A DNA stretch of 64,000 nucleotides from contig NZ_AP024469.1 of NCBI RefSeq assembly GCF_016865365.1, positions 1,479,001-1,543,000 of the forward strand, given 5' to 3'. This document shows positions 1-64,000 of this stretch, one piece after another; position 1 is the stretch's first letter; each line of letters opens with the position of its first letter. The stretch is from Geobacter sp. SVR. Its GTDB lineage: Bacteria > Desulfobacterota > Desulfuromonadia > Geobacterales > Pseudopelobacteraceae. The notes under the pieces were generated by a model. The model searched no databases. It saw nothing but the letters and a program-made list of their open reading frames with translations, and was not told the origin of the DNA. Both the position numbers and the translations under genes were made by a program.

Positions 1-19
1 AGTCCGGTTGTGGGCTCCA
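1..19 (+). tRNA. tRNA 3' end, probably tRNA-Thr (partial)
   Basis: The first 19 bases read as the T-stem 3' strand, the acceptor strand TGTGGGC, a T discriminator base and CCA. The rest lies before the window. A tRNA-Thr immediately before tuf is the usual arrangement in many bacteria (Tyr-Gly-Thr-tuf), and a T discriminator fits Thr or Gly. The anticodon is not visible, so the identity is inferred from context. Confidence 0.6.
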
Positions 20-51
20 TGTCTTTTTAAACTTCAACTCTAGGCTTTACA

Positions 52-1272
<1,221 letters not shown>

Positions 1273-1278
1273 TCCATT

Positions 1279-1311
1279 CGCGGCGACAGGCCCTTTGTGT
1301 CTGTCGCCGCG
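1279..1311 (+). other. Perfect 11-bp hairpin between tuf copy 1 and rpmG
   Basis: CGCGGCGACAG at 1279-1289 pairs perfectly with 1301-1311 across an 11-base loop. No T run follows, so it is not a classical intrinsic terminator. It more likely stabilises or processes the tuf mRNA end, or partly attenuates rpmG. The second tuf copy lacks it. Confidence 0.7.
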
Positions 1312-1334
1312 ATTACTGTATAAAGGAAAATGCA

Positions 1335-1484
1335 ATGAGAGATATCATTACCCTCGGATGCACCGAGTGCAAGCAGCGGAATTACACCACTACCAAAAAC
1401 AAGAAAACTACTCCCGGAAAACTTGAATTCAGCAAGTATTGCCGATTCTGCCGCAAGCATACTCCTCATAAGGAAACCAAATAG
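1335..1484 (+). CDS. rpmG: 50S ribosomal protein L33
   Basis: The 49-residue product starts [12 protein letters not shown] and is the normal length for L33, a small protein of the large ribosomal subunit. Four cysteines in two CxxC pairs (C9, C12, C36, C39) make this the zinc-binding C+ form, so it could depend on zinc supply. The ATG follows AAAGGAAAATGCA, a weak but usable ribosome binding site. The position between tuf and tRNA-Trp-secE is conserved widely. Confidence 0.96.
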
Positions 1485-1510
1485 TCCCTGCCGTTCGATT
1501 TCAGGCTTGC

Positions 1511-1587
1511 AGGTCAGTAGCTCTAACGGCTAGAGCGCCGGTCTCCAAAACCGGATGTTGTGGGTTCGAATCCCTCCTGGCCTGCCA
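1511..1587 (+). tRNA. tRNA-Trp (anticodon CCA)
   Basis: The acceptor strand AGGTCAG at 1511 pairs with CTGGCCT before G and an encoded CCA (1585-1587). The anticodon loop CTCCAAA is closed by CCGGT/ACCGG and carries CCA at 1545-1547. The T arm contains GGTTCGAATCC. Placement just ahead of secE-nusG is typical of proteobacteria. Confidence 0.97.
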
Positions 1588-1662
1588 TTTAATTCCAACA
1601 GGATTTGCCTGAGCACAGCGACAGAACCGCTGATTATCCATGTAGTAATCCGGGAGAGACTC

Positions 1663-1845
1663 GTGCAAAACGTAAAATCCTTTTTCGAATCGGTAAAAGT
1701 CGAACTTGGCAAGGTAACGTGGCCTACGCGCAAAGAGACTGTTGCAACCACTTCGGTGGTTGTACTGATCGTTCTGTTGATTTCTCTCTATCTTGGTGCC
1801 TGTGATATCGTTCTCGCCAAGTTGATGCGGCTGATACTGGGGTAA
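1663..1845 (+). CDS. secE: Preprotein translocase subunit SecE
   Basis: SecE is the small essential clamp of the SecYEG channel in the inner membrane. The chosen GTG start gives 60 residues, VQNVKSFFESVKVELGKVTW onwards, with GGGAGAGA seven bases upstream. An upstream ATG at 1555 in the same frame would run through the tRNA-Trp gene and is rejected. The conserved amphipathic helix with ELGKVTWPTRKE precedes one transmembrane segment of about 20 residues, the usual single-span form. It lies 10 bases before nusG. Confidence 0.95.
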   Translation: MQNVKSFFESVKVELGKVTWPTRKETVATTSVVVLIVLLISLYLGACDIVLAKLMRLILG

Positions 1846-1855
1846 AGGAATATAT

Positions 1856-2383
1856 ATGTCCAAAAAGTGGTATGGAATTCACACGTATTCCGGCTTCGAA
1901 AACAAGGTCAGGCTCAACCTGCTTGAACGCATAAAAAACGAAGGAATGGATGAATTTTTTGATGAAATTCTGATTCCTTCCGAAACGGTGGTCGAGTTAA
2001 AGAAAGGCGAAAAGAAAACTTCCTCCCGCAAATTTTTCCCCGGCTACATTCTGGTCAAAATGGAGCTCACCGACGAAAGCTGGCATATCGTCAAAGAAAC
2101 TTCCAAAGTCACTGGATTTGTCGGCGGAAATACTCCTTTTCCGATACCGGACGACGAAGTCAATAAAATCACCCGGCGGATGGTGGAGGGAGCCGAAAAG
2201 CCGAGGCCGAAAGTTCAGTTCGAAGTTGGTGAAACAGTACGGGTAATCGATGGTCCTTTCCTGAACTTTTCCGGCATTGTCGAAGATGTCAAGCCTGATA
2301 AGGGCAAGTTGCGTGTAACGGTCACCATTTTCGGCCGGGCAACTCCGGTCGAGCTGGAGTTCATGCAGGTAGAAAAGAACTAA
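1856..2383 (+). CDS. nusG: Transcription termination/antitermination factor NusG
   Basis: NusG binds RNA polymerase and couples transcription to Rho or to the ribosome. The 175-residue product has the NGN domain first ([17 protein letters not shown], then [12 protein letters not shown] and GFVGG), and a C-terminal KOW domain around residues 123-170 ([18 protein letters not shown]). Length and domain order are normal. It follows secE closely and precedes rplK, the standard order. Confidence 0.98.
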
Positions 2384-2434
2384 TCACTTCATTCCATATA
2401 AAGATGTAGGCATCAGGACACAAAGGAGCACGAA

Positions 2435-2857
2435 ATGGCAAAGAAGATCACGGGGTATATCAAGTTACAGGTTCCTGCCGGTAAAGCCAATCCCTCGCCA
2501 CCGATCGGTCCGGCACTTGGTCAGCACGGCGTGAACATCATGGAATTCTGCAAGGCATTCAACGCCAAGACCCAGGCTGACGAAGGCACGATCACTCCTG
2601 TCGTAATCACGGTATACGCCGATCGTTCGTTCACATTCATAACCAAAACGCCTCCTGTTCCGGTGCTCATAAAGAAGACTCTTGGTCTTGCGAGCGGCTC
2701 CGCCGTACCCAACAAAACCAAGGTCGGCAAGCTTACCAAGGCTCAGGTTGAAGAAATCGCCAAGAAAAAGATGCCTGATCTCAATGCAGCCTCTCTGGAA
2801 GCTGCCATGAGAACTGTTGAGGGAACTGCCCGTTCTATGGGCGTTGACATCGTTTAG
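2435..2857 (+). CDS. rplK: 50S ribosomal protein L11
   Basis: L11 forms part of the GTPase-associated centre with L10 and L7/L12. The 140-residue product shows the proline-rich N-terminal signature [20 protein letters not shown] and the RNA-binding C-terminal half ending RSMGVDIV. Its ATG follows AAAGGAGCACGAA. It starts the L11-L1 pair of this cluster. Confidence 0.98.
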
Positions 2858-2901
2858 CCATTTGCGATTTGTTTATTTACGATACAAAGAGAGGTTGCAT
2901 C

Positions 2902-3603
2902 ATGTCGAAGACAGGAAAAAAACTTACTGCGGCAGCCGAGAAAATCGATAGATCGAAAGTTTATCCCATTGCCACCGCTCTCGATGTTGTGAAAGAGGCA
3001 TCTTTTGCAAAATTCGATGAGACGGTAGATCTCGCTGTACGTCTGGGGGTAGATCCCCGGCACGCCGACCAGATGGTGCGTGGCGCAGTCGTACTGCCCA
3101 ATGGCCTTGGAAAAGAGGTGCGTGTTCTCGTTTTTGCCAAGGGCGAGAAGGAGAAGGAAGCTCTCGAGGCTGGTGCCGACTATGTCGGTGGGGATGACCT
3201 CGTTGCCAAGATCCAGGAAGGCTGGTTTGAATTCGATACAGCCATCGCAACACCCGACATGATGGGCGTTGTCGGCAAGATCGGCAAGCTGCTCGGGCCA
3301 CGCGGACTCATGCCCAACCCCAAGGTTGGCACCGTTACCTTCGAAGTGGGCAAGGCGGTCAAGGAGTCCAAAGCCGGCAAAGTTGAATTCCGCGTCGAAA
3401 AGGCAGGGATCATTCATGCTCCGGTGGGTAAGGTCTCTTTTGATTCCGACAAGCTGAAGGGCAATGTGCTTGCACTGGTCGAGGCTCTTGTGAAAGCCAA
3501 GCCTTCCGCGGCAAAGGGTGTTTATATAAAGAAGATCTCCGTCTCCTCCACCATGGGGCCTGGGATCAATCTTGACGTTGCTGACGTAACTTCACAGCTT
3601 TAA
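2902..3603 (+). CDS. rplA: 50S ribosomal protein L1
   Basis: L1 builds the mobile stalk at the E site and commonly autoregulates its operon. The chosen ATG ([20 protein letters not shown]) gives 233 residues, the usual size, with AGAGAGG upstream. An in-frame ATG at 2869 would add 11 unconserved residues and is rejected. Family motifs include [18 protein letters not shown] and [15 protein letters not shown]. It follows rplK by 44 bases. Confidence 0.97.
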
Positions 3604-3613
3604 TCTTCACATA

Positions 3614-3716
3614 GCCAAAGTCAAAGACAGCAGGCGTGCCCACTTAATCCATCAATACTGGACCTGCCGAGACTTGGGTGTCGCGAAGCAGTTTATCGCG
3701 TTTCCTGACTTTGGCC
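3614..3716 (+). promoter_or_regulatory. Ribosomal protein L10 leader (autoregulatory RNA)
   Basis: GCCAAAGTC at 3614-3622 pairs perfectly with GACTTTGGC at 3708-3716, enclosing about 100 bases. Inside, GCAGG in the 5' part can pair with CCTGC in TACTGGACCTGCCGAGAC. The closing helix and position match the known L10 leader, where L10 with L7/L12 binds and represses rplJ-rplL translation. Assignment is by eye; a covariance-model search would settle it. Confidence 0.85.
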
Positions 3717-3755
3717 GGGGGAAACCCCAGATACCAAAAGAAAGGAGGAAGTCGC

Positions 3756-4280
3756 TTGAACAAGGAAAACAAGCAAGAGTTGGTCACACAGATGCATGAG
3801 CGGCTCTCACGCGCGAAGGCTGTCTTTCTGGCAGATTTTCGCGGCATGAACGTGGGGCAGGCCACCAATCTCCGTACCGAGTTGCGGAATGCATCCGTTG
3901 AGTACAAGGTTTTTAAGAATACTTTGCTCGATCTTGCTGCCAAAGGGACTGACGTCGAATGTCTTACACCCTACTTGGCCGGTCCGACTGCTATCGCCAT
4001 TTCGTATGACGATCCTGTCAGTGCCGCCAAGGTGATCAGCAAGTTTGCCAAAGACCCGCAGGGAAAGCTTGTTTTAAAAGCAGGAGTGCTCTCTGGCAAG
4101 CTGCTGGATGTAAAACAGATTCAGGCATTGGCCGATCTTCCCTCGCGGGAAGTGCTCATCGCCAAAATGCTTGGCTCCATGCAGGCACCTGCTACCAACT
4201 TCGTTGGCGTGCTCGCAGCTCTCCCGGGCTCGCTCGTTCGTGCTCTGGACGCCATACGCGCTAAAAAAGCAGGTAACTAA
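3756..4280 (+). CDS. rplJ: 50S ribosomal protein L10
   Basis: L10 is the base of the L7/L12 stalk that recruits translation GTPases. I choose a TTG start at 3756 ([20 protein letters not shown]), giving 174 residues, because AAAGGAGG sits just upstream and the L10 leader occupies the region before it; a longer ATG version from 3678 would overlap the leader. Conserved [17 protein letters not shown] and the C-terminal helix that binds L7/L12 dimers are present. It is cotranscribed with rplL, 44 bases on. Confidence 0.96.
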
Positions 4281-4324
4281 CTTCACCATATCAGTAACTC
4301 AACATTAATTGGAGGAATATCCCA

Positions 4325-4705
4325 ATGGCAGAAATCACCAAACAGGACGTTGTTGCTTTTATTGAAAAAATGACTGTTCTCGAACTCGCTGAACTGGTCA
4401 AGGAGCTGGAAGAAAAGTTCGGCGTTTCCGCAGCGGCTCCCGTTGCCGTTGCCGCTGCCGGCCCTGCCGCTGCTGCTGAGCCCGCTGAAGAGCAGACTGA
4501 ATTTGATGTTATTCTGAAAGCTGCCGGTGCCAACAAGATCAATGTCATCAAGGTTGTGCGTGCTCTCACCAGCCTTGGTCTCAAAGAAGCCAAAGATCTC
4601 GTTGACGGCGCTCCGGGCACTGTCAAAGCCGGCATTTCCAAAGCTGAAGCCGAAGACGCCAAGAAGCAGCTGGTTGAAGCTGGCGCTGAAGTAGAAATCA
4701 AATAA
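4325..4705 (+). CDS. rplL: 50S ribosomal protein L7/L12
   Basis: This acidic stalk protein binds elongation factors. The 126-residue product has an N-terminal dimerisation helix region ([20 protein letters not shown]), an Ala/Pro/Val-rich hinge around residues 36-58 and a globular C-terminal domain ([20 protein letters not shown], then [13 protein letters not shown]). The ATG follows TGGAGGAATATCCCA. Length and domain order are standard. Confidence 0.98.
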
Positions 4706-4730
4706 TTACTCTCTCTACAGAGACGTAGAA

Positions 4731-4760
4731 AGCCAAGGTCGCCTGGTGCGGCCTTGGCTT
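4731..4760 (+). other. Hairpin between rplL and rpoB, possible attenuator or processing site
   Basis: AGCCAAGGTC at 4731-4740 pairs with GGCCTTGGCT at 4750-4759, with one G-T wobble. It is followed by TGTCCTGTTT rather than a clean T tract. In E. coli the rplL-rpoB gap holds a partial terminator and an RNase III site; this hairpin could serve similarly, which is inference. Confidence 0.5.
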
Positions 4761-4860
4761 GTCCTGTTTAACTGTCCTCGTAGATCTTTATATATCAATA
4801 ATTCCAGCCGGTTACCCTTTTCGGCCGGATGTCGCCACGAGACTCGCCAAAGGAGAAGCT

Positions 4861-7800
4861 ATGGCTTATTCGATTGCCAACAACCACCTGTTGCGTAAAA
4901 ACTTTGCCAAAATCAAGAACATCATTGATATCCCCAACCTGATTGATATCCAGAAAAATTCCTACAGACGATTTCTGCAGCAGGAAGTAACGCCGGAACA
5001 ACGCAGCAATATCGGCCTTGAAGCCGTATTTCGCAGCGTTTTTCCGATCAAGGACTTCAGTGAAAGCGCCTCGCTGGAATACGTATCCTACTCGCTGAGC
5101 AAGCCGAAATATGATGTGGAGGAATGCCATCAGCGCGGCATGACCTTCGCTGCGCCGATGAAGGTCAAAGTGCGGCTGGTCATTTGGGATTCCGGCAAGG
5201 ATACTGGTGTCAGGGCTATCAAGGATATCAAAGAACAGGAGGTTTACTTCGGCGAAATACCGCTGATGACCGACAACGGTACTTTCATTATCAATGGTAC
5301 CGAGCGTGTTATCGTCAGCCAGCTGCACCGCTCTCCAGGCGTATTCTACGATCATGACAAAGGCAAAACCCACTCGAGCGGGAAAGTACTCTACTCCGCC
5401 AGGGTGATTCCATACCGCGGGTCATGGCTCGATTTCGAGTTCGACCACAAGGACATACTGTACGTACGCATCGACCGGCGCCGCAAAATGCCTGCTACGG
5501 TGCTGTTGAAGGCGCTCGGTTATTCCGTCGAGCAACTCCTCAACTACTATTACAAAAGTGAAGAAATCTTTATTCAGGGAGACTCGCTCTCCAAAAGCAT
5601 AGACCCGGAACTGCTCACGCTTCAGAAAGCAGCCATAGACGTATGCGATCCCAAGACCGGTGAAGTGATCGTAAAGGCCAACCGGAAATTTACCAAAGCT
5701 TCGATCAAGAAAATGCTCGAGCATGGCATCGCGGGCGTCCCGGTCACCACTGACGGCATTATCGGCCGCTACGCATCGGCCGATGTCGTTGATCCGGCAA
5801 CCGGCGAAGTTTTGCTTGAGTGCAACGAGGAAATTACCGCGGACAAGCTGGAGGAGATCAAGACCCGCAGCGTCTCCAGCTTCAAGCTGCTTTTCATAGA
5901 CAATCTTCATGTCACCTCATCATTCCGTGACACGCTGCTGGTTGACAAAATCGGAACCACCGACGAAGCGCTCATCGAGATCTACCGGCGTCTGCGCCCC
6001 GGCGATCCGCCGACGCTCAAGAGTTCGCTGGCTTTGTTTGAAAACCTGTTCTTCAATCCGGAGCGGTATGACCTCTCTGCTGTCGGCCGCCTGAAGCTGA
6101 ACTTTAAACTGGGGCTCAAAGTATGGCCCGATTGTACCGTACTCAACGCTCCGTGCATGTTCAGCACCGACGACGTCACCAGTTTCGAGGAATTGGTGAA
6201 GCTGCTCGCCGACAAGAACGGCACGTTCGCGCAATATCTGGGCACCAAGTTGCCCGGTGATTTCTATAAGACCCTGCAGAAACAGGAGCCGGGACAGCCG
6301 GTGCCGGACAAGCTCAAAGAGCAACTGCTGCATGAGCTCAACAACGTGGTGAAGGATGCTGATTTCATGCCCAAGGATGTTGCCGCCGGCTTGAGGATCA
6401 GCGAGGAAACCATCAAATTGACGGAATATATCGAAGCCGGTGGCTTCGATGAGAATCGCCGTGTCATCGAGATTCTCCGCCGCAACCGCATGATCTTTGA
6501 AGACCTGTTCGCGCCGGTTATTCAGAAGAGCCCGAAAAACGACATTCTTGAAATCGTCAGGTATCTGATCGAATTGAAAAACGGTCGTGGCACCATTGAC
6601 GATATCGATCATCTGGGAAATCGTCGTGTCCGCGCAGTCGGTGAACTGCTCGAAAACCAGTACCGGATCGGGTTGGTCCGCATGGAGCGGGCCATTAAAG
6701 AGCGCATGAGCCTCCAGGAAGTGGAGAATCTGATGCCTCACGACCTGATCAACTCCAAGCCTGTCTCGGCAGTGGTCAAGGAGTTCTTCGGTTCGTCCCA
6801 GCTGTCGCAGTTCATGGACCAGACCAATCCGCTGTCGGAAGTTACCCACAAGCGGCGCCTTTCGGCTCTCGGACCTGGCGGTCTGACCCGTGAAAGGGCC
6901 GGTTTCGAGGTCCGCGACGTCCATCCGACGCATTATGGCCGTGTGTGTCCAATTGAGACACCTGAAGGCCCGAACATCGGTCTGATAGCTTCGCTCTCGA
7001 CCTATGCCCGCATCAACGAGCACGGCTTCGTGGAAACTCCGTACCGGATAGTCCAGGACGGCAAACTTACCAATGAGGTGCGCTTCTTCTCGGCTCTGGA
7101 GGAAGAGGGGCATGCCATTGCCCAGGCCAATGCCGAGGTCGACAAAAACGGCCGCTTTGTGAACGACTACGTTTCCGCCCGTAAGAGCGGCGAGTTCATT
7201 CTGGTCCACCGCGACGAGATCGAGCTGATGGACGTGGCGCCGAAGCAGCTGGTTTCCGTAGCAGCCGCTCTGATTCCCTTCCTGGAAAACGACGACGCCA
7301 ACCGCGCCCTGATGGGGTCCAACATGCAGCGTCAGGCCGTACCGCTGCTGCGTGCCGACTCCCCTCTGGTTGGTACCGGCATGGAGCGCATCGTGGCAAA
7401 GGATTCCGGTGTTTCTGTCATCGCCCGGCACAAAGGGGTGGTGGAATCGGTCGATGCATCCCGCATCGTCGTCAAGATCGACGAAGGGGAGCATGACGAA
7501 ACCGGCACCGGCGTGGACATCTACAATCTGATCAAGTTCGCCCGCTCCAACCAGAATACCTGCATCAACAACAAACCGGTGGTAAAGGTCGGAGATGCGG
7601 TCAAGCGCGGTGATGTGATCGCCGACGGCCCTTCCACGGAGATGGGTGAACTGGCCCTAGGCCAGAACATCGTGGTGGCCTTCATGCCGTGGGGCGGCTA
7701 CAACTTCGAGGACTCGATCCTTGTTTCCGAGAAGCTGGTCAAGGATGATCGCTATACCTCGATCCACATCGAGGAGTTCGAATGTGTTGCCCGGGATACC

Positions 7801-9360
7801 AAGCTCGGCAAGGAAGAAATTACCTCGGATATTCCCAACCTGGGTGAAGAGGCTCTCAAGGATCTGGATGAATCCGGGATCATCCGCATCGGCGCCGAAG
7901 TCAAGCCGGGCGATATCCTGGTCGGAAAGATCACTCCCAAGGGTGAGACCCAGCTCTCTCCTGAAGAGAAACTGTTGCGGGCCATATTCGGCGAAAAGGC
8001 CGGCGATGTCCGTGATACCTCTCTTACTGTTCCTCCGGGTGTCGAGGGTACGGTTATCGGGGCCAAGGTCTTTTCCCGCAAAGGCGCTGATAAGGACACC
8101 CGTACCGAACTGATCGAAAAGGCCGAAGAAGAGAAGCTTCGCAAGGATGAGCAGGACGAGATCCGCATCATCAGGGATTCGGCCGTTGGCAAGCTGATGC
8201 GGTTGCTGGTCGGCAAGACTCTGGCGGTCAAGCTGGAGAAGGCCGATGGCACCCTGATTCTGCCGAAAGGCAAAAAGATCACGGAAGAAACCCTCAAATC
8301 CCTGCCAATGGCTGACTGGAGCAGCATCTCGGTCAGCGACGACGGTGATACCGATGAGAAGGTCAGCCTGGTTCTTGACACCCTCAACCGGCAGATTGAT
8401 CTGATCCACAGCGTTTTCGAGGACAAGATTCAGAAGCTCCGGCGTGGCGACGACCTCCCCCCGGGCGTGATCAAGATGGTCAAGGTCTACATCGCCATCA
8501 AGCGCAAGCTGCAGGTCGGAGACAAGATGGCCGGGCGCCACGGCAACAAGGGTGTTGTGTCCCGCATTCTTCCCGAGGAGGATATGCCCTACATGGAGGA
8601 CGGCCGGCCGGTGGAGATCGTTCTCAACCCTCTGGGCGTGCCTTCGCGTATGAACGTGGGACAGATCCTCGAAACCCATCTCGGATGGGCAGCCAAGGGA
8701 ATTGGCTGGAGGATCGAGGAGATGCTTCAGAAACATACCTCCGAAGAAAGCCTGAAAAAGTATCTGAAGGATGTCTACGGCGACAAGGAAACCGGTTCCT
8801 TTATCGATGGCCTTGATCGCGACGAGATGCTTAACGTCTGCCGGCGTCTGCAGCGTGGGGTTCCCATGGCATCCCCGGTATTCGAAGGGGCTTCCGAAGA
8901 CAAGATCAAAGGCATGCTTGAGAAAGCAGGCTTCCACTCTTCCGGTCAGGTAACCCTGTTCGACGGGCGCAGTGGTGATCCCTTCAAGCATAAGGTCACG
9001 GTCGGGGTGATGTACGTTCTCAAGCTGCACCACTTGGTCGATGACAAGATCCATGCCCGTTCAATCGGGCCTTACAGCCTGGTCACCCAGCAGCCGTTGG
9101 GCGGCAAGGCCCAGTTCGGCGGACAGAGGCTGGGCGAGATGGAGGTCTGGGCGATGGAAGCCTACGGCGCCTCCTATGCCCTGCAGGAGTTCCTCACCGT
9201 AAAATCGGACGATGTCTCCGGTCGCACAAGGATGTATGAAGCCATAGTCAAAGGCAAGCATACCCTCGAGCCGGGTCTGCCCGAATCTTTCAACGTTCTT
9301 ATCAAGGAACTGCAGTCGCTGTGTCTTGATATCGAACTTCTGGAAGGCGAAGAGGAATAG
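4861..9360 (+). CDS. rpoB: DNA-directed RNA polymerase subunit beta, with a large insertion
   Basis: This is the beta subunit of RNA polymerase. The ATG at 4861 ([20 protein letters not shown]) follows AAAGGAGAAGCT; an upstream in-frame ATG at 4759 is rejected. The product is 1499 residues, against 1342 in E. coli. The excess is mainly one insertion at about residues 421-558, between [16 protein letters not shown] and [15 protein letters not shown]. The rifampicin region [20 protein letters not shown] starts near residue 642 and has the residues expected of a sensitive enzyme (D653 matches E. coli D516). The lineage-specific segment after [11 protein letters not shown] and the C-terminal [13 protein letters not shown] region are normal. 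Confidence 0.98.
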
Positions 9361-9363
9361 GTC

Positions 9364-9391
9364 GTCGCGTGAGAAGTGCCGGGCACGCGAC
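9364..9391 (+). other. Hairpin between rpoB and rpoC
   Basis: GTCGCGTG at 9364-9371 pairs perfectly with CACGCGAC at 9384-9391. A competing pairing is possible between AGTGCCG (9375-9381) and CGGCACT (9426-9432). There is no T tract, so transcription should continue into rpoC. A role in mRNA stability or processing is inference. Confidence 0.5.
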
Positions 9392-9465
9392 CAGCATACT
9401 GCACACCTGCGCCGACGGCCGTTTTCGGCACTGACGCGGAGCTTCAGATAACGGAGGAGAGCATC

Positions 9466-13689
<4,224 letters not shown>

Positions 13690-13703
13690 TCGTCGTTTCT
13701 TAG

Positions 13704-13744
13704 AGCCGGGGGCACAGCCAATGGTTGCGTCCCCGGCTTTTTTT
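13704..13744 (+). terminator. Intrinsic terminator after rpoC
   Basis: AGCCGGGG at 13704-13711 pairs with CCCCGGCT at 13731-13738, and the T run continues to 13744. It closes the rplK-rpoC region and separates it from the str promoters. Confidence 0.92.
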
Positions 13745-13797
13745 GATATCCTTTTCCGGAACACAGCAATAAAAAAACGAGACTGTAATTTTTTTTG

Positions 13798-13826
13798 TTG
13801 ACAATCGTCGCGTAGTCTAGTATCTA
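13798..13826 (+). promoter_or_regulatory. Sigma70-type promoter (distal) ahead of the str cluster
   Basis: TTGACA at 13798-13803 and TATCTA at 13821-13826 are separated by exactly 17 bases, inside an AT-rich stretch. Transcription would begin near 13833, just before the structured segment described next. It lies about 345 bases upstream of rpsL. Confidence 0.7.
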
Positions 13827-13832
13827 ATGTGT

Positions 13833-13991
13833 CTCATTTGAGATTGAGAGCCCAGGATGAAATGTGTCCTGCGACATGAATGGAGATGCCGGTGCGATTC
13901 CGGCCCTACACTTATTCCATTCCCCACCTCGTTTATGCGCCTTCGCGCTAGGCCGGCCTCAATCTCGAGCCACCAATTGAGTAAGCTTTTT
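13833..13991 (+). ncRNA. Candidate structured leader RNA upstream of rpsL
   Basis: A closing helix GAGATTGAG (13840-13848) with CTCAATCTC (13958-13966) encloses three internal hairpins. These are CAGGA/TCCTG (13853-13857, 13867-13871), GAATGGA/TCCATTC (13878-13884, 13916-13922) capped by GCCGG/CCGGC (13888-13892, 13900-13904), and GCGC/GCGC (13937-13948). The 3' closing strand can instead pair CTCAAT (13958-13963) with ATTGAG (13976-13981), followed by TTTTT at 13987-13991. That mutually exclusive design resembles a riboswitch or protein-binding attenuator. I do not recognise the family; pairing was done by eye. Confidence 0.4.
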
Positions 13992-14055
13992 GTGTGCCCG
14001 GTTGCCTGTTTGATGGGTTTTTTTGGTAATATTTGTGTGTAAGTTAAAAAAATGA

Positions 14056-14085
14056 TTGACATTCTGAAAATTTCTCTGTTATTTT
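14056..14085 (+). promoter_or_regulatory. Second sigma70-type promoter, proximal to rpsL
   Basis: TTGACA at 14056-14061 is followed by TATTTT at 14080-14085 (18-base spacer) in a very AT-rich segment. The leader from this promoter would be about 50 bases and contains a small hairpin (CACCC/GGGTG) before the rpsL ribosome binding site. The -10 match is moderate. Confidence 0.5.
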
Positions 14086-14143
14086 CATCGTTCACCCTGC
14101 TTGGGGTGGTAAAAATAATTTAAAGCTGGAGAGGTCGGGAAGT

Positions 14144-14515
14144 ATGCCAACGATTAACCAACTGATTCGTATGGGCAGAGAGAATAAAAGGGACAAGTCG
14201 ACAGCCCCTGCTCTGAAGTGTTGTCCGCAAAAGCGCGGCGTTTGCACGAGGGTCTATACTACTACCCCTAAAAAGCCGAACTCCGCTCTGCGTAAGGTTG
14301 CCAGGGTGAGGCTGACTAACGGGATTGAGGTTACCTCTTATATTCCGGGGGTTGGTCATAATCTGCAGGAACACTCCGTTGTTCTGATTCGCGGCGGCAG
14401 GGTCAAGGACCTTCCTGGTGTCCGCTATCATATCGTACGCGGCACGCTGGACTCGGTTGGTGTCAAGGGGCGCATGAAAAGTCGCTCCAAGTACGGCGCT
14501 AAGCGGCCGAAATAA
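14144..14515 (+). CDS. rpsL: 30S ribosomal protein S12
   Basis: S12 lies at the decoding centre and affects accuracy. The 123-residue product has the normal length, starting [20 protein letters not shown]. The streptomycin-related segments [19 protein letters not shown] and [17 protein letters not shown] carry the lysines typical of sensitive strains. The ATG follows GAGAGGTCGGGAAGT. It heads the str cluster. Confidence 0.98.
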
Positions 14516-14547
14516 TTTAGCACTGATCTAGTTGAGGGGATTGATTT

Positions 14548-15018
14548 ATGCCAAGAAGAAGAGAAGTTCCCAAAAGGGTCATTCTGCCTGATCCGAAGTT
14601 TCACGACAAGACGGTTGCCAAGCTGATCAATATCATGATGCTTGGTGGCAAGAAGAGTATAGCCGAATCGATTCTTTATGGTGCCTTGGATGTTGTGGCT
14701 CAAAAGGCAAATGAAGATGCTGTCAAGGTTCTTAAGAAGAGTCTTGATAATATAAAGCCGATGCTCGAGGTGAAGTCGCGCCGTGTTGGTGGCTCTACCT
14801 ATCAGGTGCCAATCGAAGTTCGGCCCGATCGCCGTGTTTCGTTGGCGATGCGTTGGTTGATCAAGTATTCTACCGCCCGCAGCGAAAAGACGATGAAAGA
14901 CAAAATTGCTGGCGAAATTCTTGATGCCTACAACAATCGCGGCGCCGCTGTCAAGAAGCGCGAGGATGTACACAAGATGGCCGAAGCCAACCGCGCCTTC
15001 GCCCATTATCGCTGGTAA
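14548..15018 (+). CDS. rpsG: 30S ribosomal protein S7
   Basis: S7 nucleates assembly of the 30S head and contacts tRNA at the E site. The 156-residue product ([20 protein letters not shown] onwards) has the standard length and the conserved [18 protein letters not shown] motif. It sits between rpsL and fusA, 33 and 27 bases apart, with GTTGAGGGG upstream. Confidence 0.98.
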
Positions 15019-15044
15019 TTGTCTGATCAGTACTGGAGGAATTT

Positions 15045-17123
15045 GTGCCCCGTTTATCACCGCTTGAACAATACAGAAATATCGGAATCATGGCTCACAT
15101 TGACGCCGGAAAAACGACGACGACTGAGCGTATTCTCTACTACACGGGTGTCTCGCACAAGATAGGCGAGGTTCATGACGGCACCGCCACCATGGACTGG
15201 ATGGAGCAGGAGCAGGAGCGTGGTATTACCATTACTTCCGCTGCCACCACCTGTAACTGGCGTGACAGCCGTATCAATATTATTGACACCCCGGGTCACG
15301 TTGATTTCACTATCGAGGTTGAGCGTTCCCTTCGCGTGCTCGATGGTGCTGTGGCTGTGTTCTGCTCTGTCGGTGGTGTTGAGCCGCAGTCGGAGACTGT
15401 CTGGCGTCAGGCTGACAAATATGGCGTTCCCCGTATAGCGTTCATCAATAAGATGGACCGCATTGGCGCCGATTTTTTCCGCGGCGTACAGATGATCAAG
15501 GACCGTTTGAAGGCGAATCCGCTTCCCATTCAACTGCCTATCGGCAAAGAGGAGTATTTCAAAGGTGTCATCGATCTCGTGCGGATGAAGGGGATCGTCT
15601 GGGAAGATGAGTCGCTCGGCGCCAAATTCAACGAGATAGATATTCCGGCTGACTTGGTTGACGAGGCTAACGAATATCGCGAGAAGATGATTGAAGAGAT
15701 CGCCAGCCACGATGATGCTTTGATGGAGAAGTATCTTGGCGGCGAAGAGTTGTCCGAAGACGAAATCATGGGTGCGATTCGTTCGTGCACCATTAACATC
15801 AAGATCTGTCCGGTAATCTGCGGTTCCTCCTTCAAAAACAAAGGTGTGCAGAACCTGCTGGATGCCGTTGTCGATTATATGCCTTCTCCTGTCGATATTC
15901 CCGCCATCAAGGGTGTCGATGTTGACAGTGGCGCTGAAATTGAGCGTAAGGCTTCTGATTCTGAGCCCTTCTCTGCCTTGGGGTTCAAGATCATGACCGA
16001 CCCCTTTGTTGGCCAGCTGACCTTCTTCCGTGTGTACTCGGGTGTGGTCAATGCCGGCTCATATGTATATAACTCCACCAAGGGCAAGAAAGAGCGCATC
16101 GGCCGCATCCTGAAAATGCACGCAAACAAGCGTGAGGAAATCAAGGAAGTCTATGCTGGTGATATCGCCGCCGCTGTTGGTCTGAAGTATACCACTACCG
16201 GCGATACTCTTTGCGATGAAGACCATCAGGTCATTCTGGAGTCGATTGAATTTCCTGATCCGGTTATCGACATCGCCATTGAACCCAAGACCAAGGCAGA
16301 CCAGGAGAAACTGGGACTCAGCCTGCAGAAGCTTGCCAGCGAGGACCCTTCTTTCCGCGTGAAGACCGATGTGGAAACCGGTCAGACCATCATCTCCGGT
16401 ATGGGTGAACTACACCTCGAGATCATCGTCGATCGTCTGATGCGGGAATTCAAGGTGGAAGCAAACGTCGGCAAGCCTCAGGTTGCCTACCGTGAGACGA
16501 TCACGAAGAAGGTCAAGGCAGAGGGCAAATTTGTTCGCCAGTCCGGCGGCCGTGGACAGTTCGGTCACGTGTGGCTCGAAATCGAACCACAGGAGCCTGG
16601 CAAGGGTTACGAATTCGTCGACGCCATCAAAGGCGGTGTCGTTCCTCGCGAGTACATTCCTGCAGTTGACAAGGGTATTCAGGAAGCTCTCGACAATGGT
16701 GTCATGGCAGGTTTCCCTGTCGTTGACCTCAAAGTAACTCTGATCGATGGTTCCTACCACGAAGTCGACTCTTCCGAGATGGCATTCAAGATTGCTGGCT
16801 CCATGGGCTTCAAGGAAGGCTGTCAGAAGGCTTCGCCCATTATCCTCGAGCCGATCATGTCTGTGGAAGTCGTTGTGCCTGAAGAATATATGGGAGATAT
16901 CATCGGTGACCTCAACTCCCGCCGTGGCCGCATCATGGGTATGGATTCACGTGCCGGCGCACAAGTCGTCAGCGCCATGGTGCCCCTCGCATCAATGTTT
17001 GGTTACTCTACCGATATGCGGTCCGCTACTCAAGGGCGTGCTACCTACTCCATGACCTTTGACCACTACGAGCCGGTACCCAAATCGGTAGCTGAAGAAA
17101 TCGTCGCAAAAGTAAAAGGTTAA
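15045..17123 (+). CDS. fusA: Elongation factor G
   Basis: EF-G is the GTPase that drives ribosomal translocation and, with RRF, recycling. The GTG start ([20 protein letters not shown]) follows TGGAGGAATTT and gives 692 residues, the normal length. The G1 motif [14 protein letters not shown]3 DTPGHVDFT and G4 NKMDR are present, followed by domains II to V. It lies between rpsG and tuf copy 2, in classic str order. Confidence 0.98.
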
Positions 17124-17128
17124 GAAAT

Positions 17129-18349
<1,221 letters not shown>

Positions 18350-18366
18350 CGTTTACGAGGATATCA

Positions 18367-18675
18367 ATGCAGAGCCAGAAGATCAGAATTCGCCTTAAGG
18401 CATACGACCATAAATTGTTGGATGTATCCGTCAACGAGATTGTTGATACCGCTAAGCGGACGGGAGCACGTGTTGCGGGGCCGATCCCGTTGCCGACCGT
18501 AATCAACAAGTACTGCGTACTGCGTGGGCCGCACGTTGATAAGAAATCGCGTGATCAGTTTGAAATTCGGACTCACAAAAGGCTTATTGATATTCTCGAT
18601 CCGACGCAGCAGACGGTCGATGCGCTCATGAAGCTGGATCTGTCCGCTGGCGTCGATGTAGAAATCAAACTATAA
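18367..18675 (+). CDS. rpsJ: 30S ribosomal protein S10
   Basis: S10 is a 30S head protein and the NusE antitermination factor. The 102-residue product starts [20 protein letters not shown] and has [20 protein letters not shown], the conserved extended loop. It begins the S10 cluster only 20 bases after tuf, leaving no room for a long S10 leader such as that of E. coli. Confidence 0.98.
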
Positions 18676-18702
18676 GCACACTTTTTTCGAACAGGAACAG
18701 AT

Positions 18703-19338
18703 ATGAAAAAAGGCATCATTGGAAAAAAACTGGGTATGACCCAGATATTCACCGAAGACGGAACCTGTTTGCCCGTCACCGTAATTCAGGCTGGCCCCTG
18801 CGTGGTCACCCAGAAGAAGACCTCTGCCACCGACGGATACAATGCCATCCAGGTCGGCTTCCAGTCAATTAACGCTGCCGGTGCCAACAAACCGCAACTT
18901 GGCCACTGTACAAAGTCCGGCCAGGGTGTTTTCAGGCATCTGCGCGAGTTTAAATTCGAAAACTCTGCGGACCTTAACGTGGGCGATGCACTGAATGTCG
19001 ATCAGTTTGCCGCAGGCGATTATGTCGATGTTACCGGAACCAGCATCGGTAAAGGTTTCCAGGGTGTTATCAAACGCTACAATTTTGCTGGCGGCCGGGC
19101 ATCTCACGGTTCACGCTTCCATCGTGCGCCCGGTTCCATCGGTTGTTCGGCTACCCCTTCCCGTGTTTTCAAAAACAAAAAAATGCCGGGACAGATGGGT
19201 AATGCCAAAGTCACTGTTCAGCGACTGCAAGTAGTACGAGTGGATGCTGACCAGAACCTGCTCCTGATCAAGGGCGCCGTTCCGGGGCATCGTAACAATA
19301 TCGTTCTCATCAAAAACAGCGTTAAAGCAATCAAGTAA
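18703..19338 (+). CDS. rplC: 50S ribosomal protein L3
   Basis: L3 is a primary 23S rRNA binder near the peptidyl transferase centre. The 211-residue product begins [20 protein letters not shown] and contains the loop [20 protein letters not shown] and [16 protein letters not shown]. Length is normal. It is followed by rplD after 18 bases. Confidence 0.98.
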
Positions 19339-19356
19339 CCAAGCGGGAGTATTCGT

Positions 19357-19980
19357 ATGCCTTCGATAGCAGTTTTCAATATGGACCGGCAGCAGGTAGG
19401 AGAGCTTACGCTGTCAGAAGAAATCTTCAACGCTGAGGTCAAAGAGCATTTGATGCATCTTGCTCTTCGCATTCAACTCGCGAATCGCCGCGCTGGAACA
19501 GTGAAGACGAAAAACCGGTCAGAAGTTGCAGGCAGTAACAAGAAGCCTTTCAAGCAAAAAGGCACCGGCAATGCTCGTCAAGGTAATATTCGCGCTCCGC
19601 AGTATCCCGGCGGCGGCGTAGCTTTTGGCCCCCAGCCCAAGGAATACAACCTGAGCATGAATAAAAAGGCCCGCAATGCCGCTCTGCGTTCGGCTCTGTC
19701 GTTCCAGTTCAAGAACGAGCGTATCACCGTGATGGATAAACTTGACTTTGATTCCATCTCCACCAAAGCTTTTGCAGGTTTCTTGAAGCGTTTCGACATT
19801 GAACGGTCTCTGATTATCACCGATAATTTTTCCAATAATCTTCAGCTTTCATGTCGCAACGTTCCGCATGTAAAGTTACTGAAATATGATGCTCTTAATA
19901 TTCACGACATGCTCAAATACAAGAACATCATCATTACTCAGGGCGCGGTGCAATCCGTTGAAGGAGCGCTTCAGAAATGA
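19357..19980 (+). CDS. rplD: 50S ribosomal protein L4
   Basis: L4 lines the exit tunnel and, in enterobacteria, autoregulates the S10 operon. The 207-residue product has the tunnel loop with [20 protein letters not shown] and [13 protein letters not shown]. Its TGA stop overlaps the rplW ATG by four bases (ATGA), implying translational coupling. Confidence 0.98.
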
Positions 19981-20261
19981 ATATTTACTCAGTGATCAAA
20001 AAGCCACATGTAACCGAAAAGACCTCACTTGGCAGCGATTCCACCAACACGGTTGCCGTTGTTGTTGATAAGGATGCCAACAAAATTGAGATCAAGCAGG
20101 CAGTTGAAACCTTGTTCAAAGTCAAGGTTGACGATGTCAGGACGGTAAATGTCGCTGGCAAAGTAAAACGGTTCGGACGTAATTTCGGTAAACAGTCAAA
20201 CTGGAAAAAAGCCTACGTGACCCTCGCAGAGGGTCAGTCCTTAGATTTCTTTGAGGTTTAA
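19977..20261 (+). CDS. rplW: 50S ribosomal protein L23
   Basis: L23 surrounds the exit tunnel and is the docking site for trigger factor and SRP. The 94-residue product begins [20 protein letters not shown] and shows the conserved [19 protein letters not shown] segment. It overlaps rplD by four bases. Confidence 0.98.
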
Positions 20262-20282
20262 TCAATATTTTCGGGGTTCGCA

Positions 20283-21107
20283 ATGGGAATCAAAAGTTAT
20301 AAGCCAACATCGGCAGGCCGCAGACATCAGACCTGCTCGACTTTTGAAGAGATTACAACGTCTACGCCTGAAAAATCTCTTCTCATAAAACTGAAGAAGA
20401 CTGGCGGCAGGAACTCGTATGGTCGGGTAACTTCGCGTCATCAGGGCGGTGGGCATAAACAGAAATATCGTATAATCGATTTTCGCCGCGACAAGCTGAG
20501 TATTCCGGCCAAAGTGGCCAGCATCGAGTACGATCCCTATCGTAGCGCACGCATTGCTCTCCTGCACTATGTCGATGGCGAGAAGCGTTATATCCTGGCA
20601 CCTCTTGATCTCAATGTCGGTGATACCATTGTCAGTGGTCCCGAAGCCGATATCAAGCCGGGCAACGCACTTCCGCTGAAAGCCATTCCGCTCGGCACGA
20701 TCATCCACAACGTGGAACTGAAGATCGGTAAAGGCGCCCAGCTCGCGAGAAGCGCTGGAACTTTCGCACAGCTCATGGCTAAAGAGGGGCGTTACTCTCA
20801 GGTTAAGTTGCCTTCAGGGGAAGTTCGGATGGTTTTGCAGGATTGCTACGCAACCATCGGCCAGGTAGGCAACCTTGATCATGAGAAGATCAACATCGGT
20901 AAAGCCGGCCGTTCCCGTTGGCTCGGCAAACGTCCTAAAGTTCGCGGTGTAGCCATGAACCCGGTCGACCATCCCCATGGCGGCGGTGAGGGACGTACCT
21001 CCGGCGGTCGTCATCCTGTTACTCCGTGGGGTATCCCCACCAAGGGTTACAAGACTCGTACCAACAAGTCTTCCGACCGCTTCATTGTGAAGAAGCGCAG
21101 CAAATAA
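20283..21107 (+). CDS. rplB: 50S ribosomal protein L2
   Basis: L2 is required for subunit association and peptidyl transferase activity. The 274-residue product starts [20 protein letters not shown] and ends with the conserved [20 protein letters not shown] region that includes the functionally important histidine. Length is standard. Confidence 0.98.
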
Positions 21108-21126
21108 ACAGTGAGAGGCTGAAATC

Positions 21127-21405
21127 ATGGCGCGTTCAATAAAAAAAGGTCCCTTTGTGGATCAGCACCTGATAAAAAAAGTTGAAACCGAAGGTCCCAG
21201 TTCCAAAAAAGTAATCAAGACCTGGTCGCGCCGCTCGACCATTACACCCGATTTCATCGGGCTCAGTCTGGCTGTCCATAATGGCCGCAAGTTTATTCCG
21301 GTATATGTCACTGAGAATATGGTTGGTCATAAACTGGGGGAGTTTGCTCCTACCCGGACTTTCCATGGTCATGCTGCTGATAAAAAGAGCAAAGTTAAGA
21401 AGTAG
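21127..21405 (+). CDS. rpsS: 30S ribosomal protein S19
   Basis: S19 sits in the 30S head and contacts L5 across the subunit bridge. The 92-residue product begins [20 protein letters not shown] and has [20 protein letters not shown], then [14 protein letters not shown], all family hallmarks. Confidence 0.98.
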
Positions 21406-21420
21406 CTAAGGGAGCTTTAA

Positions 21421-21759
21421 ATGGAATCCAGCGCAAAACTGACATCAATACGCCTATCTCCGCGCAAGACTCGACTTGTTGTCGATCTCGTCAGAGGTAA
21501 AGGTATTCAGGAGGCACTTAACACTCTTCGTTTTCTTCCGCAGCCTTCTGCAAAACTCATCAGCAAATTGCTGAAGTCTGCAGTTGCCAACGCGGAACAG
21601 AAGGGTGTTGCCGATGTAGACCGTCTTTTTGTAAAGACTATTTATGTCGATGGCGGGGCCGTGCTCAAACGCTTCTTGCCGAGAGCAATGGGCAGGGCGA
21701 GCAAGATCCGTAAACCGACTAGTCATATTAGCGTTACTCTTTCAGATTCTTCGAAATAG
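21421..21759 (+). CDS. rplV: 50S ribosomal protein L22
   Basis: L22 lines the exit tunnel through a long beta hairpin. The 112-residue product has [20 protein letters not shown] and a hairpin tip [20 protein letters not shown], the site where macrolide-resistance changes occur in other species. No alteration is obvious. Confidence 0.98.
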
Positions 21760-21782
21760 CTTTAATCCGTGGAGGTGTAGTT

Positions 21783-22415
21783 TTGGGACAAAAAATTAAC
21801 CCGATAGGTTTCAGGCTTGGTGTCATTAAGACGTGGGACTCCAAATGGTATGCAGAAGCGGATTATGCGACTCTCTTGCATGAAGATCTCAAGATCCGGT
21901 CTTTTCTCAAGAAGCGTCTGTATAGCTCGGGCGTTTCCAAAATCGAGATCGAGCGCGCTGCCAATAAGACCAAGATCAATATATTCACTGCGAGACCCGG
22001 TCTCATAATCGGCAAAAAAGGCTCCGAGGTTGAAACAATCAAAAAAGAATTGTCCAGCCTCACCTCTAAAGAAATCTTCATCAACATCAATGAAGTGAGG
22101 AAGCCGGAACTCGACGCTCAGTTGGTTGCCGAAAACGTTGCCCTGCAGCTTGAGCGCAGGATCGCTTTCCGCCGTGCCATGAAAAAGAGCGTGACGTCGG
22201 CCCTGAAATTTGGCGCCAAAGGCATTCGGATCACCTGTTCCGGCCGTCTTGGCGGCGCTGAAATGTCCCGCACCGAGTGGTACCGTGAAGGACGGGTTCC
22301 TTTGCACACCCTGCGTGCCGATATTGATTACGGTTTTGCCGAAGCAAAGACGACCTATGGGCTGATTGGCGTAAAGGTGCTCATTTTCAAAGGTGAAATT
22401 CTTCCCGGTCAATAA
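21783..22415 (+). CDS. rpsC: 30S ribosomal protein S3
   Basis: S3 is part of the mRNA entry tunnel and helicase. The start is TTG ([20 protein letters not shown]) with GTGGAGGTG upstream, giving 210 residues. The KH domain has the [18 protein letters not shown] loop, and [20 protein letters not shown] is in the C-terminal half. Confidence 0.97.
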
Positions 22416-22445
22416 TCATATTTTGCAGAACAGGAGTAAGTTTCA

Positions 22446-22868
22446 ATGTTAATGCCGAAGCGGGTTAAGCATAGAAAACAGATGAAAGGGCGTATGACCG
22501 GCAAACCGTGCCGCGGTATTACCCTTTCCTTCGGAGAGTATGGTATTCAAGCCACTGAGTGTGGTTGGCTGGATTCGCGTCAAATTGAAGCTGCCCGTAT
22601 TGCCATGACTCGTTATATAAAGAGGGGTGGTAAGATCTGGATTCGTATTTTTCCTGATAAACCGCTTACGTCAAAACCGGCTGAGACCAGGATGGGTAAA
22701 GGCAAAGGTTCGCCCGACTCCTGGGTTGCCGTTGTCAAGCCCGGAACCATTCTCTATGAGATGGAGGGCGTTTCCGAAGAGATAGCTCGTGAGGCGCTCA
22801 GACTCGCAGCTCACAAACTGCCTATCTCTACCAAGTTTATCGCCAGGGGTGAAAGCAATGAAGCCTAA
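22446..22868 (+). CDS. rplP: 50S ribosomal protein L16
   Basis: L16 positions tRNA in the A site. The ATG at 22446 ([20 protein letters not shown]) is eight to nine bases after AGGAGT, giving 140 residues; M3 at 22452 is a possible alternative. Conserved [10 protein letters not shown]-like ([20 protein letters not shown]) and [19 protein letters not shown] segments are present. Its end overlaps rpmC by 11 bases. Confidence 0.97.
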
Positions 22869-23046
22869 TGAGCTGCGCAAATTGTCTGCCGAAGAACTGG
22901 CTGCAAAAAAGGGTGATCTTACCCAGGAACTCTTTAACCTCAAGTTCCAGTTGCATACCGGCAGACTCGAAAATTCCGCCAAGTTGAAAAACATCCGCCA
23001 GGATATAGCCAGAATCAATACAATTCTGACCGAGAACAAGGCATAG
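22858..23046 (+). CDS. rpmC: 50S ribosomal protein L29
   Basis: L29 is near the tunnel exit. The ATG at 22858 ([20 protein letters not shown]) gives 62 residues, the usual size, with AGGGGTGAAAGCA upstream inside rplP. A longer in-frame ATG at 22789 lies wholly within rplP and is rejected. The motif [20 protein letters not shown] is diagnostic. Confidence 0.97.
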
Positions 23047-23058
23047 GGAGCACAACAG

Positions 23059-23307
23059 ATGAGTGAACGCGGTCACAGAAGAACTCAGGTTGGTGTTGTA
23101 GTAAGCGATAAAATGAACAAGACTGTCGTCGTCAAGGTTGACCGTCTTGTCAAACATCCTGTCTACAATAAATATATTAAGCGCAGCGTGACTTACAAAG
23201 TCCACGATGAAAATAACAGCTGCAAGGTTGGCGATCGCGTTCAGATAATCGAGTGCCGCCCTTTGAGTAAAGACAAACGCTGGAACCTGAAGCAAATCAG
23301 TGAATAA
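23059..23307 (+). CDS. rpsQ: 30S ribosomal protein S17
   Basis: S17 is an OB-fold 16S rRNA binder important for early assembly. The 82-residue product has [20 protein letters not shown] and [18 protein letters not shown], matching the family. It is 12 bases after rpmC, with GGGAGC before the ATG. Confidence 0.98.
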
Positions 23308-23336
23308 TGCATCTTTTAAGATAGGGGTATTGTGTA

Positions 23337-23705
23337 ATGATACAGATGCAGTCAATATTGGATGTCGCCGATAACTCCGGCGCAAAGAAACTGTTCTGCA
23401 TTAAGGTGCTTGGTGGTTCCAAGCGCAAGTATGCGGGAATCGGCGACATCATTGTTGCCTCGGTTCGTGAGGCTCTGCCGAATTCCAAGGTAAAAAAAGG
23501 CGATGTTGTAAAGGTTGTCATTGTTAGAACGGCCAAGGAACTGGGACGTCCGGATGGCTCTTACATCCGCTTCGACGACAATTCCGGGGTTGTCATCAAC
23601 AACGCCAACGAGCCGGTCGGCACCCGTATCTTCGGCCCCGTTGCCAGAGAGCTGCGTGCTAAAAAGTTTATGAAAATTATTTCCCTCGCACCTGAAGTAC
23701 TTTAA
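23337..23705 (+). CDS. rplN: 50S ribosomal protein L14
   Basis: L14 takes part in intersubunit bridges. The 122-residue product starts [20 protein letters not shown] and contains [20 protein letters not shown] and [20 protein letters not shown]. Length is standard. Confidence 0.98.
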
Positions 23706-23725
23706 TAGGAATCGGAGAGACATTG

Positions 23726-24052
23726 ATGCAAGCCTCTAAATCTCACGTCAGTAAGGGTGAAACGGTAATGGTTATTGCCGGTAAGGAGAAGAACAAGACC
23801 GGTAAGATTGTTCAGCTTCTGCCCAAAAAAGATAGCGTCATCGTTGAAGGGCTGAATATTGTAAAGCGCCATGTGAAAGCCCGTGGCAACGAGCCAGGCG
23901 GGATCAAGGAGAAAGAAGCCGCGATCCACATCTCCAATGTTATGCCATACTGCTCAAAGTGCTCCAAACCCGTAAGAGCGCGGCGTGTTGTGCTGGAAAA
24001 TGGCGAAAAACAGCGAACCTGCGCTAAATGCGGGAATGTTTTCGAGAAATAG
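23726..24052 (+). CDS. rplX: 50S ribosomal protein L24
   Basis: L24 starts large-subunit assembly. I choose ATG at 23726 ([20 protein letters not shown]), eight bases after CGGAG; a TTG three bases earlier is in frame. The 108-residue product has the KOW motif near its start. The C-terminal part has two CxxC pairs (CSKC and CAKC), so it may bind zinc, whereas many L24 proteins keep only part of this cluster. Confidence 0.97.
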
Positions 24053-24064
24053 GAGGAAGTATCA

Positions 24065-24604
24065 ATGGCTCGTTTGAAGGAACTTTACCATAAAGAAGTA
24101 GCCCAGAAGCTTCAGAATGACTTTAACTACAAAAATGTCATGGAAGTCCCCAAGATCGTCAAAGTTGTCGTGAACATGGGATTGGGCGAGGCTATCCAGA
24201 ATATAAAGATCCTGGATTCTGCGGCAGCCGAACTGAACGCCATCACTGGTCAGAAATCGGTGATCACCAAGGCCAAGAAATCCATCGCTACATTCAAACT
24301 TCGTCAGGGAATGCCGATCGGTTGCATGGTTACGTTGCGCCGTGACAGAATGTACGAATTCCTCGACCGCCTCATGAACGTCTCCCTTGCACGCGTACGT
24401 GACTTTAAAGGCGTTTCCGGCAAGGCCTTCGACGGAAAAGGCAACTACACCCTTGGTGTTAAAGAGCAGCTCATATTTCCCGAAATCAATTATGATACCG
24501 TTGACAAGATCAAGGGTATGAATATAACGATAGTTACCAGCGCCAAAACCGATGAAGAGGGCAAAGCGCTCCTTAAGTACCTGGGCATGCCGTTCAGGAA
24601 CTAA
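24065..24604 (+). CDS. rplE: 50S ribosomal protein L5
   Basis: L5 binds 5S rRNA and the P-site tRNA. The 179-residue product starts [20 protein letters not shown] and has the motifs [32 protein letters not shown] and [20 protein letters not shown]. Length is normal. Confidence 0.98.
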
Positions 24605-24621
24605 GAATTCTGGAGGATTCC

Positions 24622-24807
24622 GTGGCAAAAGTTTCAATGATCATCAAATCCCAGCGTAAGCCTAAGTTTCAGGTTCAACAGCACAACCGTTGTACTGTTT
24701 GTGGCCGGCCCAAGGCATTTTATCGCAAGTTTAAAATGTGCAGGATTTGCCTTCGTAAATATGCCTCTACAGGCCAGATCCCCGGCGTGACCAAGTCTAG
24801 CTGGTAA
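24622..24807 (+). CDS. rpsN: 30S ribosomal protein S14, zinc-binding short type
   Basis: S14 is in the 30S head. A GTG start ([20 protein letters not shown]) after TGGAGGATTCC gives 61 residues. The short form with CTVC (C24, C27) and CRIC (C40, C43) is the zinc-dependent type (S14Z). Gene order rplE-rpsN-rpsH is standard for the spc cluster. Confidence 0.97.
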
Positions 24808-24845
24808 TCTACAACGATTGAAGAAATTGACAGGAGCACACATCG

Positions 24846-25244
24846 ATGTCCATGACAGATCCAATCGCCGATATGTTGACCCGAATCAGGAATGCCAACA
24901 TGGTGAAGCATCAGAAAGTTGATATTCCTTCTTCAACCTTGAAAGTTAACATTGCAACCGTCCTCAAGCAGGAAGGTTTCATCAAGAATTACAAGGTCAT
25001 CTCCGATAATCTGCAGGGGGTCCTCAGGATCTACCTCAAGTACATTGACGAGAAAGACTCTGTAATTAATGAAATCAAGCGGGTCAGCAAGCCGGGCGGC
25101 CGGGTATATGTTAAATCCGAAGATATACCTGTTGTTAAAAGCGGCCTTGGTGTGGCGATTCTTTCCACCTCCAAGGGCATCATTACCGACAATGCCGCCC
25201 GTAAGGCAGGCGTTGGCGGCGAGATTCTCTGCACCGTCTGGTAA
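24846..25244 (+). CDS. rpsH: 30S ribosomal protein S8
   Basis: S8 binds the central domain of 16S rRNA and in E. coli represses the spc operon. The 132-residue product begins [20 protein letters not shown] and ends with the conserved [20 protein letters not shown] and ILCTVW. M3 could also serve as start. Confidence 0.98.
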
Positions 25245-25269
25245 TCAAGAATTCAAGGAGTAAGAAGCG

Positions 25270-25809
25270 ATGTCGAGAATAGGTAAGCTTCCGATAGAGG
25301 TAATTAAGGGCGTAAAACTTGACTTCACAGATTCCGTTCTGACCGTTCAGGGCCCGAAGGGAAAGCTTTCGCGTCAAATTATGCCTTGTGTCAGCCTGAA
25401 TATCTCTGACACATCGGTTACTGTCACAAGAAATGATGAAAACAACGCAACCCGTGCTGCTCACGGTTTGACGCGTACTCTCATCAATAACATGGTTGTC
25501 GGCGTCACCAAGGGTTTCCAGACCGATCTCGAAATCAACGGGGTAGGTTACCGTGCCGAAGTCAAGGGGAAAGAGCTTGTATTGAGCCTTGGATATTCTC
25601 ACCCTGTCAATTTTTCCATTCCTGAAGGCATCGTCATTGAAGTGGACAAAATGACGAAGGTTTCGGTCAAAGGTTACGATAAGGAACTTGTCGGTCAAAC
25701 GGCTGCCAAAATAAGATCTTTCCGTTCTCCTGAGCCTTACAAAGGCAAGGGAATTAAATATGCAGACGAGACTATCCTGAGAAAAGCCGGTAAAACCGGC
25801 AAGAAATAG
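25270..25809 (+). CDS. rplF: 50S ribosomal protein L6
   Basis: L6 supports the factor-binding site near the sarcin-ricin loop. The 179-residue product starts [20 protein letters not shown] and ends with [20 protein letters not shown], the family signature. It lies between rpsH and rplR. Confidence 0.98.
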
Positions 25810-25828
25810 TCTTTATAAGGAGATTGCT

Positions 25829-26188
25829 GTGGCCAAGACCGCCCTTAAAACAATTACCAGGCTCAAGCGACAGGTACGCGTGCGCAAGAAAGTCCGTGGC
25901 ACTACCGAGCGTCCGCGCTTGAACGTTTTTAAAAGTGCGAAGCATATCTATGCACAGATTATCGACGATACTAACGGTGTGACTTTGGCAGCATATTCCA
26001 CTCTGTCGTCTGATTCTGACGCTGCTACGGGGAATGTCTCAGCTGCCGTCAATGTTGGTCAGAACATTGCGCGACTGTCGATTGAAAAAGGCATTACTTC
26101 TGTGGTTTTCGACCGCAACGGTTTTCTGTACCACGGCAGGATCAAGGCACTGGCAGACGCAGCCCGCGAAGCCGGGCTTCTTTTCTAA
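25829..26188 (+). CDS. rplR: 50S ribosomal protein L18
   Basis: L18 binds 5S rRNA in the central protuberance. A GTG start ([20 protein letters not shown]) after AAGGAGATTGCT gives 119 residues. The conserved [20 protein letters not shown] and [20 protein letters not shown] segments are present. Confidence 0.97.
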
Positions 26189-26207
26189 GTATTAGGGGAG
26201 GTTTTCA

Positions 26208-26696
26208 TTGAGCAGAGTAAATCCAGCAGACTTGAATCTTACTGATCGCGTTGTGCACATCAGCCGCGTTGCAAAAGTTGTAAAAGGCGGCCGACGCTTC
26301 AGTTTTTCCGCTCTGATCGTTGTAGGTGATGGGAACGGCTATGTAGGATATGGCCTGGGCAAGGCAAACGAAGTCCCCGAGGCCATCCGCAAAGGCGTTG
26401 AACAGGCCAAGAAAAATCTTATCAAGGTTCCTGTCAATCAAAACCAGACGATTCCATTCGAAATCGAGGGCAAATTTGGGGCCGGACGACTGCTTATGAA
26501 GCCTGCGTCAGCTGGTACCGGTGTTATTGCCGGTGGCGCCGCCCGTGCTATCTTTGAGGCAGCCGGCATCAACAACATTTTGTCCAAGTGCCTCGGCTCG
26601 AACAATCCGCACAACGTTGTCAAAGCTGCATTTGCTGGCCTTCAACGACTCAAATCTCCGGATGAAATGATCGCACGCCGCGGTTTGACTGAATAA
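26208..26696 (+). CDS. rpsE: 30S ribosomal protein S5
   Basis: S5 contributes to accuracy and mRNA entry. A TTG start ([20 protein letters not shown]) follows AGGGGAGGTTTTCA and gives 162 residues. The RNA-binding segment has [20 protein letters not shown] and [20 protein letters not shown]; the C-terminal half has [19 protein letters not shown]. Confidence 0.97.
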
Positions 26697-26715
26697 TTAT
26701 TGAGGTGAAGTTGCT

Positions 26716-26892
26716 ATGAGTGCCAAACTGCAGATAACGCTCCACAAGAGCACCATCGGTAAACCGAAAAAACATCGCGCTATTGTCGCCGGTCTTGGAC
26801 TTACCAAGCTTAACCAGACAGTGGAACTTGCAGACACCCCGGAAGTTCGGGGAATGATAGCGAAAATCAGCCACATGGTCCTAATCAAGTAA
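26716..26892 (+). CDS. rpmD: 50S ribosomal protein L30
   Basis: This 58-residue gene encodes MSAKLQITLHKSTIGKPKKH and continues to ISHMVLIK, matching L30 throughout (GLGLTKLNQTVELADTPEVR). The ATG is preceded by TGAGGTGAAGTTGCT. It fills the gap between rpsE and rplO, the standard place for rpmD. Confidence 0.97.
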   Translation: MSAKLQITLHKSTIGKPKKHRAIVAGLGLTKLNQTVELADTPEVRGMIAKISHMVLIK

Positions 26893-26906
26893 AGAAGGTG
26901 GATATA

Positions 26907-27350
26907 ATGGATTTGAATACACTCAAGCCCGCCCTGGGGTCAACAAAACAAGGAAAGCGTATTGGTCGCGGTCCCGGTTCAGGTCACGGTAAAACCGCCG
27001 CCAAGGGCCACAAAGGGCAGAAGGCCCGTTCCGGCGGAAGTATCAAGGCTGGATTTGAGGGAGGGCAGATGCCTCTCCAGCGCCGACTCCCCAAACGGGG
27101 GTTCACACCTCTCGATCGCGTTGAATACTCTCTGGTCAATCTTAAGCAGCTTGAGGTATTTGAGGCCGGTTCGGTTGTCGATGCTGCAGCTCTTGCTGAA
27201 CGTGGCCTGATCAAGTGTGCCTGCGCGAATGTCAAGATTCTCGGAGATGGCGATCTTGCCAAATCCCTTAAAGTGTCCGCTACTAAATTCAGCCAATCCG
27301 CCAAGGAGAAGATCATTGCCGCCGGCGGAACGGTCGAGGAGAAAGCCTAG
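26907..27350 (+). CDS. rplO: 50S ribosomal protein L15
   Basis: L15 is a late-assembly large-subunit protein. I choose ATG at 26907 (MDLNTLKPALGSTKQGKRIG), seven bases after AAGGTG, giving 147 residues; an in-frame GTG at 26898 is too close to the ribosome binding site. The glycine-rich RGPGSGHGKTAAKGHKGQKA region and FEGGQMPLQRRLPKRGF are diagnostic. Its stop overlaps the secY start by one base. Confidence 0.96.
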   Translation: MDLNTLKPALGSTKQGKRIGRGPGSGHGKTAAKGHKGQKARSGGSIKAGFEGGQMPLQRRLPKRGFTPLDRVEYSLVNLKQLEVFEAGSVVDAAALAERGLIKCACANVKILGDGDLAKSLKVSATKFSQSAKEKIIAAGGTVEEKA

Positions 27351-28657
27351 TGCTCGACGCACTTAAGAACATCTTCAAGATTCCTGAACTTAAGAAGCGT
27401 GTGCTGTTTTCTTTGGGTATGCTTGCGGTGTACCGTATTGGATGCCATATCCCGACTCCCGGTATTGATCGGATCGCCTTGGCCACTTTTTTCAAGCAGG
27501 CCCAAGGCACCCTACTTGGGCTGTTCGACATGTTCTCCGGTGGTGCGCTTGAGCGTTTGACCGTCTTTGCTCTCGGTATCATGCCCTACATTTCGTCGTC
27601 CATTATCTTTCAATTATTGACTGTCGTTGTTCCTGCCGTCGAGAAGCTCTCCAAGGAGGGTGAATCCGGCCGTAAAAAAATTATTCAGTACACCCGCTAC
27701 GGCACTGTTGTTCTGAGCTTGGTGCAGGGCCTCGGTATTGCGATCGGCCTCGAGAGTATGCGCGGTCCTGCAGGGGAACTGGTGGTGCCTTCCCCTGGCT
27801 GGTCATTCCGTTTTATGACGGTTTTGACTTTGACAGCCGGCACTGCCTTCATTATGTGGCTTGGTGAGCAAATGTCCGAGAAGGGAATCGGCAACGGTAT
27901 CTCCCTGATAATCTTTGCGGGCATTGTGGCGCGTATTCCCACTGCTTTGGGCAACACGGGAAGACTTCTGAATGCCGGACAGATCTCACTGTTCGTGATC
28001 ATCTTCGTAGTTGCCCTGATGTTTGCCGTCATCGCAGGGGTCGTATTCGTTGAGCGCGGCCAGCGGCGTCTGCCCATACACTATGCAAAGCGCGTGGTCG
28101 GGTTGAAGACGTTCAATGCCCAGTCGTCCCACCTGCCGCTTAAGGTCAATATGGCTGGAGTCATTCCTCCGATCTTTGCTTCATCCATCATTATGTTTCC
28201 GGCAACGATCGCCAATTTCATCGACATACCCTGGGTCCAAAAGGCTGCCAAAAGTCTCACCCCGGGTAACTGGATTTACAACATATTTTTTGTTGCCTTC
28301 ATAGTGTTTTTCTGTTACTTCTATACGGCTGTGACTTTCAACCCTGTTGATGTCGCTGAAAACATTAAAAAGCATGGCGGCTATATCCCCGGCATCAGGC
28401 CCGGTAAAGAAACCTCTGATTTTATGGATAGCGTTCTTACCCGACTTACATTTGCGGGTGCGATCTATATTTCTTTGGTTTGTGTTTTACCGTCCATTCT
28501 CATTGGAAAATTCAACCTGCCTTTCTATTTCGGCGGCACTGCGTTGCTTATCGCGGTTGGTGTCGGGATGGATACCGTTGCCCAGATAGAGTCCCATTTG
28601 ATTACCCGTAACTATGAAGGGTTTTTGAAGGGTGTCAGAATCAGGGGGAGAAAGTAG
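27350..28657 (+). CDS. secY: Preprotein translocase subunit SecY
   Basis: SecY is the protein-conducting channel of the inner membrane. The 435-residue product starts at GTG (VLDALKNIFKIPELKKRVLF), overlapping the rplO stop by one base. Ten hydrophobic spans are expected and visible, along with TPGIDR near the start, the plug region GGALERLTVFALGIMPYISS and a C-terminal RNYEGFLKGVRIRGRK tail. Confidence 0.98.
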   Translation: MLDALKNIFKIPELKKRVLFSLGMLAVYRIGCHIPTPGIDRIALATFFKQAQGTLLGLFDMFSGGALERLTVFALGIMPYISSSIIFQLLTVVVPAVEKLSKEGESGRKKIIQYTRYGTVVLSLVQGLGIAIGLESMRGPAGELVVPSPGWSFRFMTVLTLTAGTAFIMWLGEQMSEKGIGNGISLIIFAGIVARIPTALGNTGRLLNAGQISLFVIIFVVALMFAVIAGVVFVERGQRRLPIHYAKRVVGLKTFNAQSSHLPLKVNMAGVIPPIFASSIIMFPATIANFIDIPWVQKAAKSLTPGNWIYNIFFVAFIVFFCYFYTAVTFNPVDVAENIKKHGGYIPGIRPGKETSDFMDSVLTRLTFAGAIYISLVCVLPSILIGKFNLPFYFGGTALLIAVGVGMDTVAQIESHLITRNYEGFLKGVRIRGRK

Positions 28658-29301
28658 TGAACCTGATACTGTTTGGACCTCCAGGGGCGGGAAAGGGTAC
28701 TCAGGCGCAGTACATTGTCGAGCGGTTCGGACTGCCTCAGATTTCCACGGGCGATATGTTGCGTGCTGCGGTCAAGGCGCAGACTCCTCTGGGGCTCAAG
28801 GCGAAAACCATTATGGACGCAGGTGGGCTGGTGTCCGACGAGCTCGTGCTGGGCATAGTGTCTGAGCGTCTCGCTCAGCCGGATTGCGTCAACGGTTTTA
28901 TTCTCGATGGTTTTCCTCGAACGATACCTCAGGCCGATGCGCTGGTGGATGTTCTTTCCGGTATGGGTAAGTCGATTGATCATGTTATCTCTCTTGAGGT
29001 TGACACTGACGAAATCGTTCAGCGGCTTTCTGGTCGCCGTACCTGTTCCGCTTGCGGTAAGGGTTATCATGTGGTCAATGCTCCTTCACGCGCGGACGGT
29101 TTTTGCGATGTCTGCGGAAGTGCCCTGCTTCAGCGCGACGATGATCGCGAGGATACGGTCAAGCACCGGTTGGCGGTTTATGACCAGCAAACCGCTCCAT
29201 TGAAAAAATACTACGAGCAGTCCGGTGTTCTGCGGAGTATTACTGGCACTGGTGCGGTAGAGGAAATTCAGCGGCAGATCGTTGCGATACTGGAAGGGTA
29301 G
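28657..29301 (+). CDS. adk: Adenylate kinase
   Basis: The enzyme interconverts ATP plus AMP and two ADP. The GTG start (VNLILFGPPGAGKGTQAQYI) overlaps the secY stop by one base. The 214-residue protein has the P-loop GPPGAGKGT at residues 7-15, FILDGFPRTIPQADAL, and a LID with CSAC and CDVC, so the LID is probably zinc-binding. Its place between secY and map is typical of the spc cluster. Confidence 0.97.
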   Translation: MNLILFGPPGAGKGTQAQYIVERFGLPQISTGDMLRAAVKAQTPLGLKAKTIMDAGGLVSDELVLGIVSERLAQPDCVNGFILDGFPRTIPQADALVDVLSGMGKSIDHVISLEVDTDEIVQRLSGRRTCSACGKGYHVVNAPSRADGFCDVCGSALLQRDDDREDTVKHRLAVYDQQTAPLKKYYEQSGVLRSITGTGAVEEIQRQIVAILEG

Positions 29302-29303
29302 CT

Positions 29304-30059
29304 GTGATCATCCTTAAGTCTCCGCGAGAGATTGAGCGGATGCGGGTCGCATGCAGGATGGTTGCGGAGATACTTGAGCTTCTCAAGAGTCGGGTAAAGC
29401 CGGGAATTACAACAAGCGAGCTGGAAGCTTTTGCGAATGACGAGGCCCGTAAACGTAAGGCGAAGCCTGCATTCAAGGGTTACTGCAACTATCCGAGCGC
29501 TCTCTGCTGTTCTCCGAACGAGCAGGTAGTGCATGGGTTGCCCACCGTGGAGCCGCTTAAAGATGGTGATATCCTCAGCCTTGATTTTGGTATCTTGTAT
29601 GATGATTTCTATGGTGACGCGGCAGTAACGTTGCCGGTTGGCGCTGTTGACCCTGCTGTTACGGCGCTTTTGAAAGCAACTGAGGAATCACTTTACGAAG
29701 GTATCGCCAAGGCGTTGCCCGATGGTAGGCTTTTTGATATCTCTCATGCCATTCAGGTCTATGTTGAAAGGCGGGGTTATTCAGTCGTTCGTGATTTTGT
29801 AGGGCATGGGATCGGCAGGTCTCTGCACGAAGATCCCCAGGTACCCAACTACGGACATGCTGGCAAGGGAGTCAGGCTCAAGCCCGGGATGGTTTTGGCA
29901 ATCGAGCCGATGATCAACCAGTATTCATACGAAGTGAAGACATTGGATGATGGTTGGACGGTGGTTACGAATGATGGTGGTTTATCCGCTCATTTTGAAC
30001 ATACTGTCGCCATTACTGAAAGCGGACCGGATATTCTGACGCGATTAACAAGTGTATAG
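29304..30059 (+). CDS. map: Type I methionine aminopeptidase
   Basis: This enzyme removes the N-terminal methionine from nascent proteins. A GTG start (VIILKSPREIERMRVACRMV) gives 251 residues. Metal ligands are visible in LDFGILYDDFYGDAAVT (two Asp), GHGIGRSLHEDP (His), AIEPM (Glu) and SAHFEHTVAI (Glu). It lies two bases after adk and 9 bases before rpmJ; infA, often found here, is absent. Confidence 0.97.
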   Translation: MIILKSPREIERMRVACRMVAEILELLKSRVKPGITTSELEAFANDEARKRKAKPAFKGYCNYPSALCCSPNEQVVHGLPTVEPLKDGDILSLDFGILYDDFYGDAAVTLPVGAVDPAVTALLKATEESLYEGIAKALPDGRLFDISHAIQVYVERRGYSVVRDFVGHGIGRSLHEDPQVPNYGHAGKGVRLKPGMVLAIEPMINQYSYEVKTLDDGWTVVTNDGGLSAHFEHTVAITESGPDILTRLTSV

Positions 30060-30068
30060 GGGATTTAT

Positions 30069-30182
30069 ATGAAAGTGAGAGCATCTGTTAAGAAGATCTG
30101 CGACAAATGTAAAATCATCAAGCGCAAGGGTGTTGTCCGCGTTATCTGCGATATTCCGAAGCATTCCCAGCGTCAGGGATGA
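30069..30182 (+). CDS. rpmJ: 50S ribosomal protein L36
   Basis: The 37-residue product [20 protein letters not shown], continuing to KHSQRQG, is L36 in full. The zinc ligands C11, C14, C27 and H32 are present, so it is the C+ form. The stop codon is 23 bases before rpsM, as in most bacteria. Confidence 0.97.
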
Positions 30183-30205
30183 AGTAACTAAAGGAGGACG
30201 TTCAA

Positions 30206-30574
30206 TTGGCACGAATTGCTGGTATTGACCTACCAAAGAATAAGCGGATAGTAATTGCCTTGACCTATATCTACGGCATTGGCAACTCAACGGCGGAATC
30301 CATTCTTGCTGCGGCAAAGATTGATCCCGATACACGCACCGACAAGCTGACTGAGGCCGAAGTTACGCGTCTCCGTGACGAAATCGACCGCAATGTCAAA
30401 GTCGAAGGTGATCTTCGTCGTGAAATTTCCATGAATATCAAGCGGCTCATGGATCTTGGCTGTTACCGCGGACTTCGTCACAGAAAAGGGCTTCCTGTCA
30501 GGGGACAGCGCACCAAGACGAATGCCCGTACCCGTAAAGGTCCAGCCCGTACTGTTGCCGGCAAGAAGAAATAA
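30206..30574 (+). CDS. rpsM: 30S ribosomal protein S13
   Basis: S13 forms intersubunit bridges and touches the P-site tRNA. A TTG start ([20 protein letters not shown]) follows AAAGGAGGACGTTCAA and gives 122 residues. [14 protein letters not shown] and [20 protein letters not shown] are family signatures. It heads the alpha cluster with rpsK, rpsD, rpoA and rplQ. Confidence 0.97.
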
Positions 30575-30598
30575 TCCCATTAGCCTTGGAGAGTCAGA

Positions 30599-30994
30599 AT
30601 GGCAAGCCCCGCTAAAAAAGTTGTCCGCAAGAAGAAGGAACGGAAAAATATCACTAATGGTGTTGCCCATATACAGGCTACATTCAACAACACCATTATT
30701 ACTATTACCGACCCGGTTGGGAACGTCGTCGCCTGGTCGACATCCGGCGCAAAGGGCTTCAAAGGGTCTCGTAAGAGTACTCCCTTTGCCGCTCAGATCG
30801 CTGCCGAGGACTGTGCCAAAAAGGCTCAGGAACACGGCATGAGAAACGTCGAAGTGTACGTCAAAGGCCCGGGATCTGGACGTGAATCTGCCCTGAGGGC
30901 GCTTCAGGCTGCCGGATTCAGCATCAGCTTCATCAAGGATGTAACGCCCATCCCGCATAACGGGTGCCGGCCGCCCAAAAGAAGAAGAGTCTAA
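30599..30994 (+). CDS. rpsK: 30S ribosomal protein S11
   Basis: S11 lies on the 30S platform. The 131-residue product starts [20 protein letters not shown] and has [40 protein letters not shown] and the terminal PPKRRRV. Length is normal. Confidence 0.98.
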
Positions 30995-31026
30995 ACTAAG
31001 AATTACCATTTTCAAGGAGGTTTTCA

Positions 31027-31653
31027 TTGGCTCGTTATACAGGACCTTCGTGCCGTCTGTGCAGAAGAGAAAACATGGAATTGTTTTTGAAAGGGGACCG
31101 GTGTTACACCGACAAGTGTGCTATCAAGCGCCGTAACTATCCCCCCGGACAACATGGTCAGGGACGTTCCAAAACCTCTGCTTACGGTGTGCAGTTGCGT
31201 GAAAAGCAAAAGGTCAGACGCATCTACGGCCTTTTGGAAAAGCAGTTCCGTGGCTATTTTGCTGAAGCTGACCGGATGAAGGGTGTTACAGGTGAAAACC
31301 TGCTGTCCCTTCTTGAGAGACGTCTTGACAATGTCGTTTATCGTCTCGGATTTGCTTCTTCGCGTACTGAATCGCGCCAGCTGGTTCGCCATGGTCACTT
31401 TACTCTGAACGGCAGGAGAGTCGACATTCCTTCCATTCAGCTCAAAGTCGGCGATGTTATCGCTCTGCGTGATAAAAGCACCAAAATCGCCGTCATAAAT
31501 GATGCTCTGGAAGCAGTTGTCCGTCGCGGCATACCTCAGTGGCTCGAACTCGATCGGGAAGGGTACAAGGGATCCCTCAAAGGGCTGCCTGTACGTGAGG
31601 ATATCACCACTCCGATCCAGGAACAGCTTGTCGTCGAACTCTACTCCAAGTAG
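31027..31653 (+). CDS. rpsD: 30S ribosomal protein S4
   Basis: S4 nucleates 30S assembly and often autoregulates the alpha operon. A TTG start ([20 protein letters not shown]) after CAAGGAGGTTTTCA gives 208 residues. The N-terminal zinc cluster C9, C12, C26, C31 marks the C+ form. The S4 RNA-binding domain ([20 protein letters not shown]) follows. Confidence 0.97.
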
Positions 31654-31717
31654 TAGATTTTACTGAATTCTGCCCGTAACATCCAGGACCGGATGATTTT
31701 CTCCGGAGGAGGTTGTA

Positions 31718-32740
31718 ATGTATAAAAACTGGCGCGATCTTATCAGGCCGAAACAGCTTCAGGTTGAGAAAGAATCGCTTTCAGATACGTACGGAAAATT
31801 TTACGCGGAGCCCTTTGAGCGTGGTTTCGGCACCACTCTGGGAAATTCTCTCAGAAGAATTCTGCTCTCCTCCTTGCAGGGTGCAGCAATCACTTCGTTG
31901 CGGATCAAGGGCGTTCTGCACGAATTCTCTGCAATTCAAGGCGTCACAGAAGATGTAACCGATATCATTCTGAATCTGAAGGGCGTACGCCTCAAACTTC
32001 ACTCGGCTGAGCAGGCTACGATTCGCGTAGTACACAAAGGTGAGGGTGTGGTGAAGGCGGGCGACTTCATTTCCGGTCACAACGTCGAAATCATGAATCC
32101 TGATCATCATGTCGCCACCTGCGGCAAGGATGCTCACTTCGAAATGGATATGACCGTCAGAATGGGCAAGGGATACGTGTCCGCCGATCGCAATCGCGAT
32201 GAGAAGGCTCCGGTTGGAACCATCCCCATCGATGCCATCTACTCTCCCATTAAAAAGGTGAATTTCACCGTTTCTAACGCTCGTGTAGGTCAGATGACCG
32301 ACTACGACAAACTGACTCTGGAAGTCTGGACCGATGGGAGCGCCAAGCCGGAGGATGCTGTTGCATATGCGGCAAAAATCATGAAAGAGCAGCTGACAAT
32401 CTTCATCAATTTCGATGAGGAGTCAGAGCCGCATCAGCTCGAAGAGTCCCAGGAAGAGATCGACAAGATTAACGAGAACCTCTACCGTACTGTCGAGGAA
32501 CTCGAGCTCTCCGTCCGGTCCGCCAACTGCCTCAAGAATGCCGGCATCAAATTCATCGGCGAACTTGTTTCCAAAACCGAAGCGGAAATGTTGAAGACAC
32601 AGAACTTTGGTCGCAAGTCTCTGAACGAAATTAAAGATATTCTCTGTGACATGGGGCTCACCTTTGGCATGAAGCTCGAGACATTCCCGGATCCGGAGAT
32701 ATTACGCCGCCTGCGTGGCGAACAGAAAGAAGAAGAGTAA
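31718..32740 (+). CDS. rpoA: DNA-directed RNA polymerase subunit alpha
   Basis: Alpha dimerises to start RNA polymerase assembly, and its C-terminal domain contacts UP elements and activators. The 340-residue product starts [20 protein letters not shown]. The N-terminal assembly segment [20 protein letters not shown] and the C-terminal domain [20 protein letters not shown] and [14 protein letters not shown] are present. The ATG follows CCGGAGGAGGTTGTA, a very strong ribosome binding site. Confidence 0.98.
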
Positions 32741-32779
32741 TACCTCCGACCGTTATTTGCTTCAGAAAGGAACTCCGTT

Positions 32780-33271
32780 ATGCGTCACAATAAGGCTGGC
32801 AGACGTCTTGGCAGAAAAACAAGCCATCGCGAAGCGATGTTCAGAAACATGGTGACTTCGCTCCTGAGCCATGAAAAAATTACCACTACCGATGCCAAGG
32901 CAAAAGAAATTCGGTCCGTGGCCGAAAAGATGATAACCCTCGGCAAGCGCGGTGACCTGCACGCCATGCGTCTGGCAGCTTCTTACATCCGCGAGAAGTC
33001 GGTGGTGACCAAGCTGTTCAGCACCATTGCTCCCCGCTACAAAGAGCGTTCCGGCGGATATACCCGCATCATCAAGCTCGGCATACGCCAGGGTGACACT
33101 GCACCGGTTTCCATGATTGAGCTCGTCGAAGAGGAATTTACTCCGAAAGCACCCAAGCAGAAGCCTCTCAAGACCGTGACCAAGACCGCTGCTCCTGCTG
33201 CTGTCGAAGAAGTCGTTCCTGCAGTGCTTCCCGAGGATGCTGCTCCTGCGTGTGAGGCAAGTGCAGACTGA
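32780..33271 (+). CDS. rplQ: 50S ribosomal protein L17, with an extended C-terminal tail
   Basis: L17 is a large-subunit protein near the tunnel exit. The core ([20 protein letters not shown] to about residue 118, ending near MIELVEEEF) is canonical. About 45 further residues form an Ala/Pro/Val/Glu-rich, probably disordered tail, making 163 residues against about 120-130 in many bacteria. It ends the alpha cluster, with a strong terminator 37 bases after the stop. Confidence 0.97.
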
Positions 33272-33307
33272 TTGATCCAGCTGTACGACGTACCATGCTG
33301 ATACACG

Positions 33308-33339
33308 AAAAAGGCGAGGAATTTTCCCCGCCTTTTTTT
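33308..33339. terminator. Bidirectional intrinsic terminator after rplQ
   Basis: AAAGGCGAGG pairs with CCCCGCCTTT (one A-C mismatch) around an AATTTT loop. A T run at 33333-33339 serves the plus strand, and the A run at 33308-33312 gives a T run on the minus strand. It lies between rplQ and the convergent gene ending at 33364. Confidence 0.9.
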
Positions 33340-33363
33340 ATTCACTCATTGGCTGTCTGCGAA

Positions 33364-33807
33364 TCAGGTGATGAGATCAACCACCAGTCCCTTGATGCCT
33401 ATGACCTTTGCCGTAATTGCCATTCGATCCCGGTGTTCGTTGACGATCAGATTATACAGCTTGTCGGCTTCCTTATCTATGACGGTTATGACTTCGTAGT
33501 AGCGCGGATTCTGCGGCGTTCCCCCCACCTTCTCAAGCCGATATGCTTCGGCGCTGATCCGCTTTGCCAGACGACTTAATAGATTGCGAAACTTCTGAAA
33601 ATTGTTCAGGTTCGGCTCTTTCTCCAATTGGTCTCCGGCCTGCTCGATATCGCGCCGTAATTCCTCGACCTCCTGGGTGTAAGAACTCGCTTCCACTTCC
33701 TGTTTGCTCAGTTCCGATGCAAAAATCGATGAAGCTCCGTTTTTGAGGGCGGGTGCAGTTTTTGCTGTTGATCCGATGTCGCTGAATACCTTCTCTTTGA
33801 TGCGCAT
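33364..33807 (-). CDS. YaaR family (DUF327) protein
   Basis: The 147-residue product is recognised from its C-terminal half: FRNLLSRLAKRISAEAYRLE, YYEVITVIDKEADKLYNLIV and ITAKVIGIKGLVVDLIT, which fit the DUF327/YaaR pattern. The N-terminal third is low in similarity and helical. The family function is not established. It is cytoplasmic by appearance, transcribed divergently from the UbiK-like gene and convergently to rplQ. Confidence 0.75.
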   Translation of the reverse strand: MRIKEKVFSDIGSTAKTAPALKNGASSIFASELSKQEVEASSYTQEVEELRRDIEQAGDQLEKEPNLNNFQKFRNLLSRLAKRISAEAYRLEKVGGTPQNPRYYEVITVIDKEADKLYNLIVNEHRDRMAITAKVIGIKGLVVDLIT

Positions 33808-33860
33808 ATGAGGTCGTCTCCGGGGGCTCGATATCGGGCTACCCTACCATAGGGATAGGG

Positions 33861-33923
33861 TTGTTATCAATTGATGCAAAAATGCTACAATCACATTTGC
33901 ATCACATGCCGCATATGATATGC
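33861..33923 (+). promoter_or_regulatory. Promoter with overlapping palindromes upstream of the UbiK-like gene
   Basis: An extended -10 (TGCTACAAT; TACAAT at 33886-33891) with a weak TTGTTA at 33861-33866 reads toward the UbiK-like gene. A perfect 9-base inverted repeat, TGATGCAAA (33872-33880) and TTTGCATCA (33896-33904), brackets the -10. A second palindrome GCATATGATATGC lies at 33911-33923. The arrangement suggests a repressor operator; the regulator is unknown. Confidence 0.5.
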
Positions 33924-33964
33924 TTCTTGCGACGAAAGTCCACCACAATGAGAGGAGGCACAGT

Positions 33965-34276
33965 ATGCCGGATTTACTCGAAAAGATTGTGATGACTGTC
34001 ATTGGAACGGCCGCTATTACCCAAAAAAAGGCGGATGAACTGATCGCCGAGATACGGGACCGATACAAGCTGAGTGAAGAGGAGGGGAAGATTTTCGTCG
34101 AACGGTTGCAGACGCTGGCCCAGGAGAGCAGGAACAAGGTCCGCGACATGTCCGAGAGCGAAATCAGGAAGACCATCGATCGCCTGGGGTTGGTATCCCG
34201 TGAGGAATTCGATCGCCTTGCCGCGCGCGTTCAACTTCTTGAAAACAAGTTCGAAGGACCATGTTCTCCTTCCTGA
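33965..34276 (+). CDS. UbiK/phasin-like small helical protein
   Basis: The ATG at 33965 (MPDLLEKIVMTVIGTAAITQ) follows GAGAGGAGGCACAGT and gives 103 residues; an upstream ATG at 33920 is less well placed. The protein is predicted mostly alpha-helical. Its C-terminal part (RLGLVSREEFDRLAARVQLL) carries the LVSREEFD-type motif and coiled coil shared by UbiK accessory factors and phasin-like proteins. It overlaps the UbiB-family gene by 16 bases, which favours a quinone-related role over a polyester-granule role. The exact function is inference. Confidence 0.65.
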   Translation: MPDLLEKIVMTVIGTAAITQKKADELIAEIRDRYKLSEEEGKIFVERLQTLAQESRNKVRDMSESEIRKTIDRLGLVSREEFDRLAARVQLLENKFEGPCSPS

Positions 34277-35946
34277 AATTGCCAGGTAACCTGCGCAGCA
34301 TCCGCCGATACGTAAATATCGTGCGGGTTCTGAGTTCCTATGGATTCGACCATTTCCTCGAAATGCTGGGACTGGCCGATCTGGCCGCCAGGAGCAGGAG
34401 GCTTTTCCAGAGGGAGCGGGCGGCGATCAGACGTTTGTCCGCAGCAGAACGCATGCGCCTTGCGCTTGAAGAACTCGGGCCGACCTTCATAAAGCTGGGG
34501 CAGATTCTTTCCACCCGACCGGATGTGCTGCCTCCGGCGTTTATCAGTGAATTCGAGAAGCTTCAGGACAATGTGCCGAGTTTCTCTTTCGAAGAGGCCA
34601 AAAAACAGATCGAGAACGAGCTTGGCGGACCGGTCGGAGATTTTTTTTCCTCCATTGAGCCGACTGCCCTGGCTGCCGCATCCATTGCCCAGGTGCATCG
34701 GGCTACTCTGAAGACGGGTGAGGCGGTCGTTGTAAAGGTTCGCCGCCCCGGCGTGCTGGAACTAGTGGAATCCGATATCAGCGCCCTGATGGGGCTTGCT
34801 CATCTGGCGGAACGGCATATACCCAACAGCGAGGTCTATGATCCGGTCGGCATTGTGCGGGAATTTTCCCGTACTATCCGCCGTGAAATGGATTTTTCCC
34901 GTGAAGGCCACACCATCGAAAAATTCCGGGATAATCTCGCTGCTGCAGATGGCCTGTATTTCCCCAGGATTTACTGGGCCCAGACTGCCCGCGGGGTTCT
35001 CACGCTTGAATATGTTGAAGGGCTCAAGGTCTCCGACTTATCCGCGCTCGACTGTGGCGGTTATGATCGGAAACTGATAGCGCGCAGAGGAGCGGATGCC
35101 TTCCTGGAAATGGTGCTTAACCATGGATTTTTCCACGGCGATCCGCATCCCGGCAATGTCCTGATCATGCCCGGCAATGTGGTCTGTCTGCTCGATTATG
35201 GCATCGTCGGCCGACTGGACGACGAACTTCGGAACTTTTTGAGCGACATGCTCTTTGCGATAGTGCAGCGCGACATCGATGAGGTAGTGTCACTGCTGTT
35301 TTTTGCCGGCGATATTCCCGATACCCTCAATATGCGTGCCTTGAAACATGATCTTCTGAACTTCATTGACGGATATTACGAGATTCCGCTTCAGGAGATC
35401 GAGGTAGGGCGTATGTTGATGGAATTCATCGAAATCATATCTCTTAACAGAATCCGCATTCAGCCTGATTTCATGCTGCTTGCCAAATCGCTGGTGGTCG
35501 TTGAGGGGATGGGGCGCAACCTCGATCCGGAGTTCAATATGATCGACCACCTCCGCCCCTTCATGGAAAAGGCCAGGCTACAAAAATACTCGGCGAAGCG
35601 CATTACCAAGGACGTCAACGCTCTGTTGCTCTCCTACCTGAACCTGGCCCGGAATCTGCCGCGCGATCTGCAGGAGATCGTCAACCGTATAAATCGCAAC
35701 AAGTTCAAGATCGACCTGGAACATCGCGGTCTGGACCGCTTCACCACCGACTTCGATCGCTCCGTGAACCGCCTTTCCTCCAGTCTTATTCTGGCGGCGC
35801 TCATCATTGGCTCCTCGATCATCATGCAGACCGACAAGGGGCCGCAACTACTGGGATTCCCCATGTGGGCATTCCTAGGCTATACGGCAGCTGCGGTCAT
35901 CGGACTCTGGCTGGTGTATGGCATCATTCGTTCCGGGAGGCTCTGA
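34261..35946 (+). CDS. UbiB/ABC1/ADCK family atypical kinase
   Basis: UbiB-family proteins support quinone biosynthesis; this organism type makes menaquinone, so the ubiquinone name is by family only. The 561-residue product has the family KxGQ motif (IKLGQILSTRPDVLP, K78-Q81), the Ala-rich loop AAASIAQVHRATL, a lysine in VVKVRRPGV, HGDPHPGN and LLDYGIVG. Two transmembrane segments close the C terminus. The ATG at 34261 lies inside the upstream gene, implying coupled translation. Confidence 0.9.
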   Translation: MFSFLKLPGNLRSIRRYVNIVRVLSSYGFDHFLEMLGLADLAARSRRLFQRERAAIRRLSAAERMRLALEELGPTFIKLGQILSTRPDVLPPAFISEFEKLQDNVPSFSFEEAKKQIENELGGPVGDFFSSIEPTALAAASIAQVHRATLKTGEAVVVKVRRPGVLELVESDISALMGLAHLAERHIPNSEVYDPVGIVREFSRTIRREMDFSREGHTIEKFRDNLAAADGLYFPRIYWAQTARGVLTLEYVEGLKVSDLSALDCGGYDRKLIARRGADAFLEMVLNHGFFHGDPHPGNVLIMPGNVVCLLDYGIVGRLDDELRNFLSDMLFAIVQRDIDEVVSLLFFAGDIPDTLNMRALKHDLLNFIDGYYEIPLQEIEVGRMLMEFIEIISLNRIRIQPDFMLLAKSLVVVEGMGRNLDPEFNMIDHLRPFMEKARLQKYSAKRITKDVNALLLSYLNLARNLPRDLQEIVNRINRNKFKIDLEHRGLDRFTTDFDRSVNRLSSSLILAALIIGSSIIMQTDKGPQLLGFPMWAFLGYTAAAVIGLWLVYGIIRSGRL

Positions 35947-35983
35947 TGCTGCCTGGATTATATTACCGCCGGCGGTGCCGTTG

Positions 35984-38200
35984 ATGGATCTCAAGATGTC
36001 CCGGTATGAACGAAAAAAGAGGATCAGGGAGGCGGTCATCATCGTCCTGGCCGTGATCCTGATCCTGTTTCTCACGAAGACGGAAATCCGGCTCACGCAA
36101 CTGAGCGCCGCCGCCCCCATGGGCAGCAATATTGCCATATTCGGCGTGATCAACGTGGTAATCTTGCTGGTGATCCTGCTGGTCTATCTTGTCAGCCGCA
36201 ATATTGCAAAGCTTCTGCTGGAGAGCCGCAACAATCCCCTGGGCACAAAATTACGGACGAAGCTGGTGTTCTCGTTCGTAGGACTGTCGCTGGTCCCTAC
36301 CATGCTGCTGTTTTTTGCAGCAGCCTCCTTTGTGAACAATACGGTTCACAACTGGTTCAACACGCAGGTGGAAAGCTCCCTGAGCGAATCGCTGGAAGTG
36401 GCTCAGACCTATTACAAGAGCTCCTCTTCCAACGCCCTCTATTATGGCCGCCAGATCAGCGGATTCATCAAGGATAGGAAACTGCTCAACCAGGACAACC
36501 TTCCACAGCTGAAGGAATTGATTCAGCAGAAACAGAAGGAGTACAACCTGGGCGTGGTGGAGGTTTATTCTGCCCAGCGCGAGGAACTGGTACGCTCCTC
36601 CAACAAGGATGTCCCCAAGGGCGAATTCACCAATCCTTCCTCCGACGATATCAATCGCGTTCTGGCCGGAAACGAAGTGACCCGCATCAACCCGGCCGGC
36701 AAGGCAGACCTGATTCGCGGCATCGTGCCGGTCTACTCCACCTGGAATGAGAAGGACGTGGTCGGGGCAGTGGTGGTCAACTATTATGTCCCGTATTCAC
36801 TGGTCAACAAGATGAAAGAGATCACGGAATCCTATCACGAATTCCGTCAGCTCAAGATCCTCAAAAATCCGATCCGGACAGGGTACATTTTGACGCTGTT
36901 CCTGATCACGGCCGTGATCATCTTTTTGGCCTACTGGATGGGCATCTATCTGGCCAACAGCATGACCAGGCCGGTGCAGGAACTGGTTGAGGGCACCCGC
37001 GCGGTGGCGGACGGGAATCTCGACGTCCACATAGAATCGGCCTCAGCCGATGAAATCGGCATGCTGGTGAGATCGTTCAACCAGATGACGAGCGACCTGC
37101 GCTCGAAGCAGGAAGCGCTGAACGCTTCCAATCGGGAACTCTTCCGCATCAACCAGGAGATCGAACAGCGCCGTCGCTATATGGAGATCGTGCTGCGCAA
37201 CGTCGCCGCGGGCGTCATCTCGGTCGACAAGTCCGGCACGATCACCACCATCAACAAATCAGCCGAAAAACTGCTCAACATCAGTACCGGTACTATCGTT
37301 GGCCGCAATTTCCGCGAGCTGCTCCGCGATACCCACCTGGAGATCGTCAAGGAAACGCTGCGTGAGTTGCTCTCGGCCAAGCAGGACACCATCAACCGGC
37401 AGGTATTTCTGGATGTGCGAGGCGCGCGCCTGGCCCTGCACCTGCATCTGACCATGCTCAGGGACGAAAGCGGCGATTTCATGGGTACGGTGCTCGTGCT
37501 GGACGATCTGACCCAGGTGATGAAGGCGCAGCGCATGGCAGCCTGGCGTGAAGTGGCCAGACGTATCGCTCATGAGATCAAGAACCCCCTGACGCCGATC
37601 CAGCTCTCGGCCCAGCGGCTGCGCAAACGGTATTTATCCCGCTTCAGCGATGACGAATCGGTTTTCGATGAATGTACCGAAATGATCATCAAATCGGTGG
37701 ACGAGTTGAAAACCCTGGTCAACGAGTTTTCCAATTTTGCAAGGATGCCGGCCATACAGCCCGAGCCGAACGACCTGAATGCGATCATTCGTGAAACCCT
37801 GACGTTGTACCAGGAGGCCCACCGCGGGGTGCGTTTCGAGTTTGCGCCGGACCCCAACCTTCCGCAACTGAAGGTTGACCGGGATCAGATCAAGCGGGTG
37901 GTGATCAACATCCTCGAAAACAGCGTGGCTGCCATGGAAGAGCAGGGGGCCATCGAGATCAACAGCCGCTTCGACTCCGAGTTGAAGATGGCCTCTTTTA
38001 CCATTGCGGACGATGGCCCGGGGATCCTTCCCGAAGACAAGCCGCGGCTGTTCGAGCCGTACTTTTCCACCAAAAAAACCGGCACCGGCCTTGGCCTGGC
38101 GATCGTCAACAGCATCGTCTCCGATCATAACGGCTTTGTGCGTGTCAGGGACAATAAGCCCCGTGGGGCCTGTTTCGTGGTGGAACTGCCGGTGGGATGA
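35984..38200 (+). CDS. NtrY-like membrane sensor histidine kinase
   Basis: The product (738 residues from MDLKMSRYERKKRIREAVII) has about three N-terminal transmembrane segments and a large extracytoplasmic region. A fourth membrane span near residues 305-325 is followed by HAMP, PAS (EIVLRNVAAGVISVDKSGTI), HisKA (ARRIAHEIKNPLTPIQLSAQ, phospho-His H530) and HATPase (NILENSVAAMEEQ, DDGPGI, TGTGLGLAIV). This order matches NtrY. The start is uncertain: an ATG at 35918 inside the UbiB gene is in frame, as is one at 35996. The partner regulator follows. Confidence 0.85.
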   Translation: MDLKMSRYERKKRIREAVIIVLAVILILFLTKTEIRLTQLSAAAPMGSNIAIFGVINVVILLVILLVYLVSRNIAKLLLESRNNPLGTKLRTKLVFSFVGLSLVPTMLLFFAAASFVNNTVHNWFNTQVESSLSESLEVAQTYYKSSSSNALYYGRQISGFIKDRKLLNQDNLPQLKELIQQKQKEYNLGVVEVYSAQREELVRSSNKDVPKGEFTNPSSDDINRVLAGNEVTRINPAGKADLIRGIVPVYSTWNEKDVVGAVVVNYYVPYSLVNKMKEITESYHEFRQLKILKNPIRTGYILTLFLITAVIIFLAYWMGIYLANSMTRPVQELVEGTRAVADGNLDVHIESASADEIGMLVRSFNQMTSDLRSKQEALNASNRELFRINQEIEQRRRYMEIVLRNVAAGVISVDKSGTITTINKSAEKLLNISTGTIVGRNFRELLRDTHLEIVKETLRELLSAKQDTINRQVFLDVRGARLALHLHLTMLRDESGDFMGTVLVLDDLTQVMKAQRMAAWREVARRIAHEIKNPLTPIQLSAQRLRKRYLSRFSDDESVFDECTEMIIKSVDELKTLVNEFSNFARMPAIQPEPNDLNAIIRETLTLYQEAHRGVRFEFAPDPNLPQLKVDRDQIKRVVINILENSVAAMEEQGAIEINSRFDSELKMASFTIADDGPGILPEDKPRLFEPYFSTKKTGTGLGLAIVNSIVSDHNGFVRVRDNKPRGACFVVELPVG

Positions 38201-38205
38201 AACTA

Positions 38206-38265
38206 CAGGTCAAGGTTGAGGTTAAGGTTGAGAAAATACTTAACCTCAACCTCAGTCTTAACCTG
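38206..38265 (+). repeat. Hexamer-based inverted repeat, locus A
   Basis: The left arm (38206-38232) is built from AGGTTA/AGGTTG-like hexamers and the right arm (38241-38265) is its imperfect inverted complement, with an 8-base AT loop and TTTT just after. Similar elements lie at 45038-45091 and 48688-48748. Here it fills the gap between the sensor kinase and its regulator gene. Confidence 0.8.
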
Positions 38266-38282
38266 CTTTTAAGGAGTTGCGT

Positions 38283-39656
38283 ATGTCGAAGACAATTCTG
38301 ATCGTGGATGATGAAAAGGATATCAGGACATCCCTGACCGGTATCCTGGAAGACGAGGGCTACCAGGTACTCAGTGCGGCCAGCGGCGCCGATGCGCTGG
38401 AAAGCGTCCGCCAGGACCTGCCTGATCTGATCATGCTGGACATCTGGATGCCGGGCATGGATGGATTGGAAACGCTGGAAAAGCTGAAGGCGCTCTTTCC
38501 GTTGGTTACGGTTATCATGATCTCCGGTCACGGCACGATCGAAACCGCGGTCCGGGCCACCAAGCTGGGGGCATTCGATTTCATCGAAAAGCCGCTCTCC
38601 CTGGACAAGGTGCTGATTACGGTTTCCAATGCCCTGCGAATGAAAGAATTGCGGGTGGAAAACGAAGAACTCAAGCGGGTGGTGGGAAACGAGTATGAGC
38701 TGATCGGCACAAGCCCGGCCATTGCGGAGCTGCGTGAGCAGATCGTCCGGGTGGCACCTACGACCGCGTCGGTGCTGGTTACCGGTGAGAACGGTACCGG
38801 TAAGGAGTTGGTGGCCCGTTCGATCCACTATTACAGTCTGCGCAGCGATAAGCCCTTTATTGCCATAAACTGCGCCGCAATTCCTGAAGAGCTGATCGAA
38901 AGCGAATTGTTCGGTCACGAAAAGGGGGCATTCACCGGCGCCGTGGCCCAGAAAAAAGGTAAATTCGATCTGGCTGACGGCGGAACTCTCTTTCTGGACG
39001 AAATCGGCGACATGTCCCTGAAAACCCAGGCCAAGGTTCTGCGAATCTTGCAGGAACGGCGCTTTGAACGGGTGGGCGGTACACGGACGGTAACCGTCGA
39101 TGTGCGTATCATCGCGGCTACCAATAAGGAGCTGGAAACGGAGATCCGGCAGGGACGGTTCCGTGAGGACCTCTACTACCGTCTGAACGTGGTCCCCTTC
39201 CGCGTACCCGCATTGAGAGAACGTTCGCAGGATATTCCCCAACTGGTGCCGCATTTCGTGAGCCAGTTTTACCGGCGCGAGGGGCGCGAACCGAAAGTGT
39301 TTCTGCCCGAAGCCCTCGAAAGCCTCAAACATCATGATTGGCCCGGGAACGTGCGAGAGCTCAAGAACATCATCGAACGGATACTGATCATGAGTCCCGG
39401 CAGGCAGATCACGCCGGCCGACATTCCGGAGCTCTCACCGGCTCGCGGTGCGGCGGACTCACCGGACATCAGGCCGGACAGCCTGTTCGTGCCCGGTACA
39501 CTCAGAGAGGCCCGGGAAGGGTTTGAACGGGATTTCATCATTCAGAAGCTGGAGGAGAATGATTGGAACATCTCCCGCACGGCCGAGATCATCGAACTCG
39601 AACGGAGCAATCTCCACCGCAAGATCAAGAGTTACGGCATCGACGTGCGGAAATAG
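38283..39656 (+). CDS. NtrX/NtrC-type sigma54-dependent response regulator
   Basis: The ATG at 38283 (MSKTILIVDDEKDIRTSLTG) is six bases after AAGGAG, giving 457 residues; the TTG two codons earlier is rejected. The receiver domain has the phosphoacceptor D53 (LIMLDIWMPG). The AAA+ domain has Walker A GENGTGKE, GAFTGA (sigma54 contact) and LADGGTLFLDEIGDM. A Fis-type helix-turn-helix ends the protein (NWNISRTAEIIELERSNLHR-like). It is paired with the kinase upstream. Confidence 0.93.
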   Translation: MSKTILIVDDEKDIRTSLTGILEDEGYQVLSAASGADALESVRQDLPDLIMLDIWMPGMDGLETLEKLKALFPLVTVIMISGHGTIETAVRATKLGAFDFIEKPLSLDKVLITVSNALRMKELRVENEELKRVVGNEYELIGTSPAIAELREQIVRVAPTTASVLVTGENGTGKELVARSIHYYSLRSDKPFIAINCAAIPEELIESELFGHEKGAFTGAVAQKKGKFDLADGGTLFLDEIGDMSLKTQAKVLRILQERRFERVGGTRTVTVDVRIIAATNKELETEIRQGRFREDLYYRLNVVPFRVPALRERSQDIPQLVPHFVSQFYRREGREPKVFLPEALESLKHHDWPGNVRELKNIIERILIMSPGRQITPADIPELSPARGAADSPDIRPDSLFVPGTLREAREGFERDFIIQKLEENDWNISRTAEIIELERSNLHRKIKSYGIDVRK

Positions 39657-39677
39657 CCTGAAAAGTTAAAGGGGGAT

Positions 39678-40844
39678 TTACCGGGAGGTCCCGGGGGGCG
39701 CCGGCTGCAGCATGATCAGAAGCAGCGAGGCAAGACCGGCCAATCCGGCACCGGACATGAACGCCGCCTGCGGGGATACCTTCTGCCAGATGAGCCCGAA
39801 GAGCAGACTGGCAGGAAAGGCCCCGATGCCGATGGCGGCATTGTACCAACCGAAAGCCGCGCCCCTTTCGGCAGGTTCCGCCAGATCCGACAGGTACGCC
39901 TTTTCCACTCCCTCGGTCATGCCATAGAACAGGCCATACCAGGCGAATAACAGCCATATCTGCAGTTCGTTTCCTGCTAGTGCGAAACCGGCATAGGCGA
40001 GGGCATAGACGCACCAGCCGGCAACGATTACGCTGCGCCGGCCGATGCGGTCGGAAAGCGCGCCGAACGGCATCGAGGCGAGCATCTTGACGGCATGGAA
40101 AAAGGTCCACAGAAGGGGGATGCGGGCCGGAGAAACTCCGAGTTGGCCGGCGCGCAGCAGCAGGAAAGCATCGGACGAGTTGCCCAGTGTGAAGAGCAGT
40201 AGAACCAGCAGGTAGCCCCTGATGTTCCTCGGTGGGGAGATATCAAAGGTGCTGCTGCTGACGGAGGTTCGCCGGGGCACGTCACGCAGCTTTACCACGA
40301 TCAATCCGACAGCCATGGCACCGGGAATGGCGGCCAGCCAGAACACGGTCCGCAGATCAACCGCCAGCCATGCCAGCAGTCCACTGGCCACCAGCGGCCC
40401 CAGGATCGCCCCGGCGTGGTCCAGTGCCCGTTGAAAACCGAAGGCCTTGCCCCACATGTTCTGATCAGTCGAATCGGCAATGAGTGCATCACGGGGGGAA
40501 GTACGGATGCCCTTGCCGGCCCGGTCGAAAAAACGTACCAGCAAAACGTGTGCTGGCGATGCGGCCAGGGCGACCAAAGGCCTCGCGATGGCGGCGAGCG
40601 AGTAACCGGCCAGTACCAGCCCTTTTCTGCCCCCGGTGCGGTCAGAGAGGATGCCGGACGAGAGTTTGAGCAAAGCGGCAGTTGATTCGGCAATACCTTC
40701 GATCATTCCCAGAAAGGCGGGTCCGCCCCCCAAAACGGATGTCACGAAGAGCGGCAGCAAGGGGTAGATCATCTCACTGGAAACGTCGGTCAAAAAGCTG
40801 ACCAGACCGAGTATGAACACGTTGACACCGATGCCGCCGAACAT
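39678..40844 (-). CDS. Major facilitator superfamily transporter
   Basis: From the ATG at 40844 (MFGGIGVNVFILGLVSFLTD) the product has 388 residues and about twelve hydrophobic segments, the usual MFS layout. The loop SDRTGGRKGLVLAGY between spans 2 and 3 and a related GALSDRIGRRSVIVAG in the second half are the MFS signature and its repeat. The in-frame extension to 41081 overlaps the next gene and is rejected. The substrate cannot be told from sequence. It is 14 bases downstream of the DUF4149 gene. Confidence 0.87.
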   Translation of the reverse strand: MFGGIGVNVFILGLVSFLTDVSSEMIYPLLPLFVTSVLGGGPAFLGMIEGIAESTAALLKLSSGILSDRTGGRKGLVLAGYSLAAIARPLVALAASPAHVLLVRFFDRAGKGIRTSPRDALIADSTDQNMWGKAFGFQRALDHAGAILGPLVASGLLAWLAVDLRTVFWLAAIPGAMAVGLIVVKLRDVPRRTSVSSSTFDISPPRNIRGYLLVLLLFTLGNSSDAFLLLRAGQLGVSPARIPLLWTFFHAVKMLASMPFGALSDRIGRRSVIVAGWCVYALAYAGFALAGNELQIWLLFAWYGLFYGMTEGVEKAYLSDLAEPAERGAAFGWYNAAIGIGAFPASLLFGLIWQKVSPQAAFMSGAGLAGLASLLLIMLQPAPPGTSR

Positions 40845-40858
40845 GGGGGGCCTCGCTG

Positions 40859-41296
40859 TTACATCAACACGACCAGCAGGGCCCCGCCCCCCAGCATTGC
40901 CAGATTGCAGGAGGCGGATATGCCATGCAGGCGGGAAAACTCGCGGCGCAACGGGTGCTCTTTGGGGGTGGTGTCGAAGGAGGGGATCTGGCGCTTGAGG
41001 GCCGCTGCCCTGGGCTCGATGTAGAAGGCCTGCACCGCGGTGAGTGCCAGCATCGCCGCGATTACGACCACGGGCAGCCATTCACGGCCGCGGACCAGCA
41101 GGTGGCAGGCCAGGGCCAGGACGCCGCAGGCCAGCCCCCACCGGAAATAGGCGGGGAACAGCAACCCCACAATCGTGCCGGCCAGATCCCGGGACTGGGT
41201 CTTGAACAGCACCGGGGTCAAAACCAGGGTAAACAGGGTAACCCCTCCGAACCACAAGGAAACTGCCAGACGATACACAACACCAGCGACATGCAT
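40859..41296 (-). CDS. DUF4149 domain integral membrane protein
   Basis: The start at 41296 (MHVAGVVYRLAVSLWFGGVT) follows CGGAGAAGCGAG and gives 145 residues; an ATG nine codons upstream is less likely. Four hydrophobic spans are visible, and the segment SRLHGISASCNLAMLGGGAL near the C terminus fits the DUF4149/TMEM205-like family. Function is unknown. It probably forms an operon with the MFS gene downstream and is divergent from the protease gene. Confidence 0.8.
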   Translation of the reverse strand: MHVAGVVYRLAVSLWFGGVTLFTLVLTPVLFKTQSRDLAGTIVGLLFPAYFRWGLACGVLALACHLLVRGREWLPVVVIAAMLALTAVQAFYIEPRAAALKRQIPSFDTTPKEHPLRREFSRLHGISASCNLAMLGGGALLVVLM

Positions 41297-41415
41297 CTCG
41301 CTTCTCCGTTCCGGGGCTTCCATGATGGCCCCTGCATGAAATTTCGACCGTTCGGGATCTTTTAGCGGAAACCGGTTTATTATACCACCTCAAACTTACG
41401 CTGCAGGAAACCTCT

Positions 41416-42762
41416 ATGCGGACAAAATACTCCTGGATTCTGGCCATTGCCACTGTTATCGCTATCGTTCTCACGCTGGCCCTGATTATCGGCTATCGCT
41501 GGCATGCGCTCAGGCGACAGGCCGATTCCACCTATCTGTCGCTTCTGAGCGAATCCTACGCTGCGGTGAAAAAACATTACGTCGAGAAGCCGGACGGCCA
41601 GAAGCTGGTCAAAAGCATGGTGGACGGCATGCTGGCATCCCTCGACCCCCACAGCGCCTATCTTCCTCCCGAACCGTACAAGGAGATGGAGGTCCAGATT
41701 TCAGGGGCTTTTGGCGGAGTAGGCATCGAACTGGGCATGAAGGACGGACGCCTGATCGTCATTGCGCCCATCGATGATACCCCTGCTTTCCGGGCCGGCA
41801 TCCACCCCAATGATAACATCTGGAAGATAGACGGCATCACGACACGGGGCATGACTATCCCTGCTGCGGTGAAGCTCATGCGTGGAGAGAGGGGTACTCC
41901 GGTTACCCTGGGAATTCTGAGGAACGGAAATCCTCAACTGCTGACCTTCAACCTGGTACGCGACATCATCAAAGTCAAGAGCATCAAGACCCGGATGCTG
42001 GCTTCCGGCTACGGACTGATCAGAATCGCACAGTTTCAGGAACGGACCGGCAGCGAATTCAGGCAGGGGCTCAAGGAACTCAATGCCGCGGCAGGAGGCA
42101 CGCTGAAGGGGCTGGTGATAGACCTGCGTTACAACCCCGGCGGGTTGCTGGGACCGGCGGTGGAGGTTGCCAATTGCTTTATCGGCGATGACATCAACGA
42201 CACCCTGATCGTTTCCACAAAGGGACGGACGCCGGAATCGAACCTGGCGTACCACGCTTCCCTGGGCACCAAGGAACCCCACTATCCCATCGTGGTACTG
42301 GTGAACGGCGGAAGCGCCAGTGCCTCGGAGATCGTGGCCGGTGCGCTCCAGGATCACCGGCGGGCCGTCGTCATGGGGCGGCAGAGCTTTGGCAAGGGCT
42401 CGGTGCAGACCATCTATCCCCTGCCGGGAAATGCCGCCCTCAAGCTGACCACGGCACGTTATTACACCCCCAGCGGCCGCTCGATCCAGGCCAGGGGAAT
42501 CGTGCCCGACGTCGAGGTGGGCAATGGCCGACCGGTCGACACGTCCGATCCGAAGGAAATCAAGATTCGGGAAGCTGATCTCGGGAACCGGCTGGCTCCG
42601 GATGAGAAGGACAAGGCTGGGGGGGCAACGACAGAACCGCCATCTGCTGCTGCCGGAGGAACGGAAAGTGATCTGGACAGGGACAATCAGCTGAAACGGG
42701 CCCTGGATCTCTTGAAATCGCTTGTGCTGGTGCGTGAGCAGGGATTGATGCCCCCCAAATAG
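41416..42762 (+). CDS. S41 family C-terminal processing peptidase
   Basis: This periplasmic serine protease of the CtpA/Prc type trims protein C termini. The 448-residue product has an N-terminal signal anchor (residues about 8-28), a PDZ domain around residues 95-175 (FGGVGIELGMKDGRLIVIAP) and the protease core. The catalytic Ser lies in VNGGSASASEIVAGALQDHR and the Lys in GRQSFGKGSVQTIYPL. A Gly/Ala/Pro linker and a short helix end the protein. It is transcribed divergently from the DUF4149 gene. Confidence 0.93.
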   Translation: MRTKYSWILAIATVIAIVLTLALIIGYRWHALRRQADSTYLSLLSESYAAVKKHYVEKPDGQKLVKSMVDGMLASLDPHSAYLPPEPYKEMEVQISGAFGGVGIELGMKDGRLIVIAPIDDTPAFRAGIHPNDNIWKIDGITTRGMTIPAAVKLMRGERGTPVTLGILRNGNPQLLTFNLVRDIIKVKSIKTRMLASGYGLIRIAQFQERTGSEFRQGLKELNAAAGGTLKGLVIDLRYNPGGLLGPAVEVANCFIGDDINDTLIVSTKGRTPESNLAYHASLGTKEPHYPIVVLVNGGSASASEIVAGALQDHRRAVVMGRQSFGKGSVQTIYPLPGNAALKLTTARYYTPSGRSIQARGIVPDVEVGNGRPVDTSDPKEIKIREADLGNRLAPDEKDKAGGATTEPPSAAAGGTESDLDRDNQLKRALDLLKSLVLVREQGLMPPK

Positions 42763-42817
42763 GGGGGATCTCCGGGACAAAGCGCAATGGTGCCATACTT
42801 CGAAGGAAGACGGGGGA

Positions 42818-43048
42818 TCAGCCCAAACTGCGGTTCCTGAAAACACGCATCAGCAGCACCCCCATGATCGAGAGGCAGATGCCGACGCAGAGCGCGAGAT
42901 AACCGATGGTCCTGCCATCCCCCCAGCCCCACAGGTCGCTTCCCTTCATCAGGAAGACCAGCGCCAACCCTCCAAAGCAACCGATTCCTCCGACGATGTA
43001 GACCCCAAAGGCTACCAGCGCCAGGGTCAGATTCCTTTTTCCGGCCAT
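42818..43048 (-). CDS. Small membrane protein with two transmembrane segments
   Basis: The start at 43048 (MAGKRNLTLALVAFGVYIVG) follows GGAGGGAGACACC and gives 76 residues; an upstream ATG at 43078 overlaps trpC. Two hydrophobic spans (residues about 8-32 and 47-67) flank a short polar loop with GSDLWGWGDGR. I do not recognise a family. It lies 22 bases after trpC in the same direction and may be cotranscribed. Confidence 0.7.
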   Translation of the reverse strand: MAGKRNLTLALVAFGVYIVGGIGCFGGLALVFLMKGSDLWGWGDGRTIGYLALCVGICLSIMGVLLMRVFRNRSLG

Positions 43049-43070
43049 GGTGTCTCCCTCCGGTGTGCCA

Positions 43071-43877
43071 TCAGGCATTGATCAGTTCCCGCAATTTCTT
43101 TCCGATATCCTTTTCCCTCATAAGCGACTCGCCGATCAGGAAGGCCCCGGCGCCGGCCGCGGTCAGGGCCTCGATGTCCCTACGGCAGGTGATGCCGCTT
43201 TCAGCCACCAGCAGCCCTCCTGCGGGCATCATCCCGGCCAGGCGGCCGGTTGTGCCCAGGTCCGTGACAAAGGTCCTCAGATTCCGGTTATTGACGCCGA
43301 CCAGGCTGCATCCGGTTTCGTTGGCCATTTCCATTTCAGTCTCGTCGTGGACCTCCAGCAGCACATCCAAGTGCAGCTCCCGCGCCAGGGCGTGAAAATC
43401 CTTCAGTTGCGTCAGCTCCAGACAGGAAGCGATCAGCAGGATGGCGTCGGCTCCGGCAGCGCGGGCTTCATGGATCTGGTAGGGATCGATGATGAAATCC
43501 TTGCGCAAAAGCGGCAGTGAAACCGATTCCCGAATCAGGTGCAGAAAGCGCAGGTGCCCCATGAAGAAACGCTCGTCGGTCAGAACGGAGAGACAGGTGG
43601 CGCCATTCTCCTGATAGATCCCGGCAATTTCGAGCGGGTCGAAATCGTCCCGGATGATCCCCTTGCTGGGGGAGCCTTTCTTGACCTCGGCAATGACCGC
43701 GGTCCAGCCCGAGACGGCGGCTTCGCGCAGGTGCCGCTCGAAGCCGCGCGGACTATCCTCCAGGTCGAGGATGCGGGCGCGCAGTTCCTCAGCCGGCACC
43801 GCCAGGCGGGCGGCATCTATCTCGGTACGCTTGTATTCGATGATCTTCTTGAGGACGTCAGGTGTATCGTTGGTCAT
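43071..43877 (-). CDS. trpC: Indole-3-glycerol phosphate synthase
   Basis: The enzyme converts CdRP to indole-3-glycerol phosphate in tryptophan synthesis. The 268-residue product is a monofunctional TrpC. Diagnostic segments are AVIAEVKKGSPSKGIIRDDF, LLRKDFIIDPYQIHEARAAG, LVGVNNRNLRTF and VAESGITCRRDIEALTAAGA. It is 49 bases downstream of trpD in one operon. Confidence 0.97.
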   Translation of the reverse strand: MTNDTPDVLKKIIEYKRTEIDAARLAVPAEELRARILDLEDSPRGFERHLREAAVSGWTAVIAEVKKGSPSKGIIRDDFDPLEIAGIYQENGATCLSVLTDERFFMGHLRFLHLIRESVSLPLLRKDFIIDPYQIHEARAAGADAILLIASCLELTQLKDFHALARELHLDVLLEVHDETEMEMANETGCSLVGVNNRNLRTFVTDLGTTGRLAGMMPAGGLLVAESGITCRRDIEALTAAGAGAFLIGESLMREKDIGKKLRELINA

Positions 43878-43926
43878 GGTGCTGTCTTTCCCGGTAGAGT
43901 GGTTGAAGAAAGGGGCGGGTCGGCTC

Positions 43927-44979
43927 TCACTGGTTGGTCAGTTCCGCCAGTTTTTCGAGTTGTCGCAGCGCCCGGCCGGAATCGATAGCCTCGGCCGCCA
44001 GGGCAATGCCATATGCCGGGGAAGCTGCCTTGCCCGCAGCCACCAGGGCGTAGCCGGCATTCAGAAGCACGATGTCGCGTTTCGGCCCTTTGGCTCCTTC
44101 GAGCACGCCCCGAACGATCCCGGCATTGGCAGTCGCATCTCCCCCCTTGAGTTCCCCCATGTCGCAGCGCTGGAATCCGAACTGCTCCGGACGGATCGAA
44201 CTGAGGTTCACACCGCTGGGAGTGACCTCGGCTACCAGCGTCTCGTCGGTCAGCGTGATTTCGTCCATCCCGTCCTTGCCGTGCACCACGAACCCGTGGC
44301 GGCAGCCCAGTCTGTGCAGCACCCCCGCCAGCTTTTCAACCAGACCGGCCTGATAGACCCCCATCACCTGGCTGTCGGCTTTGGCCGGATTGGTCAGCGG
44401 CCCGAGAATATTGAAGATGGTGCGTATGCCGATCTCGCGGCGCGGACCGATGGCGTGCTTCATGGCGCTGTGCAGTGCAGGGGCGAACAGGAACCCCACG
44501 CCGATGTCGGCGATGCATTTTTCCACCGTTTGGGCCGTGACATCCAGGTTGACCCCCAGTTTTTCCAGAACATCGGCACTGCCGCAGGCCGACGAAACCG
44601 AGCGGTTGCCGTGCTTGGCCACCTTGACGCCGCAGGCCGAGACAACGAACGAAACCGTGGTGGAGACGTTAAAGGTATTGGTGCCGTCTCCGCCGGTGCC
44701 GACCACATCCAGAATGGTTTCCTGGTCGATGTTGATGTCGTCGCGGTCCAGGTCCACCACCCCCTTGCCGACCTGGATCGGAGTAGCCTGCTCACGCATG
44801 ACCCTTGCAGCGCCGGTGATTTCGTCGATGGTTTCCCCTTTCATGCGCAGAGCGGTGATGAATGAACCGATCTGGGCCGGAGTGCATTCGCCGGACATGA
44901 TCTGATTCATGATCTCGATCATCTCGCCTTCGGTCAGATCTTCCCGCTCGACAATCCTGGCAATGGCTTTTCTGATCAT
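43927..44979 (-). CDS. trpD: Anthranilate phosphoribosyltransferase
   Basis: TrpD joins anthranilate to PRPP. The 350-residue product has the glycine-rich PRPP loop [40 protein letters not shown] and the conserved HPAMKH-type segment (here [20 protein letters not shown]). The start is preceded by AAGGAGCAGTGTC on the minus strand. No trpE, trpG, trpF, trpB or trpA is in the window, so the pathway is split or continues elsewhere. Confidence 0.97.
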
Positions 44980-44996
44980 GACACTGCTCCTTGCGT

Positions 44997-45028
44997 AATA
45001 AAAATGGGGATGCGCTTACATCCCCATT
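44997..45028 (-). terminator. Intrinsic terminator downstream of the receiver-domain gene
   Basis: AATGGGGATG at 45003-45012 pairs perfectly with CATCCCCATT at 45019-45028. On the minus strand it is followed by a TTTTTATTACG stretch. It ends transcription of the gene at 45097-46185 before trpD. Confidence 0.8.
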
Positions 45029-45037
45029 CATTATCAA

Positions 45038-45091
45038 CAGGTTAAGGGTCAGGAGAGGCTGAATCTCAACCTTAACCTCAATCTTGACCTG
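45038..45091 (-). repeat. Hexamer-based inverted repeat, locus B
   Basis: The element has a left arm at 45038-45062 (starts CAGGTTAAG) and a right arm at 45063-45091 rich in AACCTT/AACCTC hexamers, more diverged than at locus A. It sits between the stop codon of the receiver-domain gene and its terminator. Confidence 0.7.
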
Positions 45092-45096
45092 ATTCT

Positions 45097-46185
45097 CTAG
45101 TGGCCTTCCCTGATCTTGCGGATCGCTTCCCTGATCAGCACCTCGGCCAAGTCAGGTACCACTTCCCAAACGACACGTTCGATGACCTCCCGCGACACAC
45201 CGGCCAACGCTGCTTTGAGCTGCTCCTCAGTCAGGGGAACGGCAGGGTGAGCGTCTGCAGCGGCAGAGGCAACGGAAGCGGCGTGAGCGGCCGGCTCGGC
45301 AGGGGCAGGGGGCACCGGTTCGTAGGAGGGGGAGGAGGCTGGTATTTCACCGGTCGGTTCGTCGAAGAAAAATTCGCCGAAGGCGAGGTCCTCCTGAGCC
45401 CCCGGTCTATCCACAACAGGAGCGCTCGGCTCCGGTGCCGGTTCGATGCATGGGCCGCCGGTCTCATCGAAGGTGATATCGCCGAAAGCGTCTTCAAGCG
45501 GCTGCACCGGTTCGGAAAAGCCGAAGGGCGATTCGCCTGCCGGTTCGCTGCCGAATCCAAAGGCCTGTTCGGTGACGCTCCCCCATGGCTGTGTCACCGG
45601 TTCTTCGTTGACAAGCGCGAAGACATCGGGTTCCGATGCGAAGGGGGGGGCTGGTTCCGGGGCAGGTGTTGCCGGAGCGGGCTCGGCCGGAGCCGTGAAG
45701 GCCCCCCAGATGTCATCCGGTGTGGAGATGCCGGAGGGCTGGAATGGATTTTCGGCGGCAAAGGAAACCGGGGCCGGCTCAGGAGCAGGTTTCAGGGCTG
45801 CGGCGGCTCTGGAGGCGCCCAGTTCGTACAGCTCCCTGACCTTGGCAAGAATCTGTTGCGATTCGAATGGCTTGGCTATGAAATCATCGGCGCCGCAGCG
45901 TTTGGCTATCTCCTCGTCAAAGGGTTCGAACGAGCCGGTCAGCAGCAGGATCGGTTTGGTCTTCAGTTCTGGCGTGGCCCGGACCTGTTCGCAGACGTCA
46001 TAACCGGACATGCCCGGCATGGATGCGTCGATGAGCAGCACATCCGGAGAGATCTCACGCGCTTTTGCGACAGCGGCCCTGCCGTTGTCAACGACCGTGA
46101 GAGAGTAGCCTTCAGCTCCGAAAATAATGCCGATTACCTTCTGGATGGTGATGCTGTCATCGGCAAGGAGAATTTTCATGCTCAT
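45097..46185 (-). CDS. Receiver-domain protein with long acidic/Pro-rich linker and conserved C-terminal helix
   Basis: The N-terminal receiver domain (about residues 1-125, MSMKILLADDSITIQKVIGI) has D9, D10, phosphoacceptor D53 (LLIDASMPGMSGYD) and the K in DDFIAKPF. A linker of about 180 residues is Pro/Glu/Ala-rich and looks disordered. The C terminus (LKAALAGVSREVIERVVWEV onwards) is a short amphipathic helix pair seen in other deltaproteobacterial receivers. There is no DNA-binding or enzymatic domain, so output is probably by protein contact. Function is unknown. Confidence 0.8.
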   Translation of the reverse strand: MSMKILLADDSITIQKVIGIIFGAEGYSLTVVDNGRAAVAKAREISPDVLLIDASMPGMSGYDVCEQVRATPELKTKPILLLTGSFEPFDEEIAKRCGADDFIAKPFESQQILAKVRELYELGASRAAAALKPAPEPAPVSFAAENPFQPSGISTPDDIWGAFTAPAEPAPATPAPEPAPPFASEPDVFALVNEEPVTQPWGSVTEQAFGFGSEPAGESPFGFSEPVQPLEDAFGDITFDETGGPCIEPAPEPSAPVVDRPGAQEDLAFGEFFFDEPTGEIPASSPSYEPVPPAPAEPAAHAASVASAAADAHPAVPLTEEQLKAALAGVSREVIERVVWEVVPDLAEVLIREAIRKIREGH

Positions 46186-46258
46186 CGGCCCTCTCTGATT
46201 TCTGGGTGCGGGAGAATGGATAAATGCGGGAAAAAACTAGCATATGCCCATAGGGGTG

Positions 46259-47437
46259 TCAAGGTTTAAGCAGGTCGTGGTCCGAGCGGAGACGCCCTCT
46301 GCCGGACGGCCAGAATGCCGCTGCGGCCAGTGTGGAGATATCGCTCCGCAGCCGGTTGAACTGCCGGGTGTCGCGATAGTCGAGACGGATGGTCAGCAGA
46401 ATCACGAACAGATCCCGCTGGGGATCGATCCAGACTGAAGAACCGCTGTAACCGGTGTGGCCGAACGACATCTCGGAGAAGAAACTGCCGCGCGGAGCGG
46501 AAAAAGGTGACTCGATGTCCCATCCCAGGCCGCGTACGATGGCGCCGTTGCCGTAAAAATAAGGGGCGGTCATCTGAGCCACCACCCGTTCGGAAAAGAT
46601 GTGCCGTCCGTCGAGTGTGCCTCCGCGCAGGAGCAGGCGCGAAAAACGGGCCAGATCGGAGGCCGAGCTGAACAGGCCCGCATGGCCTGCGATGCCTCCC
46701 AATCGGCGGGCATTTTCATCCTGCACGACGCCGCTCACCAGGGTGTGGCTGGCGTTCTGCGTCGGTGCAATGGTAGTGGCGAATTCCGGTCCGGGCAGAA
46801 ATGTGGTCGAATGCATTTCGAGCGGTCCGTAAATCTGCTCCCGGCAGAACGTGTCGAGAGTGGTGCCGGTAACCCGCCGGACGAGCTCACCCAGAAGGAT
46901 GAAGTTGATGTCGGCATACTTGAAGCTGCTGCCCGGTATTTTTCCGTTTTTCCGGAAGGCAGCCTTCTGTATTGCGGCACTCAGTGTGGCTTCGTTGTTG
47001 AAGGAGGTGTCGTCCAGACCCGAGGTATGGGTCAGCAGGTTGAGGATGGTGATGTCTTCCCGCCCGGTTCCCTCGAATTCGGGGAACCAGCGGGTCAGCG
47101 GGTCCATCAGGGAGATGCGCCCTTCTTCCAGCAGTTTCATTACGGCCGGCGTGGTGGCGAATACCTTGGTCAGCGACGCGATGTCGAACAGCGTCCGATC
47201 GTTCAGAGGGGGAGCGTTCTCATTGGCATTGAGCCGGCCCCGCGCAGTGCTGTAGAGGATGCCGTCCCGATTGCCGATCACGACAACCCCTCCGGCGATC
47301 AGATTGCGGTTGGTGGCGCTTTCGAGGATAAAGTCGATGGTGGTGAGGCCATCGAATTCCAACAGGTCTTCAGCGGCAAAAGCCTGAACGGGAGCACAGA
47401 GGAGCCAGACAGTCAGCAGGACGACGATACGATGCAC
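46259..47437 (-). CDS. Serine hydrolase, beta-lactamase/class C type, exported
   Basis: A GTG start at 47437 (VHRIVVLLTVWLLCAPVQAF) follows AAGGAAG and gives 392 residues with a signal peptide cleaved near AFA-AED. The catalytic SxxK is SLTK in LFDIASLTKVFATTPAVMKL, the Tyr motif is in KYADINFILLGELV, and HTGYSG is the third box. This fits penicillin-binding or esterase-like members of the family; the substrate is unknown. The in-frame extension to 47851 lies inside argJ and is rejected. Confidence 0.87.
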   Translation of the reverse strand: MHRIVVLLTVWLLCAPVQAFAAEDLLEFDGLTTIDFILESATNRNLIAGGVVVIGNRDGILYSTARGRLNANENAPPLNDRTLFDIASLTKVFATTPAVMKLLEEGRISLMDPLTRWFPEFEGTGREDITILNLLTHTSGLDDTSFNNEATLSAAIQKAAFRKNGKIPGSSFKYADINFILLGELVRRVTGTTLDTFCREQIYGPLEMHSTTFLPGPEFATTIAPTQNASHTLVSGVVQDENARRLGGIAGHAGLFSSASDLARFSRLLLRGGTLDGRHIFSERVVAQMTAPYFYGNGAIVRGLGWDIESPFSAPRGSFFSEMSFGHTGYSGSSVWIDPQRDLFVILLTIRLDYRDTRQFNRLRSDISTLAAAAFWPSGRGRLRSDHDLLKP

Positions 47438-47487
47438 TACGATCTTCCTTGATAAAGTGTGAAGCTGTACTGACCGCCGGCTCTCTC

Positions 47488-48669
47488 TCAGGTCCGATAA
47501 TCGGCGTTGATACTGACATAATCGTGGGAGAGGTCGGAGGTGTAGACGGTAGCCATGCCCCTGCCCAGTCCGAGATCCACAACGACGCGGAACTCCTTTT
47601 TCCTGAGTACTTCGCTGCCGCGCTGTTCGGCATCGCCACCGGCAAAGACCCCTTTGCTGGCCATGCAGACATCGTCGAAGTGCAGGTTGAGTTTTGCAGG
47701 GACCACTTCGGCTCCCGAGTAGCCGACAGCGGCGAAAATGCGCCCCCAGTTGGCGTCCTGGCCGAAGAAGGCCGTTTTGACGAGGCTTGAATTGGCAATG
47801 GACAGGGCGGCCCGCTTGGCGTCCTGATCGTTTTTTGCGCCGGTTACGCAAATTTCCACGAACTTGGTGGCCCCTTCGCCGTCCCTGACGATCTGCTTGG
47901 CCAGTGAGAGCAGCACCTCGTGCAGCAGTTCTTCGAAAATCGCTGCCTCGGGGGTATCCTCCTGGATCGGTGGATTGCCGGCCGCGCCGTTGGCCATGAT
48001 CAGGCAGGTGTCGTTGGTTGACATGTCGCCGTCGACGGTGATGGCGTTGAAAGAAGCATCCACCGCGCGCCGGAAGGCCTTGTCCAGGAAGGCGGGCTCC
48101 ACGGCGGCATCGCTGATGATGAAGGAGAGCATGGTCGCCATGTTGGGCATGATCATGCCGGCTCCCTTGGCAATGCCGGCCACGCTGTAGCTGATGCCGC
48201 CCGCTTGGCCGCTGCGTGCCTCCATCTTGGGGAAGGTGTCGGTGGTCATGATGGCCTGGGCGATATCATCGAGCGTACCGGAGGAGAGGCCTTCGACCAG
48301 GCCGGGGATGGCTGCCGTTATCCGTTCCTGAGGCATCTGGACGCCGATTACTCCGGTGGATGACACCTGGATTCCCTCATCGGCAATGCCGAGGGCCTCC
48401 GCCACCAGCCGGGAGGTGTCGCGCGCAACCAGCATGCCGGCTTCGCCGGTGCAGGCGTTGGCGTTGCCGCTGTTGACGATCAGGGCCTGAACCCGACCGC
48501 TTCTGATGCGTTCCATCGACAGGAGCACCGGGGCAGCCTTGACGGCGTTCCGCGTGAATACGGCACTGGCGGCTGCCGGCACTTCCGAGTAGATCAGGGC
48601 CAGATCCTTCCGGCCCGGTTTTTTTATGGCCGCCTCGACGGCGGAGAATTGAAAGCCTTTGATGTCCAT
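47488..48669 (-). CDS. argJ: Bifunctional glutamate N-acetyltransferase/amino-acid acetyltransferase
   Basis: ArgJ transfers acetyl from N-acetylornithine to glutamate, and in the bifunctional type also uses acetyl-CoA. The start at 48669 (MDIKGFQFSAVEAAIKKPGR) follows AAGGAGACGACC and gives 393 residues. Self-cleavage before the nucleophilic Thr falls in MIMPNMATMLSFIISDAAVE. SSTGVIGVQMP and TVDGDMSTNDTCLIMANGAA are conserved. An upstream in-frame ATG reads through the repeat at locus C and is rejected. Whether it is bifunctional cannot be told from sequence. Confidence 0.95.
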   Translation of the reverse strand: MDIKGFQFSAVEAAIKKPGRKDLALIYSEVPAAASAVFTRNAVKAAPVLLSMERIRSGRVQALIVNSGNANACTGEAGMLVARDTSRLVAEALGIADEGIQVSSTGVIGVQMPQERITAAIPGLVEGLSSGTLDDIAQAIMTTDTFPKMEARSGQAGGISYSVAGIAKGAGMIMPNMATMLSFIISDAAVEPAFLDKAFRRAVDASFNAITVDGDMSTNDTCLIMANGAAGNPPIQEDTPEAAIFEELLHEVLLSLAKQIVRDGEGATKFVEICVTGAKNDQDAKRAALSIANSSLVKTAFFGQDANWGRIFAAVGYSGAEVVPAKLNLHFDDVCMASKGVFAGGDAEQRGSEVLRKKEFRVVVDLGLGRGMATVYTSDLSHDYVSINADYRT

Positions 48670-48687
48670 GGTCGTCTCCTTCGGAGA

Positions 48688-48748
48688 CAGATTGAGGCTG
48701 AGATTGAGGTTAAGCAAAATCCTCAACCTTAACCTCAGCCTTAACCTG
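48688..48748 (-). repeat. Hexamer-based inverted repeat, locus C
   Basis: The left arm (48688-48714) starts CAGATTGAGGCTGAGATTGA and the right arm (48721-48748) is its near inverted complement, separated by CAAAAT. A run of eight T follows on the plus strand. It fills the secA-argJ gap. The unit composition matches loci A and B. Confidence 0.8.
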
Positions 48749-48754
48749 TTTTTT

Positions 48755-51442
<2,688 letters not shown>

Positions 51443-51608
51443 GTATATCTCCCACTTCGTGTAATTGGCAAATAGCTTATAAAATTACCATGAATCCCCA
51501 AAGTACTCAACAGAAAAGGGCAGACCGTGATGCTGCCCGCCTGCCGGAGCTAACGCTGGACAGGGTTTGCGTCTGCCTGTGATTCGGCCCGCGGGGAACA
51601 GATTTTTT

Positions 51609-51639
51609 TAGACACATGGCAGTAATTTTGTGCTATATA
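51609..51639 (+). promoter_or_regulatory. Promoter for the DEAD-box helicase gene (extended -10)
   Basis: An extended -10 TGCTATATA (TATATA at 51634-51639) is preceded by TAGACA at 51609-51614, five of six matching TTGACA, with a 19-base spacer. Transcription near 51646 would give a leader of about 215 bases. The gap from 51443 to here otherwise shows nothing I can assign apart from the secA upstream region. Confidence 0.5.
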
Positions 51640-51665
51640 TCGGGTCATCTTTTTGAATGCAGATT

Positions 51666-51695
51666 CCCCAGGCGTTCCAAGCTTGGGGTTTTTTT
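51666..51695 (+). terminator. Terminator-like hairpin in the helicase leader (first)
   Basis: CCCCA (51666-51670) pairs with TGGGG (51684-51688) and is followed by seven T residues. It lies only about 20 bases after the predicted transcription start, so it could terminate a very short transcript. Confidence 0.55.
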
Positions 51696-51806
51696 GTTGT
51701 CTGTCCGGAAGCGGGTATGTTCAGGGGATTTCCGGGGGGCAGCCCGTGCGGCAGTTTCATTCATTCTGCCGGAAAAACTTTTATTCGACGGAATTATACC
51801 ATGGCA

Positions 51807-51843
51807 GCGAAGGCCCCGGTCTCAGGTCGGGGCCTTCGCTTTT
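51807..51843 (+). terminator. Terminator-like hairpin in the helicase leader (second)
   Basis: GCGAAGGCCCC at 51807-51817 pairs perfectly with GGGGCCTTCGC at 51829-51839, followed by TTTT. It ends 18 bases before the helicase start codon and just before the ribosome binding site at 51851. Together with the first hairpin it suggests attenuation control of the helicase. Confidence 0.65.
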
Positions 51844-51861
51844 CAGATGGAAGGAGTTTAT

Positions 51862-53196
51862 ATGAATTTCAAAGCGTTTGATTTGCATCCCGCTGTTGCC
51901 GCCGGCATCGCAGCGGCCGGCTTTGCAGCGCCCACCCCGATTCAGGAGCAGGCCATTCCCCCGGTGATGGCCGGACATGACGTGATGGGCCTGGCCCAGA
52001 CCGGAACCGGCAAAACTGCGGCCTTTGTTCTGCCGATCCTGCATCGCCTGATGCAGGGGGCGCGGGGCAGGGTACGGGCGCTGATCGTTGCCCCGACTCG
52101 GGAACTGGCCGAGCAGATCCACGAGGCTATCGTGATGCTGGGGGGGCAGACCCGGCTCAGGAGCGTTACCATCTACGGCGGGGTGTCGGTCAATCCGCAG
52201 ATCGAGAAGCTCAAAGGGGGCGCGGAGATCGTCGTGGCCTGTCCGGGCCGGCTGCTCGACCACCTGAGCCAGGGGACCATCGACCTTTCGCTGGTCGAGA
52301 CGCTGGTACTGGATGAGGCGGATCAGATGTTCGACATGGGGTTTCTGCCCGATATCCGCCGGATTCTCAAGCAGCTTCCCCCCCGTCGGCAGACGCTGCT
52401 CTTTTCGGCCACCATGCCGGACGATATCCGCCGCCTTGCCAACGACATCCTGCACCAGCCGGTCACAGTGCAGGCCGGTATCATCGCTCCGCCGGTCACC
52501 GTGACCCATGCCCTCTACCCGGTGGCCCAACACCTCAAGACCCCTTTGCTGTTCGAACTGCTGCGCCACACCGACACCGAGTCGGTGCTGATCTTCACCC
52601 GTACCAAGCATCGCGCCAAACGGTTGGGTGAACAGTTGGAAAAGGGGGGCTACAAGGCTGCCTCGCTCCAGGGCAACCTGTCCCAGAACCGCCGGCAGGC
52701 GGCTTTGGACGGCTTTCGCGACGGCACCTTCCAGATCCTGGTGGCAACCGACATCGCTGCGCGCGGCATCGATGTATCCAGTGTCTCCCACGTGGTCAAC
52801 TACGATATCACCGACACCGCCGAGGCTTACATTCACAGGATCGGCCGCACCGGCCGGGCCGCGCGCACCGGTGATGCCTTTACCCTGGTGACTACCGACG
52901 ATGCGGCAATGGTGCGCACCATCGAGAAAAAGCTCGGCTGCGGCATAGAACGCCGCACCCTGGAAGGGTTCGACTACAGCGTCCCGGCTCCACATAAGGA
53001 CACTGAGTTCGAGCGCCCGCCGCGCCCGCCCCGTGGCCCCGGTAAAGCGGCTGCAAAGCCTTTGCCGGCCCAGACGGCCGCTGCGCACGGCACTTCCAAA
53101 GGCGGTGCAGGCCGCCCTGCCTCTCAACCCAAACCGCACCATCCCGGCTCCGCGCCTGCTGCCCGGCATCCGCGCCGTTCGTCCCGGGCACGGTGA
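51862..53196 (+). CDS. DEAD-box ATP-dependent RNA helicase, RhlE-like
   Basis: The ATG at 51862 (MNFKAFDLHPAVAAGIAAAG) is five bases after AAGGAG and gives 444 residues; an upstream in-frame ATG at 51616 reads through the leader hairpins and is rejected. The Q motif (APTPIQEQAI), Walker A AQTGTGKTAAF, DEAD in LVLDEADQMFDMGF, SAT in LFSATMPD and HRIGRTGRAAR are all present. The final 80 residues are a basic, Pro/Arg/Ala-rich tail that probably binds RNA. A role in RNA or ribosome remodelling in the cold is inference. Confidence 0.93.
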   Translation: MNFKAFDLHPAVAAGIAAAGFAAPTPIQEQAIPPVMAGHDVMGLAQTGTGKTAAFVLPILHRLMQGARGRVRALIVAPTRELAEQIHEAIVMLGGQTRLRSVTIYGGVSVNPQIEKLKGGAEIVVACPGRLLDHLSQGTIDLSLVETLVLDEADQMFDMGFLPDIRRILKQLPPRRQTLLFSATMPDDIRRLANDILHQPVTVQAGIIAPPVTVTHALYPVAQHLKTPLLFELLRHTDTESVLIFTRTKHRAKRLGEQLEKGGYKAASLQGNLSQNRRQAALDGFRDGTFQILVATDIAARGIDVSSVSHVVNYDITDTAEAYIHRIGRTGRAARTGDAFTLVTTDDAAMVRTIEKKLGCGIERRTLEGFDYSVPAPHKDTEFERPPRPPRGPGKAAAKPLPAQTAAAHGTSKGGAGRPASQPKPHHPGSAPAARHPRRSSRAR

Positions 53197-53329
53197 CAGG
53201 AGCGGATCGCTACCGCGATTCACGCTTGTTTTCCGTCTGGATGAAAGCGATATGAACAGCCGTCAAACGCCGTGAGTAAGAGAAAGACCAGGTAGTGACA
53301 CATGGGGAAACAGGCGCCCCGGCTCCGGT

Positions 53330-53358
53330 TTGACAAGCCGAAATGCCATGCCTATACT
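53330..53358 (+). promoter_or_regulatory. Sigma70-type promoter for the pyrophosphatase gene
   Basis: TTGACA at 53330-53335 and TATACT at 53353-53358 have an exact 17-base spacer. Transcription would begin near 53365, giving a leader of about 26 bases. Confidence 0.75.
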
Positions 53359-53390
53359 GTCGCGCTACACGAACAAGGGGAACAGGTTCC

Positions 53391-55034
53391 ATGAAAAAAA
53401 TCTTCGTCATCGGACATCGTAATCCCGATACCGATTCGATTGCGTCAGCCATCGCCTATGCCGCTCTGAAGCGCCAGCTTGGCCAGTCCAATGTCGTTGC
53501 CGCAGCTGCAGGCGAGCCTAACCCCCAGACCCGTTACGTGCTGGAGCGGCTCGGGATTGAGCCGCCGCCGGTGCTGCCTGACGTCCATCCGAAGGTCAGG
53601 GACATCATCAAGCGCGAGCCGGTCACTGCCATGGCCAGTGCCCCCCTGCGGGATGCCCTGCAGCTGTTCCATCAGCACGCGATCCGGGTCCTGCCGGTGG
53701 TTGACTCCGCCCGTGTCCCGGTTGGTATGGTTTCGCTGCTGAAGCTGTCGGAAAAATTTCTGGTGGCGGGTTCAGACCGTACGAGAGGGATCGATACGTC
53801 GCTGGCCTCACTGGCGGGCTGCCTGGAGGGGACCTTTCTGGCTGGTGACCCGGCCGATGAGGTGGAGCATCTGCACCTCTTTATCGGTGCGATGATCGAG
53901 GAATCCTTTTCCGGCAAAATTGCCGGTTATGAGGCGAATTCCCTGCTGATCCTGACTGGGGACCGCCCCTCGATCCAACTGGCTGCCATCGAGCGGGGGG
54001 TGCGGCTGCTGGTGGTGACCGGCGGGTTTGCCATTGCCGACGAACTGCTGAACAAGGCCCGGCAGGCCGGAGTCACGGTGATGACGACACCGCACGATAC
54101 CGCCACCGCCGCCTGGCTGGCCCGTCTTTCCACGCCGTTGGCCTGCTTTGTCGAGCCGCGCTTCGAAACGATCGGGGTAGGGGAGGCGCTGACCGACCTG
54201 CGGCTCAAGATGCTCCATTCGGGCGAGCCGGCCGTGGTGGCGGTCGAGGTGGACGGAACCATCGCCGGGGTGGCCACGAAATCGTCGCTGCTGGCCCCGA
54301 TTCCGTACGCCCTGATCCTGGTTGACCACAACGAATTGGCACAGGCGGTGCTCGGGGCCGGTGACGTCGAGATTCTGGAAGTCATCGATCACCACAAATT
54401 GGGAAACTCCCCCACCAGCCAGCCCATAACCTTCATGGCCGTGCCGGTCGGCAGCACCTGCACCGTGATAGCCTCGTTGTATCGCGAGCGCGGCATCGTG
54501 CCCGATCGCACCATTGCCGGCCTGCTCCTGGCCGGCATCCTTTCCGATACCGTCATTTTGAAGTCCCCCACCACCACCGGTCGCGACCGGGAGATGACCG
54601 AGTGGCTGGAGGAACACTCCGGGCTCGATCATGGTGTCTTCGGCAAGGAGATTTTCCTGTCGTGCAGCGGGTTCGGCGCCTACGGAAGCCCCGAGAAAGC
54701 CGTTCTGGCGGACTTCAAGCATTTCGCTTCCGCCGGTGTCTCCTTCGGCATCGGACAGGTGGAGGTGGTTGGTTTCGATGAGTTCTACAGGATCAAGGAT
54801 CAGGTGGCCGAGGCTCTCAAGCGGGTCAGGCATCAGGATCGCCTCGATCTGGCCGGTGTGATGGTGACCGACATTTACAGCGAGACGACACTCCTGCTGA
54901 CGGAGGGAAAGAACGAGCTGGCCCATGTGATGGGGTATCCCCAACTCGAACCGCAACTGTATGAGCTGAAAGGGGTTTTGTCGCGCAAAAAGCAGATGGT
55001 GCCGCACCTGATGAAGGTGCTGGGCGCCCTGTAG
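53391..55034 (+). CDS. Manganese-dependent family II inorganic pyrophosphatase with CBS-DRTGG-CBS regulatory insert
   Basis: The ATG at 53391 (MKKIFVIGHRNPDTDSIASA) gives 547 residues, longer than the core family II enzyme (about 310), as expected for the regulated form. Catalytic motifs are GHRNPDTDS, the DHH box VIDHHKLGN and, at the end, SRKKQMVPHLMKVLGAL. Between residues about 75 and 310 lie two CBS domains enclosing a DRTGG domain, which in other bacteria bind AMP, ADP or diadenosine polyphosphates and alter activity. It hydrolyses pyrophosphate in the cytoplasm. Regulation by nucleotides is inferred from the family. Confidence 0.94.
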   Translation: MKKIFVIGHRNPDTDSIASAIAYAALKRQLGQSNVVAAAAGEPNPQTRYVLERLGIEPPPVLPDVHPKVRDIIKREPVTAMASAPLRDALQLFHQHAIRVLPVVDSARVPVGMVSLLKLSEKFLVAGSDRTRGIDTSLASLAGCLEGTFLAGDPADEVEHLHLFIGAMIEESFSGKIAGYEANSLLILTGDRPSIQLAAIERGVRLLVVTGGFAIADELLNKARQAGVTVMTTPHDTATAAWLARLSTPLACFVEPRFETIGVGEALTDLRLKMLHSGEPAVVAVEVDGTIAGVATKSSLLAPIPYALILVDHNELAQAVLGAGDVEILEVIDHHKLGNSPTSQPITFMAVPVGSTCTVIASLYRERGIVPDRTIAGLLLAGILSDTVILKSPTTTGRDREMTEWLEEHSGLDHGVFGKEIFLSCSGFGAYGSPEKAVLADFKHFASAGVSFGIGQVEVVGFDEFYRIKDQVAEALKRVRHQDRLDLAGVMVTDIYSETTLLLTEGKNELAHVMGYPQLEPQLYELKGVLSRKKQMVPHLMKVLGAL

Positions 55035-55069
55035 GAGTGTTCTGGGCGGCCGGAAAGGCCGATTGCCTA

Positions 55070-55558
55070 TCAGCGTGACCAGTAGACCCGCACTGCTTCC
55101 TCCTTGTCGTTCCACTTGAAGTTCAATTCCCCGTGATGGGATTTGAACAGTTCCCGCCCCAGCTTCTGGGCCAGCTTCGCATCTGTCGTGGCCACCGCTA
55201 TGCCGCCGGCTTCGCTGGTGATCTTCATGATCCTGCTGAGCCGGTTCTTGTGGGTGATCGATTGTCCTATCTGCTGGACCAGGCCGCGTAACTCGTCCTC
55301 ATGTTTCGAGAAGAAATCACCCCGCATGAACAGGATGCCCCCCGGGTTATCGTCTGCAGTGCGCCGGCAGGCCGGGCAGACCAGTCTGCGCGCCTCCGGT
55401 GCCGCTGCCCCGCCATCTCCGCTGTACCAGCGTTTACTCCGAAAAACCGCGCCGCACTCGCAGAAGGCGGTTCCCCTGATACCCTCGACATCATAGGGAT
55501 TCAGGCTTCGGGGGGTGCGCTGCCCTCTCTCCTCGATCCTTCTGGTGGTGGTTACCAT
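55070..55558 (-). CDS. BCAM0308 family zinc-ribbon protein
   Basis: The start at 55558 ([20 protein letters not shown]) is eight bases after AAGGAGG and gives 162 residues; an ATG six codons upstream is in frame but has the ribosome binding site inside it. The zinc ribbon has [12 protein letters not shown] and CPACRR. The segments [20 protein letters not shown] and [19 protein letters not shown] match the BCAM0308 family. It recalls the NMD3 zinc domain, but function is unknown. It is convergent with the pyrophosphatase gene. Confidence 0.78.
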
Positions 55559-55742
55559 CGCAGGGGCCTCCTTCACATCAGGATGCTTTCAGCGTTATCG
55601 CTCAGCGTTTACCGCAACCGCTTACCAGAAGAATAGCAGTTCGAATACGGTATGCAAGCGAGGCCTGTTGTGCTGCTTATCATCCGGACCCGGGCATGAT
55701 ATAGTATTTATATTGGTATATTTCACGGTTCAGGAGGGTGTT

Positions 55743-56354
55743 ATGAAAGTTCTGGTACTGTTTTATTCCATGTACGGTCACATCTATCGAATGGCGGAAG
55801 AGGTTGCGGCAGGGGTCCGCGAGGTCGAGGGCGCCGAGGCGGTCGTTCGCCGCGTGCCGGAAACGCTCCCGCAGGAGGTACTGGAGCAAATGGGGGCGGT
55901 CGGGCCGCAGCAGGCCTTCAGCCATATCCCGATCTGCACGGTCGACGAATTGACCGGGTATGACGCCATCATTTTCGGCACTCCGACGCGTTTCGGCAAC
56001 ATGTGCGGCCAGATGCGCCAGTTCCTCGACGCCACCGGCCGGATCTGGTTCACCGGCGGTCTGGTCGGCAAGGTCGGCGGTGTTTTTACCGGCAGTGCAA
56101 CGCAGCATGGCGGACAGGAATCGACCATTCTGACTTTTCATACCTTTCTGCTGCACCAGGGCATGGTGATAGTCGGCCTTCCCTACACCTTTGCCGGACA
56201 GATGAGGATCGATGAAATCACCGGCGGTTCCCCGTATGGTGCCTCCACGATCGCCGGAGGTCAGGGAGAGCGGCTTCCCAGCGAAAACGAGCTGGCAGCG
56301 GCACGGTTTCAGGGCAGGCATACGGCAACGATTGCTGCCAAGCTGGCGGCCTGA
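55743..56354 (+). CDS. wrbA: WrbA-type NAD(P)H:quinone oxidoreductase
   Basis: WrbA is a tetrameric FMN protein that reduces quinones by two electrons and so limits oxidative stress. The ATG at 55743 ([20 protein letters not shown]) follows AGGAGGGTGTT and gives 203 residues. The FMN phosphate loop is at residues 8-15, and [20 protein letters not shown] and [20 protein letters not shown] are WrbA hallmarks. It is divergent from the BCAM0308-like gene. Confidence 0.93.
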
Positions 56355-56464
56355 CGCATCACGTCCGGTTGATACCCCCATGCCCGGCGACTGGAAAAAT
56401 TTTAATGACATGGTAAAGTTAACCAGGCGGCCCAAACGTTCGAGAATAAAAGGAGACAACTGCA

Positions 56465-56668
56465 ATGGCGACAGGAACGGTAAAGTGGTTCAACGAGAGT
56501 AAGGGATTCGGTTTCATCTCCCAGGATGACGGCAGCGGCGACGTGTTCGTGCATTTTTCCGCCATTGCGGGCAGCGGATTCAAAACCCTGGCAGAGGGGG
56601 ACAAGGTCAGCTTCGACGTGGTCAAGGGGCCGAAGGGGCTTCAGGCGGAAAATGTCCAGAAGAGCTAG
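56465..56668 (+). CDS. Cold-shock domain protein
   Basis: The 67-residue product ([20 protein letters not shown]) is a single cold-shock domain with RNP1 KGFGFIS and RNP2 VFVHFSAI. It binds single-stranded nucleic acid and may act as an RNA chaperone. The ATG follows AAAGGAGACAACTGCA. Whether it is cold-induced or constitutive cannot be told; a leader of about 100 bases lies between wrbA and it. Confidence 0.96.
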
Positions 56669-56693
56669 CCGGTAAATTCATCATTGGAGCAAG

Positions 56694-56720
56694 AGCCTGT
56701 CTTCGGCAGGCTTTCTTTCT
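56694..56720 (+). terminator. Intrinsic terminator after the cold-shock gene
   Basis: AGCCTGT at 56694-56700 pairs with GCAGGCT at 56706-56712 (including one T-G pair) around a CTTCG loop, followed by TTCTTTCT. Confidence 0.75.
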
Positions 56721-56769
56721 CGTCAGCATAATTATTCATTTGCCGGACATAAGGGATAAGGGGATACCG

Positions 56770-57744
56770 TCAAAAGCGGTAGCCGAGTCCCCCCAACAGG
56801 ACATCAGTATCGCGATCGTAGTCGGTTACGATGCGATGCCAGGAAACACGGAGAGCATAGGCGGGATTGAAGAGATAGGCGGCTGTCAGGGTGACGATTC
56901 CTGAAAGCGACCGTCCCCCCTCCTGCTGTTGCCGGTTCTGGTCGTAGTAGTGGTCCACCGAGATGTATCCCCCTGCGCCAATCCCCAGCGATACGTGCTT
57001 GTCAAGGTAGTCTTTCGCTCCCCAGATCTGAACGCTCACTCCATTCCGCCGTATCAGCCGGTTATCCCCTTCGTAGATCCAGCCGATGGTGCCATCCATG
57101 TATTGCAGGAGTCTGCGCCGGTATTCCAGGCTCACCGCCATTGATTTGTCCGAATCGAAACTGTTCACCACCGTCTGGCCGAAAAGGAGCGTCAGTTCGT
57201 TGCGAGCGGTTTTCGGGCGGCTGTCGTCAGACTGTACGGCGGATCTGCCGGGGGCGGTTTCCAGGTTGAGCCCGACCCCTGCAAGGATCGAGACGGTGTC
57301 GATGCTTGATGCGGTCTTGACTCCATTCAGGCGGACCTGCACCAGAAGGTCCTTTTCGGCATGCCAGGTGGCTGCCAGGCTGAAAAGCGCGCCCCAGCCG
57401 TGATCATTGGCGGAGCCGCCGGACCTGCCGATGGTGTCGAAATAGAAGTAGGGGCCCGCGCCGAGCGCGAGATTCAACCTGTCGTCGAACAGGCCGGTGT
57501 GGGTCCACAGGGTGAGGGTATGACCATCGCGGTGATGATCGGATACGTGTCCTTCATTCAGGTATGAGATGCTGGCCGCGAAACGGTCGCCAAAGCGCTC
57601 CCGATAATCAAGCTGCCAGGCATAGGAGTTTTCCCGGTCGTCGAATGAATGCATGCCTCCCCCCAGGAGCGTCAATTCCTCGGCCCCCAGCGGGCGTACG
57701 ACAACAAACAGGAAAAAGGCGATGACGAGCGGCAGGCGAATCAT
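56770..57744 (-). CDS. Predicted outer-membrane beta-barrel protein with internal duplication
   Basis: The start at 57744 (MIRLPLVIAFFLFVVVRPLG) gives 324 residues with a signal peptide cleaved after LGA; a GTG at 57771 is in frame and neither start has a clear ribosome binding site. The mature protein has alternating beta strands and ends in the aromatic GGLGYRF, typical of outer-membrane barrels. Residues about 22-160 and 180-324 look alike: each starts with ELTLL and repeats the pattern SFD, then YRxR, EG, W, GAGxY and a closing DTDxxLxGLG-like stretch. Function is unknown. Confidence 0.75.
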   Translation of the reverse strand: MIRLPLVIAFFLFVVVRPLGAEELTLLGGGMHSFDDRENSYAWQLDYRERFGDRFAASISYLNEGHVSDHHRDGHTLTLWTHTGLFDDRLNLALGAGPYFYFDTIGRSGGSANDHGWGALFSLAATWHAEKDLLVQVRLNGVKTASSIDTVSILAGVGLNLETAPGRSAVQSDDSRPKTARNELTLLFGQTVVNSFDSDKSMAVSLEYRRRLLQYMDGTIGWIYEGDNRLIRRNGVSVQIWGAKDYLDKHVSLGIGAGGYISVDHYYDQNRQQQEGGRSLSGIVTLTAAYLFNPAYALRVSWHRIVTDYDRDTDVLLGGLGYRF

Positions 57745-57857
57745 AGAGGAAGATACCAAGGGAATCGGCACTCGTCAATGCAGCCCCGGAACAGCCCCGG
57801 CCGATGGAGCGGGAGTGCCTGCGAGGCCGGCATTTTGCGGGTAGGCACTGTTTCTTC

Positions 57858-57885
57858 TTGACAGGGGCGGCGCAATGAGTAAGTT
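57858..57885 (+). promoter_or_regulatory. Possible promoter for the GAPDH gene
   Basis: TTGACA at 57858-57863 is an exact -35, but the -10 candidate TAAGTT (57880-57885, 16-base spacer) matches poorly. The leader would be about 100 bases. Confidence 0.3.
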
Positions 57886-57992
57886 TTAGCGACGATAAAA
57901 GCGCCCGATTCAGCGGCGGCCCTTGAGACCGTGATGCGGCCCGGCAATCTTGCCCTTCAGGGTGAAATTCGAACGAAGAGAAGGAATGAAGC

Positions 57993-59438
57993 ATGAGCAA
58001 TCAGAAACAGGAAGATTATCTGAAGGACTGGCAAGGACTGGAAGAACACGCTGAATTGATGCTTCCCCTGATCGGCCGTCTGTACCGCGACCACAACATC
58101 GTTACCACGGTATATGGCCGTTCGCTGGTTCACAGCGCCACGATCGACATCATCAAGGCGCATCGCTTCGCCCGTCAGATCCTGGACAGCGAGTTGTCGG
58201 TGCGGGAGACGCTTCCCATTCTCGAGGCCATTGCCAAGCTCGATCTGGCACCGGCCAGAATCGATATCGGCAGGTTGACGGTCCGCTATCAGGCCCTGGG
58301 GGGCACGATGGGGGTGGAAGAGTTCGTCCGGCAGGAGCTGGCAGCAGTCAATACCGGCCGCAGCCCGATACTGGAAGAGCCGCAGGATATCGTACTCTAT
58401 GGTTTCGGAAGGATCGGAAGGCTGTTGGCCCGCATTCTGGTCGAGAAGTCGGGCAGCGGTGAAAAATTGCGCCTGCGTGCCGCAGTAGTCCGCAAGGGGA
58501 GTGCCGACGATCTGGTCAAGCGTGCCAGCCTGCTGCGCCGCGACTCGGTGCATGGCCAGTTTCACGGGGTAATCACAGTCGATGAGGAAGAAAACGCAAT
58601 CATCGTCAACGGCAACATGATTCGCATCATCTATGCCGATGCTCCCGAGAACGTGGATTACGGCCAGTACGGGATCCACAATGCCATTCTGATCGACAAT
58701 ACCGGCAAGTGGCGCGACCGCGAAGGTCTGGGGCGTCATCTGAAGGCACAGGGCATCAGCCAGGTGATTTTGACCGCCCCGGGCAAAGGGGACATTCCCA
58801 ATGTAGTGGCCGGCGTCAACAACGAGCTGATCACGCGCAGCGAGAAGATCTTCTCCGCTGCCAGCTGCACCACCAATGCCATCGTGCCGGTGTTGAAGGC
58901 GATCAGCGACCGCTTCGGCATTCTCAGCGGTCACGTGGAAACCTGCCACTCCTATACCAACGACCAGAACCTGATCGACAACTATCATAAGAACAATCGC
59001 CGCGGGCGCAGCGCCCCGCTCAACATGGTCATTACCGAGACCGGCGCCGCCAAGGCGGTTGCCAAGGTTATCCCCGAGCTGGCCGGCAAGCTGACCGGCA
59101 ATGCCATCCGCGTGCCGACCCCCAATGTGTCGCTGGCCATTCTGAACCTGGAACTGGGGCGGTCAGTCGACGTGGCCGAACTGAACGGGTATCTGCGCGA
59201 TATCTCTCTCGATTCTCCGCTGCAGAACCAGATCGACTACACCAATTCACCCGAGGTGGTTTCCAGCGATTTCGTCGGATCGCGCCATGCCGGGGTGGTC
59301 GACTCCCTGGCAACCATCGTTCAGGGCAACCGCTGTGTCCTGTACGTCTGGTACGACAACGAGTTCGGTTACAGCTGTCAGGTTGTGCGCATGGTGCAGA
59401 AGATGGCCGGCCTGGAGCTTCCCTCACTCCCCAATTAG
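57993..59438 (+). CDS. gap: Glyceraldehyde-3-phosphate dehydrogenase, long form
   Basis: The enzyme oxidises glyceraldehyde 3-phosphate to 1,3-bisphosphoglycerate with NAD(P). The 481-residue product is about 140 longer than the common form, because residues 1-128 form an N-terminal extension of unknown role. The Rossmann loop GFGRIGRLLARIL starts at about residue 137, the catalytic Cys is C292 in SAASCTTNAIVPV, and the partner His lies in ETCHSYTNDQN. The ATG follows AGAGAAGGAATGAAGC. Long GAPDH forms exist in some bacteria; their cofactor use varies. Confidence 0.93.
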   Translation: MSNQKQEDYLKDWQGLEEHAELMLPLIGRLYRDHNIVTTVYGRSLVHSATIDIIKAHRFARQILDSELSVRETLPILEAIAKLDLAPARIDIGRLTVRYQALGGTMGVEEFVRQELAAVNTGRSPILEEPQDIVLYGFGRIGRLLARILVEKSGSGEKLRLRAAVVRKGSADDLVKRASLLRRDSVHGQFHGVITVDEEENAIIVNGNMIRIIYADAPENVDYGQYGIHNAILIDNTGKWRDREGLGRHLKAQGISQVILTAPGKGDIPNVVAGVNNELITRSEKIFSAASCTTNAIVPVLKAISDRFGILSGHVETCHSYTNDQNLIDNYHKNNRRGRSAPLNMVITETGAAKAVAKVIPELAGKLTGNAIRVPTPNVSLAILNLELGRSVDVAELNGYLRDISLDSPLQNQIDYTNSPEVVSSDFVGSRHAGVVDSLATIVQGNRCVLYVWYDNEFGYSCQVVRMVQKMAGLELPSLPN

Positions 59439-59462
59439 ACACACTCGATCCTCCAGTCCTCG

Positions 59463-59489
59463 AAGGGCGCCCCTTGCGGCGCCCTTTTT
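59463..59489 (+). terminator. Intrinsic terminator after GAPDH gene
   Basis: AGGGCGCC at 59464-59471 pairs perfectly with GGCGCCCT at 59478-59485, followed by TTTTT. The remaining stretch to 59697 shows no recognisable feature. Confidence 0.9.
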
Positions 59490-59697
59490 CGTGCAGTCAC
59501 TGTTTTATTGTAACTAAAAAGATTCTGCCGGTTGTGACGGTTCACCCCGTATGGTACGAAACGTGCTGCTACAGGATCGAGGGCAGCCACCCTGCCTTCA
59601 AAACCGCGCCCGATGCCGCAGGCACGCGGGGGCGTTACGCGGCGGTGCCTTAAAAAGAGGCGTATCGCCTTCCAAAACGGCGCACGGAGTTCCTGTC

Positions 59698-59991
59698 ATG
59701 ATCATGATCAAGCCTTCGGATCTCAAGTACAAATACCCCCGTGACATTGCCCGCCGCAATGAGCCCAAGTTCGCCGGCAAGCCCGATCCCCATCCCTTCA
59801 ACCGCGATGATCTTTACGAGATCCTGCCGATGGCGGCTGCCGTCATGGACGCGCTCGGCAGCGACGACGGGCGGGTGCTGCATATGCTGGAGGACCTCCT
59901 TAACCGGGATATGCCGCGCTTCGTCGAAACCCGTGAGGATGTTTTCGATTTTCTGGTGGGCACGGCCCGGGAGCTGTTGGACGAGGAGTGA
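59698..59991 (+). CDS. Small uncharacterised protein (97 residues)
   Basis: The ATG at 59698 (MIMIKPSDLKYKYPRDIARR) has CGGAG eight bases upstream; an earlier in-frame ATG at 59551 is not favoured. The product is probably cytoplasmic: a basic Pro-rich N-terminal third is followed by an acidic alpha-helical part (FNRDDLYEILPMAAAVMDAL and ETREDVFDFLVGTARELLDE). I do not recognise a family. Its stop codon lies just before the macro-like gene, so the two are likely an operon. Confidence 0.65.
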   Translation: MIMIKPSDLKYKYPRDIARRNEPKFAGKPDPHPFNRDDLYEILPMAAAVMDALGSDDGRVLHMLEDLLNRDMPRFVETREDVFDFLVGTARELLDEE

Positions 59992-59996
59992 GCGTG

Positions 59997-60425
59997 ATGC
60001 AGGAGATCGTCGCAGACATGTGGGGCTTTGCAGGGCAGGCGGTGATTGCGATCACGACCAATGGCACGGTCACCGGGGACGGCCGGGCCGTTTTCGGGCG
60101 GGGCTGTGCGCGCCAGGCGGGTGCACGCTATCCGGATCTTGCTCATCGGCTGGGGGGGCTGCTTCTGGAGCATGGCAATCATGTCTTCCCGCTTGGCCAC
60201 GGCTTGGTCAGTTTTCCAGTGGAAGAAACCGCCTGGAGTCTGCCTGATCCGCTGCTGATCGCGCGTTCCGCCCAAGAGTTGCGGATGCTGGCCGATCATG
60301 AGGGGTGGACCCGGGTGGTGGTGCCGCGCCCCGGCTGCGGCTATGGCGGGCTCGAGTGGGGCATGGTACGGCCTTTGCTTGAGCCGATGTTCGACCAGCG
60401 TTTCACCGTGATTCGCATCGAATGA
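59997..60425 (+). CDS. Macro-domain-like (ADP-ribose-binding) protein
   Basis: The ATG at 59997 (MQEIVADMWGFAGQAVIAIT) is eight bases after GAGGAG and gives 142 residues; GTG codons at 59988 and 59994 are possible. The sequence IAITTNGTVTGDGRAVFGRG, then CARQA, and later VVVPRPGCGYGGLEWGMVRP fit the core of macro-domain-like proteins that bind or process ADP-ribose derivatives. The exact substrate is unknown. It is coupled to the small gene before it and followed, 12 bases on, by a small helix-turn-helix gene. Confidence 0.72.
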   Translation: MQEIVADMWGFAGQAVIAITTNGTVTGDGRAVFGRGCARQAGARYPDLAHRLGGLLLEHGNHVFPLGHGLVSFPVEETAWSLPDPLLIARSAQELRMLADHEGWTRVVVPRPGCGYGGLEWGMVRPLLEPMFDQRFTVIRIE

Positions 60426-60437
60426 AGGGAGAAGAAC

Positions 60438-60665
60438 ATGGAAACTGAAAACATCGCAACATTGTCCGAGGCGGCGGCAGAACTGGCAACCACCGAGATG
60501 AAGGTGCTGATGCTGCTCAAGCGGAAAGAGCTGGAGGGAGAGCTGGTGGAAGGGGAGTGGCGCATTTCACGGCAATCATTGGCGCATTTCCGGACCCATG
60601 GCCCCATTTCGGCCGAGTCTACTACTTCCTGTGCCTCGGCCTGCCGGGGGTGTGGCCAGCATTGA
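60438..60665 (+). CDS. Small helix-turn-helix protein with cysteine-rich tail
   Basis: The 75-residue product (METENIATLSEAAAELATTE) has an excisionase/MerR-like winged-helix pattern in residues about 8-52: LSEAAAELATTEMKVLMLLK, then a wing-like EGEWRISRQSL. The last part contains CASACRGCGQH, an odd cysteine cluster. It follows the macro-like gene closely with AAGGGAGAAGAAC before the ATG. It may bind DNA; its target is unknown. Confidence 0.6.
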   Translation: METENIATLSEAAAELATTEMKVLMLLKRKELEGELVEGEWRISRQSLAHFRTHGPISAESTTSCASACRGCGQH

Positions 60666-60710
60666 TTGCCTGCCGGCTTTCCTGCGCCGGATCAGGTTTC
60701 CCGTTACAGA

Positions 60711-60742
60711 AACGCCCCGCGGCTTGATGCCTGCGGGGCGTT
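60711..60742. terminator. Hairpin between convergent genes
   Basis: AACGCCCCGC at 60711-60720 pairs perfectly with GCGGGGCGTT at 60733-60742. The T tract is weak on both sides (TTATC on plus, TTTCTG on minus). It probably serves both the small helix-turn-helix gene and the DUF815 gene. Confidence 0.6.
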
Positions 60743-60766
60743 ATCGGGTGCTGCCGATGGTGACGC

Positions 60767-61660
60767 TCAGGCCCCCTGTTTTTCGAGCAGATACCGTCCC
60801 ACCCAGTTCTTCGAAAACTGGAAGGCGGTCCGGCCGCAGCGTTTGCTCTTGTCGTGGGACCACTGGACGGCCTCCCGTTCCAGTTCCCTGCTCCAGGGGA
60901 TATCCATCTTGCGCTCGCGGGCCTCGCGCTCCACGTTGAGGCGCACCGCATCCAGGTAGCGGTCCTGGGAGAATGCATAGAAGGCGACCCAGATGCCGAA
61001 ACGGTCGGACAGGGAAACCTTTTCCTCGATGGCCTCGCTCTGCTGCAGTTCCCCCCGCACATATTTCCCCCCCAGGTGATCCCCCTCGTATTCGGGCAAC
61101 AGATGGCGGCGGTTGGACGTGACATAGATCAGGACGTTTTCGGGAGCCGAATAGACCGACCCGTCCAGGGCGCTTTTCAGCATTTTGTAGCTGAGCTCTC
61201 CCACTTCGAAGGTCAGGTCGTCGCACAGCAGAATGAAGCGGTACGGCTGGTTTTCCACGGCGGTAAAGATTTCGGAGAGGTAGATCAGGTCTTCTTTCTC
61301 CACCTGGATGAAACGCAGCCCCTGGGGAGCGAACTCGTTCAGCAGGGCCTTCACCAGCGAAGACTTGCCCGAGCCGCGTGATCCCCACAGCAGGGCATTG
61401 TTGGCCGGCAGCCCCTTCAGGAACTGGCGGGTGTTGTTGACCATGATCTCCTTCTGCTCATCCACGCCCAGCAGCTCTTTCAGGGTGGTTGTATCGGTCA
61501 CCTTGACCGGTTCCAGGTAGCCGGAAAATGAGTGGCGGCGCCAGTTGGCGGCATGGCAGGTCGACCAGTCGATGGGGGCGATGGCTTGCGGCAGCAGCAT
61601 TTCAACCGAGCTGAGCACACGCTCGAGCCGGGCAACTACGTCGGGTTTCAGATTGAACAT
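60767..61660 (-). CDS. DUF815 family AAA-type ATPase
   Basis: The start at 61660 (MFNLKPDVVARLERVLSSVE) follows AGAGAG and gives 297 residues. The Walker A loop is ALLWGSRGSGKSSLVKALLN, Walker B is FILLCDDLTFE, and a sensor-type segment is VLIYVTSNRRHLLPE; these fit DUF815. The in-frame upstream part to 61996 would overlap the divergent small gene and is rejected. The function of the family is unknown. Confidence 0.85.
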   Translation of the reverse strand: MFNLKPDVVARLERVLSSVEMLLPQAIAPIDWSTCHAANWRRHSFSGYLEPVKVTDTTTLKELLGVDEQKEIMVNNTRQFLKGLPANNALLWGSRGSGKSSLVKALLNEFAPQGLRFIQVEKEDLIYLSEIFTAVENQPYRFILLCDDLTFEVGELSYKMLKSALDGSVYSAPENVLIYVTSNRRHLLPEYEGDHLGGKYVRGELQQSEAIEEKVSLSDRFGIWVAFYAFSQDRYLDAVRLNVEREARERKMDIPWSRELEREAVQWSHDKSKRCGRTAFQFSKNWVGRYLLEKQGA

Positions 61661-61875
61661 GGCATCTCTCTTACAGGGGAATGAACGGACCAAAGTCCGA
61701 AAGGGCGCGAAAAGCCATATTAAATACACTGCGCGCTCGTCCGCTGTCAAACCAAATCGACCTTCCTGCAGCCCACCCCCTTTCCGTACCCGGTCCCCGT
61801 TTCCGCCTGCTGCCTTTGCGCACGGGCGTGTTATACTATCATTGACAAGATCCAGGCGGCAGAAGGGAGCTGGCC

Positions 61876-62058
61876 ATGTCCATCGATAAAACCTGGTACA
61901 CCGTGGAAGAGATTGCCGACAAGTTCGGACTGGAAATACCGCTGATCCTGAAATGGGTCGAGGATGGCGTGGTGCGTGCCGAGATGACCGGAGCACGGGT
62001 GGATACGATCAACATAAACGACGTGGAACTCAAGGTGCAGGAGATGACCGGAATCTGA
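61876..62058 (+). CDS. Small MerR-like helix-turn-helix protein
   Basis: The 60-residue product (MSIDKTWYTVEEIADKFGLE) has a helix-turn-helix of the MerR/excisionase type: YTVEEIADKFGLEIPLILKW and VEDGVVRAE. The ATG follows AGAAGGGAGCTGGCC. It is divergent from the DUF815 gene and is followed by an uncharacterised gene at 62093. A TATACT at 61832-61837 may be its -10, but no good -35 is present. Confidence 0.68.
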   Translation: MSIDKTWYTVEEIADKFGLEIPLILKWVEDGVVRAEMTGARVDTININDVELKVQEMTGI

Positions 62059-62092
62059 AACGCTCCTCGCAGGAAGGGACAGGAGGTGCGAC

Positions 62093-62452
62093 ATGAGGGA
62101 GTCCGAGATAATCAAGCAGTTGGATGAACGGAGAGACGAAAGTCACCGTTTCGTGAAGTGGTGGCGCAAGGAGCAGGATTTCCTGGATATCGACCTGATA
62201 GAGAGATTCGAAGAAAACGCGAGCGGATATGCCGAGATGGCCGGTTTCGAGTTGCTGACCCTGGACGATATGTGGAAGGAACTGAAGCGCCTGGGGGGTA
62301 AACGGGTGAATCTGTTGCACGATGCATCGGGTGACCGGATCGAGTGGGTGTATCGTGGCAAGAGCGGCGAGCGGGTACAGGTGTGCGATTACAGCCCCGC
62401 CAGCCTGATGACTATTTTCGATGTGGAAACCAAGGGTAATCCCGTGGATTAG
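62093..62452 (+). CDS. Uncharacterised 119-residue protein
   Basis: The ATG at 62093 follows ACAGGAGGTGCGAC, a strong ribosome binding site. The sequence MRESEIIKQLDERRDESHRF is charged and helical, followed by a mixed alpha/beta region with GKRVNLLHDASGDRIEWVYR and VQVCDYSPASLMTIFDVETK. No signal peptide or membrane span is visible. I do not recognise a family. It is in the same direction as the small regulator 34 bases before. Confidence 0.65.
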   Translation: MRESEIIKQLDERRDESHRFVKWWRKEQDFLDIDLIERFEENASGYAEMAGFELLTLDDMWKELKRLGGKRVNLLHDASGDRIEWVYRGKSGERVQVCDYSPASLMTIFDVETKGNPVD

Positions 62453-62457
62453 CCGGC

Positions 62458-62604
62458 TGTTGAAATCCCCAGGTTTTTCAAAAATGGGGTAGGTCGTCGC
62501 ACCCGCAGGAAGCCCTGCGGAGGCGTAGCACCCAAGGGTATAAACAGCGCTACGCCGCACAAGAGGACTGATGAGGGCGGCGGCGAGATGCCTGTTCTTC
62601 AACA
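62458..62604. repeat. 147-base multi-hairpin element with inverted ends
   Basis: TGTTGAA at 62458-62464 is the inverted complement of TTCAACA at 62598-62604. Inside are the hairpins CCCCA/TGGGG (62467-62471, 62485-62489), CCGCAGG/CCTGCGG (62503-62509, 62514-62520) and GGCGTAGC/GCTACGCC (62522-62529, 62549-62556). No coding sequence is evident. It resembles a small non-autonomous repeat or a structured RNA; only one copy is in the window. Confidence 0.55.
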
Positions 62605-62644
62605 ACCTTATGGGATTGCGGCGTTTCCCACTGGGACTCGCCCC

Positions 62645-62673
62645 ACAAAGGCCGCCGGATCGACGGCCTTTGT
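62645..62673. terminator. Hairpin, possible terminator
   Basis: ACAAAGGCCG at 62645-62654 pairs perfectly with CGGCCTTTGT at 62664-62673. TTTG sits within the stem end and the following bases are GTGTG, so it is a weak terminator for the gene ending at 62452. Confidence 0.5.
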
Positions 62674-62731
62674 TGTGTGAGAGCGATTGGCAGGCCGGGC
62701 GGTTTGCGCTAGACTGTGACAGAGAGGAATT

Positions 62732-64000
62732 ATGAAGAGCGCGCCCGACCTGATCATCCTCGGCTCCGGTTCAACCGCCTTTGCAGCGGCTTTACGAGCT
62801 TCGTCCTACGGGGCCCGGGTGCTGATGTGCGAGAAGAGCGTCCTGGGAGGGACCTGCATCAACTGGGGCTGCATTCCCAGCAAGACGCTGATCCATGCTG
62901 CGCTGTTCAATTACGAGGCCCATCTGGGGGCCGGACTCGGACTCCCGATCAGTGAGGCGAGCGGCGGACTCGATTATGAACGGCTTGCAGTTCATCGGGA
63001 TGAAGTGGTATTAAAGCTCCGGCAGGAGCGCTATCTCGATGTGCTCAAGCAAATGCCGGGGCTGGAAGTGGTCAAAGGGACGGCCCGTTTCGAGGACCTC
63101 CACACGATCAGGGTCGACGAGCGCCGGTTTCGCGCCGACCGCTTTCTGGTGGCGGTGGGGGGAGTGCCGCGCGTTCCTGCTATCCCCGGCCTTGACCAGT
63201 GCGGCTATCTGACCAGCCGCAGCGCTCTTTTGACCAACAAGATCCCCGCCTCGCTGGTGATGATCGGGGGGGGAGTGATTGCGGTGGAACTGGGCCAGAT
63301 GTACCACCGCCTGGGATGCCGGCTGACCATCCTCGAGCACGGACCGCGGCTGCTGCCTGCAGTCGAGCGGGAACCGGCCGAAGCCATCCAGGATATACTC
63401 GCGCGGGAAGGGCTGGCAATCGTGCCGGATGCGACGGTGTGCTCGGTGGGGCAGGCGGATGGCCAGAGCGTGGTGGAGGTCGAGGTGCGCGGAGAGCGCC
63501 TGAGGTTTTCGGGTGAGAAACTCTTGCTGGCTCTGGGAACCACCCCTGCCACGGCCGATATCGGCCTGAACAATGCCGGCGTGGAAATGGACGGTAAGGG
63601 CTTTATCAAGACCGACAGCTCCATGCGTACAAGCGCCGCCGGAATCTGGGCTGCCGGCGATGTCACCGGCGGGATGATGATTGCCACGGTGGGAGCCCGG
63701 GAGGGCATCGTGGCGGTGGACGACATGTTCAATCCCGGCTGTGGCTGCACCATGGATTATCTGACCGCTCCCATGGCCATTTTTACCGATCCCGAGGTGG
63801 GAATGGTCGGCCATGGGGAGGAGAGCGCCCGGCAGGCGGGCTACGATGTGATGGTCAACACCATCCCGGCCAGCGCCATTCCCAAGGCCCATGTAACCGG
63901 TGCCACAGCGGGCGTGATCAAGATGGTCGCCGACCGCGCCACCGGCAGACTGCTCGGCGTGCACCTGGCGTGTCACCGCGGTGCGGAAATGATTAACGAG
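62732..64000 (+). CDS. MerA-like FAD-dependent pyridine nucleotide-disulfide oxidoreductase (partial)
   Basis: The frame opens at ATG 62732 (MKSAPDLIILGSGSTAFAAA) after GAGAGGAAT and runs off the window after 423 codons. The FAD loop GSGSTAFAAA, the redox pair C42 and C47 (GGTCINWGCIPSKTLIHAAL), the NAD(P) loop MIGGGVIAVELGQMYHRLGC and the second FAD motif IWAAGDVTGGMMIATVGAREG fit mercuric reductase-like members of class I. There is no N-terminal metal-binding domain. The C-terminal cysteine pair that would define MerA lies beyond the end, so the substrate is undecided; a dihydrolipoamide dehydrogenase-like role is possible. Confidence 0.85.
   Translation, partial: MKSAPDLIILGSGSTAFAAALRASSYGARVLMCEKSVLGGTCINWGCIPSKTLIHAALFNYEAHLGAGLGLPISEASGGLDYERLAVHRDEVVLKLRQERYLDVLKQMPGLEVVKGTARFEDLHTIRVDERRFRADRFLVAVGGVPRVPAIPGLDQCGYLTSRSALLTNKIPASLVMIGGGVIAVELGQMYHRLGCRLTILEHGPRLLPAVEREPAEAIQDILAREGLAIVPDATVCSVGQADGQSVVEVEVRGERLRFSGEKLLLALGTTPATADIGLNNAGVEMDGKGFIKTDSSMRTSAAGIWAAGDVTGGMMIATVGAREGIVAVDDMFNPGCGCTMDYLTAPMAIFTDPEVGMVGHGEESARQAGYDVMVNTIPASAIPKAHVTGATAGVIKMVADRATGRLLGVHLACHRGAEMINE

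Follow-up and report, generated by a model that had tools for sequence, protein, structure and literature searches.

The interval between rpoC and rpsL

The stretch of DNA analysed here, referred to as the window, comprises 64,000 nucleotides of Geobacter sp. SVR (NZ_AP024469.1, positions 1,479,001 to 1,543,000, forward strand); coordinates below are those of the window. By NCBIfam, the gene order is rpoC, which ends at 13689, followed by rpsL-rpsG-fusA-tuf-rpsJ-rplC-rplD-rplW, and tightly spaced open reading frames continue on the + strand to approximately 32.7 kb. The gene run from the str to the S10 operon makes much of the ribosome. Between rpoC and rpsL lie a structured RNA and two predicted promoters, P1 and P2, arranged as follows.

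13702-13740: terminator-like hairpin behind rpoC (-30.5 kcal/mol, z -6.5)
13798-13826, + strand: promoter P1, predicted from sequence (TTGACA at 13798-13803, 17-base spacer, TATCTA at 13821-13826)
13837-13969, + strand: structured RNA stretch (folding, comparison with relatives)
13840-13848, + strand: closing helix, 5' strand, extendable to 13837 (fold, coevolution with the 3' strand)
13853-13871, + strand: peripheral hairpin 1, between closing helix and core arm (window fold, folds of 56 relatives)
13878-13922, + strand: core arm (fold, alignments, covariance model R1)
13921-13925, + strand: C-rich arm end, UCCCC (alignment of cores)
13931-13953, + strand: peripheral hairpin 2 (window fold; variable among relatives)
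13958-13966, + strand: closing helix, 3' strand, extendable to 13969 (fold, coevolution)
13958-13990, + strand: alternative hairpin, CTCAAT...ATTGAG, then TAAGCTTTTT with five T (in the window; not conserved)
14056-14085, + strand: candidate promoter P2, proximal to rpsL (TTGACA, 18-base spacer, TATTTT; consensus scan and relatives)
14144-14515, + strand: rpsL, ribosomal protein S12, which opens the ribosomal protein gene run (NCBIfam)

The hairpin behind rpoC was missed by a simple scan, owing to an internal loop or the size of its loop, and P1 was not listed by a consensus promoter scan because its -10 element is weak. Transcription from P1 is predicted to start near 13832-13834.

The structured RNA is real. 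RNAfold assigns 13838-13966 a minimum free energy of -47.6 kcal/mol, shuffled sequences averaging -33.3 (z -4.1; none of 200 shuffles as good), and the longer stretch 13833-13995 gives z -3.2, with one shuffle in 200 as good. The 9-bp closing helix (13840-13848/13958-13966) is continued inwards by GCC/GGC pairing at 13850-13852/13955-13957. Within the core arm, an outer helix (13878-13885/13915-13922) carries a small hairpin (13888-13892/13900-13904) with a T-loop-like loop at 13893-13899, as well as a conserved asymmetric loop, CCUACACUUA, at 13905-13914.

An earlier, sequence-only reading of this DNA had proposed an unrecognised structured RNA ahead of rpsL, in which a 9-bp closing helix surrounds three hairpins just after a sigma70 promoter. 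The fold of 13838-13966 agrees with that description, and the predicted promoter elements TTGACA and TATCTA are present, the former kept in relatives, though the latter is weak. The RNA also remains without a family name: the sole match of Rfam 15 over the window is a tRNA at 1511-1584, a search of 13400-14300 at E up to 5 returned only a chance SNORD87 match (14055-14139), and the same element in twelve relatives gave three weak, unrelated matches at E up to 1. Promoter and covariation in related genomes, described below, complete the case for a structured RNA at this position.

Two other identities were considered and rejected. The 6S RNA (RF00013) of this genome matches far away, at 3661838-3662016, with no match at the RNA itself; of 29 genomes searched, 23, this one included, have 6S RNA at another place. 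In each of two of the genomes, G100 and G101, three matches to 6S RNA exceeded the family cut-off. A small open reading frame led by ATG does cross the core in the window, but one-base indels are common among relatives: core length modulo 3 is 1, 2 and 0 in 34, 14 and 8 of 56 sequences, respectively, and thus no reading frame is kept.

Occurrence among the Geobacterales

Within the window's family, BLASTN with 13775-14143 as query matched 49 of 76 genomes, mostly over a core of approximately 50 bases at 80-94% identity. A covariance model of the central arm, R1, was built from 26 core sequences; its E-values are approximate, owing to a short calibration. At E <1e-9, R1 detected the element in 53 of the 76 family genomes and in 58 of 141 Geobacterales genomes overall, the additional five belonging to another family (genera g12 and g13). 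These strong matches occur in a single copy per genome, and 57 of the 58 lie directly upstream of rpsL in the same orientation; in the remaining one the contig stops before. The downstream gene is rpsL in 56 extracted loci, and in G050 by coordinates. Two carriers, G009 and G048, gave no match in the rpsL search, the element lying close to a contig end in both; the contig of the G009 locus (L071) holds just the start of rpsL.

We could read rpsL in 103 of the 141 genomes, the other 38, some of them nearly complete and perhaps with masked or withheld stretches, being uninformative on absence. The RNA is present in 56 of the 103: in all 51 of the window's own family and in five of nine of family f3, with none in the two of f2 or the 41 of f4. 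In 19 of 30 loci, all from genus g4, rpoC is not found within 1.5 kb upstream, and the RNA still adjoins rpsL. The spacer between core and rpsL, and with it the distance to the rpsL ribosome site, varies from 157 to 262 bases, and no conserved pairing partner for the RNA was found in it by eye.

Wider searches with R1 yielded no credible further member, either in 277 genomes of the class (sole extra match G213, E 0.008) or in 395 evenly drawn genomes of the phylum (sole extra match G304, E 4e-4). Neither match is credible: both score far under the true matches (at least 46 bits) and have no str-operon protein near, and that of G304 sits within an open reading frame. Six weak matches within the order (L085-L090, E 0.02-0.09) were likewise set aside, being without rpsL. 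A pattern scan of 36 genome contigs separated 17 true matches (at least 46.7 bits) from 19 chance-like ones (at most 20 bits, of which five were not reported at E up to 1), and hits on seven viral contigs were all chance-like, at 23.1 bits or less. The records of the 17 true matches are labelled Geobacter, Geobacteraceae, Pelobacter, Trichlorobacter, Pelotalea, Desulfuromonadales, Desulfuromonadaceae or Deltaproteobacteria.

Conservation of the core arm and the closing helix

The strictly conserved part of the arm consists of the outer helix, the small hairpin and the asymmetric loop GAU/CCUACACCUA, a core of aptamer-like character. Its constant elements read GGAG[A/C]UG, a hairpin, UAUUCC and the outer helix, and the strand following the core hairpin is most often CCUACACC (19 of 50 distinct cores). 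The CCC of the arm end is invariant in 26 aligned cores, with a single UCUCC variant among the 50. The window's 7-base loop, UGCGAUU, fits the T-loop pattern U-N-N-R-A-N-N, as do the loops of 35 of the 50 distinct cores. The resemblance to a T-loop noted in the sequence-only reading is thus borne out in the window and in most cores, but not as a requirement: at least four members (L021, L070, L071 and L072) lack it outright, the loop being replaced, and the T-loop is therefore not essential.

Around the arm the RNA is more variable. Hairpin 13853-13871 is missing or substituted in one large genus, g4, where the RNA amounts approximately to closing helix and core with an extra hairpin, CCTC...GAGG, at the expected transcript start (L013, L017, L025 and L032, for example); the peripheral hairpins vary across relatives generally. 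The 5'-terminal hairpin is strong mainly in g4; over all 56 sequences, two of them with an empty stretch, the mean best value is -3.2 against -1.1 in shuffled sequence.

Alignment A1, of 26 distinct cores, shows standard pairing in 310 of 310 pair cells, with two-sided changes at four of 12 pairs and a covariation score reached by none of 500 shuffles. When the partners are shifted by one column, pairing falls to 66% or less, and RNAalifold recovers the same structure unprompted, together with an invariant G-U pair. Among the 50 distinct cores, four outer pairs were left free by the extraction pattern; all 200 of their 200 cells are standard, and three of the four pairs show two-sided changes to G-C or C-G. 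A tally of 595 standard pairs in 595 from the same 50 cores is left out as evidence because the hairpin and the inner outer-helix pairs are partly standard by construction of the script. G-U pairs occupy 12 of the 310 cells of A1 on the + strand; the same cells would be A-C on the other strand, and it is therefore the + strand RNA which is kept.

The closing helix offers the strongest case, by sequence comparison, for a structure under selection. Its letters are almost wholly changed among relatives while complementarity is kept, variants including TTTGAGATTGAG/CTCAATCTCGAG, GCGCGAC/GTCGCGC, CATCGCGCA/TGCGCGATG and GTACACTGATT/AATCAGTGTAC, among others. In 16 dissimilar sequences, true pairs of flanks averaged -16.4 kcal/mol against -12.5 for false pairs, a difference equalled in none of 20,000 permutations. 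In two of the 16 (L013 and L073) the best ungapped helix was unremarkable, 13 and 12 of 15 false partners doing better, and for L014, L076 and L077 three, five and five did better. A looser test of flank duplexes separated the two groups poorly (true -23.3, false -20.2, sd 5.1). The covariation of arm and closing helix supports the structured RNA that the sequence-only reading had proposed. As the shape is kept despite changed letters, the RNA very probably has a function in the cell.

Promoters, hairpins and the possible role of the RNA

P1 is kept along with the RNA. The -35 element chosen in relatives is exactly TTGACA in 52 of 56 sequences, and in 54 a TTGAC[A/T] precedes the core by 65-92 bases; for the remaining two (L026 and L095) the script chose a nearer copy, and both do show the P1 -35. 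The predicted promoter P2 stands between the RNA and rpsL in 51 of the 56, and P1 is thus not needed by rpsL there. In the other five, from three genera, the P2 position has no TTGAC[A/T], which leaves P1 as the sole recognisable rpsL promoter. Twenty RNA-less genomes were also read: their rpoC-rpsL gap holds a TTGACA promoter resembling P2, and R1 scores there do not exceed 7.1 bits. The RNA and P1 may therefore be regarded as a module added (or lost) before an older promoter.

No conserved terminator was found directly behind the RNA, in sets of 52 and 56 sequences. The sequence-only reading had suggested a switch by mutually exclusive pairing, in which the 3' strand of the closing helix instead forms a hairpin followed by T residues. 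This could not be upheld: the hairpin is not part of the minimum-energy fold of the window, and hairpin plus T tract occur in four of 52 sequences, the window included, against 2.4 expected with shuffled downstream sequence. T4 within 15 bases behind the closing helix was found in just two of 56 sequences, fewer than the 6.3 expected, and an intrinsic terminator is therefore lacking. Terminator-like hairpins do occur between the RNA and rpsL, in 26 of 56 sequences against 5.0 expected. Twenty-three of these stand just before rpsL and behind P2 (21 of them in genus g4), with three more elsewhere. From that position, attenuation of both P1 and P2 transcripts is possible. The g4 hairpin, GCTCC...GGAGC followed by a T-rich stretch, resembles a weak attenuator; a small hairpin behind the window's P2 (14092-14109) is without a T tract and folds no better than shuffles.

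On these grounds the RNA is probably a cis-acting leader which binds a factor. The absence of a conserved terminator behind it, coupled with a ribosome site 157-262 bases off, favours a factor-binding 5' domain. The fuller proposition, of a new lineage-specific structured RNA family that heads the str-operon transcripts from P1, binding a factor and acting on elongation, processing or stability, is one that we hold at about even confidence. From the fold, its conservation, the promoter and the place of the element, we infer transcription, read-through, a partner and an effect along the following lines. By sequence comparison, the first 135 bases or so of the expected P1 transcript fold into a domain that a helix closes close to the 5' end; the transcript so headed would read through to rpsL and the genes behind. 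The conserved arm would bind a factor of the cell, most probably a protein from the apparatus of translation or transcription, and the amount of P1 transcript that gets as far as rpsL, or lasts that far, would depend on whether the arm is bound or free. The steps under control would thus be elongation, processing or decay, without recourse to a terminator nearby or a masked ribosome binding site. A narrower proposal, which is decidedly unlikely on present evidence, is a processive-antitermination or polymerase-loading element: the RNA being synthesised first from P1, its conserved arm would remain bound to the polymerase, or to a Nus-type factor, during elongation and carry the enzyme through the many ribosomal protein genes behind rpsL. 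Such an element would account for the 5'-terminal place, for the absence of an expression platform nearby and for a spacer to rpsL that varies in length.

In favour of the leader are P1 at a fixed distance, the two-sided pair changes, the G-U pairs specific to the + strand, the position beside rpsL in 57 of 58 genomes, kept where rpoC is no longer close upstream, the want of a conserved terminator behind the RNA and the five of 56 sequences without P2. Against it stand the prevalence of P2 (51 of 56) and its sufficiency in RNA-less relatives (20 loci), the lack of a conserved partner in the spacer, the terminator-like hairpins behind P2, the poor separation of the looser duplexes and the two unremarkable closing helices among 16. 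Several of these points lend themselves to the main rival, an independent noncoding RNA made from P1, its 3' end formed by processing or factor-dependent termination, which merely happens to stand beside rpsL. Such an RNA would have its own promoter at its 5' edge and its ends joined by a helix, as here, and the variable spacer and the separate rpsL promoter also fit it. However, T4 behind the closing helix in just two of 56 sequences leaves it without an intrinsic terminator, none of the 58 strong matches lies away from rpsL, and P2 is unrecognisable in five sequences; we consider this reading rather unlikely. That there is no RNA function at all, the fold being a chance one, a small open reading frame or a DNA element, is hardly credible: folding scores from a single genome are weak evidence by themselves, but covariation, strand-specific G-U pairs, a conserved promoter and the absence of a kept reading frame all speak against it.

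The remaining alternatives assign the RNA a more familiar mode of control. A small-molecule riboswitch or attenuator, flipping between closing helix and terminator hairpin as the sequence-only reading had it, would suit a compact junction fold whose asymmetric loop is strictly conserved; the window does hold the alternative hairpin with its five T, and the terminator-like hairpin before rpsL in 23 of 56 sequences could serve as a remote platform. Yet the former is hardly commoner than expected (four against 2.4), the latter lies behind P2 and is confined to one genus in 21 of 23 cases, and no Rfam riboswitch matches, making this quite improbable. Still less probable is an autoregulatory ribosomal leader, bound by S12, S7 or another operon product through mimicry of its rRNA site. 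In its favour is that the RNA precedes the str operon in 57 of 58 genomes. As no small-subunit rRNA (RF00177) was matched in the single-contig genome of the window, E. coli rRNA served as a stand-in. The core hairpins of L031 and L032 resemble E. coli 23S 1944-1962 (none and eight of 200 shuffles as good, respectively). The other eight of ten cores did no better than shuffles against 16S and 23S (the best, L001 against 16S, having 18 of 200 shuffles as good), the resemblance falls in the variable hairpin of the core, R1 scores no higher than 8.2 bits anywhere in the rRNA operon of E. coli, and the RNA lies far from the ribosome binding site. Across the ten cores there was thus no consistent match to E. 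coli 16S or 23S rRNA.

The presence of the RNA in every readable genome of the family provides a concrete handle on how the Geobacterales control the str-S10 run, and as the arm ('P3-like') is small and strictly conserved, its binding partner can be sought directly. Should the RNA act on polymerase and not through a terminator nearby, it would represent an uncommon way of regulating ribosomal proteins. We found no paper in the open-access literature on this RNA; RNA motifs limited to Geobacter have been reported (PMC11109978), rpsL being absent from the main text of that report. It is, in short, an orphan structured RNA, restricted to one lineage and situated at a ribosomal protein operon, new to Rfam and to the open-access literature found.

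Compared with known systems, the element shares with 6S RNA and other autonomous bacterial RNAs a promoter of its own and 5' and 3' ends closed by a helix. It differs in that a 6S RNA lies elsewhere in 23 of 29 genomes and that no intrinsic terminator follows the RNA upstream of rpsL. With riboswitches and T-loop aptamers it has in common a compact junction, a strictly conserved asymmetric loop and a frequent T-loop-like hairpin, but a conserved expression platform and an Rfam riboswitch match are wanting, and several members lack the T-loop. RNAs of processive antitermination, such as put of phage HK022 and EAR, are 5'-terminal structured RNAs at a variable distance from a long downstream gene run; the element has no positive sequence or covariance relation to them, their Rfam families are unmatched, and such a mechanism is conjecture here. 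The r-leaders differ in their setting, the present RNA lying 157-262 bases from its gene, with a second promoter between and neither consistent rRNA mimicry nor a local expression platform found, and the table of one survey (PMC7247131), as far as it was available to us, has no S12 or S7 leader. Like the r-leaders described there, however, it is a structured, covarying RNA that precedes an operon of ribosomal proteins within a single lineage.
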